Below, piece by piece: positions 1 through 64,000 of a DNA stretch of 64,000 nucleotides. A model generated the notes under the pieces. That model was not told where the DNA came from and searched no databases. It saw only the letters and a program-made list of their open reading frames with translations. Position 1 is the first letter of the stretch, and each line of letters begins with the position of its first letter. The DNA comes from Volutella citrinella (Eukaryota; Ascomycota; Sordariomycetes; Hypocreales; Nectriaceae). A program made the position numbers and the translations under genes. The stretch spans positions 310,001-374,000 of the forward strand of contig JAWZSP010000005.1 in assembly GCA_034401135.1 (NCBI GenBank), written 5' to 3'.

Positions 1-314
1 ATAGGAGCGCCGTTAAAGGCCGACTGCCAGTTTGCGGGAACAACCCAGTCGCCGTTGTACTCGTACCCAAAGTCCTTGCGGAACTGGGGGATGCCGAGGA
101 CAGCGCCGCCGGCCTGCGTGTCAAAGGCCAGCAGGATGATTGTCCAGCAGGCGTAGAAGCACCACGCGCAGGCCCACTTGTGACGTGAAAAGGCCTGCAT
201 GAAGGTCTCGTCGTGGTCCTGCTGGTCGGCAGCGTGTCCCACGACCTGTGTCGTTTCATCGACATGCTCGAGGGCGGTCTTTTCCAGACCGGCATTTTCG
301 TGTGTGGCGCCCAT
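1..314 (-). CDS. MFS sugar permease, N-terminal part (cut by window edge)
   Basis: The gene starts at 314 and reads left off the window, giving about 104 residues. The first 40 or so are hydrophilic and acidic, then comes a membrane segment (ACAWCFYACWTIILLAFDT) followed by AGGAVLGIPQFRKDFGYEYNGDW. A long cytosolic N-terminus followed by a G-x-P-x-FxxDFG loop is the pattern of fungal hexose and alpha-glucoside H+ symporters (Sugar_tr family, 12 helices, plasma membrane). The A-x-D loop residues after helix 1 fit this family. Substrate cannot be told from the fragment; a maltose/alpha-glucoside permease is my best guess. No intron is seen in this part. Confidence 0.75.
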   Translation of the reverse strand, partial: MGATHENAGLEKTALEHVDETTQVVGHAADQQDHDETFMQAFSRHKWACAWCFYACWTIILLAFDTQAGGAVLGIPQFRKDFGYEYNGDWVVPANWQSAFNGAP

Positions 315-2203
315 TGTAGTGGCTCTCTGCTGTTTTTCTTCTTTCTTATCCAAGAGTCGAGGCTGCAGATGCAGAGTGTCAGACTGGTGGACTTGTCGAT
401 CAGGGGGGCCCAAGGGGGATATTTGAATTATTCGAGCATCCGCCAAAATAGCGAAGAGATGTGCATCCATCCATCCCTCTTGCGCCGAATTCCCCGTGGG
501 GTCCCCACTAGCAGAGCTGCGAACTCTAAAGTTAGGCTGGCGCCTCTCCGTAATTGGGGTTTGGAGACGACGATCAGCGCGGTCTCCGGCACCAACCCAA
601 CGAGCTTCAGTCGTTGGCATCCTTGCCGGAACCACATGCAATCCCTGAAATCGCGCCCGCTCCGTTGGGTTCTGTGCTTAGACTTGCCTATTCCATCCTG
701 CCACACACTCCCTGTCCCAGTTGTCTGAGCTGGGGTCGGGTGCGACTGGCATGTGAGACAAGCATCACCCACGCGGCGTGGCGCAAGGCAAGAATTTCTA
801 GAAGAGGCACTTTGGCAAGGGGAAAGCCGTTGGAGGGCAGTAGTTCAGAGTTCACGGGCTTGGGATGGCAGGAAAGCCTTTCGAGTCAGTCTCTGTGAGA
901 CGCCATGCTGACGGCTTTCTCAACAGCAACACCAAGAGCCATGTTTCCCTCCTCAGTCCTTCTCATGAGGGGTAGCTGACAAGCAAAGCTGAACCCGCAC
1001 ATTTGGGGTACCAGGATACCGGCAAAGCTCGCTGTGGATACATACCTAATGCCTCATTGCAGTCCGAGACAGCACGTAGCATGCCTTGTCGGGCCCGCGA
1101 GCTGCTCTGTGATGGTGCCACTGCCCATAAACAGCAAGACGAACCCCAATCCTTGCAGGGCTGGCTGGTAGGCAAGCCACCCGGCAAGAGACTGAGTGGG
1201 TGTTGGACACTAGTCATGGCAGCGGCAATAGTGAAGTGAAGTGAAGCGCCTCTCCCGTCGTTGTTCCCCAACCCCTCATCCCCATGACCCTGGGGGTGGG
1301 GCACACGGCACCTCCACCCGTCCAGCCAAGGGACACGGACAGGCCTCCCCCTCAGCTGGCGGCCGCCTTACTCCCTGCGATTTTCTGGAGCGATTCGAAT
1401 CGGGGTTCGATACGGACCGAATGGTGTAGTGTCGAGCCCCGCAGTTGGACCTTCAGCCTGGCCTGGCTTTCTCGTAATCATGGCAAATATGCACTAGTTG
1501 CGCTCGGAGGGTATTTCCGAGCCTAATAGTGAAGCCGCCGTCTGACAGGCTCAGGGATCGGGTGGGCCTGACGCCCGCGTGTATGGAGACAGTGGTGGTG
1601 CAGCGAATCCTCACTGGCTCTCAACAGAGGAGAGCACCTTAGGCTATGCGAATATTGTGCGGAATGCCGTTATTGGCAACCCGGTCCTGGGCCTGTAGCT
1701 CAAATCGTATGTTGTTTTGACCAGGGAATCAGGAATTCGGGGTCAGCTGGGTAAGTCGATCTCGAGGATGCTTAGAATTTCCACATCTGGTAGCTTTTGA
1801 CGCCTCTTGAAGTGCCTATTCTTTGCCAATGCGGCCGTCTTTGCGACCACAGCCATGGATTTGCATTTGGAGACAATTGTACTTGATGATTTTTGCTTGC
1901 AATGTGTCAAGGCTGCCTAAGTGCGGCGCATGGGTCTTGCTTCGAAGTGGTGGCTGGCGAGTGGCAGGTGTAGGGTATACCCTTGATGGAGATGGATCAA
2001 TAATGAGACTTTCAATTTATTCTCGTCAACACAAGAATATTCATGGATCCATGCGACAAGATCGTATCAAGCAAACATTGACAAAGTCTCGTATCCATCA
2101 AATCTGTAATCTGTCGTCCTGTGCCCCGTGCCTAAATTGTACTATTACTACTACAGTTTGTCCTTCGTGTCATCCGCCTAACCCGAGCGCCAATAACTTC
2201 CCG
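315..2203. other. 1.9 kb intergenic region
   Basis: Upstream region of the leftward sugar permease and downstream of the leftward SDR gene. Several open frames exist on both strands, but they are short, rich in Arg/Pro/Ser and show no domain or splice logic. I see no gene, tRNA or repeat here. Confidence 0.6.
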
Positions 2204-2938
2204 TTACATCTTGTGCAGCACCTCATTCTCAATAATGCGGCTATCCCATCCCTCAACGGCAACCCGAACAAGCGCCTTGCCCAGCTGCCTCGTCTCAATC
2301 GCGCCATACAGCTTTCCCACCATCCTCTCCGCCACGGACGCGTCGGGCCCGAGGAAGCCGCTAGGACGGAGCAGCCAGACGGCCAAGCTGTCCTTGTTGG
2401 CGTCGGCGAGGTCGCTGAGCGCCTTCTCGACCTGGCCCTTGATGCGCCGCGAGTCCTGCAGGAAGAGCAGCCGCTTGGTCTGGTCCCACTCGCTCAACTG
2501 GCCGCTGCAGAAGACGAACCGGAACTGTTTGCCGTCGCCGGGGACCTGGGGGGCGAGGCGCTCGCAAAATGCCTTGGCGGCGGCCACGGTGTAGTCGACG
2601 TTGGCCTTGCGGCACAGCTCGACGTCGCCCCCGAAGCTGACGACGCGGCCGCCGATGCACCTGCGTTTCGGCGTCAGTGTTTGATGCTGGAGGGAGGCAA
2701 CCCGGGATGTGGCTTACCAGATGCACGCGGCGGCACCCTCCAGCTTCTGGAGCACATCGTCTGGATACAATGAAAAGTCCTGGTGCAGGATGACGTCTGT
2801 CTTTGGGTGATTCTGCACGTCGTCGCTGAGCGGCTTGCGCGTGAGGATGGATATGGACGTGACGCGGTCGTCCTCGATGCACTTTTGCACTACTGCGCTG
2901 CCCGCAAGCCCTGTTGCGCCAGTCACGATGACCTTCAT
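2204..2938 (-). CDS. NAD(P)-binding Rossmann protein, atypical SDR
   Basis: Two exons, 2718-2938 and 2204-2660, with a 57-nt GTAAGC...GCAG intron, give 225 residues. The protein opens with MKVIVTGATGLAGSAVVQ, the TGxxGxxG dinucleotide-binding loop of extended and atypical short-chain dehydrogenases, and continues with beta-alpha Rossmann spacing (ISILTRKPL, then DVILHQDF). The usual YxxxK catalytic pair is not obvious; the region after FVFCSG carries W-D-Q-T-K instead, so it may bind cofactor without classic SDR catalysis. Its size and layout resemble the HTATIP2/TIP30-like group of NAD(P)-binding proteins. No signal peptide, so it is probably cytosolic. The substrate is unknown. The frame extends upstream of 2938, but the Rossmann motif begins exactly at this ATG. 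Confidence 0.82.
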
Positions 2939-3290
2939 GATGCAAGCCGTCGATGTGGACTGTGGAAGCTGGCCAGAGCTGGTATCTCGAGCGACGCGAT
3001 GGCTGGAGGCGCCCAATGTCAACTTCGGGTAGATGATACGCGCCGACTCCGGACCCACTTTTCCTGTGCCTCATGGAACGCCCAATGACGAACGAGCATC
3101 ACGATGAAACAAACACAGTGATGGGAAGAATATATCGGCCCTATATACACGACTAGGCTATAGATACGATGAGATACTCCTCTGAACTTAGAACAGGCTC
3201 GAGAGGGGAAGTGCATTTGATGTCTCCTGGACACTCAACTCCACTCAACTCACAAGTTATAAGTTGCAACACCACCATGGACAGCACCCT
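2939..3290. other. Intergenic, SDR upstream region
   Basis: About 350 nt separating the SDR start from the pectin lyase stop. It would hold the SDR promoter and the lyase 3' end. No clear TATA box or repeat was seen. Confidence 0.5.
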
Positions 3291-4581
3291 TTAGATCTTG
3301 CCAATGCCTGCACTCTTCATGACATGTCCCTTGACGTTGCCATTGCTCATCGGCGTCACCAAATTGCCCTTGGAGTTGCCCAGCTCTGTCAAGACAACAC
3401 CGTCCTTGCGACTGGGCACGGCACCCGACGACGCAGCAGAGTTGGCCTCGCAGTTACGGCCGAGCGAGCTGCTGCAGGCGCCATCGGGCACAGTGAAGAG
3501 CTTGCCAGCCTTGCTGTTGTCGGTGATGGGCGTCTTGGAGTTCTCGAAGCGGTTGCCCTCAATCAGCACGCGCCCGCTGGCCGAAATGTCAAAGTTGTGG
3601 CCCGTGTTGGAGTTGAAGTAGTTGTTGGGCCTGCACCGTCTGCACGCCCTTGAGTCCGCCAATCTTGGGGCCGCGGCCGGAAATATCGTGTATGTAGTTT
3701 CGGTCGAGCGTGATCTTGTCGCCGTCGCCTCCGATGATGAGGCCCCAGTAGTGGTCGCCGTTGCACGAGTGCGAGTACTGCGTGACGCCGTCGAACTCGG
3801 TGTTGGAGATGGTCACGCGGCTAGCGTCGTAGCTGGTCATTGGATTCGAATGGATTAGAATATGAAAGGGACCGCTGTCCTTTGGCTTACTGAGACACAA
3901 ACATCTGTCGACCGGGTTGGCTGAGCTTGCAGTGGTCGATCCACACTCCATCGTTGCCCGACAGGCTGATGGCGTCGCCACCCCAGACGTACTGCGGGTT
4001 GAGGTTCTACAGAGAGTCAGCCTGGAGTGCGCATATTTCCCAACCATGATACTTGCGTCAATGTGAATGTTTTGGATAATGACATTCTTTGCGCCGCCCT
4101 TGAGACGCAGGCCCTTGCCGTGAATGATGCCCTTGTTGCCGACGCCAACGATGCTCTTGTTGCTGCCGACATCCATGCCCAGTTTACCCGCCTTGTCATA
4201 CTTGACCTGGACCGGCGTCTCGTTGGCATCACAGGGCGTACTCTTGATCGTGTCCTGGCCCCCGTTGGCGGCAGTGCACTTGTCCTTCATGCGACAGCCC
4301 ATCTCGGTGACTGGGCCCTCGGAGCCCACAAAGTTGAACGTCTTGTCAATCATGATGACGCGCGGGGTGTCGTCGGCCAACCAGGCCTTGAGCCTGTTCC
4401 TGAGTTAGCCAAATAAATATGCCACGGGAGATCCGTCTGCGCACTGGGTAATGTCCTTGGGCTTGGAGGGTGTAGCGGACCCGCCGCCTGTAACTCCCTT
4501 GGCGAAACCGTAGGCGGACCCAACAACCTGGCCGAGCGAGTGGGAAACTCCGCCCAAGAGAAGAAGAGATACAAGATGCAT
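3291..4581 (-). CDS. Secreted pectin lyase (PL1), frameshifted in the last exon
   Basis: Predicted exons are 4445-4581, 4057-4399, 3891-4006 and 3291-3832. A signal peptide (MHLVSLLLLGGVSHSLGQ) precedes VGSAYGFAKGVTGGGSATP, the standard PL1 pectin lyase opening. Further family blocks are the ADDTPRVI strand, YVWGGDAISL, GVWIDHCK, HYWGLIIGGDGD and the catalytic-arginine block SGRGPKIG. The enzyme cleaves methyl-esterified polygalacturonan by beta-elimination outside the cell. Intron 2 (4007-4056) is GC-AG: only a GCAAGT donor keeps phase. After GLKGVQTVQA the frame shifts: NNYFNSNTGHNFDI and the rest of the beta-helix lie in the next frame. The spliced length is 1138 nt, one base more than a multiple of three, so a +1 or -2 indel sits near 3627-3632. 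With it corrected the protein would have about 378 residues, normal for the family. As read, translation ends soon after the shift. It is either a sequence error or a recent pseudogene. Confidence 0.85.
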
Positions 4582-5602
4582 GGTGGAATGGATGAACAGA
4601 CAAGGTGAGCTAGTGGAGAGATGGAGTCGAACGCGCAAGAAGAGATCGTCGAAGGCAGTCGAGCGAATCTTAAGTAACCATCGCCACCACTATATTTGAG
4701 GGGAAATGGTGTGTTTCACCGTCAAATTAACATTTTAAGCTATGCGGACCGTGGCACTCCATCTGGACGCCAAGCACGAGCTGTCCATGCCCACCGTTCG
4801 TCTCGTGGTGTTTCAGCTTCCCGTCGACCGGCTTCCCGTCGACCGGCTTCCCGTTGACCGGGGACGAGGAACACGCGCTTGGCAGTTTAAGGCACATGTT
4901 TGCGAGCTTCATACCCAAACTGGTGGCCAGAGATGCTCAACCCTGGCCAGGGTGGGATGATTTGGGCCATTGGGAACCAGCCCGCCAAGAATAGTCATTC
5001 TCCGAGAGAAGGGGCTAGACCATGAGTCCATGACGTGCATCAACAGCGAAAATTGAAACGCCGTTCCTGAATAGGAGGAGGCGCTGGACCAGGCCTTGAT
5101 CGGCTTTTCCACGAATGGAGTGCGGGGACGAATAATAACTTGCTCACTTGGATGGAAGCGGCAAGCTGGTACTGGTTGCCGTGGCGCTGTTGGAAACATG
5201 AGCCAAGGAGACTGTGTCTCAAATAGGTGAGTATTCTCCCCGGTATGCCTCAAAGGGCCCGCCTACAAATAGCAGTCGGCCAATTGCAGGCTTGCAAGTA
5301 CACAAAGGCCCGTCCATATCCAGCTATGGTTTGAACACGCTTATCGCGGCTCCCGAACCTACACCATGATTGGCATGCAACATGACCAAGACCTGGTCAG
5401 GCCATAGCTTGTTCAGCTCGTCCAAATCGGTTTGCCACTAGGGAACCATTCGGAAAATTTCCTCTTTCGGAGTTCAGGTACCGCTGCCTTTCCCTTCTGG
5501 TCTAGACATGTGGGTGTCGAATTCTCGTATTATGCCGTATGTCCGCTACATACCTTGTTGTTTTGCTACACAAATTGACTCAAACATGCCATCCGCTTCA
5601 AC
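4582..5602. other. Intergenic, pectin lyase upstream region
   Basis: One kilobase between the lyase start and the amidase stop. It contains the 15-bp tandem repeat at 4817-4861 and a weak AT-rich TATA-like stretch near 4691. I see no supportable gene. Confidence 0.5.
4817..4861. repeat. 15-bp tandem repeat, three copies
   Basis: Three head-to-tail copies of CTTCCCGTCGACCGG; the third differs by one base (GTT for GTC). It lies about 240 bp upstream of the pectin lyase start. The unit is a multiple of three and reads as P-V-D-G-K on the minus strand, but the surrounding frame has no other sign of coding. Confidence 0.9.
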
Positions 5603-7372
5603 TCAGGGCAATTCTAGTATGTCACCGAGCACCTTCAATGCCCCAAACAACTCATTGTCGTGATACTTCCTCGCCAGCAGCTGCAGGTTGACAGGCGCTC
5701 CGTCAAACTTGCTACCCTCCCACAACTCCCTGACATGCCGACACGCATCACTCAACGGCACGTAGCCGGCGTCATACTTGTCTCCTGCATCCGCACTGAT
5801 CGGCGTCGGGAAGACAGCCCCCGGATAGTCGACAAAGTTGTACAGAGAGGTATAAGTCCAGTAAAACGCCGTGTCGTGGGCGCACGCGGGACCGACAAAT
5901 GCGGGCCCAAGCACAACATCAACGTCCTGGTCGCTCCAGCTCTTGGCAAACGCGCGCCGGAAGTCATCTCTCTCCCTGCGCATGAGGCTGACATCCACAG
6001 CCGTCCGCATGCCCAATGGTTCCGCGTCCGAGTAGATGGACTGCGTTAGGGGGTGGATGGGCTCACCGGTGGACTGGATGGCCTTCTTGACCTGCTGGCC
6101 ACCCTCGGGCCAGTACATTTTGCGAATGGACGACCAGGCTTGAGATGCGCCGTGCACCTTGAACTCCTTCAGCTCAATGACGCTCGCGTACTTGGGATCT
6201 TGGAGGATATTCTTGGCCCACGCCAGGGCGCGCTTCACCGGTGGCTGGGGCTCAATGAAGCCATCGTTGCTGACGAGCCCAATCTTGAGTCGCCGTCCCA
6301 GAGGCGTCTGGAGGCCTGTCCATGGAATCGGCACAAGATTGGGATCTACCAGGTGTGGGTTCGTGGCCTTGACGCATCGCACGAAGTAGTCCATGTCTCG
6401 CAGGGTGCGGCACATGGGTCCCGTCGAGCACAGGACATTGAGCTCGGCAGGGAACGGCTTGGGTGTGAAGCCAGTCATGGGCAGCGAGTACGACGTCGGC
6501 TTGAAGCCGTAGATGCCACAGAAGGCCGAGGGACCGCGGATGCTGCCTCCGATGTCTGTGCCGACGCCGAGCACGGATCCCTTCATGGCGATCAATGCCG
6601 CTTCACCGCCCGTTGACCCGCCGGCCGACAGATGTATGTTGTAGGGGCACAGGACACGGCCCCAGTGCGAGTCGCTCTCGAGATGCATAATGGTCTGCGG
6701 CTGGTTCGTCTTGCAGTAGAAGACGGCGCCCTGGGCACGCAGAATGGCCACCATGTCGCTGTCCTCGTCGTCGAAGACGATGCTGCTGAAACAGCCCGTG
6801 GACGAAAACGTGCCGGCCATGGCCATGTGTTCCTTGATACTCACGGGCAAGCCGTGCAAGGGGCCCACGGGCTTGCCGGTTCTGGCCAGGTGCTCGTCCA
6901 GCTGCCTTGCGCGCTCAATGGCATCGTCCATGAACCACTGCGTCAGACAGCACGTTAGCTGGTGCGCGACGATGGACCGCTTGCCGAATGCCGTGGCGAC
7001 GGCGACGGCAGAGTACTTGCGGGCCGCGATGGCCTCGACGAGACCGACGGCATCGTAGTTTTCCGTGATGGCGAGCTCCTCGGCCGTCAGGATGCCCGAT
7101 GCAGCGATGATTCCGCTGACGTCAGTGGGCGGGCGATCAATCACCTCTGCGGGGAGGCGGAGTTCCAGCGGGACCTTTGCGGCAAAGGTGTGCAGGAGTG
7201 CTGTTCGCTTCTCTTCGAACTCGGGTGTGCCAGTGGGCACCGGCTTTGGCTGGACGATGGGCAGAGTGCCGTCTGGCCTGGAGAGAGGGGGGATGGTGGT
7301 GAAGGCAGACTGGGCCAAGTCTTTGGGTGCAGACCCAGGCTGGGCTGCTGGGATGATGTCGATGGCGTGCAT
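5603..7372 (-). CDS. Amidase-signature family amidase
   Basis: Intronless gene for 589 residues. It belongs to the amidase-signature family (Ser-cisSer-Lys triad), which hydrolyses carboxamides to acid and ammonia. The triad is visible: Lys180 in LPVSIKEHMAMAG, cis-Ser253 in SAGGSTGGEAAL and nucleophile Ser277 in TDIGGSIRGPSAFCGIYG. Length and the IYGFKPTSYSLPMTG block match fungal acetamidase and general amidase proteins. There is no signal peptide, so it is likely intracellular. A TATAAAG box lies about 100 bp upstream (7473-7479). The start faces an MFS permease across 715 bp, and a Zn2Cys6 regulator follows that permease, which suggests uptake and hydrolysis of one amide compound under local control. 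The natural amide is not predictable from sequence. Confidence 0.92.
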   Translation of the reverse strand: MHAIDIIPAAQPGSAPKDLAQSAFTTIPPLSRPDGTLPIVQPKPVPTGTPEFEEKRTALLHTFAAKVPLELRLPAEVIDRPPTDVSGIIAASGILTAEELAITENYDAVGLVEAIAARKYSAVAVATAFGKRSIVAHQLTCCLTQWFMDDAIERARQLDEHLARTGKPVGPLHGLPVSIKEHMAMAGTFSSTGCFSSIVFDDEDSDMVAILRAQGAVFYCKTNQPQTIMHLESDSHWGRVLCPYNIHLSAGGSTGGEAALIAMKGSVLGVGTDIGGSIRGPSAFCGIYGFKPTSYSLPMTGFTPKPFPAELNVLCSTGPMCRTLRDMDYFVRCVKATNPHLVDPNLVPIPWTGLQTPLGRRLKIGLVSNDGFIEPQPPVKRALAWAKNILQDPKYASVIELKEFKVHGASQAWSSIRKMYWPEGGQQVKKAIQSTGEPIHPLTQSIYSDAEPLGMRTAVDVSLMRRERDDFRRAFAKSWSDQDVDVVLGPAFVGPACAHDTAFYWTYTSLYNFVDYPGAVFPTPISADAGDKYDAGYVPLSDACRHVRELWEGSKFDGAPVNLQLLARKYHDNELFGALKVLGDILELP

Positions 7373-8087
7373 TGCAAGACGGGAAAGATACCAAGCGACA
7401 CGGAGAATGGAAGGGTAGGCAGAGTGGTGGTGATGGGGGATAGCGCCGACCGGGTGATATCTCTGGTACCGGCTTTATATGACGGGCTAGCTAGCGACAT
7501 TTCCATCTCGATCCCATCTACGTGTGCAACCGGCCGGCCGGAACCCCCATCAGAGGTCATGGGGACCCCGTGGCAGCAGCGCAATCACTTCTCATTCGCA
7601 TAATCAAGATACCGGCTGGCGCAAATGCATGCTACTGGCCCGTCGCCGCCCCAAGATAACGAGGCGGCTTGAGGCTGCACACTGTGCATCGTGACACGCC
7701 TAGTCCGGGGTGCTACGGGCCAATGAGCGGTAATTGCGCGCCCCGCTCGCCAGATTCATCGATAGTGCCGGCTGGTGCGTTGCCTCGATCGGCCAGAAGC
7801 TGGGGGTGGAGAAGGCCAAGGTGGTCCACCACTCAATCTTGGATGGGATGGGTCCTGGACAGGCGTTATCACGTCTCGCTTGGGAGCTATCTTGACAAGG
7901 TCCTATCTCACACCCTGAATCTCGCAACGGACGCAGTGCACCGTCGTCGACAAGCATCAGGGTACGGCGGGCTATGGCTATAAAGGCGTCAGCGAACCCG
8001 CATGCATGAACTCATCTCTCTGCAGCCCAGCAATAGCACCCCATTCACTGCTCCTCTCGTCGCCAAGCAAACCTTGAACTCGCCAAC
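7373..8087. promoter_or_regulatory. Divergent promoter, amidase / MFS permease
   Basis: A 715-bp shared upstream region. Each side has its own TATA box: TATAAAG on the minus strand at 7473-7479 for the amidase and TATAAAGG on the plus strand at 7979-7986 for the permease, each about 100 bp from its start codon. Shared regulation is an inference from the arrangement. Confidence 0.65.
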
Positions 8088-9986
8088 ATGTCTGAGCCAG
8101 ACAAGATCCCCGGCACCGTCCATCTCGTGGACTTGGACCACAGCATGAACGCTCGCCATGCCAGCAGCACTGGCGACATCGTGCTCGTCCCGACCCCGTC
8201 CAACGACCCAAACGACCCCCTCAACTGGGCTCCGCGTCGGAAGCTGATGTCGTTGATTTGCCAGAACTTGTAAGCAAAGCCTAGGCGAGTGGCAGGGCAT
8301 CGTAATTGCTGACAACCTAGCAAGATACACCTGGTTTGCCGGTATTGCGCTGTCCACCGTGTATTCAGTCATCGTCCCCCTGTCCAAGGCGTCTGGTGTC
8401 TCGGTGGCCACCCTCAACGAGGGCACCGGCTACATGTTCCTGCTGCTGGGCTGGAGCTTGCTGTTCTGGCAGCCCTTTTCGCTTCGATACGGCAAGAGAC
8501 TCACATACCTCATCTCCATCCTCGGAGCCATTGTAAGCAGTGACCATGTCCCACGCCGGAAGGTCTCGAATCCTGCTGATGAATGAATGACACAGGGAAC
8601 AAGCGTGTGGAGGTCAGTTGCTGTGCACCCGAAAACATCTTTGTCGCTAACATGTACTTAGCGCATACATCCAGAGCAATGGCCAGTGGCTGGCCAAGAG
8701 CATCCTACAGGGATTCTTCGTCGCCCCCATCGAGGCCCTACCAGAAACCTCAGTGGCCGACATCGTGAGTAACCCCTTCATACAATGTCTCCGAAGCTCC
8801 AGCTCACACTCGGCAGTACTTTACGCACGAGCGCGGCGTCTACATGGGCATCTACGCCTTCTCCCTCGCGGGGAGCAACTACTTCGCCCCCGTCATCTGC
8901 GGCTTCATCGCCCAGTACCAGGGCTGGCAGTGGGTCTTTTACTGGCCCGCCATCTTCCTGGCATTTGTGTTTGTCTTTCTGTTCCTCTTCATGGAGGAGA
9001 CAAACTACATCCGAGCCCCCACGCCCGAGAGGGTCGATGCGGTCCAGACATCCACGCAGACGGACACGGACAAGTCCAATGCTGAAAAGGTGCCCGAGGA
9101 TGCAGCCAGCTCCCAGGCCGAGAACGGCGAGGTCTTTCCCGCACCAAAGACGTTTGTCCAGAAGTTGTCTCTGTGGCAGCCGTCTCCGGGACAGAGCATG
9201 TTCCACCGGGCGGGCCGGTCTCTCAAGTTCCTGAGCTGGCCCGTCATCTTTTACGCCGGCTTCTCGTACGGCTCATACCTCATCTGGTTCAATGTCCTCA
9301 ATGCCACATCCTCCATCATTCTCTCTGGCGAGCCGTACGGCTTTGGATCGTCCATGGTCGGCCTGAGCTACGTGTCCTGCCTCGTCGGCACCGCCATCGC
9401 GGCCCTGGTGTCGGGAAACCTGAGCGACTGGCTGATGATCAAACTGGCCCGGCGCAACAACGGAGTCATGGAGGCAGAGCACCGGCTTTGGCCATTTGCC
9501 ATCTGCGTGGTTGTCGTGCCGTGCTCACTCATTCTCTGGGGAGTTGGTGCTCAGCACGGCGTGCACTGGTTCGGCCTCGTATTCGCCATGGGCTGCATCG
9601 CCTTCGCCAGCACCATTGGCGTCACGCTCAGCGTCAACTATCTCATTGACAGCTATCACGGTGTGAGTGGAGACGCGATTGTGACTATCATTATCGTCCG
9701 AAACACCATGTCGTTTGCTGTGAGCTACGGGTAAGTCTCCTTTCGCTGTGTCCGGAGCAGCCACACGCTCCCAAAGAAGTAGTAACTAACTGAGAGATGC
9801 AGAATCACGCCCTGGCTCACCGACCTTGGCTATCAGAACTGCTTCATCTCGGCTGCTTTCGTAGGAATGGCGGCATCTTCCGTCTGCTTCATCATGATCA
9901 AGTTTGGCAAGTCTTTGAGGACGAGGACGGCGGAGGAGTACTACAAGCTCGTAGAGGTAGACATGGCCAAATCGGGTGCCCACTGA
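8088..9986 (+). CDS. MFS permease, DHA1-like
   Basis: Six exons: 8088-8269, 8325-8532, 8596-8612, 8662-8764, 8817-9730 and 9803-9986, giving 535 residues. Exon 3 is a 17-nt micro-exon encoding G-T-S-V-W plus two bases; without it the helix joint is broken and the frame is lost. The N-terminal [14 protein letters not shown] motif before helix 1 and the loop FSLRYGKR after helix 2 mark the DHA1/SVOP-like branch of MFS antiporters and uniporters. About twelve hydrophobic segments follow, with a hydrophilic central loop rich in Asp, Glu, Thr and Ser after helix 6. It should sit in the plasma membrane. Its place opposite an amidase suggests movement of the amide substrate or its product; drug-type export is the alternative. 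Confidence 0.88.
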
Positions 9987-10479
9987 GTTGCGACTGTTTC
10001 TTACAGGGGTCGCGATGTATGTAGCCGCTGCAGCAGCGATGTCTTGCAGGTGTCACGTCGAGCATGACGTCGTATCCACCACATTCTCCCTAATCCAACG
10101 AGACTGTGAACTGCCCTCCTGGTTTGTAGTACGTTTAAATGGTGCATCATCCACTCGGAAACACCGCTATCTCTTGCTTTCCAGTCCGCGGCCCGTAATT
10201 CGCTATCTCGACAACGCACAGATGTCTCCACAGGGCTGATAACGTCCGCACATTGATCGTGATCCGCTAGGCCGACCTAGTTGGCATCTCGTCAACATAC
10301 CCCGCATCTTCGGCTCGGAACCCAATGATGCGGTACCTGGGCTTGGCTAGCTTGCCCTAGATTACGCAAATGAGGGGAGGGGCATTCACCTTGGCCGAGT
10401 GAACATAAAGCGACGGCATACCCCAGGATTCCACACCGAGCCTCGACAGGACGCAACCTCGTGGGCTCCACTGCCAGTT
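9987..10479. other. Intergenic, permease 3' end to regulator start
   Basis: About 490 bp with the permease 3' end and the promoter of the next gene. No gene, repeat or clear TATA box was recognised. Confidence 0.5.
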
Positions 10480-12143
10480 ATGAATGGCGCACCTCGACCC
10501 AAACTGCGTGGTAAAACTGGCTGTCTGACATGTGCGCGACCATGTACCCCGTCGCTGAAGCATACTAACATTGCTCGGCGGTACTAGGTCGGCGACGGCG
10601 AAAGAAATGCGACGAGACGTTGCCGAGCTGTCTCAACTGCTCGTCACTCAATCGAGAGTGTCTGTGGCCGTCATCCGAGGAACTGACCGATCGCCGATAT
10701 GCGTCACATTCCAAATGGCGATACCGATCAAGAGACCAGTCTGAGTGCACGACGCCGACCGCTGTTGTATCGGACATTGCGCCCTCTCCATCCTCCGCGA
10801 CGCTGCAGAGTGACCCTTCGACACCGTCTCTCGACTCGCCCGAGATGGCAGAGACGCTTGAACTGGAGCTACTACGCCCCATCCCCGAAGCTGCCGTAGC
10901 GAGCGGGATTGTCTCCCATGAGATGGAACTTCACATCTTCCGCCACTTTGTTGACAGCTACTACACACTCCTCATTCTGCCGAGTTCCCATCCAGGCTTC
11001 CACCACGGATGGCTGGCCGACATCAAGCAGCTAGCAATGACACACAAGAGCCTGCACTACTCTGTGCTCGCCTGTGCCGCATCCCACATCTACCAAAAGG
11101 ATGCTTCTACGGAAATGTCGGGCCTCGCGCTGAGGTACTACTCGAATGCACTCCAGGAAGTCTCCAAGGTTCTTGCGACGGACACGGGCTGCGACACAAA
11201 CGACGCGCTGCTCATGTCCGTCATGATGCTCTACATCAACGGGGTGCGTTATAGCCCCGGAAAAACACTCACCCAACGGGGTTTTCTGACGGCAGTGTTC
11301 TAGTTTACGAGCCGCGAGACCAATATCGACGTCCCTCACCACGTACATGCGGCCACACGGATCCTGAGACGCCGCGTTCTGAACCGCTCAGCCGGCTTCG
11401 GTCGCCTCTTTGACAGACTGGCCGTCGAGAGCGTCATGTATCGCATGTTTCTGACGGCTACAGGTCTCTGGTCCGACAGTAGCGGGCTAGACGTCGACTT
11501 TGACTCCTCGTTCTGGGAAGAGGCTGAAGCGCTGCTCGATGGGAACAGCTTCTTCCAAGGGCCTTCGGCCAGCGTGAACAGTCCCGTGCTTGGTGTTCCG
11601 GCGTCGATGTATCGGATATCTCTTCAACTGCGCCAATGCTTTCGCCACGGCTGCTCGCTCGATCGACGGCAGATTGGGCAGCTGCGCCGTGAAGTCATGG
11701 GATGGGAAGCCTTGGTGCTGCGTGACTCGGATACAGAAGCACTTGCTAGCTGTGGGACAGTGACAGAGACACAGCTGTCACCTGAGCAGTACTCAAGAGA
11801 TACGAGTCGCATGTTTGCCCTGGTAGCTTCACTGCTTACAGAACAGGCGGTTCAATCAGACAGGACCCCGGGGCCACCACGGCCTGTGTCGCCCGACACT
11901 TGGCAGATACGGTTGGCCATGCGAATACTGGAGCGGTACCTGGACGACCGGGGCTGGGCCAAGTGGTTTATTTGCACCTGGCCCGTCTACACCCTAGGGC
12001 TCTTCCTAAGTCTGCCAGAAGATCGACGCATAGTGCGTAAGTTGTTTCAGCAAAACTGGAGCATCACCAACTTTGCCCAAGGTTCTTACTTCAGCTCTGA
12101 TCTGGAACGCATATGGAAGCTTCGGGAAGGCTTGGAGAGCTGA
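10480..12143 (+). CDS. Zn2Cys6 transcription factor (Fungal_trans_2 type)
   Basis: Exons 10480-10531, 10588-11243 and 11304-12143 encode 515 residues. The N-terminus reads KTGCLTCRRRRKKCDE then SCLNC and REC, the six-cysteine binuclear zinc cluster (C-x2-C-x6-C, then C-x2-C-x6-C). Intron 1 (GTGCGC donor) splits the codon of the second cysteine; only this donor gives the family spacing of six residues. The remainder is helical with no other domain, matching the small-N-terminal-finger regulators of the Fungal_trans_2 (PF11951) group. It should act in the nucleus. An upstream ATG at 10399 is possible, but the one at 10480 places the finger near the N-terminus as usual. It is likely the local regulator of the permease and amidase to its left. 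Confidence 0.88.
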
Positions 12144-12223
12144 ATCTGGGCAGATATTGCAAGCCCCACCTAATCCATACTCAAACATATAGGCCTCATG
12201 TCCTCACTCGTGCTAAGCGAGAT

Positions 12224-12894
12224 TCACTCCGTCACATTGAACGCTCCCTCGACACAAAAGATCTTCCTTCCGTCCTGAGTCTTTGCCTCTGCCCTGACCT
12301 CCCACAAGCCCTGAGGAACCGCAAACGGGTCAAGGGGCATAGCAGGCGAATTGATCTCGGCGTAGCCCTCGTGGATTGCCGGTGGGCACGAGCGATGCAT
12401 ACCGCGGAACTTTTCTCCAGGGCGACCGGGGACCGGCACCTCGATCACTTGAAACACGTCAATGTCGCAGAGCGGCGAATCGTACAAGGCCCCCCGTATT
12501 GGGTCACCGTCCATGTCAAGGGAACCGGTGATGTTTAGCCACGGGACATTGCCCGTATCGGCGACGAACCTGCCCTTGAGCTGGATGTACTGGTAGAAGC
12601 CGCTGGACGAGGTTCAGTCTAGGAGTAATGGGGGACGAGAGGCAACAGAACAGCTTACAGGCGTGGATTGGTAGGGGAAAAGTTCAGGCGGTCAATTTGA
12701 TAGAGGTCGTTGGAGGGGTCTGAGCAGTGGTATGCGGGCGATTTGCCGGGGACTTTCAGGGCCTCGCGATCCGATGGTGAGGCCATTGGCATCTGTTTGC
12801 TACCCAGGTCATTTGCGACTGGCGACGCTGTGGCCATTTGGCCGATGCTCAGGGCCAAGACGGCGGTGATGCAATATCGGATGGCGGACTTCAT
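12224..12894 (-). CDS. Secreted protein of unknown function, 4 Cys
   Basis: Two exons, 12659-12894 and 12224-12602, with a 56-nt intron, give 204 residues. A signal peptide is clear: MKSAIRYCITAVLALSIG then a small-residue cleavage region near ATAS. The mature part holds four cysteines (contexts YHCSD, PLCDI, RSCPP, IFCVE), which suits two disulfides. I recognise no domain. A TATATA element lies about 70 bp upstream (12965-12970), which supports this start. Small size, secretion and few cysteines make it a candidate effector or wall-associated protein, but nothing in the sequence shows a function. Confidence 0.75.
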
Positions 12895-13354
12895 GATGGA
12901 AGCGTGGGTGGATGTAAGGAGAGAGAATTTAAGAGGGACAATAAAAAGAGAGAGAATGGAGTGGTATATAGAGAAGCGAAGAAGGCGAAGTAGAGCGGTG
13001 TCACGAAACAGATGAGGCGCAGCGCGGCGGAGCACTAGGAGATCGGACGTGGCCATCCTTGTCTATCTGCCATCTCTGAGTGGGTAGGCCCGCTATTTGA
13101 CATATTCTCAATCTCAATAGGCTACTGAATAGGCTACTGACTCTCTTGCTTAGATATAGAAGAGCTTGATGTGTTCCGATTCTGGCTAAGACGTCATACG
13201 CTAGATGAAGCACTTACATGTCACATGCTATAGCAATCACACTCCTCACATAGAAATAGGGCATGGTATATTCATTTCGAGTAGTGTTGCATGCCGCTCG
13301 CTCGACATTCTAATATGCTCCATCAAACCAACCTTGCCAGGCCCGGCCCCAGAT
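12895..13354. promoter_or_regulatory. Upstream region of the 4-Cys secreted protein
   Basis: 460 bp containing a TATATA box at 12965-12970 (minus-strand gene). The rest is AT-rich with nothing else recognised. Confidence 0.45.
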
Positions 13355-14056
13355 CTAGGGCTCGGCTGGTGCCCCGCCCTGGATGGAAACGTAGTCGACA
13401 TTCTGCGACCACGTCGAGTTGAGCCTCCTATGGTTGCCATCGACGCGCGGGCCAATGTAGAAGGTGAGCGGCTGCTTAGGGATGAAATCAGTTTCCTTGT
13501 GGTGAGCCACTTCACGCTCGTCGACCGCGAGCCATACACCTGAGGCGTTGTAGCCGAGTTGGAACCTATGCGGGTTCCCCGTGTACAGGTTCGTCCCGGT
13601 GTCAACGTGTATTTTCGTGCGATTACCTTCGGAGACGGTCTCAAGTATCAGCCACGAGTTGTTTGCCGGCAAACTGTTCGTGTATGAGCCAAGGTAGATC
13701 TGGCTGAAGTCGGAGCCGTCGGGCTTGGACCCAGGTGTGGACCACCAGGCGCCCCAGAAGACTCGCGTGGTGGCGACCTGCGGCGAGAGTGACATGGAGA
13801 AGCGGAACGTGCCCCAGGTAAACTTCTGGTCAGTCAAGGCGATCCTCGACTGCGTCTCGTTGCCGTTGGGCTTGAGCTGGAACTTGGCCTTGCCCTGTTC
13901 CACTGCGGGACATGCGCCCTCACATCTCCAGCGCGTCTCGTTGAGATTGTCAAAGGGGTCCTCGAGCCCATAGTCCTCCTTGGTGATGGCGAAGGCGGGC
14001 TGCACGGCTGTGGCAGCCACGGCCAGCGCGGCTACGAGGGAGTTGATGTTGACCAT
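13355..14056 (-). CDS. Secreted protein, possible concanavalin A-like fold
   Basis: Intronless, 233 residues from the ATG at 14056. A longer frame reaches 14158, but a CTTTATA (TATAAAG) box at 14138-14144 lies about 82 bp upstream of this ATG and would fall inside the longer version. The signal peptide is MVNINSLVAALAVAATAVQPAFA. The mature part has alternating strand-like blocks (FTWGTFRFSMSLS, VFWGAWWSTPG, FSQIYLGSY, GVWLAVDE, PLTFYIGPR) typical of a jelly-roll lectin or glucanase. The ExDxxE catalytic motif of GH16 is absent, so it may bind rather than cut glycans. About four N-glycosylation sequons are present. It lies next to another secreted protein on the same strand. Function unknown. 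Confidence 0.72.
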   Translation of the reverse strand: MVNINSLVAALAVAATAVQPAFAITKEDYGLEDPFDNLNETRWRCEGACPAVEQGKAKFQLKPNGNETQSRIALTDQKFTWGTFRFSMSLSPQVATTRVFWGAWWSTPGSKPDGSDFSQIYLGSYTNSLPANNSWLILETVSEGNRTKIHVDTGTNLYTGNPHRFQLGYNASGVWLAVDEREVAHHKETDFIPKQPLTFYIGPRVDGNHRRLNSTWSQNVDYVSIQGGAPAEP

Positions 14057-14694
14057 GGTGATGTGCTGTGCTTTATCGAGAGAGTTGATGGGATATGGGC
14101 TTCGGACGAGAAGATGACATGAGATGTGAGCTCTCATCTTTATAGCACGGCAATCCATTCACATACAGATAAATCATACATGTCAAGGCCTCTTTATTAC
14201 GGGAATCCATTCATACAAGGATATGCGCAAAAAGGCCGTCTTCTTTGTCTCATGCACCACCCCTTGGCCTCCATTGTTCCACTGTCGACTTATACCGGCA
14301 TACCTGGTTCGCACAGCATCTCTGAGTGGCCGGTGCAGGCGAAGACAAAGTAAGGGAAGCAATCAGATGTGGGGTCGCGATATGGATGGCACAAGGCTGA
14401 GGTGCTCTACGTTTATGTCTTTGCCCGCTGCCCGGCCCTGGCTGCAACGGATCGATCGCCTCACGGGGCATGGGTTGGGCCAGCCGTTTTCACAGATTCG
14501 GAGCATGGACACCTGCACAGACGGAGCCACTCTATCACCTCGTGTCCTCGACGTCGCCAATTTCGGGCTTGCGACTCGCCCCTGCTTGACCCCACGCATC
14601 ATTGTCAAGCGTTACTGGATAAGGAGATATGCATTGTAACTCGTTGGTCTAGCATCTATCTTGTTCATCGTAAAACATCCATTCCCCTGCAAGC
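14057..14694. other. Intergenic region
   Basis: About 640 bp. Holds the TATA box noted for the secreted jelly-roll candidate (14138-14144) and the 3' end of the SAF-domain gene. No further gene seen. Confidence 0.5.
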
Positions 14695-16153
14695 TTAGTG
14701 AGTGCCATTCACACCATTGGTCCCATTGACCTTTCGCCCCTCAAACTCCATCTTGAACAACGCCTCCATTTCCTTTCTCACCGCCACCGCCTGCGCCGAG
14801 GCCGTGTACTCAATGTCCTGCCAGCTCAGCCGCTGGTCCTTCTTGACCGCCCGCTTCAGAACGAAGCCGTGCGCAAGCCCGATGGGCAGGCCCTCAATGG
14901 CCATGGAATCCTCGGCTGGCATCAGCTTGCCGTAGACAGTGAAGCCGCCCTCGCCGTCGAGCTTCTCTCCCACGTGGAGGTCGCGCTTGGCGGTTGCTAC
15001 GACGTCGCCCGCCCACGTCTTAGTCTGGCCCGTGGGCTCGCCTCGGCACATGATGGTGGCGATGGAGACGCCCAGCTCGAGGCCGATCAGGTGGTAGGGC
15101 TTGTATTGCGCAGCGTACCATCCGCTGGGGTCTGTCTTGAGGCCGTATTGCTTGAAGCATTCTCGCTGGTATTCTCCGGGGGCTGGAGGAAAGGTCAGTG
15201 AACATCATCTTCACGTGGGAAACCAGAAGCTACTTACCCTTGATCACCACGTAGACACCCCATCGCAGGTGGTTAAATGTCCATCGGCCGTCGGGTTCCA
15301 TGCAAGAGACAACCTCAACCGTACCATTCTTCTCACACAGCCCACCTTCGCTCTCGGGCTTCAACACCGTGGGCAAGTCCCACACGCCGCAAGGAGGGAA
15401 CTTCAGACCATTGCTGGGAGGGCTCAAGTCACATCCATTGGCAACGGCCGCCATCTCTAATGCTGACTTGGTCCCATCCAGAAACGAGTTAAACATTTGC
15501 GGGTTAAAGTCACCGCCCGCCAGCTGCTCCTCGGTGAATCCGTAATAGTTCCACACCGTGTCGGGCGTCGAATAGTGGTACTCGGGTAGATGCTTGGTGC
15601 CCTTGCCTGCGCAGACGACGTCGAAGCCGGCGGTGCGCGCCCAGTCCACCATCTCAGCGATGAGAGCCGGTTGGTCGCCGTAGGCCATAGAGTAGATGAT
15701 GCCGGCTTCACGGGCCTTCCGGGCGAGCAGCGGCCCGGCCAACACATCGGCCTCGACATTGATCATGACGATGTGCTTCTTGTGCTCGCAGCATAGCAGG
15801 GCGTGCCGGATGCCAGCGGCCGGGTTGCCCGTGACCTCGAGGATGACATCGATCTCAGGCGTCGCAATGAGGGCCGCCGAGTCGGTAGTGATGGCCGTCT
15901 TTCCGGCGGCGACGCCCTCGGACACGGAGAGTGTACAGGTGGCGTCGTACTTGTCCTCTGGGAAGCCGGTGCGCTTGAGAGAGGCCAATGCGCGGTCCTT
16001 GGAGAGGTCTGCGATGCCGGCGAGGCGCAGGCCGGTTGTGCGGTGCGACTGCGAGATGAACATAGAACCAAACTTGCCGGCGCCGATGATGCCGACCTGG
16101 ATGGGCTTGCCGGCTGCTTCGAGCTCAGCGAGCTTTGTGGAGAGGCTGGTCAT
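14695..16153 (-). CDS. SAF-domain NAD(P)-dependent oxidoreductase (DRL-like)
   Basis: Exons 15238-16153 and 14695-15182, 55-nt intron, 467 residues. The N-terminal half is a Rossmann domain with IGAGKFG at residues 24-29, followed by VILEVTGNPAAG and HIVMINVEADVLAG, which resembles homoserine dehydrogenase. The C-terminal part (HVGEKLDGEGGFTVYGKL onward) looks like a SAF domain. This Rossmann-plus-SAF layout is that of the oxidoreductase DRL group, named after a Brucella enzyme able to replace DXR in the MEP isoprenoid pathway; fungi do not use that pathway, so the fungal role must differ. The family assignment is from memory of domain order. It faces a Dal5-type permease across 766 bp, with a Zn2Cys6 regulator beyond, suggesting catabolism of an imported acid. 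An ATG at 16171 would add six residues. Confidence 0.85.
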
Positions 16154-16919
16154 GATGAGGAAGTAATTCAAGGGAAGCTAGAAAGGGTGTAAGGGTGAAA
16201 TGTGCTTTAAGAAGACTGGTGCACGGGAAGGACAGAGAAATTGCTGAGATTGAAGCCCCCGTCAACGTCCCAACGACTCCCTTTTGAATCCGTAATTTGC
16301 ATCAGCACAGATGCATTCAGACCCATTGATTCTCCTCGTGAATATGCATCGCGACCCCCCGGCCCGCCCATAGCCACAATGCCTGCTTGGCAGCCCACCG
16401 GGATATTGCCCGATTTCCCGGTATCATGCGACACATGCAACTTTGGCCGGCATCCCTCAGCCAACCCAAACTGCAATAGCTTGCCCGAATCGCGTCGCAT
16501 GGTCCCCGACCCACATGAACGCTAAAATTGGGCCTTGTGACCCTAGGCAACGTCCAGTTGTGCCCATCGGGAAATCGGACTTGGCCTGGTGGGCGGAGTT
16601 GGGTCCGGCTGGCGTTGGCACTAATCCAAACCCCTCCCCTGGAGAGCTAGCGGTGGGGACCGGGGTAGTTCCTGGGGAATCTGGGGAAGGGGATGAGCAT
16701 TGCTGGCCTTGCTCATTGTCCCGGAGTTCGAGCCTTGCTCAGCTTGTCCATGTCCATGCCAAGGCGATATTGCGGACTGGGTATAAGAGGATACTCCCCA
16801 GCTGACAGATAGAGACAGCCGCACCCTACAATTATTTCGACACTCATCGTCCAACAACTCTCCCATCCATTGGAAAAACCCCCCATTTTCCCACATCCCT
16901 CACATCCCCCAAGATCACC
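16154..16919. promoter_or_regulatory. Divergent promoter, SAF oxidoreductase / Dal5-like permease
   Basis: 766 bp between two divergent starts. A TATAAG element at 16782-16787 lies about 135 bp before the permease ATG. Shared control of the two genes is inferred from the arrangement. Confidence 0.55.
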
Positions 16920-18611
16920 ATGGCCAAGGACCAGGCGTCTGGCTCAGAAGCCGTCAGCCTCGACTATGCTGCCATTGTGGCCTCTTGGTCTCCGGAGGAA
17001 CGCCGCGAGCGAGAGAGAAAGTTTCTCAAAAAGATTGACATTCGGCTGATCCCGATTCTCGTATGTGATGACACACCCAATCAACATGGCTCCAGCAAGA
17101 CTGATGTTCGTTGCCTGCAGATCGTCATGTACATCATGAACTACATCGATCGTAACGCCGTCCCCCACGCGCGAGTTCAGGGCCTCGAGGCCGACCTGGG
17201 CCTGAAGGGAGTCGAATACAACATTGTGTTAAGTGTCACCTTTATCGGATACATCCTGATGCAAGGTAGCTAAGGCTGGGAGTTCGTATAATGGCGGCGG
17301 GGCTGACGTGAAGCAAAGTTCCTAGCAATATGGTACTGAACAGGTTCCGACCCAGTTGGTATTTGGCAACATGCATGGTCGCCTGGGGAATCGTCAGCGG
17401 CTGCACAGCAGCTGTCCACGGTTTTGGCGGTCTCGCGGCATGTCGTTTCTTCCTTGGAGTGACCGAGGTGAGTAGCAACGCCCAAACCGACGCTGCGGAC
17501 ATGGAGTGCTAACAGGCGCTCCCTCTACTAGGCACCGTTCTTCGTTGGCGTTGCATTCCTGTTCAGTGCGTGGTACACTCGAAAGGAGTTGGGTCTTCGC
17601 CTAGGCATTTTCTTCTGTGCGGCCATGCTCTCAGGAGCCTTTGGTGGCCTGTTCGCTGCCGGCATCGCCGCTGCCTTCAAGAACAATCGAATCGAGACCT
17701 GGCGCTGGTTGTTCCTCATTGAGGGCATCGCCACCGTCGTTTTTGCTGTCGTTACCGGCCTGGTCATTCCCGACTGGCCCGCCACGACAAAGTGGCTGTC
17801 CGAGGAGGAAAAGGCTCTGGGCGTGATGCGCATCGTCGAGGATGCAGGCGAGGAAGAGGAGGAGATTTCAACCAAGGCCGCATTCACAATGGCGGCCAAG
17901 GACTACCGTGTCTGGCTTTGCATCCTTGGACAGATGTGCATGCAGGCTGTGGCATCCCTGACAAACTTTTTGCCCACTTTGGTCAAGAGCTTCGGCTACT
18001 CGACGATCCACACGCTTCTCCTTACGGCGCCACCGTACTTGTTCACAGCCGTCTTCTGTTTGTTCAACACATGGTACTCTGACCGCACGAGCAAGCGGTC
18101 GCCGCACATTATTTACCCAAGCATCGTGGCCATGGCGGGCATCATCATCACAATGGCCACTACTCATACCGGCGCGCGGTACTTTGCCCTTTTCCTGATG
18201 CTCCCGGGAACATATGGATGCTTCCAGATTTCGAATGCGTGGATGGCTAACATCGGCGCGCGGCCGCGTGAGAAGCGAGCCATCAGCTTGGCAATGAACA
18301 ACTCTATCGGCAACCTGGCCCTGGTGTGGACGCCGTACCTGTATCCCGCCAGCGATGGGCCCCGATACATGACGGCCTGGTCTGTCAACCTCGCCTTAAC
18401 CGCGGTGACCATTGCCAGTTCTATTGCTCTTACTCTCTGTTTGAGGAGGGACAACAAGAAGATGGATGAGATGGAGGCTACGCTTTCGGTAGAGGAGGGC
18501 GTCTCGGACAAGAATCCAGCTGAACACGTAGAGAAGCATGGAGAGCATCCCACAGTTGGGCGAGCTTTGGGAGGTGTCAATGCTGGGGGCAAGGCCAGAT
18601 ATGACGTTTAG
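16920..18611 (+). CDS. MFS anion:cation symporter, allantoate permease (Dal5) type
   Basis: Exons 16920-17060, 17121-17265, 17319-17467 and 17532-18611, giving 504 residues. Diagnostic features are the pre-helix SPEERRERERKFLKKIDIRL segment, MNYIDRNAV in the first helices, the VPSNMVLNR loop and WRWLFLIEGI in the centre, all standard in the fungal Dal5/Tna1/vitamin symporter family. Such permeases import small carboxylates (allantoate, nicotinate, pantothenate, tartrate-like acids) with protons at the plasma membrane. Twelve helices are expected; the C-terminal tail is hydrophilic. It is divergent from a SAF-domain oxidoreductase and followed by a Zn2Cys6 gene on the same strand. The substrate is probably the oxidoreductase substrate or a precursor. 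Confidence 0.9.
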
Positions 18612-19063
18612 ATGCAGCCCACATATCTTTTACTGTGCAGGCTTTCATCGCAAGAAGAATTTGGTGGATGGGTAGGAGAAGTGTGATTAATATACTGTGT
18701 TTCCTACTTCGCCTTTACATCCATCTAACCCTTCCCCAGTATGTGCTTCCTAGGTGATTCAGGGGAACGGGTTGAAGTCTAAATCCCAATAGATACAAGA
18801 ATATCTTATCCATTTCATGGTAAGAGTTATCTCGAGCCCAGCTGCAGACGACAATCAGCTGATTCTGAGCCGACCACGGAAATTGGCGTTGATGGAGGAC
18901 TTGCCCGAGTCATTGGATGCGCTAGAACTAAAATGTGACGGCGCATCCAATTTCCCCACTTTCCCCGCCTTTCCTCCATCCTTGGCCAGGGTACAAAAGC
19001 AGGGCATTTCCCGATTTCCCGGTGCCGGCGTCAGCAGCGCAAAACTTCCTTCAGCGTTGTTGC
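18612..19063. other. Intergenic, permease 3' end to regulator start
   Basis: 450 bp; should contain the permease polyadenylation region and the regulator promoter. Nothing else recognised. Confidence 0.5.
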
Positions 19064-21434
19064 ATGAGCATGGATTCTGCCGACGTGTCTCGCGTGAACG
19101 AGGAGGTGCCAAAAACAGCGACATCACCAAAGTCGTCTGAGCTGGTTGAAAACAATGGCAAGGTGAAGATCAAAGGATTGCGGTCGGGCAAGGTTGTTGA
19201 GGGACAAGATGGGTCTGGAGGGCCGGGGCGAAAGTCCAAGGCGTGTAAGGTGTTGACCATGGGACTTGCGGGAAAAGCGAATCTAACTATCTTCGCAGGC
19301 AACGAGTGCAGAAAGCTGAAGATGAAATGTGAAGTTTTTCCAGGAGACCGGACATGTCGCCATTGTCTTAGACGCAAGGTAGAATGTCTCTTCAAACCAT
19401 TCGGCGGTGGCTCTGGGAATGGGGACGAAGTGCATTCTGTTTCCATCGAAAGATATGAGTACGTCTCTTTAGCGCGCGCTCAGTCTACTAAATGCACTAA
19501 TCAACAGGGTGTAGGCAGAAAATCGACAACATGAGGCTTGAAATCCAGTTGATGCGCCAGAGTCTGGATACGGTCCTTGCCGACAGACGACCACAGCAAA
19601 TCCCAGAAGCCAATTGCCTCCCGGCTCCGAACATACCCACTACCACTCCTGGAAGCACGACCAGCCCCGCTGGGCTGTCGTCACGAGAAGACAATACGCA
19701 AATGGCCATGACTAGAGAGAACTCGCTTGAACCTGCGCCGAATGGTGACCAAGGCAACAGCTCAGTAACGGTCGAGGAGCCCATGAACAGCTTATACGAG
19801 GTGACGCGACTCCGAAACATCAGGAGTAACCGCGCCAAGACTGCACGCCCGCTACCAGGAAGCCAAGGAGAGTTGAATGACTTTATATCGAGGGGCGTCA
19901 TCTCCGAGCATGAAGCCGAGGAGCTCTACAACACGTGAGTGGGCCAGGATAACTATAAGCAAGGCCATGCTAACACAAGGGGTGAAGATTCCAAATGTCA
20001 TTAAATCATTACCTCTGGGTCGGTCTAGAGCAGACTCACAGCTCATTCCAGTCGGTGAGAAAGTCCTCTGAGCTACTAACTGCAACCATTCTCGCCGTCA
20101 CCGCGCTACATATCCCAACTAGCGCTGAGACGTTCGACAAGTCATACAAGGAGTTTCTGACGTTGATATCCTCGTCCATGTTCTCGCGATACCACAACAT
20201 TGACGACGTGCGCGGCCTCTGTATCGCCGCATTCTGGCTGTCGGATGTTTCGTGGAAACTCTCGGGCCACGCGATCCGCATCGCGACGGAATTGAACATT
20301 CACCAGTCCTTTTCGAAAGCCCTCGAGGGCGATTTAGAGCACTTCCTTCGAGCGCGCTTGTGGTACATGCTGTATGTGTGCGACCATCACTTTAGCATTG
20401 CCTACAGTCGGCCGCCGATGATTGCCGAGTCAACTCAAATCAGGGAACATGAGCTGTTCCTTTCATCACCATTTGCAGGGCCGATAGATGCGAGGATTCT
20501 TTCGCAAGTGGCCTTGATGCAGATCCTCACCCGAGTTTACGAGCGCTTTGCTGTGAGACGACTTCCGGATCCACAGACCATTCGCTACGGGACCAGTTCC
20601 AGCAGCGCGTCCAACGATTCCTCGGCCGACATGCTAGAGGAAGAAGACTTCGTAGACCTGCGAAATTTCAACCTCGAAATAGAACAGTGGCGCATGCGGT
20701 GGTACGCGCGCCAGCAGAGCAACCGCTTCATCGGCACGTTTCCGCCCAAGGGTATCATCCTGTACAGCTACTTTGCCAAGCTGCAGCTCAATATCCTGGC
20801 CGTGCGGGGCGTGAGCCTCAACTCTGGACGGCTCTCGACGGAGAGGAAGGAGTTTGCAAACATGGCCATCTCAGCAGCCGCGAGCATTCTGACGTTTGTG
20901 CTCGAGGAAGAAGACATGCGACGGGCACTGGTTGGCACGCCGCTGTACGTGCACACCATGATCGCCTTTGCGTCTGTTTTCCTGATGAAGGTCGCGACCA
21001 AGTGGAACCGAATTATGGGGTTCAATATCGAACACAGCTACTTGAACGTGTCGCATTTGCTGGACAAGATGATTATCCTTCTCAAGAGCTCCGTCACGTC
21101 GGATCGGCACGTGCTCTACCACATTGCGAACGGGCTGGAAAAGATGCTGGCCAAGATGACGTCGGAGAAGGAGGGAGAAGAGCAAGGCCGGCCGTTGCAT
21201 ATTCCCCAGGCGGAGCAGACGGGATATGCAATGCCCGCAGCGGGGATTGGGTATGAGCACCCGCCGGCGCAGCTTCAGGCTTCGGGGTGGGATGCATTTG
21301 CGCAGGAGGCGCATAGCCAGGAGCTTTTTGCTGACGGGTCGACGTTTATGAATGACAGTTTGCTGTATGAGGCGTTTGGGGCAGCGGAGGAGTCGAGTGA
21401 TGTGTATAGTTTCTTGACAAGCCACTTTTCCTAG
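19064..21434 (+). CDS. Zn2Cys6 transcription factor with Fungal_trans domain
   Basis: Exons 19064-19244, 19299-19458, 19515-19934 and 19988-21434 give 735 residues. The finger is KACNECRKLKMKCE, then TCRHC and VEC: C-x2-C-x6-C-x8-C-x2-C-x6-C, all six ligands present. Residues after it (IERYEQKIDNMRLEIQ) form a short coiled coil of the usual dimerisation type. The long final exon (FDKSYKEFL, DVRGLCIAAFWLSDVSW, ARLWYMLYVCDHHFS) is the fungal-specific regulator middle-homology domain, with a general likeness to PrtT-type regulators. Intron 1 lies inside the finger, splits the first Cys codon, is 54 nt long and has no in-frame stop, so retention would insert 18 residues between Cys1 and Cys2. Likely regulator of the permease and oxidoreductase to its left. 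Confidence 0.9.
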
Positions 21435-21920
21435 CGATCGAACGAGGGAATGAATTTCACAAGAAAGCGCTCACGAGTTGGACTACAAGAAATATAAGCA
21501 AGTGAAATAACCAAGGGCTATTAGTAATAACATCTCTACTTGATCGCCGTTGAGTTATACCATCTCATTGATCGTCCTCGGCAGACCAACCTGACTCCCG
21601 CCCCACTGCCAGACCCCACGCATCAGTGCCAAGGGATCGCCAAGCACGGAGTCTAAAGCAGACTTGTGGGATAGACGCATTCCTCAGCTGCTGAATATAA
21701 AGCCATGCAGTCATAGATTGTCATAGACCGGCGGGACGAGAGCCTGGCACGTTCAATTGCACTGGGCTGCATAATTCTCACGGCACACTGAGCACAGCAG
21801 AGAGCAGGCTCGATGAACTTTTGGTCAACTATATTCGCTACATTGTACATATTTCCATGTCGCGTTTGTTTGTCAAATCATTTCCCGCCTTTCCTGCTTC
21901 TACCCACCGCCCTATCCACA
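21435..21920. other. Intergenic, convergent 3' ends
   Basis: About 490 bp between two convergent stops. AT-rich near 21480-21540. No gene seen. Confidence 0.5.
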
Positions 21921-22626
21921 TCACAGAAGCATCGCAGCACCAGCGACGGCCAATCCGACGCCGGCAGCGATAGAGCCGGACAGGCGGTCGCCAGCGTTGG
22001 GCTTGGCGCTGGTCGTCTGGGAGGTAGCGGCCGACGTCTTGGACGCCTCAGCCGAGGCCGTCTTGGAGGCCGAGGAGCCAGACGACGACGCGGAGCCGCT
22101 CGAGCTGGCGGCGCTCTTGTCCGAGGCCTTGCCACCAAAGGCCGCGACCGTGGGCGTGTCAGACTTGCTGGCGCTGGCGGCGGCCTTCTTGTAGGCGTCG
22201 AGCTTGTTGGAGCCCTCGTTGATAACACCTACCATGCCGCTCTCGCAGTGGTTGCTGACGGAGCAGTAGAAGAAGATGGGGTCGGTGCTGTTGACCGTCA
22301 TGGACCACCATTTCTGCTATCGTCAGTCCAATCCCTCGTCATCATCATCATCATCGAGGTGCACGCACGTTGTTACCCTGGGGCAGCATGCCTGAGTAAA
22401 AGGTGGCGCCCGACAGCTGGGTGCAGGGCTTGGAAAAGTCGCCCTCGACGACGTCGTGCATGGCGTTGAAGTGGAATTCGATGACGTCGCCCTTGTCTGC
22501 CTTGATGTTATTGGGGGTGAAGACGATGTCGCCGCCGGGGCCGGCTTCGACCACGATGACCTTGGCCGAGGCTCCCACCGAGAGCAGGGCCAAGCTGACG
22601 GCAGTGGTGATGGCTGAGGTGCGCAT
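21921..22626 (-). CDS. Extracellular cupredoxin, serine-rich, GPI-type
   Basis: Exons 22369-22626 and 21921-22313, 55-nt intron containing a short GAT trinucleotide run, 216 residues. A signal peptide (MRTSAITTAVSLALLSVGASA) leads into a cupredoxin fold: FTPNNIKADKGDVIEFHF, His in NAMHDV, then FYCSVSNHCESGMVGVI. The His, Cys, His and Met of a type-1 copper site are all visible. A Ser/Ala/Lys-rich stalk of about 70 residues follows, and the end is hydrophobic (GSIAAGVGLAVAGAAMLL), typical of a GPI-anchor signal. It is therefore likely a copper-binding cell-surface protein. Homologues are common in ascomycetes; their roles are mostly undefined, with electron transfer or wall-surface functions proposed. 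Confidence 0.9.
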
Positions 22627-24934
22627 TTTCGATAGTTAGATCGATGGATATGATGTGGCTCGAGAATCTACAGACTCAGGTCGCGTCCGGGGGGACGAGG
22701 CGGGCGCTGGGGGAGTAGATATGTAAATCCTCCGTGCTGCGACGGCGCAATTGAAACGCCCGGGTCTCAGGAGGCCTCTAGTTGATGCGGGGTAGGATTC
22801 AATTGGGAGCTTCCCTCGATCAGGACACGGGATTGAAGCCATTGCATGCCGTGGCTTCCCCACGGGACCAATGGCCGGCGTGTGCAAGGTTTGGTGGCTG
22901 GCCCTCAGCGCGGCTATTGTCAGCCCAGCTTCCTGCGGCCGTGACAAATCCTGACCAACGCTCCCCGGCGCTCGGTTTAGGCTCGATCTTCGGAGCTGCG
23001 ACGTGGCTGGCCCTGAAATTCTGTCACTCTACTAATACTACTAGCACCCTCGGTTGGCGATGCCGGCCTAATCAATCGCTTGGCAATCAGTTTTGGGCAT
23101 GCAGCGCCGTGTCGCATCGCTCCTTAGGGAAGGAAGACCAGAACGAGACCAGTAAAGATCTGGACTGCGCCTCGTTGCCCCAAGCGGTCGGCACAACATC
23201 ACTGTCGTCCACGGCATTTGATGCTGCCGGCCGTGGCACGTCCCAGCTCTGTCTGGCTGCGGCCCAATTGAAGCCCCGACGGCGCAGGCTATGGCTGACC
23301 CACGGCTAACACGGAACAACATAGATCCAACATGGTCGGTGCCATGCGCCACACCTGATGCTTCGATCCTCGGGCGTAAGACTCGGCGCTGATAACCGGT
23401 TCGTGGCGTAGGGTAAGGGGCAGCTGGCTTTGGGGGCCAGAAATGAGCGTCACCTTTCCCTCATCAAGCATAGCAGCGAATGCAAGTCTATTCTGGGGTC
23501 GTGGGCGAGAAGAGTCGCTGGCAGGCCTCGGCTCGGACTGGGGATGGCCGAGCCACCAAACTGGGCATGGCTGCAGTCGACTATCAGTCCGGCGCATGCA
23601 GAGTTGCGGCACTAGGCAGAAGAGAGGTGCCTACGGAGTACATGCAGTCGTAGAGATGGATAAGAGGGTAGCAACAGCCATCAGCACAGTTGGTGAGTTC
23701 ATCTGAGCACGCTACCCTACAGCGTCCAGCTGTTGGATGCGCGACGCAAATACAATTGGAATGCAGCCCACATCTAATCATCAGTGGAGCGATTGATAGC
23801 AATTGGCCAACAGGAGCTGGTTGCCACTGCTGGTGGGCTATGCTGATGAACGGCACATGGAATAGCTCCAGAGCGATGAAAATAGAACAATTGAGTTTGC
23901 GCAAGTGGGATGCATCGTACACAAGGTTGCGACAGCCCACCCCTTCACTCGTTGCTATTGTCGTTACTGCGACTCTATTCTTAGTCTTGCCATCCAGAAT
24001 AACTTTCGAGAGACAGACACCTCTCAATTTTCGCATTCAACCGATGACGCATGAGCGACGCCGTTGCGGGTGAGGCATTGATCTCTGCTTCGACCCCCGA
24101 CGCCTCACCATCTCCAGCGTCCACGACCACAACGACGCGGCCTTTGCCTCACCCTGCGCCTCCGGCACGTGCCAAAAGAGCCTCCGCAAAAATCTATATT
24201 TGCCTCCCAATTAAGATGTGGCTTCCCGATGGCGGAAAATCCCCGTTGCTGCGTCTCAGCCGCGACAATTTCGAGCCATTGCCCCCCGCGCCGTTTTTTT
24301 TTTAATTGAGGGGAGCCGCGTCACCCCGGAGCCCCCGCCCGCATTGATCTCGGGGACGCGCAATTTTGGCCCTCCCAATGTCCCGGCTTTTGCAATTGGC
24401 GCGCCGTGATTGCTCCAATGGCACCCAGCACGGCTTCGGGTAGTGGGCGGCGGGCCCGTGACGCAAGTGCCGAGGGAGCTGTGGCCCTTCAAAGAATGTT
24501 GGATCCATGGTCCGTCAATGTGCACGCAATCGTCTGAGCAAAACGACGCGCCTCATTGGTCGGATGCGTCCCGAGGCTCTGCTGCAAGGGCCGCTGTCAC
24601 ATCCTTGCGGTCGTCTGGCGGGTCCCGGACTGAATGATTATGCTTCCTTTAGGGTTCGGGATGTGGGAGATGCGACATCGTCATGAAACACCTGTCCATT
24701 GACGACGATGTTCCCGTCTTGGCGTGAGGTCCGGCAAGATGCGAGCCTTGGCCTGGAGTCTGGAGAGGGAAACAATTCATATAAGAAGAGTGTTTGAACG
24801 TTGAGATGTTGTTTCTTCATCGGCTACATCCAGCAACACAGCCTCTTCTCTACATTCCAGTCTTTACAAAGTAGCTCTCGACTTTGCTGCTTGGAATCCT
24901 GCCAGCATCTTCTCTCGTTTGCCCACGTTTCACC
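22627..24934. other. 2.3 kb intergenic region between divergent secreted-protein genes
   Basis: The second-longest gene-free stretch in the window. It is the upstream region of both the cupredoxin and the ring-cleavage dioxygenase. Open frames of 60-175 codons exist on both strands, but none has a plausible start, splice pattern or domain. A T9 run lies near 24294. No tRNA or mobile element was recognised. Confidence 0.55.
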
Positions 24935-26133
24935 ATGCGCTTCCAATCGTTCTGCGCTCTTGCGCTGGCAGCCACTGGCGTCATCGCGCACCCCGGCCAC
25001 GATGTCCGTCAGGAGGCCAAGGAGCGCCGTGACTTCCTCCAGAGCATCGAGAGGCGTTCGCTTGCGCACTGCGCCAAGCGTTGGGAAGAGAATGGCCTGC
25101 AGGAGAAGAACCATGCGCGCCGCTCGGCCACTGTTGACGCGGCTCGACGTAAGCGCGGCCTTGCTGGTGGCAACCACAAGCGCGATCTGGACCAGGTGTT
25201 GGCCAAGTCTCACAACTTGACCGACCAGCACTACACGCCCAACACTGATCCCCTGAAGCTGTTTGCTGGCATAAACTCATGTGTCCTGACGCCTGAGGTC
25301 ACCCAGGGACCGTACTGTAAGTTGTCTTTGGCTTGTGCAACAACTACAGACTAACAATGCTACCAGACGTTGCCGGTGAGGATGTCCGCTACCGTCTCAT
25401 TGAGAACCAAGAGGGAGTAGAAATCATCCTCGACTACCAGGTCATCGACGTCGAGACGTGCGAGCCCGTCCCCCACGTGTACCTCGAGATGTGGCACTGC
25501 AACTCGACGGGTGTCTACTCGGGCGTCAACGCCAACGGAAACGGCGACGCCGACGACGAGTCCAACATTGACAAGACGTTCCTGCGCGGCATCCAGCGCA
25601 CCAACAAGGAGGGCGTCGCCGAGTTCCTGTCCCTCTTCCCCGGCCACTACACCAGCCGCGCCACCCACATCCACGTCATGGTGCACACCAACGCCACGCT
25701 GCAGAAGAACCACACGCTCGGCAACGACAACTACGCCAGCCACGTCGGCCAGGCCTTTTTCGACCAGGACCTCATCTCCGCTGTTGAGCTGTTGGCCCCC
25801 TACAACACCAATACCCAGGAGCTGACTACCAACGCCGACGACTCCATCCTGAGCGAGGAGGTTGCCACTGACGGCGTCGATCCCGTCATGCAGTACACGC
25901 TGCTTGGTGACGACGTCAGCCAGGGCCTGTTTGCGTGGTTGGCGTTTGGTATCAACGTAACGGCCTCGAGCACAGTCAGCCCTGCGACGTTCCGATACGA
26001 GGATGGCGGACATGCGAACGAGAACTCTGGTGGTGGCATGGGCGGCGGCGGCGGCGGTCCCGGTGGAGAGCCCCCTAGCGGAAGCGCCCCCCCTGGTGCT
26101 TCGGGCACTCCTGGAGGAGCTCCTCCTTCATAG
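24935..26133 (+). CDS. Secreted intradiol ring-cleavage dioxygenase
   Basis: Exons 24935-25316 and 25367-26133, 50-nt intron, 382 residues. A signal peptide (MRFQSFCALALAATGVIA) is followed by a basic propeptide-like region with several KR/RR sites, then the dioxygenase domain from about residue 118 (LTPEVTQGPYY). The four Fe(III) ligands are visible: Tyr178 (STGVYSG), Tyr222 (PGHYTSR), His228 and His230 (THIHVMV). The family cleaves catechols between the two hydroxyls to muconates. Most fungal catechol and protocatechuate enzymes are intracellular, whereas this is the secreted type thought to act on plant phenolics or lignin-derived catechols. The last 35 residues are a Gly/Pro/Ser tail. Neighbours do not complete a pathway. 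Confidence 0.92.
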
Positions 26134-26279
26134 AGAGCCATCAAAGATGCGCAGCATGTTTGACTACGAGGACGAGGACAGAAGTGAGTAGCAGAAGTTG
26201 TGTCTAGGATTCAGTCTGGAACTGTGGGATATGGATGTATGTAGGATGTATTGAGTAGCTAGAATTGGCCAATGAATCT

Positions 26280-27883
26280 CTATTTGACATTGGACGAAGC
26301 CTTCTTCTCCAGCTCGTTGTAAATGCTCTCCACGTCTGCGTTGCGATACTCGAGCTTCTCGCCAAACGCCTCCTGGATGTTCTCGAGCGTGTAGCCCTTG
26401 GTCTCGGGGTACAGGAAGTAAAAGACGGCCACTTCGACGAGGAGCCAGCCGACGTAGACGAGGTAGTACTTCCAACCCAGGTTATCCATGCCGATGGGGT
26501 TCACAAACTGGTTAAAGAAGGAGGCCGCCTTGGTGGAAAAGACCATGATGCTGAGGCCCATAGCTCGGAGGCGGAAGGGCAGGATCTCAGTGGGGTAAAG
26601 GAACAGCAGGGGGTTAAGACACATGTTAAAGGCCGTGTAATAGATGAAGATGAAGGCGAGAGCAGACTTGCTTGCCGCATGAGAGCCCGTGGTGTTGTAG
26701 ACGGCGATGCTGGCGGTAAGGGCCGAAAAGGTCGCCCACATGGCAATGGCACCGCCGACGAACATCTTGCGCCGGCCAACCTTTGAGGCTAGGGCAGCTG
26801 CTGCCAGTGCCGTTGCGTAGTTGACCGTCTGGATCGTGCCAGTCAACATGGTCTGCTCGCGCTGCGTCGTGATGCCGATGCTCGTCAGGATCTTGGTGAG
26901 GTAGTACGAAACCAGGCCGTTGCCGCTCCACTGGCCAAAGACGGCAATGGTGATGAGAATAGCCAGGCGTTTGCGGTTCGCAGGCGTGACGAGGAACAGC
27001 TTTAGGCCGGCCCCCTCGACGTTCTTCTCGGACTCGAGGGCTTCGTTCATTTCGTAAAACTCGGCGTGGACGAGCGGGTCTTCTCGGTCTCCGTTGGCAT
27101 GGTGCTTGACCAGAACCTCAAAGGCCTCCTCGTGCTTGCAGTTGTACAGAAGCCATCGAGGCGACTCGTCGAGGAACCAGACGAAAATCATCTGCAGCAT
27201 GGCGGGACCGGCCTGTAGCAGAGTGGGCAGTCGCCAAGCCCAGGCGTTGGGGATTTTGTAGCTTCCAAAGGAGACCCAGCCGGCCAGCAGGGCGCCGAGG
27301 TAGAAGCTGGTGTTGTAGAGGGATCCAAAGAAGACACGGTGACGGGGATGGGCGAGTTCCGAGATTAAGACGGGTGCAGCGGCGAGAGCAAGCGTGATTC
27401 CGAAGCCGACAACTAGGAGCAATCAGACGAGTTGGTCTCACAGTCATGATTCACGAGAGACTCCGACTTACCGACACGGCCACCAATAAAGGCGGCAATA
27501 GTGTGGCTCGCACACTGGATGATGACACCGATAATCATGATGAAGCTACCCACGAGGATAGACCACCGACGTCCAAACCGATCCGAGACAATGGCGGAAA
27601 ACGGAGTCGACAGCAGGGCTCCCAGGGGGTACGACGCGCTGGTGAATCCCAGCAGCGCGCCCTTTGGCGAGCCAAACTGCTCTTTCCAGGCCGAGACGCC
27701 CTGTAGAGCCGTGAGGACGGACCCATCGTAGCCGTTGGTCGCGCAGACGACGAGGCATGCCGGCGCAAGCAGGCAGTAGAGGTTGATGAGCGAGGGGGTG
27801 AGGGACCACGCCGAGCGCTTGTCCTGGGCGAGCAGTTCCGCCACGGACAGGGCCGGTCGGGCTGTCGGGACGACGCTGGCCAT
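26280..27883 (-). CDS. MFS sugar permease (hexose/lactose permease type)
   Basis: Exons 27472-27883 and 26280-27412, 59-nt intron, 514 residues. Signature elements: GYDGSVLTALQG in helix 1, SDRFGRRWSI between helices 2 and 3, ESPRWLLYN after helix 6, ASKVGRRKM, and PETKGYTLENIQEAFGE after helix 12. These define the Sugar_tr family of proton symporters. The start at 27883 is preferred because a TATAAAG box lies 110 bp upstream (27993-27999); an in-frame ATG at 27973 is too close to it. It ends 146 bp from the dioxygenase stop, tail to tail. The exact sugar is unknown; beta-galactoside, pentose and glucose transporters all share these motifs. Confidence 0.92.
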
Positions 27884-28182
27884 TGGAGTGCCGAGAGGAA
27901 GGAGTATGTATGTGGTGAAATAGGTTGAGAGATGAGTTGGATGTTCGGATGCTGCGAGATGCCGGTCTGTCATGGGAAGGGTGATCGACAGGCTTTATAT
28001 CCTTCTTTCGTCACTGTCGGTTCATGCTAGGAGGAGGTGCATAGAGTCAGTGCCTGGATGGCTTGCAGGCTTTTCCCGCCCAACCGGGATGGACGTCTGG
28101 GCCAGGGACGTCTCGCTTCCCCACGGGGTCTGTGAAGCAGTTGAGCGTGGTGTGAGTCTCTGAGAGGGAGTCTTCCCCACGA

Positions 28183-28221
28183 GTAAAACTCGGGGGCGCG
28201 GAGAGACGGCGTGCCTCCGCT
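28183..28221. repeat. Imperfect direct repeat, copy 1
   Basis: A segment with core aaaactcgggggcgcgg followed by acggcgtgcctccgct. It matches a second copy at 28301-28338 with a few substitutions and one base of length difference. Confidence 0.6.
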
Positions 28222-28300
28222 GCTTGAGGATTTGCGCCCTTCCCCACGGGGTTCCCGATGAGGTTGGTTTGATTAGTGCTCTTATGGTCACCCGATGGGT

Positions 28301-28338
28301 GCAAAACTGGGGGCGCGGAAACACGGAGTGTCTCCGTT
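28301..28338. repeat. Imperfect direct repeat, copy 2, with small palindrome
   Basis: Second copy of the 28183-28221 repeat. It contains a perfect 6-bp inverted repeat, ACGGAG-tgt-CTCCGT (28323-28337), that is degenerate in copy 1. Confidence 0.6.
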
Positions 28339-28409
28339 TGTGGTCTCGGCCAATCGATGCCATGTGGAGAACGCAGCCTCTCCACTTTGAACACTGACGT
28401 CTTCGTAGT

Positions 28410-28883
28410 ATGGCTCCCCATCAATATTCGCGACTCTTTCAAGGTCTAGCCTCGGTTGACCGAGCCATGTGTCCCCAAATGGTACAGCCATTGACCAATT
28501 GGATCCATTCAACTGCCGGAACACCGGGGCCAGACCACGCGAGGCGTTCGCATGGTGTCGTGGTCGTGTCATGTCATGTCATGCCAACGGCATTGGAAGG
28601 GTTGCTGATTGCTGCCGTTAACGGAGAAGACACAAGCTGGATAGGATACAACGGCTTACGATTGCGGCAGAAGGTGGAAGACTCGTATCTCAAGCCGCTT
28701 ACGGGCCCTGAGGTGCTACCACTATGGTTAAAGAACGGTGGATTCCAACAAACAAGTGCTCAAGCTAACCAAGTCTTGAATACATTGCGAGAGAAAAAGG
28801 ACTGGATTGTCAAACAACTGTCCTCCTCTGATGAGCGTACAAAATCTACTGATCCATCAATGTCAATTGCAGATACCCCTTGA
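28410..28883 (+). other. Open frame of 157 codons, coding status uncertain
   Basis: An uninterrupted frame that starts with ATG and ends 45 bp before the NLR stop on the other strand. Its second half (for example YLKPLTGPEVLPLWLKNGGF) has normal protein-like composition, but I recognise no domain, signal peptide or splice site. It could be a small gene, a gene remnant or chance. Confidence 0.25.
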
Positions 28884-28927
28884 TGAGCTCATAAAGGAAC
28901 TCCGGATCAAAGCCCACATCCGTCGCC

Positions 28928-31900
28928 CTACCGCCTGCCCATCAATTTTTTTAGGACCCGGGAGGACGTTTGCACAATCGAGACGTTCAACACGGGAGGT
29001 TCTGTGATGCGCGGATCCAGACCTTCAATGGACATGCCTGGATGCCTCCCCAGGGCTCGATGAAAACTTGGAAGCGCAGCGATGCCCTCTTTGGTGACGC
29101 GGCCTCCGTGATCGAGGAGCAGCATGACGAGCTGGTAAGCGCTCCCTGGGTCCATGTGGTCCCCGATCTCAAAGATGTTTCCCTCGGCTCCAAAGGCAAT
29201 ATCGAGTGGAGTCCGCCCTTGTCTGTCAAGCGCATTCACACTGGCGCCGTATCCCAGGAGAAGCGCCGCCAGCCGCGCGTCGGCAAGGTGAAGCGGTTTG
29301 CTCACGATGTCTGGCACACTATACGAATTGATGCACGCTGGAACGTCCACGTCCGGGTCTTGTCCGTTTTCCAGGAAGGCTTTGAAGAGTGAGAACACCT
29401 CTGAAAGTGTATAGTTGTTACCACCACCGTAGCCCAGATAGAAGCTGTGGCATAGCAGTTGGAACGGGGTCTGATTGTCGTGCACAATGGTCAGGCTAGC
29501 ATGGCGCTTTAGAATTAGAGATGCCATCAGAGAGGCATCGCCAAACGAAATCGACTCGACTCCCAAGCCATATTTGACTCGCCTCACAGCTCGCAGTTTC
29601 TTGGTGAATTGCCGCTTTGGTATGTAACTCTGCTCGTCGTTGCTTCTTTGCACCACGTGATGCAGCAGTGTAGGGTTCTTGGACTTGTGCAAACCCAGCG
29701 CTTGTTTGACTTGCAGAGAGCTGTCATCGCTCAACGATTCCTCGACAAAGATGACGAGATTGGTAACAGCTGCGAATACCAAAGAAGAGCCGTAAAGCCC
29801 GTACACATCTTCGCCGTCCCTCGCAGGAGCAAACGCATCCTCTGCTTCTGCTTCTTTCAACAGTTGTCTCTGGCTCACTCCAGTCGACGCCTCGGCCTGC
29901 GACAAGTAGTGCAGGTAAAAGAACCATTGCGGCAGGCTAGGGCTGTAGTACGGCAGCGATGTGTAGAGCTGCCAACGTTTCCTTTCGACCGTCAGTTGAG
30001 CTAGCGCATATTTGGATAGATATGAGTAGCCATTTTCGTTGAAGTCGAATGACTCATCTCCCAAATATTGGTAAAAGTCGGTCTTCTGTGTAAATTCCTT
30101 GGCCGTGCGATGCATGAACTCGATATAATCGTGCCCATCATCCCTGCCTCTTCGCTCCAAGAGGCCGCCGCATCGGCTGACGAGTCGGCGATCCTGAGTA
30201 TCCGCGGAAGGGACGAGCTCGGGATCCCTTGCCACCACGTCGGCCATTCCTGCTCTTAGGTAAACTCCGTCGTCAAAGTCAAAGTAAACCCGCCTCATCT
30301 CAGATATTGATTCAATCCACGGCTTCAAAGGAATTTTTTTGATGCAGCCTTTGAGACTGTTTTCGGTTGCGCAAGCGATGGCCCACCAGAAGTCGTAGCT
30401 TTTCATGGGCTCTTCAGCTCGCAATGCAATCTCAAGCATGATGTACGCCTCCTGTCGGAACTTCCGAGGCGTCTTTTGTAGAATGCGACGGTACTTGTCC
30501 TCGATTTCCGGCTCCGTGCTGAGGGCATCGAGCTTGTCCACCAAATCCGAGATGTCCTCGGCGGTATCTCTACACTCCTCCAAGAGCTCGTCAATTGTGA
30601 GCTTCAGCCATAGAAACACCCCTTCAGCACCATGGAGGAGTGATTCGACGAGTTGTGGTCCAAGTGGCTTGTCCCTCTCTGAGTCTCTGGCCATGAGCAA
30701 TGACATGCGCTTGTTAGCCTCGAATCTGCCATGTATATAGGTGATGACATCTCCCTTGGTGTGATCCTGGATCCGTAAACCTGGAAGTGTCGCAAAAGCA
30801 TCCACAAATGCATTGTAAGGCCGACTCGAGAGGCATATTCTGATCTTTACCTGGGAATGTTGGCATGAGTCGATGATGTGGGTGATAAAGTCGACGACAT
30901 AGTCTGGTGACTCTTTGCACTCATCGAGAGCATCTAGAAAAAGCAGGATATTCACCGAGACCAAAGCTTGACTGATGATCAAGTCTAGCGCTTCCCGAAG
31001 ATACTCGACTGTCCATTTTCCCTTGCATTTATTGTGCACCGGTAGGACACAAGTTGCCAGGGCTGGTTCACTCGTCACGCATTGATCGAGAACGGCGTAG
31101 AGAAGTCCCTCGATGGACTTTTGAAGCTCTGAGCCGGGATCGTAGAAAGAGAAGGAAGCGCAGATAGCGGATTTTTGCGCCTCATCAAGCAACTGTGTAG
31201 CCATGTCCTCGTACGTGTGTGAGATATATTTCATGAGAATCGACTTGCCAGAGCCAGGCTTCCCGTTGACCCAAAAAATGGAATCATCTGTCTTGAGCCA
31301 CTTGACAAGAGGCGATTCGTCATCCCAGATCCAATGAAAGGTATTGAGGTACGGCGGTTTGATGCTATCAAATCGATGATGCACCTCGGTGTATCTATAT
31401 TTGAAAGTTGCAAGTACTTTGGGGATTGCATCTGTAAATTATAAGTAGGTTATTCGAAAGAACCTGAGTTCGGTGCTGACCTGTCTCGTCATCGGGCTCG
31501 AGTGCCCCAGGGCGTACTTGTGGCACAGCGTGGGCTTCTCCAACCTCGCTGGGCGCCGCTAAGGTTTCCAGTTCAGTGCTTTTGGTAACGTAGTCATTAA
31601 TGACTTCAATGACTGAGCTGCTTGGTGAAAGCTTGACCATATTTACATGGTCCTTGTTGATAGCATGCTGATCTGGTTTCGCTGTGCCAGATTGAATGGC
31701 AAATTCGACGCTTACCAGGATCTCGCTTGGCCCTGAGCTTTGCCAATGCTGGGCGGATGAGTCGTACTATTTGTCACGCGATTAGAACTCTTTCATTCAT
31801 ATTTGAGAGACTCGACATACTTCAGAAGTTTGAGAGGGGCAAGTTTCGTAGAAGGAAACTATTGTCATCGTCTGAGTCTGATGTGCAACGAGGCCTGCAA

Positions 31901-33794
31901 CCTGCTGGTCGAGGTTCTTGAGGTATGCGGAGCTGGACGAGAGTTGGCTGGAGAATGAGTGGCTTGGCTGGCCCCTGATCATTGGAAGCAGCTTAGAACT
32001 CTCTAATCCTTGATTTGGGACACCGAAAAACATTACTCCCCGGATCTGTCCCATCAGTGCATCATTGTTGCGTGCAAGGATTCGTAAAGCAGACTTCAAT
32101 GAAACGCCACCAAGGCCATGTGCGAAGAACATGACTGCATTCAAATTCCGAGACTGTTCAAGGCCTTGGAGCTGATCCACTAAAATTCTGGCGAGTTCTT
32201 CAATAGAATGGACCGATTTGTTGGCTATACCTTGCGTGTCGTATCCATACAGGACAGCACGAGTACCTTTCGCAATTCGAGGTAGTTTGTCTCTCACCCA
32301 GCTGAAATGGGGCTCACCGGTATCTTGCCATGTGTAGAATGGGTGGCTATCAAGGCCATGAATGAAGACGCAACTGACATCGTAAGCAATTAGACATACG
32401 TTCAGACTTGATGCATACTCACTCAAGCGCATGACTTTCTTGATCGACATCACTGAGTGCAGTAAACCCGAGAAAGTGTGTATCGAGCTCAAGGGTATGA
32501 CGACAATCGGCTGATTTTGTAGTCCAAGCATTCCCTTTCTGTAGCCAGCTAGGTATATCACCAGACGGAAAGCCAACTGTTGCTGTTTTCGTGGACTCGC
32601 TGGACAACGAATCTCGTGCGAGTGAGAACACACGCATCTTGCCGAGGGGGTTGACGCTAGGCTGGGATTGCGAAAGGAACCTCAGAAGGCTCTCTGCCGT
32701 CTCTGCGGATGGAATGTGTCGCACTCTGAAGACCAAGTTGCTTGGGTCCTCTGGCAGTCCATCGTCAACGGGAGTCTCATCTGCTTCCGATCCTATACCA
32801 ACTTTAGTTCTCTCAACCCAAGTCAAGCTTGTATGGCGTGTCTTGAGTCATTGGTACCTTGAAACTCTCTACCAGCCTCAGCCAATACGGCCTTTGCGTA
32901 TGCTGCGGCCATTGCTGCGGCATATGGCTGCCAGATTTTGTTCTTGTGCGAGTCACCGTAATCACAAACTCCTCGGATGACGCCAACGGCAATTGTGTCA
33001 AGTACTCCCGCGGCCTCCATTTCGAGACCAATGATGTTGAACTCGTCCCTCAACTGGTTTCTCGCCAAACCATGTTTCATCAGTTTGTCCCCTGAACCGA
33101 TGGGTCCGTACCACACTCTGTTGCGCTCGGCGTCGGGTCGAGTTGGTCTGGCCACGACTCGTTCGATGCCTGAATCATCGACGTCGTACAAGACATCGCC
33201 GTCCTGGCCTGGGTCCAAGAAGTTACCGCCTGCATGCGGGAGGTGTTTCATCTTTTCATAGTATTGGAGAAACGGCCTTGGATCGCTTAGTTGGTTCAAT
33301 TTAATGTTGCCTATCAGAGACCGGACAACGTCGGCGGGTTCGGCCAGAGCATGGCCGTCTCGGAGTAGCTGAAACCCTTGCTCTGTTTCCTTGCCGAGTT
33401 GATAGGCAACGACTGCATCGGTATTGCCTTCGTTCAGGGCGACGAGGATATCCCCCAGGCGGATGTCTCGCCCTACCGAGCTGGATTCGTTCGGTTGGGT
33501 TGGCAACCCGGCCGCGACGCCGACAAGCAGCCCAAACCAAAGACGACTGAAGGTCCTCTTGATCTGGCTGGCCAAAAGGGCTGCCGATACTGTGCCGTAT
33601 TTTTTGCCAGCCGGTAGAGTCGCGATGATAATTTTGAGCCCGCACATCTTACCGGGTATGAAGACATAGTCGTCTCCGTCCCATAAGGCAAATCGGCCGT
33701 GCTTCTCGTCGAGCATGGCCACGGCTGCCTCGGCCTCGATAGGCAGTGGCGCGATCCATACGATCCTATAATCTTCTGGATTCAACGGCGGCAT
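28928..33794 (-). CDS. NLR: PNP_UDP + alpha/beta-hydrolase + NACHT + ankyrin-like tail
   Basis: Six exons keep one frame: 32858-33794, 32423-32801, 31821-32373, 31716-31766, 31481-31667, 28928-31431; 1536 residues. Residues 1-312 are a nucleoside phosphorylase-like domain (IVWIAPLPIEAEAAVAML, GLEMEAAG, CDYGDSHKNKIWQPYAAA). Residues 330-640 resemble the SesB/DUF676 alpha/beta-hydrolase domain, with VFIHGLDSHPFYTW, FFGVPNQG and DHVNMVKL, but the nucleophile motif is AHGLGG, Gly in place of Ser. The NACHT ATPase has Walker A GKPGSGKS (759-766) and Walker B ILLFLDALDE (864-873). One ankyrin-like unit (HLADARLAALLLGYGA) lies near the end. Intron 1 joins the two N-terminal domains; the hydrolase part has no ATG before its conserved start, which argues for one gene. 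Fungal NLRs act in incompatibility and cell death; here two candidate effector or sensor domains are fused. Intron 4 (48 nt, no in-frame stop) is the least certain. Confidence 0.85.
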
Positions 33795-34160
33795 GATGAC
33801 CGCATTGACCGGGTGGTCGAGGAGATGTGCAACGGTCGCGTAAATGAGTATTTTAACATGGAGACTCGAGGTTCGGCAATAACCCCGCACAAGGCTCAGC
33901 TGATACTTTGGTGGCTGGCTGCACGAGACGAGGCTATGGCAGGACTAAAAGTGGCAGGGATAAGGCGGTAGCTATCGCCTAGCCCGCATGTAATTGGTAA
34001 ACTTGAGAAAAACTTGAGAAGGCTTAATGCGCCATCGAAAGCGATTTGGTAGACGGGATGTGACGCATCTAGACTTGATCCCTCAATGCGAATAAGTAAG
34101 AAGAGACTATTTGTATGGCAAATTGTGTATTTAGAATCAAGGGCTCTATCTCCTATCTGA
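33795..34160. other. Intergenic, NLR upstream region
   Basis: 366 bp between the NLR start and the carboxylesterase stop. It would contain the NLR promoter; no clear TATA box was seen. Confidence 0.5.
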
Positions 34161-36027
34161 TTACTGACCAAGCTTGTCGCTGGCGATGGAGTTGATGTAT
34201 GTAGTGCCGGCAAGTCGCAGGGTGTCGGGCTTCACTCCATAGGATTTGGGATTCAGGAAGAAGTTTTGGCCATATCCGCCAGTGGCGTTGTACGCGGGCC
34301 ACTTTTCGACGTTTTCGACTAGGCGGGATATTAGTAATGCTCGGATCCATGGCTTCTAGACACTCACTCTGGTGGTTGTTGGGGTCGAGATCGTTGACGA
34401 AGCTGATCCACATGCGAGTCACCAGCTGCGCGAATTGAACCAACTCCTTGGGCGAGTCTGGCGTAAGGGGGGCAATTCCCGGTCCATAGCCCTGTCCCTT
34501 GAGATTGTAGAAGACGTAACCAATCTCGGCGAAGTGAGAAGTGCCCATGGATGCTCCTAATATTCGGTCAGTGGTGCATAGAGAGGGAAGGTTGACTTAT
34601 ACGTACGTGCGCCGGGAGAATCGAAGTAGTAAGAATATACCGGGACCTCATGCTTGGAGTACATCGCGGTCCTCTTGCGGTGCCACGAGAAGAACATCAG
34701 ATCAGTGTTCAGCGCCACCGCCCTCTTGAACTGAGGGTTCGAGGGGGGCTGGACCCGGTAAGCGACAGGCAGTCCAAGGGCGTCGACGTTGGGATACAGG
34801 ACCTCGAGGACATCTGCCACCTTGTTGTCATCGACACTGTTCTTGATGAGGTCTCTGAACTCCTTGTCATTCGAGACCCCGGGACCGGTGAATAAGGTGC
34901 CCTCATCGGCATTGCTTCCCACAAGCAGGGCAGCCTTGACGAACTTGCCCTTCTCCAACAGCACGGACGGGTAGTCGGGAATGAAGTCATCATCGACAAT
35001 GGGCCTGAACTGGGCGGTCGAAAGGTCGGCAATGGTGGCGTTGAGCTTATCAAAGGGAACCTTGCGCAGACAGGCGAGCTTGTCCTTTTCGCCCTTGCAG
35101 CCGGCGAGAGACACGAGGGTGTCGTAGGCCTTCTGGGGCTTCTTCATGTCCTTCATGTGGAACGGGTCGGCGCCAGATTCGGCAATGACACCACGGAACA
35201 GGCCGTCGTCGCGACCTCCGTAGGCGGTGGCCATGTAGCCGACGTTGCCGCCACCAGCACTCTCGCCCCAGATTGTCACCTTGGTGTTGTCGCCGCCGAA
35301 GGCGCCAATATTCTCCTTGATCCACTCCAGAGCCAGTCGCTGGTCCTTGAGGCCGAGGTTGGCCACGCCAGCCTTGAGAATGTCCTTGCTGGCCAAGAAG
35401 CCCCAAAACGAGAGTCGGTCTATCATCTTGGTTAGTAACATAGCATCATTGGGAGACTAGGCTGGCATACAATCTGCTGAGATGGCCATCATGGGCTTGC
35501 CCATCTTGACAGACTCCTCGACAATGAAGCTGAGGTTGTAAACGCCATTGGCGCTATAGTCGCTTGACCAGCCGCCTCCGTGTAGGAAAACGGCGACAGG
35601 AAGAGGTGCCGATTTGTCGTTGCAGTCTGTCTTGGCGGGCCTGACAATGTTAAGAGTCAGGCAGTCCTCTCCAAGGGTGTGCGGCCAGGCTGGGCTGTTC
35701 TAATGCACATGTTAGCACCCAAAGAAGGGTTAGAGGCAAGGATGCACAAACTCCGTAACCAACGCAAGAGTCGGCGTATTTGGTGGCCTCGCGAGGTTCA
35801 AAGGCGCTGTCTAGCCTCTGCGGGTTCTGGAACCGAAGCTCCCCCACTGGAGGCTTGGCATAAGGCACACCAAGGAATAAATCCTGCTTGTACGAGTCAA
35901 CGTATAGACCCTTGTACGTTCCGTTCTTGATGGCAACAGTGGGCTGGCCCGAGCAACTAGCTTGCGATTGCGGTTGGGCTGCTGCACAGGCAGCAAGCGC
36001 CAGGAAGAGGGAGGAAGCTGACAACAT
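34161..36027 (-). CDS. Secreted type-B carboxylesterase / lipase
   Basis: Exons 35752-36027, 35471-35699, 34607-35419, 34368-34556 and 34161-34318, introns 49-52 nt, 554 residues. A signal peptide (MLSASSLFLALAACAAAQ) is followed by the type-B carboxylesterase fold: FLGVPYAKPPVGELRF, EDCLTLNI, FLHGGGW (oxyanion hole), YRLSFWGF and nucleophile Ser222 in WGESAGGGN. The family hydrolyses esters of many kinds (lipids, feruloyl or pectin acetyl esters, cholinesters). The length is normal. The large intergenic space upstream carries a cluster of SYGGRG motifs, hinting at carbon-source control. Substrate class cannot be deduced from the sequence. Confidence 0.93.
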
Positions 36028-36316
36028 TTTGGACCTGACTGAAAGCGCCCGAGATGGCTTGAGGTTATTGAGAACTAGCACGAGCCTTCTTCAGCACTAA
36101 TTGCAAATTGAAGGGCTGTGAGCAGTCTTTAATACACTCGCTCGACCACAACATCGTCATGTCTTCAGCCTGTGGGTGTTAAAAACTTCCTGATTCGGAC
36201 TCCCAGTCCACTGATAATCCGGCTAATTTGAATGAGAGGGGAAATAAGAACAGACCCTCTTACCAGATGGGTCTCCCGTCTAATTTGTGACTGGCAGTGG
36301 TGTCACCGGCTCTCAT

Positions 36317-36456
36317 CTGGGGGCGGAGAGTAGCGTGGTTCCCCACAGATATTCCGAACAATCACCCCGCATATATTCCGTCCACCACCAAAAATTCAAG
36401 AACCTCGGTCTGGGGTTTGCCGTACCCCAGACCCGGCTGCTAGTCTCGGTGTGGGG
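36317..36456. promoter_or_regulatory. Cluster of CreA-type SYGGRG motifs
   Basis: Seven matches to SYGGRG, the CreA/CRE1 carbon-repressor consensus, in 140 bp: CTGGGG 36317, GCGGAG 36323, CCCCAC 36341, CCCCGC 36365, CTGGGG 36410, CCCCAG 36425 and GTGGGG 36451. The pair at 36410 and 36425 forms an inverted repeat. The cluster begins about 290 bp upstream of the esterase start, and the divergent sugar permease lies 2.3 kb away. Single SYGGRG matches are common by chance, so the density is the evidence; binding is inferred. Confidence 0.5.
36407..36433. repeat. 10-bp perfect inverted repeat
   Basis: Arms GGTCTGGGGT and ACCCCAGACC with a 7-nt spacer. Each arm contains one CTGGGG motif in opposite orientation. 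Confidence 0.85.
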
Positions 36457-38710
36457 AAGACGCCAGAGAAGACCCAAGCCGCGGGATATATCTCTAAATG
36501 GATCATCTAAGCGCCAGAGGGTACCATTGTTGTGATCATGCGACTCATCATATGTTCCATAATCCATATATCCGACTCCGCCATGACAACGGGTAAAAAT
36601 GTCGGCTACGGCCGGAATAATGGCATAGATTTACCAAGGGTGAAGCCCGAAGTCATGCGTTGGACTGACCTGGGTCGAAGGGTGGGAAGCAACCGATTCG
36701 GCGGAGCATGAGGTGGACCAGGCAGTCTCCATGGCAGTGGGCTAAGCTGGCTATCCGAATTCCCGGGAGATCCGGCTGAGTGGTTGATGGATCTGATTCC
36801 GCCCTTGGCACGGAAACATGCCTGTATGGGTCACGTACATATAGCTTGTTTCGGGCCCTGCACATCAGGCACAGTTCCAATGGCGCCCCTCGCAGAGTGG
36901 TTTCGTGCAAGGGAAATGTTTCAAGCATTAGTTTCGAACAATGCGTAGAAGAGTCCTGCCTACAAAACCGGTCATCGCGCCCCAAATGCCTGTGCTAAGG
37001 TGAGGCTGGGCGAAAATCGGCAGCATGATCGACAACTCTCCTTAACTCCCGGCCCTCAATCCATGGAATTCAGATGGCTATATCCCACCTAATAAGGTTC
37101 TACACATGGGAACTTAAGGGCACAGCACTAGTACTTCCTCACATCATGTCTGGGAACGACCCAATGCTCCCTCGACGTGGGGATGATTACCCTAGACCGC
37201 GAAAAGAGACCTATCGCGCAGTGGCTCACAAATTGGCTGTATATTATGGACATGGAAAAGAATCGAAGCTGCTTGGGGGAGAATTTGCCAATCCTCGAGC
37301 TGGATAGTCTTCGTCGAGCAGTTGAGGCCGTTGAACTGGCTACTATTAAATTGTCAACGTCAGGATGAAAGCTGACGCTCATTGATCAACCATACTGATG
37401 CCGACGAATCGTGCTGTCTCGGTGCAGACTGTTTAGCACTTATCAGAGCTAAATACTACTAATCTTTTATTCTAGGGCTCATTTGAATTTTGCTTGGATT
37501 GTTTAGTAAAAGGTCATGATTAAACCTGAGGCCTGGGAGTCCTCTGCACGTTGAACAGAGGAGAAAGCCGACTGATGCAAGGGCTTGCGCAAGAGAAGAA
37601 AACATCTCTGCGTGGCATTCATGGAATATGATCTGCTTTTGAGGCATACATGCGCAACGGGAAGCGAGATGGCTGGCAAGGCGTAGGATCATTGCGCGTA
37701 TCTCATGGCAAATCACAGCGTGTCCTTCCTCCGTGACTTAACCAGGGGGACAATTCAACAGGAAATAGTGGCAGAAGATGGAAGCATGAACAGTGGTTTG
37801 AAGAGGCGGAGAGAGCCGAGGTAAGAAAAGGCAGCCAATGAATCAAGGGCGAATAATAATGATCCTGCATCATCACAGGTTCGTTGAGGGAAATCTGCAG
37901 TGCGCTTGGGGTTCGGAGGGCCACACGAACCTTTGATAATGCTACATTGGTCATCTTCCCGATTGGACTCTAATCATCGGCTTTCGTTCCGGCTCCGCAA
38001 CGGAAATAAGTTCCTAGAGCTAATGGCTAATCATCGAACCATGACAGGATGTGGGACAAGCGATTGGCTATAAAGGGCAGTGGGTACCCCGGTTTTTTGG
38101 AGAGTTGGACCAGGGATTCCCAACTTTGCGAGGGGGGAGAGGAGTTGAGAGCCACAAGCTGGAACCCAACCAGAAGACAAAAACAGAGGCACAAGTCGTA
38201 ACATTCCCGTAGTGGCACTTGCTAACAAATATATGTTTGGCGAGACTAGGAATAGAAATGTCTGATCATTTTGGTTATGGAAACAAAACCTTGCCTGCTA
38301 GGCTCCTACTCACTTCAAAAGATGACTGGACACATCGTCACAATCGCCGCACCAGGGCAGTTCGTCTGGGATCTGCAGTTCTAGTCGGACAATGTCCGAC
38401 TAGACGTAGAAGCTAAAGAGTTAACCGATCCACTCAACCGGAACAAGTGCGAATATTCTGTCATGACCGGACATCGTTCCGAGCCCGTAGTCGCTGACAG
38501 CACCACCCTTACCCCAGGTTTCCCCCAGCTCTACCCCGCATTTCTCCGCCAGAAGCCCATCTACTTATAACTGACAGCCAAGCCATTTGCGACACGCTCT
38601 GGAACTGAAGCCCATCCCTCGCCCGTCCACAACTGCACGAGTCTCGGACTGGTTCAAGGAGAGGCTGCTTCAACTTTTACGAATTACGTCTTTGCACCGC
38701 TTAATTCATC

Positions 38711-40421
38711 ATGGGCGTCCTCGACTTCTTCAAGCCCAAAGCGGCCAAGCAGATGCATTTCATGCATCTCAAGAACAACACCGACCCAACATGGTACAAA
38801 GATCCGGGCCTTCGAAAAAACGTCTGGCACTGCGTCGGCTTCTACTTTGCAGTCTTCTATCTCGGGTACGACGCATCGCTCATGAACGGGTTGCAGGCTA
38901 TCCCTGAGTGGGAGAAGTACTTCAACAACCCGTCTGGAAACGTGCTGGGCCTCATCTCTGCGAGTTTGTTCCTCCCCGCCATCATCACCCCGTTCTTCGC
39001 CTCCTGGATCAACAGTATGTGGGGCCGAAAGTGGTGCCTGACTGTCGGATCTGTGCTTCTGATTCTCGGTGCATTCCTCAATGCCTTTGCGCAGAACATT
39101 GGCACGTTTATTGGTGGTCGAGTCATCATCGGAGCGGCAGGACCCTTTGGCAAGATCACGGGCATCGCGCTGCTCCAGGAACTGGCGCATCCTCGATTGC
39201 GACCATACGTTGCGACCGCGTACTATAGCAACTACTACCTGGGCCAGATTGCCGCCTCCTGGTTCTGCTACGGCGTGCTGTCCTGGTCCAAGACTGACTG
39301 GAGGTGGCGCGCACCCTGCCTGTTCCAGGCCTTTGCCCCGGCCCTCGTCCTCGTCCACCTTCTCTTCGTCCCTGAGAGTCCCCGATGGCTCGTCGACCAC
39401 GACCGATCCGAGGAGGCGCTCAAGGTCCTCGCCGACGAACACGCCAACGGCGACCAAGACGACGAGCTGGTCAAGTACGAGTATGAAGAGATCTGCCGCG
39501 CTCTCCAGCTCGAAAAAGAGAACAACAATTCCAAGTACACCGACTTCCTCAAGACCCCCGGAAATAGGCGCCGCCTGCTCGTCCTGGTCGCCATGGGCAC
39601 GGGCTCCAACTGGGTCGGCAACACAATCATCGCCTACTACCTCTCGCCGGCCCTCAAGCTCGTGGGCATCAAGTCGGCAAGCGCGATTGCTGGAATCAAC
39701 GGCGGCATGGCCATCTGGTCTCTCCTATGGGCCTATGCGGGAGCCATGAGCGCAGAGCGCGTCGGTCGCCGCCCGCTCTGGATCATCGGAACCGCTGGTA
39801 TGGCTGCTGCCTACACCGTCATCACCGGTCTCAGCGGCTCTTTTGCCGAAAAGCCATCCCGTAGTGTGGGAATTGCCGTGGTTCCGATGATGTACATCTT
39901 CAAGACCTTTTATTGCATGAGTTGGTCACCGCTGCCGTTTGCCTATGGCGCTGAGATTCTGCCCTACAACCTGAGACTCAAGGGTCTGAGTATCGAGCTG
40001 AGTGTTCAAAGCGTTGCGCTGGCTTTCAACCAATGGGTCAACCCTGTGGCGCTGGAGGCCATCAAGTGGAAGTAGTAAGTTGAAGGCGCTTCACATGGAT
40101 ATTGTTGATGTGGTGCTGACTGGAAGTAGCTACATCGTATACATTGCCGTCATCCTGATGTATCTTGTGCTCATCTTGTTCTTCTTCCCTGAAACTAGGT
40201 ACGTCTTGTATTGTAGATTTGTGGTATCCAGCACAACTAACATTGTCCCCAGGAACATGACCATTGAAGAAGTGTCAGTGCTCTTCGACACTGGACGAAA
40301 AGGCGATGCAGCGGCAGCAGCCGCCAAGTTCCAGAAGGATCCGTCAGAGAAAGAGAGGGCGATGCTTGATGAGGATGATGGCGAGAAAGAGCCAACTACA
40401 TCCAAGATTGAGCGGGTCTAG
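38711..40421 (+). CDS. MFS sugar permease (hexose/lactose permease type)
   Basis: Exons 38711-40074, 40130-40198 and 40253-40421, introns 55 and 54 nt, 533 residues. Family motifs: GYDASLMNGLQAIPEW in helix 1, NSMWGRKW between helices 2 and 3, PESPRWLVDHD after helix 6, AERVGRRPLW, and FFPETRNMTIEEVSVLFD after helix 12. The last two short exons supply helix 12 and the charged C-terminal tail; without splicing the protein would lose its end. It is a plasma-membrane proton-coupled sugar transporter. With the permeases at 1-314 and 26280-27883 it is the third sugar transporter in the window. The upstream CreA-type cluster suggests glucose repression, which would fit a disaccharide or pentose substrate. 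Confidence 0.92.
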
Positions 40422-40780
40422 GTGAACATGTGACTTGGCATGTCTCACTCAGCCGACTGCGTCGAGCGAGCTTGTCGGGACAGGAGAGACAGAGACACCG
40501 TGTATTAGCGCAATCACAAACAATAATCTGACGAAGGGCATAACAGCGCTCTGAAGATACCTAGTTATACGAGGGAACACGAGAATGTGAAATGCATTGT
40601 TGTGTAATGTACTTTGAGCTCATCAAGAGATGGTCTCTCTTGGAGTGTGAAGAGACTTACACTTGCCAACTTTTTTCATCCATTAATTGATCGCGGTGTC
40701 ACAATTGCTGCTATTAGACTATCTTTATTGGGTACTCTCTGTTTGATCCAGCATAACTGAGATCTATGTTGAACTGGTCA
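40422..40780. other. Intergenic, convergent 3' ends
   Basis: About 360 bp between convergent stops, AT-rich, with no feature recognised. Confidence 0.5.
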
Positions 40781-41698
40781 TTAAAGCGCCAGGACTTCTG
40801 TAGGTTTTCGCCGCTTCTCGTCACGTAGCCCTCCCATTATAGACGCGTTCACAGCTATGCACCGCACTTCAGTTTTTTCGAATAGAGTCCCGACCACCAT
40901 GGCGCGCAGTATGTACAACAGGTTCAGGATGCCGCCTCCCGCAATGGCCATGCGATCGTACGCATGCTGGACAGAGTCGAACAGTAGGAACTCTTGCCCA
41001 TGGCCGCCGTGGATGTGGCCGAACACGTGTAGTTTCGGGCGACTACGCCGCAGCTCGCGCTGGAGGTGTACACACCCAAGTCCCAAGTCTAGGTAGCCAC
41101 GAGGCGGGCCGTGGGTGACCAGGATATCGGTATCATCTGGGACGCATCCGGCCCAGACATCAATAGCCCGGGGGTATTGGAAGGCCGAGTTTCCGTGCTT
41201 GGGCGTGAGAGGGCTGCCGTAGACACGGATCTGCCGGCCGCTGGCAAAGTCGAGCGTGGCGGACGAGTTTTCGAGGTAGACGATGTTGCCCCAGTCTAGT
41301 TTCGCGCGGTCCTGTTTGCCAGCAATGCCCTTGTCAAAAGCTGGATCTAGCAGCAAGTCGTGATTGCCTGCGATGACCACCTTGTGTTCAAACGGCTGTG
41401 CTCGCAGCCAGGCGAGTGTCGCTTCAAGCTCCCCTAAGGAGCCCGACTGCGTGAGGTCACCGGCATGAATGAGGAGATCTCCCTCTGGCAAGGCTGGCTG
41501 GCCATTGTGCGTGTCGGAGATGCAGACAACGGTGAGGAGAGGCCGGGTCAACAATTGGAAGTCGACGTCTTCGGCTTTCCGCCACCAAGCATACAGCGCC
41601 TTGGCTATGGTCCAACAGGGTGCCTCGAGGAATTGCTGCCATCGGGTTGGCTTGGGGCGGTGGAGAATTTGCTCCAGACCAGCCTGACGTCGGAACAT
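40781..41698 (-). CDS. Calcineurin-like metallophosphoesterase
   Basis: Intronless, 305 residues from the ATG at 41698; an in-frame ATG at 41764 would add 22. The five metal-binding blocks of the metallophosphoesterase fold are in order: CISDTHNG (Asp62, His64), HAGDLTQSG (Asp81), AGNHD (Asn112, His113), VTHGPP and FGHIHGGHG. Spacing and the GDLTQSG block match the MPPED1/2 (239AB-like) group found widely in ascomycetes. The N-terminal 45 residues are basic and Trp-rich without a signal peptide; a hydrophobic stretch (GGILNLLYILRAMVVGTLF) lies near the end. The substrate in fungi is unknown; phosphodiesters such as cyclic nucleotides are cut by animal relatives. Confidence 0.9.
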   Translation of the reverse strand: MFRRQAGLEQILHRPKPTRWQQFLEAPCWTIAKALYAWWRKAEDVDFQLLTRPLLTVVCISDTHNGQPALPEGDLLIHAGDLTQSGSLGELEATLAWLRAQPFEHKVVIAGNHDLLLDPAFDKGIAGKQDRAKLDWGNIVYLENSSATLDFASGRQIRVYGSPLTPKHGNSAFQYPRAIDVWAGCVPDDTDILVTHGPPRGYLDLGLGCVHLQRELRRSRPKLHVFGHIHGGHGQEFLLFDSVQHAYDRMAIAGGGILNLLYILRAMVVGTLFEKTEVRCIAVNASIMGGLRDEKRRKPTEVLAL

Positions 41699-42163
41699 GA
41701 TGGCTGTGGGAGTCCTGCTTAATGATTTGATGCGGCAGAGACCAACATTGCATTCGACAAGCACAGCCTCGGGAAGTAGAGTAAGAGTAAGCTGTCAGAT
41801 GGCCGCTTGGAATAGCAAATAGGCAGCAGCAAGAGATTTGACCACGTGGCTCACTTGAACCAGGACAGATGCACTTTGAAGGGTGGATTCGTCATGGTCA
41901 TGGTAAATGATATTTCGCGAATCTCGTTGGTTTCTCGTCCTGGTGATGCATCGAGTTGGTCTGTCGAGATGACTGCAGTGGCTGAGGTACGCAAACATTC
42001 AGCATGTGTGGTAAGCTGGCGCAGCAGCATGCCTCAGGTACAGTCAGGTGATTGTTGGGTGTGAGTCGCAGCAGAGGCTGACGGCGGAGCAGGCTGACAT
42101 CGGCGCAGCTTCTTCATGAATTGAGCATGAGAAAGTAAAGCAATCGCTGTCAACCCCTCTCTG
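41699..42163. promoter_or_regulatory. Divergent promoter, phosphoesterase / oxygenase
   Basis: 465 bp between divergent starts. No TATA box or clear operator recognised. Confidence 0.45.
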
Positions 42164-43231
42164 ATGAACCATCTCCAAGGCAGACTCTCTGCTGTTTCAC
42201 GGCGCACCCCGATCAAGGCTTGCGCTACACTACAGCGCCCTGCTGCCCTGAACCTGCCGCTACAGCACCGCCACAGTCACAGTTACAGTCACAGCAGAGC
42301 CCGAGCCAGAGCCAGCCGTAACGCCATTGACAAAGCCACCGAGTTCTTCCAAAACACCATCAGTGAGCGACGCGACGAAGGTTTGCTGCCCCGCAGGAAG
42401 AAGACGGGCCGTGCCGACGACATGTTCGTATCGATAACCTACGACTCCAATGACGTCGCCATCCCCGCGTCGTTCCTGACGACGCCGCCGGAGAAGCCCA
42501 TCACCGTCGCGCCCATCGACTTTGCTTCATCGGTCATGCCCGAGTATGCAGGCCGTACCGCCCTCGTCCTTGACAACGTGTTGTCGCCCGACGAGTGCAA
42601 GCAGATCCTCACCCTGGCCGAGGCCTCGGTGCCGCGGGAAGCAGACGACGAGTCGGACTCCTCCTTCAGCCCGTGGCGCCCAGCCCTCGTCAGCCACGGC
42701 CCGGGCCTCGAGTCCGCCGCGCCGGGGTACCGCGAGAGCGACCGCATCATCTGGGACCAGCAGACCATCGCGGATCGGCTGTGGCAGCGGTGCGCCCTGG
42801 CCGAGGGACTCCGCGAGCAGCTCGCCACACCGCCGCCACAGTCGCACAGCGAGGGCGGGCAGTGGGTGTTCCGGCGCTTCAACGAACGGCTGCGCTTCCT
42901 CCGCTACTCCCCCGGCCAGTTCTTCAAGCCGCACTGTGACGGGCCCTACTGGTACGCCGCGCACGGCACCGAGTTCCAGACCTTTTACACCGTCCACTTG
43001 TACCTCAACGACTCCGCCGCGCACGATCCGGCGTCGGACCTCGTCGGCGGCGCCACGACCTTTCTGCGACCGGGCAAGCGCCGGCTTGAGGTGAATCCCA
43101 AGACCGGCAGCGTCCTCATCTTCCAGCACGACGGGCTGCTGCACGAGGGGTCCGTTGTGGACGCCGGCACCAAATTCACGGTCCGCACCGATATCCTGTA
43201 CGAGTGGGTGCGCGACGAGGACAACGAGTAG
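42164..43231 (+). CDS. 2-oxoglutarate/Fe(II) oxygenase, prolyl 4-hydroxylase type
   Basis: Intronless, 355 residues. The C-terminal half is a prolyl 4-hydroxylase-like double-stranded beta-helix: LVLDNVLSPDECKQIL at the start of the domain, LRFLRYSPGQFFKPHCDGPYWY with iron ligands His257 and Asp259, HLYLND, GGATTFL, then distal His327 in DGLLHEGS and the 2-oxoglutarate-binding Arg341 in KFTVRTDILYEW. All key residues are present, so it should be active as a hydroxylase of proteins or small molecules. The first 55 residues are basic, lack acidic residues and contain an SHSYSHSRARARAS repeat from a simple DNA repeat; they look like a mitochondrial targeting sequence (inference). The target is unknown. 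Confidence 0.9.
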   Translation: MNHLQGRLSAVSRRTPIKACATLQRPAALNLPLQHRHSHSYSHSRARARASRNAIDKATEFFQNTISERRDEGLLPRRKKTGRADDMFVSITYDSNDVAIPASFLTTPPEKPITVAPIDFASSVMPEYAGRTALVLDNVLSPDECKQILTLAEASVPREADDESDSSFSPWRPALVSHGPGLESAAPGYRESDRIIWDQQTIADRLWQRCALAEGLREQLATPPPQSHSEGGQWVFRRFNERLRFLRYSPGQFFKPHCDGPYWYAAHGTEFQTFYTVHLYLNDSAAHDPASDLVGGATTFLRPGKRRLEVNPKTGSVLIFQHDGLLHEGSVVDAGTKFTVRTDILYEWVRDEDNE

Positions 43232-43427
43232 CTGGTACGGGGAGGGGACAGGCTGAGTGACTAGACGAATAAATACTGCTAGATTAAATGCTCGGCGCTT
43301 CTTGGCGCGCAGTGGGATATATTGGTGGATGCTATGCTGCTAGCTATATAACTAGAGGTATAAAAAAATGGCCCGGCCGTCATCATTACGAATTAATCCT
43401 CGTCCTACTGTACACTCCAACCATGGA

Positions 43428-44897
43428 CTATGATACGTAGGTGGTATTCACCTGTCCCTTGTACCACCAGTCCATGGGCGTGTCCTTGTCAAACCCCCAC
43501 TCGTGGATCTCGCCATTGACGAGGCCGTAGATGCGCATGTCGGCGTTTCCAGAGATGGCCTGGAACTTGCTCGTCAGACGCTCAGGCGTGTCCTTGAACG
43601 ACGGCGCCGCCGACGTGGTCCAGCTGCCCTTGTCCTTGAACCAGCGCGCCTCGATTGTGCCGTCCGTCTTGATGTTGGCCACCATGATATTCGACGAGTT
43701 GAACTGCACGGTCGCAAAGTTGACCTCTTTGCCGGCCGACACCTGCGCCAGGTCGCCGCCCTTGGCCGTGTCGGCGACGCGGTAGTCGGTCGGGTCGCTG
43801 CTGATTGCCTTTTCCCGCATCTTGGCGTTGTTGTTGACAAAGGCCCGGAACTGCGGCGTCGTGTAGTTGCCCTCGGAGATGAAGCTCGTCACGCCGAAGC
43901 CGCTGTTCTCGATGATGTCGGACACGCCCTTGCGCGCCTTGAGCCACTGCCGGCTGACAATGTACTGCAGCTTTGTTGCCGGCTGCTCAAACATGAGCAC
44001 AATCGTGTCGCCGGGCCCGCCGCCCGTCTGGACGTTGGGCTGCCACGCGGCAATGTTGGCTCCCGGCGCCGTCGTCACGGTGTATTCGGGCTTGCCCAGG
44101 TCGTGGCGCGAAAAGGGCCGGTCCTTGAGCGGTACTACTTTGAGCTCTGTGATGATGTTGCCCTCGGTGAGGACGTAGACGCGCATGTTTCCGGGCGTCT
44201 TGGGGATGTTGTATGCCACGGCGGCGATGGGCGTCTGAGGGATGATGTTGATGCCCTCCCGCGCGACCTCGAGGTCGTCTGAGACATTTCGGGTGCTCCA
44301 GGTGGTGTTGGCCCAGTCCCAGATGGACACCATGAGGTGATTCTCGTCGGTCTGGTAGAAGACGTGGTAGTAGCTGTTGTTGGTGGCCGGGTCGGTCCAG
44401 TTTGTGCTCGCGATGCGCGACTTGGTCAGCTTGGGCGTGCCGTCGTCAGGCGTGGCCGTGGCCGTCGAGCTGGGAGGCTCGCTAGTCGTAGGCGACTTTG
44501 GTGATGATTCCGCTTGTTCTGACTTGGACTTGTTGGCGAGCGTGCCTCCGACGGCGCCGCCCACAATTGCGCCGACTACCAGCAGCGCGATGACTGTGGC
44601 GAGGATGAAGAACAGGGTGCGCTTGACGCCGCATATCCTGCGCTCGGCGGTGTGCTTTGGAGGGACGGCTGTTTGGCTCGAATCGTCATTATTGGGGACG
44701 TAGGGATAGCTGGCCATGCTTTCAAGGCCCTTGCCGTAGGGGACGGGCTCTGGCGCGTTCGACTCACGAGGATTGGTGATGACCTCGGGCAGATCTGAGT
44801 AGCCGGTGTTTGCGCCCGGCGTCTTGTCGGGCGCATCGGTGAGCGGGGTGCCGACAGAGGCGGAGACGGGAGAGGGAGATGGGGCGTAAGTCGCCAT
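43428..44897 (-). CDS. Membrane-anchored protein with fucose-lectin-like beta-propeller
   Basis: Intronless, 489 residues. The first 90 residues are a Pro/Ser-rich cytosolic tail, residues 94-119 form one transmembrane helix (RTLFFILATVIALLVVGAIV then Gly-rich) and a Ser/Thr/Pro linker leads to an extracellular domain from about 155. That part has repeating blade-like units (YYHVFYQTDENHLMVSIWDW, AAVAYNIP, NIAAWQ, LTSKFQAISGNADMRIYGLV) resembling the fungal fucose-specific lectin propeller. Type II topology is expected. Several N-glycosylation sequons lie in the outer part. It may bind surface or foreign glycans. The lectin assignment rests on blade pattern and architecture, not on visible sugar-binding residues. 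Confidence 0.8.
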   Translation of the reverse strand: MATYAPSPSPVSASVGTPLTDAPDKTPGANTGYSDLPEVITNPRESNAPEPVPYGKGLESMASYPYVPNNDDSSQTAVPPKHTAERRICGVKRTLFFILATVIALLVVGAIVGGAVGGTLANKSKSEQAESSPKSPTTSEPPSSTATATPDDGTPKLTKSRIASTNWTDPATNNSYYHVFYQTDENHLMVSIWDWANTTWSTRNVSDDLEVAREGINIIPQTPIAAVAYNIPKTPGNMRVYVLTEGNIITELKVVPLKDRPFSRHDLGKPEYTVTTAPGANIAAWQPNVQTGGGPGDTIVLMFEQPATKLQYIVSRQWLKARKGVSDIIENSGFGVTSFISEGNYTTPQFRAFVNNNAKMREKAISSDPTDYRVADTAKGGDLAQVSAGKEVNFATVQFNSSNIMVANIKTDGTIEARWFKDKGSWTTSAAPSFKDTPERLTSKFQAISGNADMRIYGLVNGEIHEWGFDKDTPMDWWYKGQVNTTYVS

Positions 44898-46030
44898 GGT
44901 CGAAGTAGATGTCTGTAAAAGCCTCCCTTCACCAAGTACAGACCATTTCCGGACGGTCCGTCGCCCAGGCAGATACGGTCAAGCAGAGGGACAGTTGAGG
45001 GGATTGTTGAAGAAAGTCAACAAGACAGCCGACAGGCCAGGCCAAGCCAGGACAGGGCAGGGCAGTGCAGACATGATTGTCTTTAAAGTGATGGAGGAAT
45101 ATTAATAGGCGAAGGATGAAACAAGCGGGACCACGGATCATCGACCGTCTCCATTTAAGCGCTCTGGGGGCCACTCGGCAAGGACTGCCATTGGTGAGTT
45201 GGCTCAAGATGGGCCTACTATGCAGAATGCTGCGCCGGGCACGTACATAATGAGCCCTGGCAGACCGAGACCCATGTCCAGCTCCAGCCCATAAAAGCAG
45301 GTGATGTGATGTGGGCTGGTTTGCATAGCCTATCTTTGCTGCTGGCCGAGGGATAGGACAGAAGCAATAGGCGCTCCGGGACTCCGATAGCCTATTCAGG
45401 GGTGGCCATGCCCACACTCCGACCGAATTGTGGCCCTATTGGGCGGCAAATCCTTGAATTCCTGAAAATATGGGCTGCACGCAAGGATAGGTCAATGCGG
45501 GGCTGAACTGGGCGTCGGTGTAGTATTGTAGTGTCGTGTTGGTTGTTGGCCCATGTCATTGGGCATTTTGTCGCTGAGGCAATATTAGAACAAGGCAGAC
45601 GGGCGCCAAAGGAACCTTGAAACCTTGAATGGAGTGGCGAAAATCCCCGATGCCATTATTTAGCTCCCCAATTTTCAGTGCCTTGAGTGCCCATCCCAGC
45701 CTCTCTTGGGTAGTGACAGAACAAGCACAAGCGCAATCGAGCAGACCAGGATCATGCTTGAGCGATAAACATTTTCAGGCTGGGTCATCGAAACTAGCCC
45801 GCCCCATCTTTCATCTGCCTTGGGCCTGTGCAGCGCTGGCCAACAGTGAAGCTCGTGTTTCATCCAGTCCAGCTGAACTGAACCGCACAAGAGCCAGGTG
45901 AGCACGAGCCGCATAAATTTAATTGTTCTATTCATAGCTTGTTGCTTTTCCTGTGCGCTGCGACCATGTGTTTCCAGCGATACATAATTTATTTCTAAGA
46001 AAAGAGACATATTTAATCGCATCTCATCGC
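44898..46030. other. 1.1 kb intergenic region
   Basis: Upstream of the leftward lectin-like gene and downstream of the leftward MFS gene. A CAGG/CAGGG-rich low-complexity stretch lies at about 45029-45070. No gene recognised. Confidence 0.5.
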
Positions 46031-47623
46031 TCATTCCTCTAGCATGTCGGCCCCCTTGAGCTCACTAGCAAAAGGGCTGCGCACCCGGATCTTCTCGCCG
46101 TACAGCGACAGCAGCCACGGCACGCCCGTCAGCAGCATGCCGATGGATCCCAGGATACTGCCGGCCACTCCGTACGACAGATTCATAAACATGATGTGAA
46201 TGAAGAGCGGGAAGATGCCCGCCAGCAGGTTCCGACACATGCTCTGTGCCGCCAGCGCCGACGACGCGTAGCGGTGGTAAATCTCGGCCAGGTAGTTGAA
46301 GACTGCTAGGTAGATGTGGAAGATGCCAATCGTGCAGGCGCCAATGGCGAGCACGGGCACGATCCAGTGGATGCTGGGCGACGCGCTCCAGCCGAACCAG
46401 AAGAGCCCGACTGGGAGCAGGACGGCCTCGACGCATGCCGCGTGCAGCCATCCCTCGGGCGTGGCCATGCGGTACGGCCACAGTCGCCGGATGATGGGAT
46501 CCTGCACGATGCTAATCGCCGTGGCCAAGATGGCCCCGATGACGACGGCCGCGTAGACGGCGCCGACCTGCGTGTTGTTGAACTTGTAGACCGTCTTGAA
46601 GGCAATCGGGATGCTGCTGAACTGCATGTAGAGGATGGCCCACGCGAAACTGACCCACGCCGAGAACCAGAAGACGACCGACTCGGTCACCAGGAGCTTG
46701 AGCGGAAAGGCAAAACTGTCCAGGATGACTCGGACGCCAAACTGTTGCTTCTGTTCGTTTCTCGTGACGAATCGAATATTCGGCCGGGACATGTCGACGG
46801 CATCTAGCCCTTGTTCCGGGTGGACGTTGCGATAATACAGCTTATTCAGAGCCCTGCACTTCTTCTCCAGGATGACATTCGCCCGCGTCTCGTTAAAGAA
46901 GAAGAAGAGGCCAATCGTGGTGAGGCCGACAGTCACAATCTGGGGGTAAAAGATCCACCTCCAGAGTGCGTGGTCGGCAATGATGCCGCTGATCATGGGC
47001 CCGGCCCCCGTGCCAGCCATGATGCACATCGAGTACAGCGTCATGGGCGTGTTCCGCTCGTGCTTGTGGAACAAGTCGCCGACAACACCGCCCGTCAGCG
47101 TGGCAAACACCGAGGCGCCGTTGCCGACGACGAGCCGCGAGACGAGCATGCCGGCGTACGACGACGTGGTCGCGCACCCGACGGTGCCCGCGAAGAATAC
47201 GACGCCCGCGCCCACAAACACCCAGTACCGTCCGTAGTTTTCGCTGATGGGCGCCATGACCATGGGCGCGAACCCGAAGCCCGCGACGAAGATGGTGATG
47301 CCCAGGTTGTACTCGGTCGTCGTCACGCCCCATTGCGGCTTGAGCTGGTCTGCCCCCATGGCGTAGGCGCCGGCTGAGTAGGCCGATAGGGTCGACGCGA
47401 TGAAGGTGCCGACGATGGTCGATGCTTTCCGGCGCAGCGTCCATTCTGTCGGTGCCGCGTACTTGTCGGTGTCGACAGATAGTTCCTGGATCCATGCCGA
47501 AGAGTCGATCCCGTTTGACCTGAGATGCTCGCCGAGCGAGAAGTTGGGAGCCAGGGCGTCGGGGCCCAGGGAGACCTCCAGCTGAGGGGCGTCACCGCCG
47601 GTGTGAGACCTGGATATCATCAT
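46031..47623 (-). CDS. MFS permease, DHA1 polyamine/drug type
   Basis: Intronless, 530 residues from the ATG at 47623; the frame is open to 47674, which would add 17. About twelve helices are visible with DHA1 motifs: the loop ISENYGRYWVFV between helices 2 and 3 (motif A position), SRLVVGNGASVFATLTGGVVGDLF in helices 4-5 and FFFNETRANVILEKKCRALNK in the central loop, as in the Tpo1/Flr1 family of proton antiporters. The N-terminus is long and hydrophilic. The gene faces a leaderless GH3 beta-glucosidase across 453 bp, with a Zn2Cys6 gene beyond it. Export of a toxic aglycone or uptake of a glycoside are the two obvious roles; DHA1 membership favours export. Confidence 0.87.
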   Translation of the reverse strand: MMISRSHTGGDAPQLEVSLGPDALAPNFSLGEHLRSNGIDSSAWIQELSVDTDKYAAPTEWTLRRKASTIVGTFIASTLSAYSAGAYAMGADQLKPQWGVTTTEYNLGITIFVAGFGFAPMVMAPISENYGRYWVFVGAGVVFFAGTVGCATTSSYAGMLVSRLVVGNGASVFATLTGGVVGDLFHKHERNTPMTLYSMCIMAGTGAGPMISGIIADHALWRWIFYPQIVTVGLTTIGLFFFFNETRANVILEKKCRALNKLYYRNVHPEQGLDAVDMSRPNIRFVTRNEQKQQFGVRVILDSFAFPLKLLVTESVVFWFSAWVSFAWAILYMQFSSIPIAFKTVYKFNNTQVGAVYAAVVIGAILATAISIVQDPIIRRLWPYRMATPEGWLHAACVEAVLLPVGLFWFGWSASPSIHWIVPVLAIGACTIGIFHIYLAVFNYLAEIYHRYASSALAAQSMCRNLLAGIFPLFIHIMFMNLSYGVAGSILGSIGMLLTGVPWLLSLYGEKIRVRSPFASELKGADMLEE

Positions 47624-48076
47624 CTTGAGCGACGGAAGTGCATCTGCATCTAGGAACAGATGGACGGTCGGCAATCAGTTTAAACGTTGGGGAGCGACGC
47701 TCAACCCGAGTGCCGACCGGAAATATCAGATAGAGTGCGGGGATAACTTGGCATATCAGAGCCAAGAGAATTCTGCTTGGCCCAACTGCCACTCCCGAAG
47801 CCCGATGTCGCTGGACGGCCGCCCACAATTCGTCCATCTTAGCGCCGTTTGGGTTGGATTGCTGGACGGGGAGACACGGCGCTGCTCCGCTCATGAGTAG
47901 TGTCGAGTTGGTGAGATGCTCCACTTGCTCCACGCCCCCATGATTGCTGCTCCAGTGGAGGGCGGTGCTCTTGTCAAGACACCAGGTATTTAAGCAACGG
48001 AGCAGGTTCACCATGGGTGACCAGTATCAACTGACAGGACACCCAAATCTTGTCGGGAAAGCAGCTCTAGTTGACC
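47624..48076. promoter_or_regulatory. Divergent promoter, MFS permease / GH3 glucosidase
   Basis: 453 bp between divergent starts. No clear TATA box on either side. Co-regulation is inferred from the arrangement only. Confidence 0.5.
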
Positions 48077-50918
48077 ATGGATCACAAAGTCTCATCACCG
48101 CCGCCGACGGCCACGAGCCCTGAGGCCCAGGCCTTTGCCAGGGATACCCTCCAGAAGCTGTCGCTGGAGGAAAAGGTGCTTCTCCTCACTGGCCAGGACA
48201 TGTGGCGCACCAACGCCGTCCCTCGGGTTGGTATCTCTAGAATCAAGACGTCTGATGGACCGGTTGGTGTTCGCGGCGGCATCTTCACCGATGGCGTCAA
48301 AACGGCGTCTCTGCCGACTGGGTAAGCAAATACATCCCATCGATCGTCCAGTTTCAGAGTGTCAGAGTGCTCACTGAGTGAATAGTGTGTCTCTTGCTGC
48401 CACATGGAGTCGCGACGTTATGCAGAGCGTGTGCGAGGTCCTAGTCACCGAGGCCAAGAGCAAGGAGGTCGATGTTATCCTCGGCCCTACAGGTACACAA
48501 CGACATCAGCCATCCAAATAGACCTCAACTGACATCTATCACCAGTGTGCATCCCCAGAACCCCCCTCGGCGGCCGAAACTTCGAAGCCTACAGCGAAGA
48601 CCCGTTCCTCACCGGCAAGCTGGCGTCGACCTTTATCAACTGCATCCAGAGCGAGGGTATCGGCGCCTGCGTCAAGCATTTTGCCGCCAACGACCAGGAG
48701 ACGCGCCGCTTCTTCATCGACGAGAAGATCCCCGACCGAGCCCTGCGCGAGATCCACCTCCAGCCCTTCCAGATTGCCATGCGAGAGAGCAACCCGTGGA
48801 CGCTGATGACGGCGTACAACAAGGTCAACGGCACCTTTTGCTCGGCGCACGACTTCCTCCTCAACGATGTGCTGCGCAAGGAGTGGAGCTGGGACGGCCT
48901 GACAATGAGTGACTGGTTTGGCACGAATAGCATTGTGCCGTCGGTGCAAGCTGGGTGAGTGGCACTAGAGATGGAAGATTGGAATATGTTTTCTGACTCG
49001 CGAATAGCCTCGACCTGGAGATGCCTGGCCCCGTGAGACGCCGAGGAAAGCACCTCGTGGAGGCCCACAAGCAAGGCCTGATCAGCACCGAGACCATTGA
49101 CAAATCTGTCATTCGAGTCCTTGAACTCCTCCACAAGACTGGCAAGAGTGCGATTCCGGACTGGCAAGAGGGAACTGAGAAGGCGACTGACCTGCCCGAA
49201 CACCGTGCCATCCTCCGACGAGCTGGCGGAGAAGGTGAGTGATGCACCTACAGTCCTCCACACCGGCTTCAAGTTCTAATACCAAGACAGGCATTGTGCT
49301 CCTCAAAAACGAGAACAACACCCTTCCAATCAAGTCTCTACAAGGCAAGCGTATTGCCGTCATCGGCCCCAACGCAGCCCGGTCAGTCGCCTCTGGTGGA
49401 GGAAGCTCCAACCTCGAGCCACACTACCGCACCACGCCGTACCAATCCCTCAAGGCCGAGATCCAGAAAGTTTTCCCCGACGCGACCGTAAACACTCGAC
49501 AGGGAGTCCTGACACATAGATACCTGCCGCTTGTCGACCCTGCCGTCATGAAGAACCCGGAAACCGGCGAGGCTGGCTTCCGGCTCTCCCTCTACCGCAA
49601 CATGACGCACTCTGGAGAGCCATTCATGGTTGAGGACCGGCCCAGCTCAAACTTGGTCTGCTACGACGGCCTCCCTCCGGAGCTGACCACCGGAGAGAGG
49701 TACTCGTACCGCGGCCGAAGCATCATCACGCCCAGGACCACGGGCGTCCATCAGCTCTCGCTGTCCAGCTGCGGCCCCGGCAAGCTGATTCTGGACGGAA
49801 AGACCATCATCGACATTGAGCGCCACTGGTGGTCGCCCAAGTCAGCGCTCTTTATGAGCTACGGCTCTCCCGAGGAGCGCGTTGACGTGTATATGGAGGC
49901 TGGCAAGTCGTACGACCTGCTCCTCGAGTCCGTGAGCAGGGAGCCCAAGCCGTACGAGCTGACCTACACGGGCGAGCTGGAGCGCGAGGAGGTGCAGGAC
50001 GGCGGACGCGTCGGCTTCCTGGAGAACCCTGGCGACCTGGACCGACTCCTTCAGGACGCGGTGGATCTGGCCAGGGAGAGCGACGTCGCCGTCGTCGTCG
50101 TGGGCAAGGACCACGAGTGGGAGACGGAGACGAGCGACATGGTGTCCATGTCTCTGCCCGGGCGAAGCGACGAGCTCATCTCGGTCGTGGCTAAGGCGAA
50201 CCCCAACGTTGTCGTCGTCAACCAGACCGGCAGCCCCATCACGATGCCTTGGCGAGATGAGGTGCCTGCTATCGTTCAAGCCTGGTACCAGGGCCAAGAG
50301 CAGGGTAACTGTCTAGCCGATGTCTTGCTTGGTCACGTCAACCCCTCGGGCAAGCTTCCCATCACTTTCCCCCGCCGCATCGAGGACACTCCCCCCTACG
50401 ACAACTACCCCGGCGAGAATGACGTCGTCCACTACGGCGAGGGCATCTACGCAGGATACCGGTTCTACGACCACCGCAAGATTGAGCCGCTGTATCCGTT
50501 TGGCCACGGCCTGTCGTACACGACATTCGAGTACACCAACATCCGCCTCGACAAGGACGTGCTCAACTGCAGCGAGGACAGCGCCGCAGAAATCGCCGTC
50601 CGCGTCGACGTCACCAACACCGGCGCCGTCGAGGGCAGGGAGGTCGTCCAGTTCTACGTCTCTCAGACGAGCGCGCCCAAGCTGCGCCGCCCCGTCAGGG
50701 AGCTCAAGGGCTGGGACAAGGTGCTGGTCAGGCCGGGCGAGACTGTGACTGCACGGGCGACGCTGGATCGCGTCAGCGTGTCGTACTGGGACGACAGTGT
50801 CAACAAGTGGATCATTGATGGCGACGCAGAGTTCACAGTCACGGCGGCCAAGAACTCAAGGGACGACGGTTGTGCTGTTGCTTTCCGCTCAGGGGCGGCT
50901 GTCGAGTGGGTCAACTAG
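48077..50918 (+). CDS. Intracellular GH3 beta-glucosidase with PA14 insert
   Basis: Exons 48077-48321, 48386-48492, 48546-48954, 49008-49234 and 49291-50918 give 871 residues. Domain order is the GH3 N-terminal barrel (IKTSDGPVGVRGG, IPRTPLGGRNFEAYSEDP, KHFAANDQETRR), nucleophile Asp240 in LTMSDWFG, the GH3 C-terminal domain from about 330 (GIVLLKNENNTLPI) interrupted by a PA14 domain at roughly 395-550, and a fibronectin III-like end (VTNTGAVEGREVVQFYV). This is the standard layout of PA14-type fungal beta-glucosidases. There is no signal peptide (MDHKVSSPPPTATSP), so it acts inside the cell on imported glucosides or sterol/phenol glucosides. Flanked by a divergent DHA1 permease and a convergent Zn2Cys6 gene 88 bp downstream. 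Confidence 0.94.
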
Positions 50919-51006
50919 CATATAGATTGCTTCTTTTTTATTGTCATGGTCATTTCAAGATTACAAGACCTTCTTTTCAACATCACGCTTTTTTTGTCGG
51001 TGACAT

Positions 51007-53241
51007 CTACATGCCCAATAGGCGCAGTACCTCGAGGTCTCTGGCCACCGTAGGCGAAAGGGGCGCAACTTCAGCCGCGAGTTTGTTGAGAATGTGCTGA
51101 ACCATGTCCAGGTCTTCGGTCGCTATCGTCGTGTTTCCGGCGCCGGTGAGGTGGACAAAGGCAATGTGCAGCGCCATTGCGAAGAAGCTGTGATGCGTTA
51201 GCGACAGTAGAAAAGACTAACTGGCATCGAAATCGTTACAACGCACCTGCGGCATGAGTTCGTCGGGTGGAGCAGCTGGCTAACTGGCTCACTAACAATG
51301 CCGCTCTCGCAAATAGCCAGGATACCCGCTTCAATGGTGGTCATGAACCCGAGCCGGTCGGCTTCCGTATGAGCGAAGCTGGCATCTCGATGAATGACGC
51401 GATAGAATGACGGCCGGTGAATGATGAGCTTTGCCGACAGGTAGCGGCCCTTTAGCAAGCCCCTGAGCTGGTCGTCCTGGCTTCGCGGGCCGTAGACGTT
51501 CAAGGGGCGGCTGCCGGGCAGCGGGGAGTAGGCAGGGAATTGGAGCGCCGGCGGGAGGCACTGCCTCCACTCCTCCAGCTGGCGATCTAGTTCCGAGATG
51601 ATAGACTGGGACGAGGTAAAGGGCGCGGCCGAGTCGAATGCCGAGGGCGAGTCCTGGCTCTGGCCCGTGTCTCTGTCGCTGCTCTCTGCTTGAATCAGCA
51701 AGGGATAAAAGATCTAGGAGTCCTGGACACCATACTGCGGCCGTAGAGGTGGAAGTGGACTCGGTTCAGAAGTCTTCGCATAGCTACGAGGGCGAGGAAG
51801 AAAAATTGGTACTTTTGGTGCAGGTCGTCGCTGGAGTCTTGGACTAGGGGTAGCGGAATGGAACCGGCATGTGCACCGAGCCCGCTCGGAGGAAAGTCGA
51901 ACTCGGCAAGGTATTGGCTGGATGCAATGTTAGTAGCGAGATGTAATCAAGTGAGCCGCGCCAGACACACCTCTCGTACATGTATGCCACCCAATAGAGC
52001 TGGCATTGGTATGGCTCTAAAGTAGATTGGCTGCTTATTGTTAGCTAGTGACGCCTCAATTGGTCCTTTTCGGGTGACTTGCATAGAAATGAGGATGAGG
52101 ATGGCACAACAAGCCTTGTGGATGGACTTCCACGATTCGTATACCTTGAACTTTGAGGCATAAAACATGCTGCAGTTGTTGGTGAGCATTATCACCTGGC
52201 GAGAACGAGAGAGAGGCCTCACCCCATGAGCAAGAGACATTGAACACTTGTCCAATCTGTGCCCTCGTAGTCATCAAACACGTCGTGGGCGAGCCTGAAC
52301 AGAACAACGTCGGGGTCTTCCGGAGCCGGCGTGCTGTTGCCGCGGGCCCAGTCTCGGCTCCCTGCACCGCAAGCTCCCACGGCGCCCATTGCAAGCACCA
52401 GGAGGAAGATGCAGTAGTCGATGCCATGGCCACGACCTCGCTCGACGGCTTCCGCGAAACCAGGACTGTCAAAGAGCCGCTCACCCAGGATCAGGTATGG
52501 CGCGTGGAAGAGGGCCAGGTACTGGTCAACCAGATACTGGCGCTGGCGGGGTGGTAGTTCCAAAAGCCACCGCTCCGACTGTTCCGAGTCCCAGCCGGCG
52601 AGCGAAGGCGTAGTCTTGAGGAGGCGCGGTAGTTTGGTCTCGAGCTGGATGGGGTAGTTCAGCTCGACGTCGTCGAGGTTCAACGGAGAGCAGGGCCACG
52701 ACAGGAGGTGCTGAGGAGCCGTCGAGTGACGTTGTGAGAGCGTCAGTTCTTCCCGGAGACGTTGGTCTTCGGAGGGCGGTAGCAGCTGGTACGAGCGGAC
52801 AACGGAAGGGCTTCTTGCCGCCGCGAACTCTGCCATTGCGCCTCGGTCCAGCTCGCCGTCGCCCCTGCTCCGGGTGTCTGATCGGTTTTCGACCAAGACA
52901 TCCAGTTTCTTCTCCATGCGGACCAACGCCTCGGTCAGTTCCACCACGGACAGGCTGCGTCTTGACGTTGCCTGAGATTAGTTGGGCGCCAGCAGAACCA
53001 CTCGGGCCATTGGGTGCTCTCACTTGGATAGGATCGTCTCCGCGTAGGAACACGTGAGGCGGAGCCGCGAGCAGCGCCCACATGCCGGCTTGGACTCATC
53101 ACATTTTGTCTTGCGCTGGCGACAGGCCTCGCAAGCCTGTCGGTGGTGGTGTCAGCACAGCGGGCAACCCATCGGCAACAAGGGGTCGGTTCAGCGTACA
53201 TTGAGGGCCTGCCTTCGGCTCTGCGTCCCGTGAAGCTCCAT
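51007..53241 (-). CDS. Zn2Cys6 transcription factor (Fungal_trans)
   Basis: Predicted exons: 53200-53241, 53024-53136, 52223-52960, 52079-52169, 51971-52014, 51736-51917, 51247-51685 and 51007-51187; 609 residues with all phases kept. The finger ACEACRQRKTKCDESKPACG, then RC and LTC, has six cysteines in C-x2-C-x6-C-x6-C-x2-C-x6-C spacing. A coiled-coil-like helix (ELTEALVRMEKKLDVLVE) and the fungal regulator domain (FHAPYLILGERLFDSPGF, VQCLLLMGMFYASKFKVY, CQLYWVAYMYE) follow. Intron 1 ends one codon before the first cysteine. The introns at 52015-52078 (GTCACC donor, GAG acceptor) and the acceptor at 51686 are the least certain. The stop lies 88 bp from the GH3 stop, tail to tail; it probably regulates the glucosidase and permease. 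Confidence 0.82.
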
Positions 53242-53602
53242 TGCGGGCCTGTATCGGTACGGCGACCGGATCCTGTCGATTCACAGCCGTGCCGACGAGG
53301 TGGAAGAGCTAGTCGCAGAGACTGGACTCTGTTGGAGGCTATTTTGGGGGTCACGTGCAGGTTATTCTGGATGGGTCCTTGATCGATCTCGGCATAAAGT
53401 CAAAACCATCCGTTGGTCACCTCATCCTCGGTATTTGCTTAACATTCGCCTCGTGCATCTTAGTACAGGATTAATTCACTTTTTTTCTGTTGCCTGCCCC
53501 CGAAGGCTCGTCTCCTCCCAATAAGGTATACGTGTCCGACCATCATGTCACTCACAAATAGTACCGACAGTGCCGCCTACCCTGCAGCAACTGGTGATGG
53601 AC
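53242..53602. other. Intergenic, regulator upstream region
   Basis: 360 bp between the regulator start and the esterase stop, both on the minus strand. Nothing recognised. Confidence 0.5.
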
Positions 53603-54974
53603 CTAGCAGTTCTCATCACGACCCAGTAATGAAAGGAGCCATTCTCTTAAAGCTTCTTCTTGCTGAGTCTTATGAGTATCGCCGACCATCAACCGTATGA
53701 ACGGTTCAATGTGAAACTCTCCCTTGCAAAGGACCATTGCTACATCATTAGTCGTAGCCTGATGGTATCAGCATCGCCCTTGCCCGAACCCTCAAGTTTG
53801 GTACATGTCGAATTCACCTTGAATGTTTCAAAAAATGTGCGTATAGAGTCGAGGAGCATCTCATCCGAGCCCCCAAGGACAATGGTCCGCTCAACACACG
53901 CATTGTGCCACCACTCTGACGGAGCGAGGCAGGGCTCGCTGAACTCGTCGCGCTGCCTGCCGTTGAGATAGCGGTGGGCCCACAGATCCAGAGCTGGGAT
54001 CGTGTCGATGTCCTTGTGGAGGTTAACCGTCATGCTTTGCCATTTGGTGTCGAATGAGAGCCAAGGAGAGATTAGGACCATGCCGGTAAATTTCTGGTCA
54101 GCTTCTATCCGCGGGAATTCCTGCGATGGATGTGAGATCTGAGAGACAACGGCCAGGCATAGATTTGCGCCGGCCGAGTCGCCACCGAGTAAAATGTCCT
54201 GAGGCGCTCGTCCCACTTCATTGAGGATATACTGCACAGCCCCGATGGCTTGATGAGGCTGGGTCGGGTAGGAAGCGTGCGGTGTGAGAGAATAGATGGG
54301 CAAGTACAGGACCAAGTCGACACCGTTTTCTTTCAGCTCCAGCTGTAGGTTGCGCAGAAACTGGAAGTGTGCTGGTGTAATATCCAGCGAGAAGGCACCT
54401 CCTGCAACAGTTATTAGCTTCCAGGACCAGAAGCAAGCTTCCAGATCGTTTCACACCATGGAAATATATCATGATGTACCGGGAAGTTCTCGAGCCAATC
54501 CATACACCCTGGACCTGTCCTTGCCAAACAGAAAAGTCGGGCGTCATCGTAGTGGACTTGCAGAATTGGATGTAGATTTGGTCGAATCGGTTGGTCAAAT
54601 AGCTGGTGGCCAACGTCAGCAATGCGAGATTCTAGGTTGAGTGTGTCTATTACTGCAGGTGCTTCCAATCAAAACATGAGGTCAGCTAGAAAGAGGGTTA
54701 GAAGAAGCGCCAAACTAGTGTTGGTGTGAGTATTCTTACTGCCTTGAATGCTGATATCAGGACGTGTCGTCCATACGTAATACTGCCGTCGCGCCATAGT
54801 ACTCCCGTCACTGAGGCAACAAGGATAGATGTAACTGGAGAGCCCTGTAAGCACTCAAACCATGCAAATATAGTAAATGATCTCACGGGATTTCAGAAAG
54901 TTGGCAGCGAGACAGACCCTGTCCGACAGCGTCAGCGGTACGGCTGGGCGGCGGCAGATTGGGAGCTGGGCCAT
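53603..54974 (-). CDS. Alpha/beta-hydrolase esterase, hormone-sensitive lipase type
   Basis: Predicted exons: 54887-54974, 54740-54834, 54457-54631, 53805-54401 and 53603-53739, 363 residues. Domain features: IMIYFHGGAFSLD (HGG oxyanion motif), nucleophile Ser in GGDSAGANLC, the Asp region in GGSDEMLLDS, and the catalytic His in CKGEFHIEPF, which lies in the last exon. Reading through the last intron (65 nt, GTACCA to TGTAG) instead would end the protein without this His, so the splice matters. Intron 2 is 108 nt, longer than others here, and rests mainly on phase and the flanking TSYLTNRF block. No signal peptide; the N-terminal 60 residues are hydrophobic in part. It likely hydrolyses short-chain or secondary-metabolite esters. 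Confidence 0.8.
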
Positions 54975-55359
54975 GACGATTGAGCAACTGAACACGAAGA
55001 AACCAATCGATCAAATTAACCGTCCTTTATAAGTTTTAATTACTGTCGGCTAATGTGATATCAAGTTGATCCCCGCAATGATTGCGTATGGGTGGTCTGG
55101 AAACTTAGCCGACAGCCGAATAACTAGGCACTGCCTTCGGCTGCAGCTCGATGGCAACTTTGCCGTCAGCCGATAACCATGCAGTGTACATGTGACGCAG
55201 AGATATTGGAATCTTCTGCCGTACGTGCATGTCAGCACTATAAAGACCTGTTCTCGATGCCTGGGAAGATGAGTCGATATCACAAGGTAGCAAACTTGCT
55301 CTTCATTATCGCGCACAACCAGTCTCCCACATCGCCTCGAACCACCAACCACCTCCAAA
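54975..55359. promoter_or_regulatory. Divergent promoter, esterase / small membrane protein
   Basis: 385 bp between divergent starts. Contains the near-palindromic sequences TTAGCCGACAGCCGAATAA (around 55107) and repeated CAGCCGA units (55112, 55169), but no firm operator. Confidence 0.4.
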
Positions 55360-55896
55360 ATGCCACTCAATCCTCCTGATTCATCCGATTCCACCCCATC
55401 TTCATTCTCTGGAACTTACCAGCTTCTAGTCACCAGCGACCAGGAAAAAGCCATGGCAGAGAAGCGCCGTGCCATCTACCTCCGGCCCTTCTTTCTCTTC
55501 TGGCTCAACTCGCTACTCTTTGAAACCGTCATGTTCGTCACAGGAATCGCGGTCTTCACTGGGACCAAGTCGCTCCTGGCCAAGTTCATGTGGACCATCT
55601 TTTACTGCCCACTGGGAATGGGTGGTGCCATGGGCGGGCTCGTTAATGCCTTCTGCGTGGACCACATGTACGGTGAGAGGGCCGTCCAGTTCTGTGCCGT
55701 GCTTAGCGTCTTCGTCTTTGGCACGTGCAACCTTCTTTGCTATAACCTGGATCTCTTCTTCCATCTGTTTGGTGCAGTGGATCATTTCTGGTGGTGGCAC
55801 TGGCGCTATCTCTTGATGTATGTCGTGGGCTATGGCAACGGGAAGCTCATGTTTACCGACAAGGGCCAAAAGACTCTGGCAAGCTGGGGAGTCTAG
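55360..55896 (+). CDS. Small membrane protein with four predicted helices
   Basis: Intronless, 178 residues. A Ser/Pro-rich N-terminus of about 40 residues precedes four hydrophobic segments at roughly 43-68, 73-96, 108-133 and 143-162. The helices are rich in Phe, Trp and Tyr, with polar motifs at their ends (CVDHMYGERAVQF between the second and third, DHFWWWHWRY before the fourth, GNGKLMF at its end). I recognise no family. It is divergent from the HSL-type esterase. The clean ATG context (CCAAAATGCC) and hydrophobic periodicity support a real gene. Function unknown. Confidence 0.65.
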   Translation: MPLNPPDSSDSTPSSFSGTYQLLVTSDQEKAMAEKRRAIYLRPFFLFWLNSLLFETVMFVTGIAVFTGTKSLLAKFMWTIFYCPLGMGGAMGGLVNAFCVDHMYGERAVQFCAVLSVFVFGTCNLLCYNLDLFFHLFGAVDHFWWWHWRYLLMYVVGYGNGKLMFTDKGQKTLASWGV

Positions 55897-56642
55897 GCGA
55901 ATCAACTGGCTGCTTTTGCAGGGATCTTGACCACCAGGGTCGCATCGACTCCTGTCTGGGAAGGGTGGCTTCCTTCTGCAAAGCTGGTTAGCCGAGAACC
56001 GACAACATACAACCGGCAAAGAAATGAACAATGCGCATGGGCGTTCGATTGTGTAGCTGGATTTCTGTCTCACTAGGAGCAAGCTAGTGCCAAGGAGCAG
56101 AATGGACTTGCTGACACGTACTTGGTACGACGTCCTAGTATGAATGGAGTGCAGATAGTCTAGAACATCTATTGTTCTAGACTATCCCCGTGTTTGTAGG
56201 CTCTTGATCGCGGTAAAAAGGCTCGAGGTTGCTTCCTTGGCGGCCCAGTCCTCAGGAACAAGTTGCCGATTTTCTGAGGCTCCGATGCTTGCTGGCCGCC
56301 ACAACAGAACAAGGCCATTGGCGTTCATTCCTCTATCAGGTCACTCAGCTGATGGCCTAATTCGGATCCAGCCGTAGCGTTCTTGTCTCCTCCCTGTGTC
56401 ACAGGCCCCTAAACCGGAACGGGGCTAGCCTGCCCAATCACCTTGTTTTGCATTCCATTGGCAAGTCTGGACCAAGACTTGATCAAGATCCCATCATTTC
56501 CACTTAATTTCGGTTGAGGAATGTGGCTGGCTTGCCAAACCCCCGCTTTTCCGGGGCAGATATTGTCCGACCGGGTGTCTTTGCTCTGTGCAGATCCGGC
56601 CTCACCGTCCCATAACCATCCTTCCATGGCCTCACCAGCAAT
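55897..56642. other. Intergenic region
   Basis: 746 bp between two rightward genes. Near 56160-56185 a short inverted repeat, AGTCTAGAACA and TGTTCTAGACT, could form a hairpin and may act in 3' end formation. No gene seen. Confidence 0.5.
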
Positions 56643-57830
56643 ATGATTCCTTTACGGGACATAGCACGGGATGTTCCCGGCTCGTCGGATGACAAGGCCC
56701 CGCTCTTTGTTGCAGTGGTGGTCGTCATCCTATGCATTGCAATTCTGATGGTGTTGTTGAGGATCTTGTCTCGGGGCCTCACCAGGCAAATCGGCTGGGA
56801 CGATGGGGCGGCACTGATGACGCTAGTAGGCAACGGTTCTGGGAGTTTGAACCATTCATGACACTAACTTGTCACAGGGATCCATTATTGCCTGTGGAGT
56901 TGCGATGATATCAAGTTGGCCACCCCTAGGTCTACTGTTCCCTCGACCGCTAATATTCAGCAGTGACTATGTTTGGACTCGGCAAACATGAATGGACACT
57001 TTCAGAAGATACCATGGTGCTTTACCGAAGAGTAAGCTTAGCGCTGCCGCCATGGATATGATTTGTCATTGACCGTTCAGCAGGCTTTCTGGGTGTCACT
57101 TATGTTCTACCTGATAGCCCTAGTCTGGGTTAAGACGACATTGCTCCTCCAGTACTATCGCCTCATGGAGTTCTCTACGATGAGATATGTCATCAAAGGG
57201 TGCCTGGTGGTAATCTGGATTTGGGCCATATCCCAATGCATCGTGGGATTTACCCACTGCATTCCGCTCAAGGCCATGTGGGACTTGAGGGTGAAGGGCA
57301 GGTGCATCCCTAATATCGTCACAGTCTGGTATTTTAATGGTATCTTCAACATCGTGTCCGACGTCGTCATTATCCTTCTACCGCTACCAAAGATCTGGGG
57401 CCTCAACCTTCCTCGCTCCCAAAAGGCCGTATTGATGGTTGTCTTCATGCTGGGATTCTTGTGAAACCCCCTGACCCCCCGGGATAAATGACGCCATGGC
57501 TAACTGGGATATAGCACTATTGCTATTTCAATTTTCAGGATGCAGTGGCTCAGGCTTGTTCCTGATATGACTTGGTGGAATGTGAACGCTGCGAGTTGGT
57601 CCCTCGCCGAGATAACATCGGCCATTACGTGTGCCTGCCTGCCGACCCTAAAACCCCTGGTAGTTCGAGCCAAGGAATTCTTCAGACGTGCCTTGAAGCG
57701 AAGAGGAGGCACCATGCAGCTGCAAGAGCTGACGAACAAATCAGATTCCAATACGTCGGCTGGCTTGGGCGCTGCTGGAAGTCAAGGCAGTAGGGAGCCG
57801 ATCAATGTCAACAATACGAGGCCAGTGTAA
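56643..57830 (+). CDS. PTH11-like seven-helix membrane protein (fungal rhodopsin family)
   Basis: Exons 56643-56825, 56878-56914, 56961-57031, 57081-57460 and 57515-57830 give 328 residues. Family landmarks: LRILSRGLTRQIGWDDGAAL, MFGLGKHEW, AFWVSLMFYLIALVWVKTTL, LQYYRL, FNIVSDVVIILLPLPKIWGL, KAVLMVVFMLGF and the end WSLAEITSAITCACLPTLKP. These define the integral-membrane rhodopsin-like family (PTH11-related, without a CFEM domain) found in tens of copies in Sordariomycetes. Seven helices are expected. PTH11 itself is a receptor for surface cues in Magnaporthe; most relatives are uncharacterised. Exon 2 has only 37 nt. A hydrophilic C-terminal tail follows helix 7. Confidence 0.87.
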
Positions 57831-57965
57831 ACCCTGGTCTGCAATTTGATAGAAAGAAATTTAGATTGTTTTCATTGCAATAGCAACTGAATCTCGATTT
57901 GAATGTGTAGTTGACACGAACAAGACTGCAAGGTGACAGGAGGATGCGCGCCTTCTCCCGTCCAC

Positions 57966-60052
57966 TTATGAGAATGACAAGCCAGTACCGACGATAAACT
58001 CATCATGGTTCCCTGACGTAAAATCATCCAAGCAAATATCGGACCACGGTGCGTAACAAGACCATTCTAGAGGTTCCGAATTGGTGCTTGGTCCTGTGTG
58101 ACTATTTGTAGCGGCGGAGAGCTCCATGAGAGGCCCTATTTCGGGACAGAGCGTCTCATAGAAAGGGAAGAGGTGCTTGATATCAATCGCTGCTTCCTCG
58201 TCGGCCAGTGGCTCAGACCTCTGCCATGTTGTGTAATTTCCATTCTTTGTCGACTCGTGTTGGACAGTAGATGAATTGGACTGATGTCCAGTCCTCTCGC
58301 CCAGAATACTTGAAACTTTGTCTAGAGCCCATCTGGCTGATGGGTATCTCTCGGCCATCTCCGCAAGCACGACTTTTCTAAGCATGGTGATCTCCTCCGT
58401 GCCGTCTATCTTGAAACTGGCCCTAAATGATAGGGCTGGAATATAGTACGCTTGTGGCAGGAATTTGAATAGCAAAAACTATGAGTGAATAGGCATCAGA
58501 AAGCAGACGTCCGATCGGTGAAGGATTTCACTATACAGCCGGTTCAAGCTGAATGACGCGGCAGTTGCAGCCAAACAATATTGCTTGCGCTGGCCGTGGA
58601 GGCCGGGTACGACGCAGATGAGTATGATTGCGATATTGTAGACAATATACAGCTCGTTGATGAAGATTGAGTATGGTCGCCGGGATGAATTGGGATTCGC
58701 AAGCTGGAGTTCTTCAGGAAGATCGGCGAGCCAGGCCTGTAGGTTCTTCAGAAGCTGGTGAATTTCAGATTCTCTCCTGTCTTGAAACCTATTGATCAGA
58801 GCCATCAGATCTCGAAGAATGAGACAGAGCTTAGACATGGAGCAAAATGCCATGGAATTGATATCACTGGGATCATTAAAATCACGAGGCTCCAGGGCGG
58901 TGACATCAAAGTCACGAAAGTTGAGCATCGCGTATCGCCCAAAACAAACCGCCTGGAGTGTTTCGTTGACCTGAGCAAGAGACAGAGTCAGCCACAAAGT
59001 AACCACGAACAGAATATACCCGGCGTCTTACATGCAAGTACCACCATATTCGCCTCGCGCATGCCTTGTTCTCCAGCCCATTGTAGGTCGCCTCTTTGTG
59101 CAGGCCGAGCTGCATCGCCAGTCTCGATGCCATTCCTATCCACTGCCAGGGAGAGTCGAGCGTTGGCGAGGTAGGATCTTGCCAACTCCAACAACTCATG
59201 ATGGAAAGCGCTTTGAGTACGTCAAATGCATCCGACTGGTGCTCCATAAACAAAAGCAGCTTGAGTCTGCGGCAGAAGTCTTTCGAGCCGAGGTTTCCAG
59301 GGGAGTCTTTGCATGGGCGCATCATGCTTCCCGCAAGGTAAAGTGCTTGGCAGATGACTCGCGGGGCCTTCCAAATCGCAGTGTTCCATAACGGGGATGC
59401 GAGGAAACACAAGGCGGACGTAGAGCTCGACAAGGGCTTGGCTAAGCGCAGCCGATGGCGTCTTCCACTGGGTCGCCGGTTGTGAGAGGGATTTTGGATA
59501 TCTCCCAGGGTCGATGGGGATGACATGTCAATATTCTCGGTTGGATAAGTTGGTGGGTGAATCATGGGCATCGATTCGCCTCCACTGCAGCCCTGGGGAT
59601 CTGCATGCGAAACGGCAACTGCATGGTTGATCAAATCGGGCAGTTGATCAGGAACTAGCAATGGCGACGATAAGAGACCCATCTCTTGTGTATATTCACT
59701 GCCTGGAGTAGAGTATTGGATCGAGACACTTGCTTCCGGCGCCGGTTTAGTGACTGCTTGCCTGGCAAGTGCCTTCTTTTTGCGTGGGCCAATGTGCACT
59801 CTGGTATGGCGCTACGGCCTCAGAATGATTATCAATAGAAGGGGATATGGCATTTGACTAACCGGCACCTGAAGCCATCCCGCTGGCAGTTACCGCATGA
59901 TGCATCGCTGGGGAGAGTCTGGAGATTGCATCGGATCTGCGAGGCAGTTAGCTAGGAACAAGGGGAAAGCTGAAGATATTGCGGTGGCTGACCTTGCGCT
60001 CGTGACATTTTACACATACTTGTCGGGCTCTCTGTCTGAACTCTCGAGGCAT
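57966..60052 (-). CDS. Zn2Cys6 transcription factor with in-frame stop (possible pseudogene)
   Basis: Predicted exons 59993-60052, 59863-59936, 59032-59800 and 57966-58970. The finger VCVKCHERKIRCN, then SCGNC and FRC, keeps C-x2-C-x6-C-x10-C-x2-C-x6-C. A basic stretch (RKKKALARQ) and the fungal regulator domain follow (WQWIGMASRLAMQLGLHKEA, ACARRIWWYLH, TLQAVCFGRYAML). In exon 4 a TAG at 58479-58481 interrupts the frame right after DVCFLMPIHS; the same frame then continues for 170 more residues (LLFKFLPQAYYIPALSFRAS onward) to the stop at 57966. Relatives continue across this point and often carry Trp there. No intron with usable length and matching phase removes the stop. The protein is therefore 464 residues as read, or 635 without the stop. 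It may be a real truncation, a pseudogene or a sequence error. Confidence 0.8.
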
Positions 60053-61207
60053 TTTATAGCTCTGCCAGGAACTTGATTTGACAGTTACTGCGACACGGCG
60101 GATAGATCCTGGCTGCAACTGGAGGGTTGGCTTTGGGCTAGGTGTGGTTGAGCCGAGGCTCATGTCCCCGACATCCCGCGGTGGGTGTTGGCGGCGAGAC
60201 CAGGGTGTGATGTTCAAGGACCAACGCTGCAAAGCACTGGCCCAAATTCGTGTCCAAAGTTGAGGATTTTGAGGTTCTGGCAGTCAACGTAGGTCGCCAT
60301 CCATTGGGGTGATGGAGGGCTCCGCATAGAGAAGGAGAATCTAGGCCAAGCTCAGACCGTCGTGCATGGGTATGAGGCTAGTGCTCGCGGCTATGAGCTG
60401 AGTTAGCGCGTAGCTGAAGCAATCGCCAGGCTTGTAAACCAAGAGATTGGGGTGAAAGCCCGCTTGTAGGTGGAGCAGTGATAACAAAAGGCTTTGAGTG
60501 CTGGGCGTTGATCTGAGAGTATTGTCAAAATGATGCTACTTACTTGATGTACTTGAGAAAAGGAGATTGGTAATGGCTTGATGATGATGTTGCCCTAGCT
60601 ATTCCCTCAAGTTCAATAAGTTCAACAGTATAGTAAGAATTTGAAAAGGAGAATTGATAGCACTCTACGATCAGCTTTGCATTATGGCCTCGCTTTTTGC
60701 ATATGGCAGCTCTGGAACAAAAAATAGCTTCCTTTGAAGTCGCCAGAACAAATGCAGGAGGAGCGTGACTTGCAATCAGAAAAATGGACGTTCGAGTCTT
60801 GTATTCCCAAATGAATGGAATCATTTCACTCTTACCAACATGCATCGTCACCAACTTCCTTGTACTCCCTGATTCCATGAGCGCAGTGCGTGTTGTCAGT
60901 GGGGCGTTGGTTTCACTTGGACTTCCCCGCGCTGTCATGATGAGCCGAGTCATCCCGGGCGGGGGAGCAGCCACCCTGCCCCGAGTCTAACCACCCTAGG
61001 AGCCAGGCTCCAAGGGCCCTACAAAAGGCAGCGGGACTCGCTGTAACACATTGCTGGCGGATAAGTGTCAACCCTGGTCAATTACAGCCGCCATATCCAG
61101 CCTTCAAGCGCATCATCACTCAACCCCTACCCAATAAACGTGTGCGTACACGGACCAGGTCATTTATTTCTTGATCCTCATATTCACATCTATAAACGAT
61201 TACCATC
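60053..61207. other. 1.15 kb intergenic region between divergent genes
   Basis: Upstream of both the Zn2Cys6 gene and the dehydrogenase. A 144-codon open frame on the minus strand (60540-60974) begins with a Pro-rich start and matches no domain I know; I do not call it a gene. No TATA box was clear. Confidence 0.5.
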
Positions 61208-62402
61208 ATGGCGCCTGCGGACGTTCTGCTTGTCATTACGCCCGTTGCTCCCAACCAGAGCTGGATCGACAGCCTGAAGCAAAAGGTGCCCGGCACAGAG
61301 GTCCACGTCCATCCCACAGGCTTCAATGTGGATGTCAAGCAGCTTCCCAAGGACGTGCCCGATGAGCTGTGGCGCAAAGTCACTGCTCTTTACACGTGGA
61401 AGGCCTTCCCCACGCCTGAAGCTGCCCCCAACCTCAAGTACGTGCAACTGCACAGCGCAGGGTGCAACCAGATTCTGGGCATCCCCCTGTTTGAGAACAC
61501 CGACGTCGCCTTCAGCACATCCAACGGAGTCCACCCGCCTCAGATCTCCGAGTGGGTCTTTGCGACTTTCCTCGGCTTCCAGCATCACTGTGAGTTGGTC
61601 ATCTCCCGTCGGCATTGATATGGCCGAGCCACAGCTAACAGAACATGCGCAGTGCAGGAGCATCTGGACAACCAGCGCCAGAGCAGCTGGGTTGACCCCG
61701 ATGGAGACGAGGACGTGGAGGATGCTGTAGGCCTACGAGTGTGAGTATTCCTTGTCGAACCACCAACTGGGAGAACCAAACACAGTAGCCTGCTAACTCT
61801 ATGATAGGGGCATCCTTGGCTATGGCTGCGTTGGCCGCCAGTGCGCCCGCGTGGCAAAGGCGTTTGGCATGGACGTGTATGCCTACACTCTGCACGAGCG
61901 AGCTACCCCAGAGTCTCGCCGCGACAATGGCTTCACCGAGCCCGGTCTGGGAGACCCCGACGGCGAGTATCCGTCCAAGTGGTTCCACGGCAAGGAGCAG
62001 CTCGCGGCTTTCCTCGGGGCTGATCTCGACCTGCTGGTCATTACTCTACCGCAAACCGCCCAGACGATCAACATGATTGGCAAGGACGAGTTTGCTCTCC
62101 TTTCCAAGAAGAAGGCCTTCCTGAGCAATGTGGGACGCGGCGCCGTGGTTGACACGGATGCCTTGATCGCCGCCCTCGACGCTGGCCAGATCCGGGGCGC
62201 TGCTCTGGACGTCACCGAGCCTGAGCCGCTGCCTGCTGATTCCAAGCTCTGGGGCTACAAGAACGTTGTCATCACCCCCCATTGTGCTGGGAACTCGAAC
62301 CACTTCAACGAGAGGACCTTCAAGATTCTGGCGTACAACCTGGAGAGGCGGTCCAAGGGACAGGAGGTGGTGAACAAGGTTAGCAAGTCATTGGGTTACT
62401 GA
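61208..62402 (+). CDS. D-2-hydroxyacid dehydrogenase, NAD(P)-dependent
   Basis: Exons 61208-61589, 61653-61740 and 61808-62402, introns 63 and 67 nt, 354 residues. The fold is that of D-isomer 2-hydroxyacid dehydrogenases: an N-terminal substrate domain (VQLHSAGCNQI, STSNGVHPPQISEWVFA), then the nucleotide loop GILGYGCVGRQCARVAKAFG at about 158, the catalytic Arg in NVGRGAVVDTDALIAAL, Glu in ALDVTEPEPLPADS and His in ITPHCAGNSNHF. All three catalytic residues are present. Members reduce glyoxylate, hydroxypyruvate or branched 2-oxo acids reversibly in the cytosol. The loop after the nucleotide motif is enlarged compared with bacterial enzymes, as in other fungal paralogues. The substrate cannot be told from sequence. 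Confidence 0.93.
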
Positions 62403-63022
62403 GTGCAAAGAGGAATAGTCCTATTCCTCTAAGTAGCGATAGGAACGCTCTTCATAGAAATGGACTGACCCATATTATGCCTCCAATATCTTAACATTTG
62501 TCGACCGACGTGAGCTATATATCTGACTGTATTCGAAATATCGGAAAAGCAACCCGAAGGAGGACCCGATGTAAAACTGGGCTTTACCTGGCAATCAAGG
62601 GGCCAGAGGATGGAATGAAGTCAATAAAAACAACGATATTGATAGGATATGCATTCTAAAACTATCATGACTCCATTTGGGCTTGCTACTGTCTACACTC
62701 TCTTTCGCTACGGCCGCACATGGCCTTATCACTGATGAAGCACAAACGTCGGCAACGTGGGCCGGCAAGCTAGCGCCCCACATGAAGCATGATAACAGTG
62801 GAGGTGACTCGGCCCAGTGACTAGTGGCGCTAGCCAACAAGCCACTGAGCAGTAGCCCCCTACAACTTAATAACGATGGGCGTGAACAATTGCAGGGAAT
62901 CGCGCTGTCGCCCTTGGCCAACACCGAAAGCCGAACCTGCACGTCATCGCTGCTCCACGGTAGGCTTTGCCTGGCAATGGACTGCGGGGGTTGGAAATAA
63001 TTTCTGCAGATTTTTATAAATT
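62403..63022. other. Intergenic, convergent 3' ends
   Basis: 620 bp between convergent stops; no feature recognised. Confidence 0.5.
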
Positions 63023-64000
63023 CTAGCTGGCATTGCTGTAGTGGTGGTAGTGGTAATGGTGGTGGTGATGGTGAAAGTGGTGCACGACGACATTGTCGCC
63101 CGGTCTGCCACTGCTTGCCGGTGTAGCACTGCCGCTCCTAGGCTGTGCGGATGCTATATCGAGCATTGGGTGCAGCGGGGCTTCAATGCCCGATTCCGTA
63201 GCGATGGTGCCGGTAGACCCGTGTAGCATATGTTGTGGTAATCCCATGTCCATGTCCAGGTTCAGGCCCAGGTCAATGTCCAAGTCCAAGCCCATGTCCA
63301 TGTCCAGCTCCTGGTGCGTCCCTCCACTACTCGTAGTCGAGTACGGTGGCCCGTGGCTGGAAGGTGAGGATTCGGTGTAGTCTGTGCTATCGTCGTGTTC
63401 GATCATGGAATCAGTGTCGGCAATCGAAAGCATGTCCGGTGGCACAAACGGTAGCTCCGTGTAGTCGAGAAAGTTGCTTGTGTTACCGTCGAGGATAGGT
63501 TGCGGTTCGAGCGATCCGAGGCCATTAAAGGGCAAAAACGTATTGGTATCCGGGCTGGGCGTGCCACCGAGGGCGGGAATATGGTCGACTTGGGGGAAAA
63601 GAGGCAATTCCTCTGCTGCGGTTATGGTCTCTTCTTGTTGCTGCGTAATTTCGGGCGAGGTCTGGGCTTGCATCTCTATCACATCAGAGCGTACTTGGGC
63701 ACCTCGGGGCGTGCCACATCTGCTGGCCTGGTTTGTCCTCGGCGACCTCTCTGACAGATGTCTCCATCGGTTTCGACAAGTCAGCGGTGGTCTGTTGGTG
63801 AGGTTGGCTGAAATGGCCGCCCATCGACGTCCCAGCTTGCGAACACCCTCTGCCAGGATGCGATCCTCCCGCGGTGTCCATTCGCGCAGCCTGGTTTGAG
63901 CCGAGGGCATGAGAATCTCCGTATATCTCTTGGAGCACTGGTCGTCTTTCCTGCCGGGTATCATCAAGGCGATATCATGCCAGGCCGGGCCGAGTCTGGT
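63023..64000 (-). CDS. Myb/SANT DNA-binding protein, C-terminal part
   Basis: The frame is open to the right edge, so the N-terminus is missing; about 325 residues are seen. Two Myb repeats are visible: the end of one (AWHDIALMIPGRKDDQCSKRY) and a full one (REWTPREDRILAEGVRKLGRRWAAISANL, then CRNRWRHL), with the regularly spaced Trp residues of c-Myb-type helix-turn-helix units. The rest is disordered and acidic, with a periodic D-M/L/I-D-x-G-L tract near the end and a His/Tyr-rich tract just before the C-terminus. It is probably a nuclear transcription factor whose acidic region could act as an activation domain. No intron is seen in this part. Confidence 0.85.
   Translation of the reverse strand, partial: TRLGPAWHDIALMIPGRKDDQCSKRYTEILMPSAQTRLREWTPREDRILAEGVRKLGRRWAAISANLTNRPPLTCRNRWRHLSERSPRTNQASRCGTPRGAQVRSDVIEMQAQTSPEITQQQEETITAAEELPLFPQVDHIPALGGTPSPDTNTFLPFNGLGSLEPQPILDGNTSNFLDYTELPFVPPDMLSIADTDSMIEHDDSTDYTESSPSSHGPPYSTTSSGGTHQELDMDMGLDLDIDLGLNLDMDMGLPQHMLHGSTGTIATESGIEAPLHPMLDIASAQPRSGSATPASSGRPGDNVVVHHFHHHHHHYHYHHYSNAS
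63245..63312. repeat. Degenerate (GTCCAx) hexamer repeat in the Myb gene
   Basis: About eleven degenerate copies of a 6-bp unit (GTCCAT, GTCCAG, GTCAAT, GTCCAA and variants). On the minus strand it encodes alternating Asp and Met/Leu/Ile with occasional Gly-Leu. Confidence 0.8.

Follow-up and report, generated by a model that had tools for sequence, protein, structure and literature searches.

The window analysed in this study is a 64,000-nucleotide stretch of the Volutella citrinella genome (G000:C5:310001-374000; 45 Mb in 26 contigs). Its minus strand carries a predicted five-exon gene that would join a PNP_UDP-like domain, an alpha/beta-hydrolase-like domain and a NACHT domain in one protein (Table 1). 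In the spliced model, the PNP-like domain occupies residues 1 to ~306, the hydrolase ~334 to ~690 and the NPHP3_N/NACHT domain 748-922, followed by a DUF7791-like region and an ankyrin-like tail. The model has 1552 residues, and not the 1536 given in the preliminary description. The PNP frame runs from the ATG at 33794 to the stop at 32825-32823, while the hydrolase frame passes through 32801-32423, 32373-31821 and 31766-31481 into the NACHT exon (31431-28928). The frames and the Walker motifs agree with the earlier view that PNP, hydrolase and NACHT read in one frame, but the status of the locus as one protein depends on predicted splicing.

Table 1. Features of the predicted gene (positions in the window)
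Feature	Positions	Strand	Basis or remark
Predicted single gene: PNP_UDP-like, hydrolase-like and NACHT domains, weak ankyrin-like tail	28928..33794	-	predicted splicing; 5 exons, 1552 aa
Exon 1: PNP_UDP/MTAN-like domain (residues 1 to ~306) and short tail AGREFQ	32858..33794	-	sequence identity, profile search
PNP-frame stop codon when intron 1 is kept	32823..32825	-	frame reading
Intron 1, predicted, phase 1; weak donor GTACCA, branch-like TTGAC	32793..32857	-	TAG acceptor gives 65 nt, AAG acceptor 56 nt (32802-32857)
Exon 2: linker and N-terminal extension of the hydrolase-NACHT family (NLVFRVRHIP, from residue 334)	32423..32801	-	model, alignment to relatives
Exon 3: alpha/beta-hydrolase core	31821..32373	-	predicted structure, PDB lipase matches
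Codon of residue 525, GGC: Gly in place of nucleophile Ser (AHGLGG vs AHSLGG)	32115..32117	-	alignment
Exon 4: hydrolase end with conserved His663, and linker	31481..31766	-	spliced model, alignment
Exon 5: NPHP3_N/NACHT (748-922), DUF7791-like region, weak ankyrin-like C-terminus	28928..31431	-	model, Pfam
Walker A, GKPGSGKS, residues 775-782	31241..31264	-	sequence
Walker B, LFLDALDE, residues 882-889	30920..30943	-	sequence

The NACHT region gave a Pfam match to NPHP3_N (7e-24), NACHT itself scoring below the cut-off (19.4 vs 26.7 bits). Walker A and Walker B are both intact, as in the STAND NTPase of a NACHT-type fungal NLR. The DUF7791-like region between NACHT and the tail fell below the Pfam cut-off, as did the weak C-terminal repeat matches (Ank_4, Ank_2, Ank_5 and Ank).

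The fungal PNP proteins among the matches listed are 54-69% identical to the N-terminal domain (about 60% typically, 69% at best); identity is below this range for three listed matches with longer alignments. The window protein itself had no Pfam match to PF01048, and both Pfam and phmmer returned nothing when the PNP domain was the query. The identity of the domain was therefore assigned from its relatives and from a profile. Of the 50 proteins in alignment A3, 41 match PF01048 at E 0.1, the best of them with 3.1e-6, and the A3 profile matches MTA/SAH nucleosidases in PDB (best E 2.5e-4), aligned over 219-310. The domain keeps E20, E258, E260 and D278, E20 by a very weak alignment to MTAN; we take these to be the active-site positions of MTAN/PNP-type enzymes, with presumed catalytic roles. 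MTA/SAH nucleosidases were also the top Foldseek matches of an AlphaFold model of the PNP exon. Since this model is poor (pLDDT 63.6), no match reached E 0.001 and unrelated folds appeared lower in the same list, we use the structural comparison as supporting evidence. A domain search of the spliced protein, suggested in the preliminary description, thus recovered NPHP3_N but not PF01048, and DUF676 stayed under its Pfam cut-off (15.2 vs 20.3 bits).

The hydrolase and NACHT regions belong to the SesB-like hydrolase-NACHT family: the five best relatives (P0121-P0125) match at 34-37% over the hydrolase and 30-36% over NACHT. The predicted model of exon 3 (mff8458fd521f) has a pLDDT of 80.6, and its top PDB structure matches are lipases. 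In an alignment with 72 relatives, the nucleophile column holds Ser in 65, Gly in three (P0146, P0149 and P0186) and a gap or another residue in four; the window protein has Gly525. The acid (E615) and His (H663) are present in the window protein and in 72/72 relatives. The assignment of these residues to a catalytic triad is presumed from the fold and from known motifs. A motif search of the same genome found H-S-[LM]-G-G, which holds the nucleophile Ser of catalytic SesB-like lipases/esterases, in all ten other hydrolase-like loci. This motif count is confounded by a second HGLGG near the domain start, and the alignment column was used for the nucleophile instead. Because Ser is replaced by Gly at 525 while the acid and His are kept, the hydrolase domain is probably folded but catalytically inactive.

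Relatives of the two halves were compared for the presence of both domains. For each region, the roughly 8000 candidates with the most words in common were scored. This gave 73 relatives for the hydrolase and, for the N-terminal region, the best 120 of 1516. None of these 193 proteins carried both a PNP and a hydrolase domain at E 0.01. The PNP_UDP-hydrolase-NACHT order that the preliminary description had suggested looking for in other fungi was thus absent from these best-match lists. More distant PNP-hydrolase fusions may exist beyond the relatives compared. A second PNP set (best 120 of 2267, proteins up to ~560 residues) stood outside this comparison.

To place the N-terminus, 42 of the 47 strongest hydrolase relatives were aligned, leaving out P0129, P0144, P0158, P0160 and P0161, in which the hydrolase lies far inside the protein. 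The start Met was found 12 residues or fewer from a conserved [FY]R motif in 37 of the 42 (36 by pattern and P0149 by eye). The exceptions were P0154 (partial), P0157, P0165, P0166 and P0167, all lacking a PNP match. The family therefore starts at about the point where the window sequence has no start codon. Two relatives with DUF6601 ahead of the hydrolase (P0158 and P0160), one with a 350-residue unrecognised leader (P0129) and one named RAD5B (P0144) were considered as precedents for a fusion and were dropped. As they are possibly gene-model fusions, we treat them as a caution.

The region between the two halves is short. The hydrolase frame contains no ATG from the TGA at 32850 to residue 334 at 32739, in agreement with the earlier statement that this frame lacks an ATG before its conserved N-terminal extension. 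Only ~50-80 nt separate the PNP stop (32823) from the start position of the relatives, and any second promoter would need to sit inside the PNP coding region. This small room for a separate promoter supports a fusion, judged on the sequence. Intron 1 had been described as a 56-nt intron at 32802-32857. That version keeps the frame, but so does the 65-nt version ending at TAG 32793, a more usual acceptor than AAG 32802. The donor at 32857, GTACCA, lacks the usual G at +5 and scored -3.9 with the donor weights used. There are 28 GT..AG combinations at the join and 11 of them are in frame; the in-frame join is therefore weak evidence by itself.

Exons 2-5 (hydrolase and NACHT) are open across 3720 nt. 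Since 3.4% of substitutions make stops, an untranslated copy of this length that had diverged by 5% would be expected to hold 6.3 stops, one at 2% would hold 2.5, and at 1% the chance of zero stops would be 0.28. An open frame of 3720 nt where ~6 stops would be expected at 5% neutral divergence also supports the fusion. A young pseudogene could likewise be free of stops.

Stronger evidence than the in-frame join came from the nearest PNP relative. P0194 (69%) is a metagenomic protein of 317 residues from a 5633-base contig. It shares 13 of 44 window-specific residues, while the next best of 121 rows shares five, and the tail motif E[AV]GR is found in P0194 and the window alone among 122 rows. 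Similarity of the two proteins ends at G313, the codon of which holds the donor, and the sequences are unrelated beyond it. This divergence point looks like an exon boundary, which fits the donor at 32857 better than the one at 32872. Neither the NACHT exon nor P0194 found relatives in scans of viral contigs. In the genome itself, 30 PNP loci including that of the window were examined; of the 29 others, four lack a nearby stop and two lack a donor above zero, which leaves 23. The best donor before the stop is in phase 1, the phase of the window donor, at 17 of these 23 loci (~8 expected), a count that depends on the donor weights used and on loci checked in part for a downstream NB domain. The P0194 boundary at the donor and the phase-1 donors at the other loci are sequence patterns that together support the fusion.

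Against these points stand the weak donor, the ease of an in-frame join by chance (11 of 28), 16 spliced-start models described below and the absence of double-domain proteins among the 193 relatives. One fused gene nevertheless appears to be the best, as yet unproven, reading of the locus. In its specific form, a PNP_UDP exon would have been placed ahead of a SesB-like hydrolase-NACHT receptor gene, the PNP domain being the effector and the hydrolase dead; we hold this form with a confidence just short of even.

Another explanation is that the locus consists of two units, namely a stand-alone PNP gene ending at 32823 and a hydrolase-NACHT gene whose start has been lost (a young pseudogene) or lies in a small overlapping spliced exon. 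The weak donor at the join, no donor in the window scoring above zero, is consistent with this, and so is the stop only 17 codons past the PNP domain. A similar end point is common among PNP proteins (best 120 of 2267), many of them from gene callers that may not splice. The hydrolase Ser that is already lost is also in line with two units. In the preliminary description, a hydrolase gene of its own was said to lack a start. This is correct for an in-frame ATG, but 16 poor models can be built in which an ATG outside the PNP frame (32923 or 32851) is connected to the hydrolase frame by one intron. All of their donors score -3.9 or lower, and where the acceptor is CAG or TAG the donor reaches -8.3 at best. 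Also against two units are the hydrolase and NACHT frames, which are open for 3720 nt and keep the Walker motifs, the acid and the His. A PNP gene ending at 32823 does not explain why the tail after the PNP domain matches P0194 just to the donor and is unrelated after it, and the hydrolase promoter would fall within PNP coding sequence. On balance, we consider two units unlikely.

A fusion without intron 1, in which the apparent stop results from a one-base assembly error or a recent indel between 32847 and 32826, is suggested by the fact that both frames are open across the same 22 nt, but it is very improbable because no homopolymer is seen there by reading and because a splice donor better fits the P0194 boundary and the phase-1 pattern at the other PNP loci. 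The idea of the preliminary description that two coupled enzymes act in one receptor, the PNP and the lipase-like hydrolase both being active once NACHT is activated, draws on the presence of both folds and on the retained acid and His, but we find it highly doubtful since Gly525 stands where Ser is found in 65 of 72 relatives and, by motif search, at all ten other loci of the genome, so that the hydrolase has no catalytic Ser.

Rather than a two-enzyme receptor, the gene is thus probably a receptor whose hydrolase is dead and to which a PNP effector has been added in front. A PNP_UDP exon with a phase-1 linker donor, the usual arrangement at the PNP loci of this genome, would have been joined at the point where the family has its start codon. 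The hydrolase would have lost its nucleophile Ser, but its fold, the acid and the His would have been retained. In the resulting receptor, the C-terminus may sense some cue, upon which NACHT would exchange nucleotide and oligomerise. The clustered PNP domains would then be the active effector, presumably cleaving ATP or a related nucleotide, and this cleavage might lead to cell shutdown or death. The hydrolase could serve as an inert spacer, a binding surface or a bait. We infer this mechanism as a whole, including the splicing, the oligomerisation, the substrate and the outcome.

The window protein shares the N-terminal extension, the hydrolase fold and NACHT with SesB-like hydrolase-NACHT receptors of Pezizomycotina such as P0121, P0125 and P0134. 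The C-terminus is in part the same in these receptors (27% to P0121). Unlike the window protein, however, SesB-like receptors mostly start near the extension (37/42), have no PNP match (0/73) and have the nucleophile Ser (65/72). Among the PNP_UDP-NACHT and PNP_UDP-NB-ARC receptors of fungi, a PNP-NACHT locus of the same genome (L023/L064; C3:1846925-1849062) resembles the window in its PNP domain (64% identical at L023) and in a phase-1 candidate donor after it. In contrast to the window, its NACHT match follows within ~250 nt after the PNP domain, with no hydrolase between.

Fungal NLRs that carry effector domains in tandem have been described before (PMC9815663, PMC10197012). They resemble our model in that two N-terminal effector-type domains precede the NB domain. 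However, the pairs named in the relevant passages of these reports are C2 with Goodbye-like, other domains with Goodbye-like, and a protease with a membrane-targeting domain, and not PNP with SesB-like. Nor was the PNP and SesB-like pairing recognised in the titles and abstract openings of the literature on fungal NLR effectors, inactive SesB/lipase domains and two-effector NLRs. Two-effector fungal NLRs are known, and the pairing of PNP with SesB-like appears to be new.

PNP_UDP is a frequent domain of fungal NLRs, and an ATP nucleosidase function has been described for it in bacteria (PMC10197012). A review states a role in ATP hydrolysis and immune cell death for modules of the PNP_UDP family (PMC12881547). 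In the Detocs system, a PNP-fold effector cleaves ATP in immunity, and PNP domains have been noted in eukaryotic immune-like proteins (PMC11249213). By analogy, Detocs and the window gene may both use a PNP-fold effector, whereas their sensors and gene systems differ. Fungal NLRs are known to shuffle their N-terminal effectors, including SesB-like versus PNP_UDP (PMC4986451). Table 2 of that report lists closely related NACHTs (80.8% identical) that are joined to a SesB-like domain or to PNP_UDP depending on the species, so exchange between these effectors has a precedent.

It is possible, and we propose it tentatively, that the locus records an effector takeover, in which the old hydrolase died and was kept in a non-catalytic role while a new nucleotide-cleaving effector was captured by intron-mediated exon fusion. 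If so, the gene would give a direct view of fungal NLRs changing effectors without losing the old domain, and the dead hydrolase might be an assembly surface or an integrated decoy, a class discussed for fungal NLRs (PMC12258605). Activity as a lipase should not be presumed for every lipase-like domain of a fungal NLR, as Gly also occupies the nucleophile position in three of the 72 relatives. If the fusion is real, it may represent an effector-swap intermediate, which would make effector replacement testable in one gene.

DUF6601 lies N-terminal to the hydrolase-NACHT-ankyrin family of the gene under study in three Fusarium proteins (P0158, P0160 and P0161, the last assigned solely from precomputed Pfam), and this joining may be a real fusion or a gene-model fusion. 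In the hydrolase relative P0129 of Neoarthrinium moseri, a leader of ~350 residues (1-358) precedes the hydrolase and has no match in Pfam; P0134, from the same species, is without it.

P0001 of Fusarium decemcellulare (2464 aa), a relative of the N-terminal PNP region, combines PNP_UDP, NPHP3_N, ankyrin and short-chain dehydrogenase families in precomputed Pfam, a domain set for which gene-model merger and true fusion both stand as candidate readings. PNP loci are numerous in the V. citrinella genome (30 examined), and searches of this genome placed NACHT matches near several of them. In the window, putative carboxylesterase-like frames adjoin the PNP start on its upstream side, with a gap of ~370 nt.

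Features near PNP sequences in V. citrinella
Feature	Position	Strand	Remark
Carboxylesterase-like frames	window 34153-35699	minus	identity from reading of frames alone
PNP locus	C3:1848151		NACHT match at C3:1846925
PNP locus	C6:2393555		NACHT match at C6:2392421

Residues ~53-545 of the hydrolase relatives P0146 and P0149 (Colletotrichum fructicola) form a tandem pair of hydrolase-like domains. Gly occupies the nucleophile position of both domains (HGLGG and HGIGG), which makes them a second instance of seemingly non-catalytic hydrolases among fungal proteins of this type.
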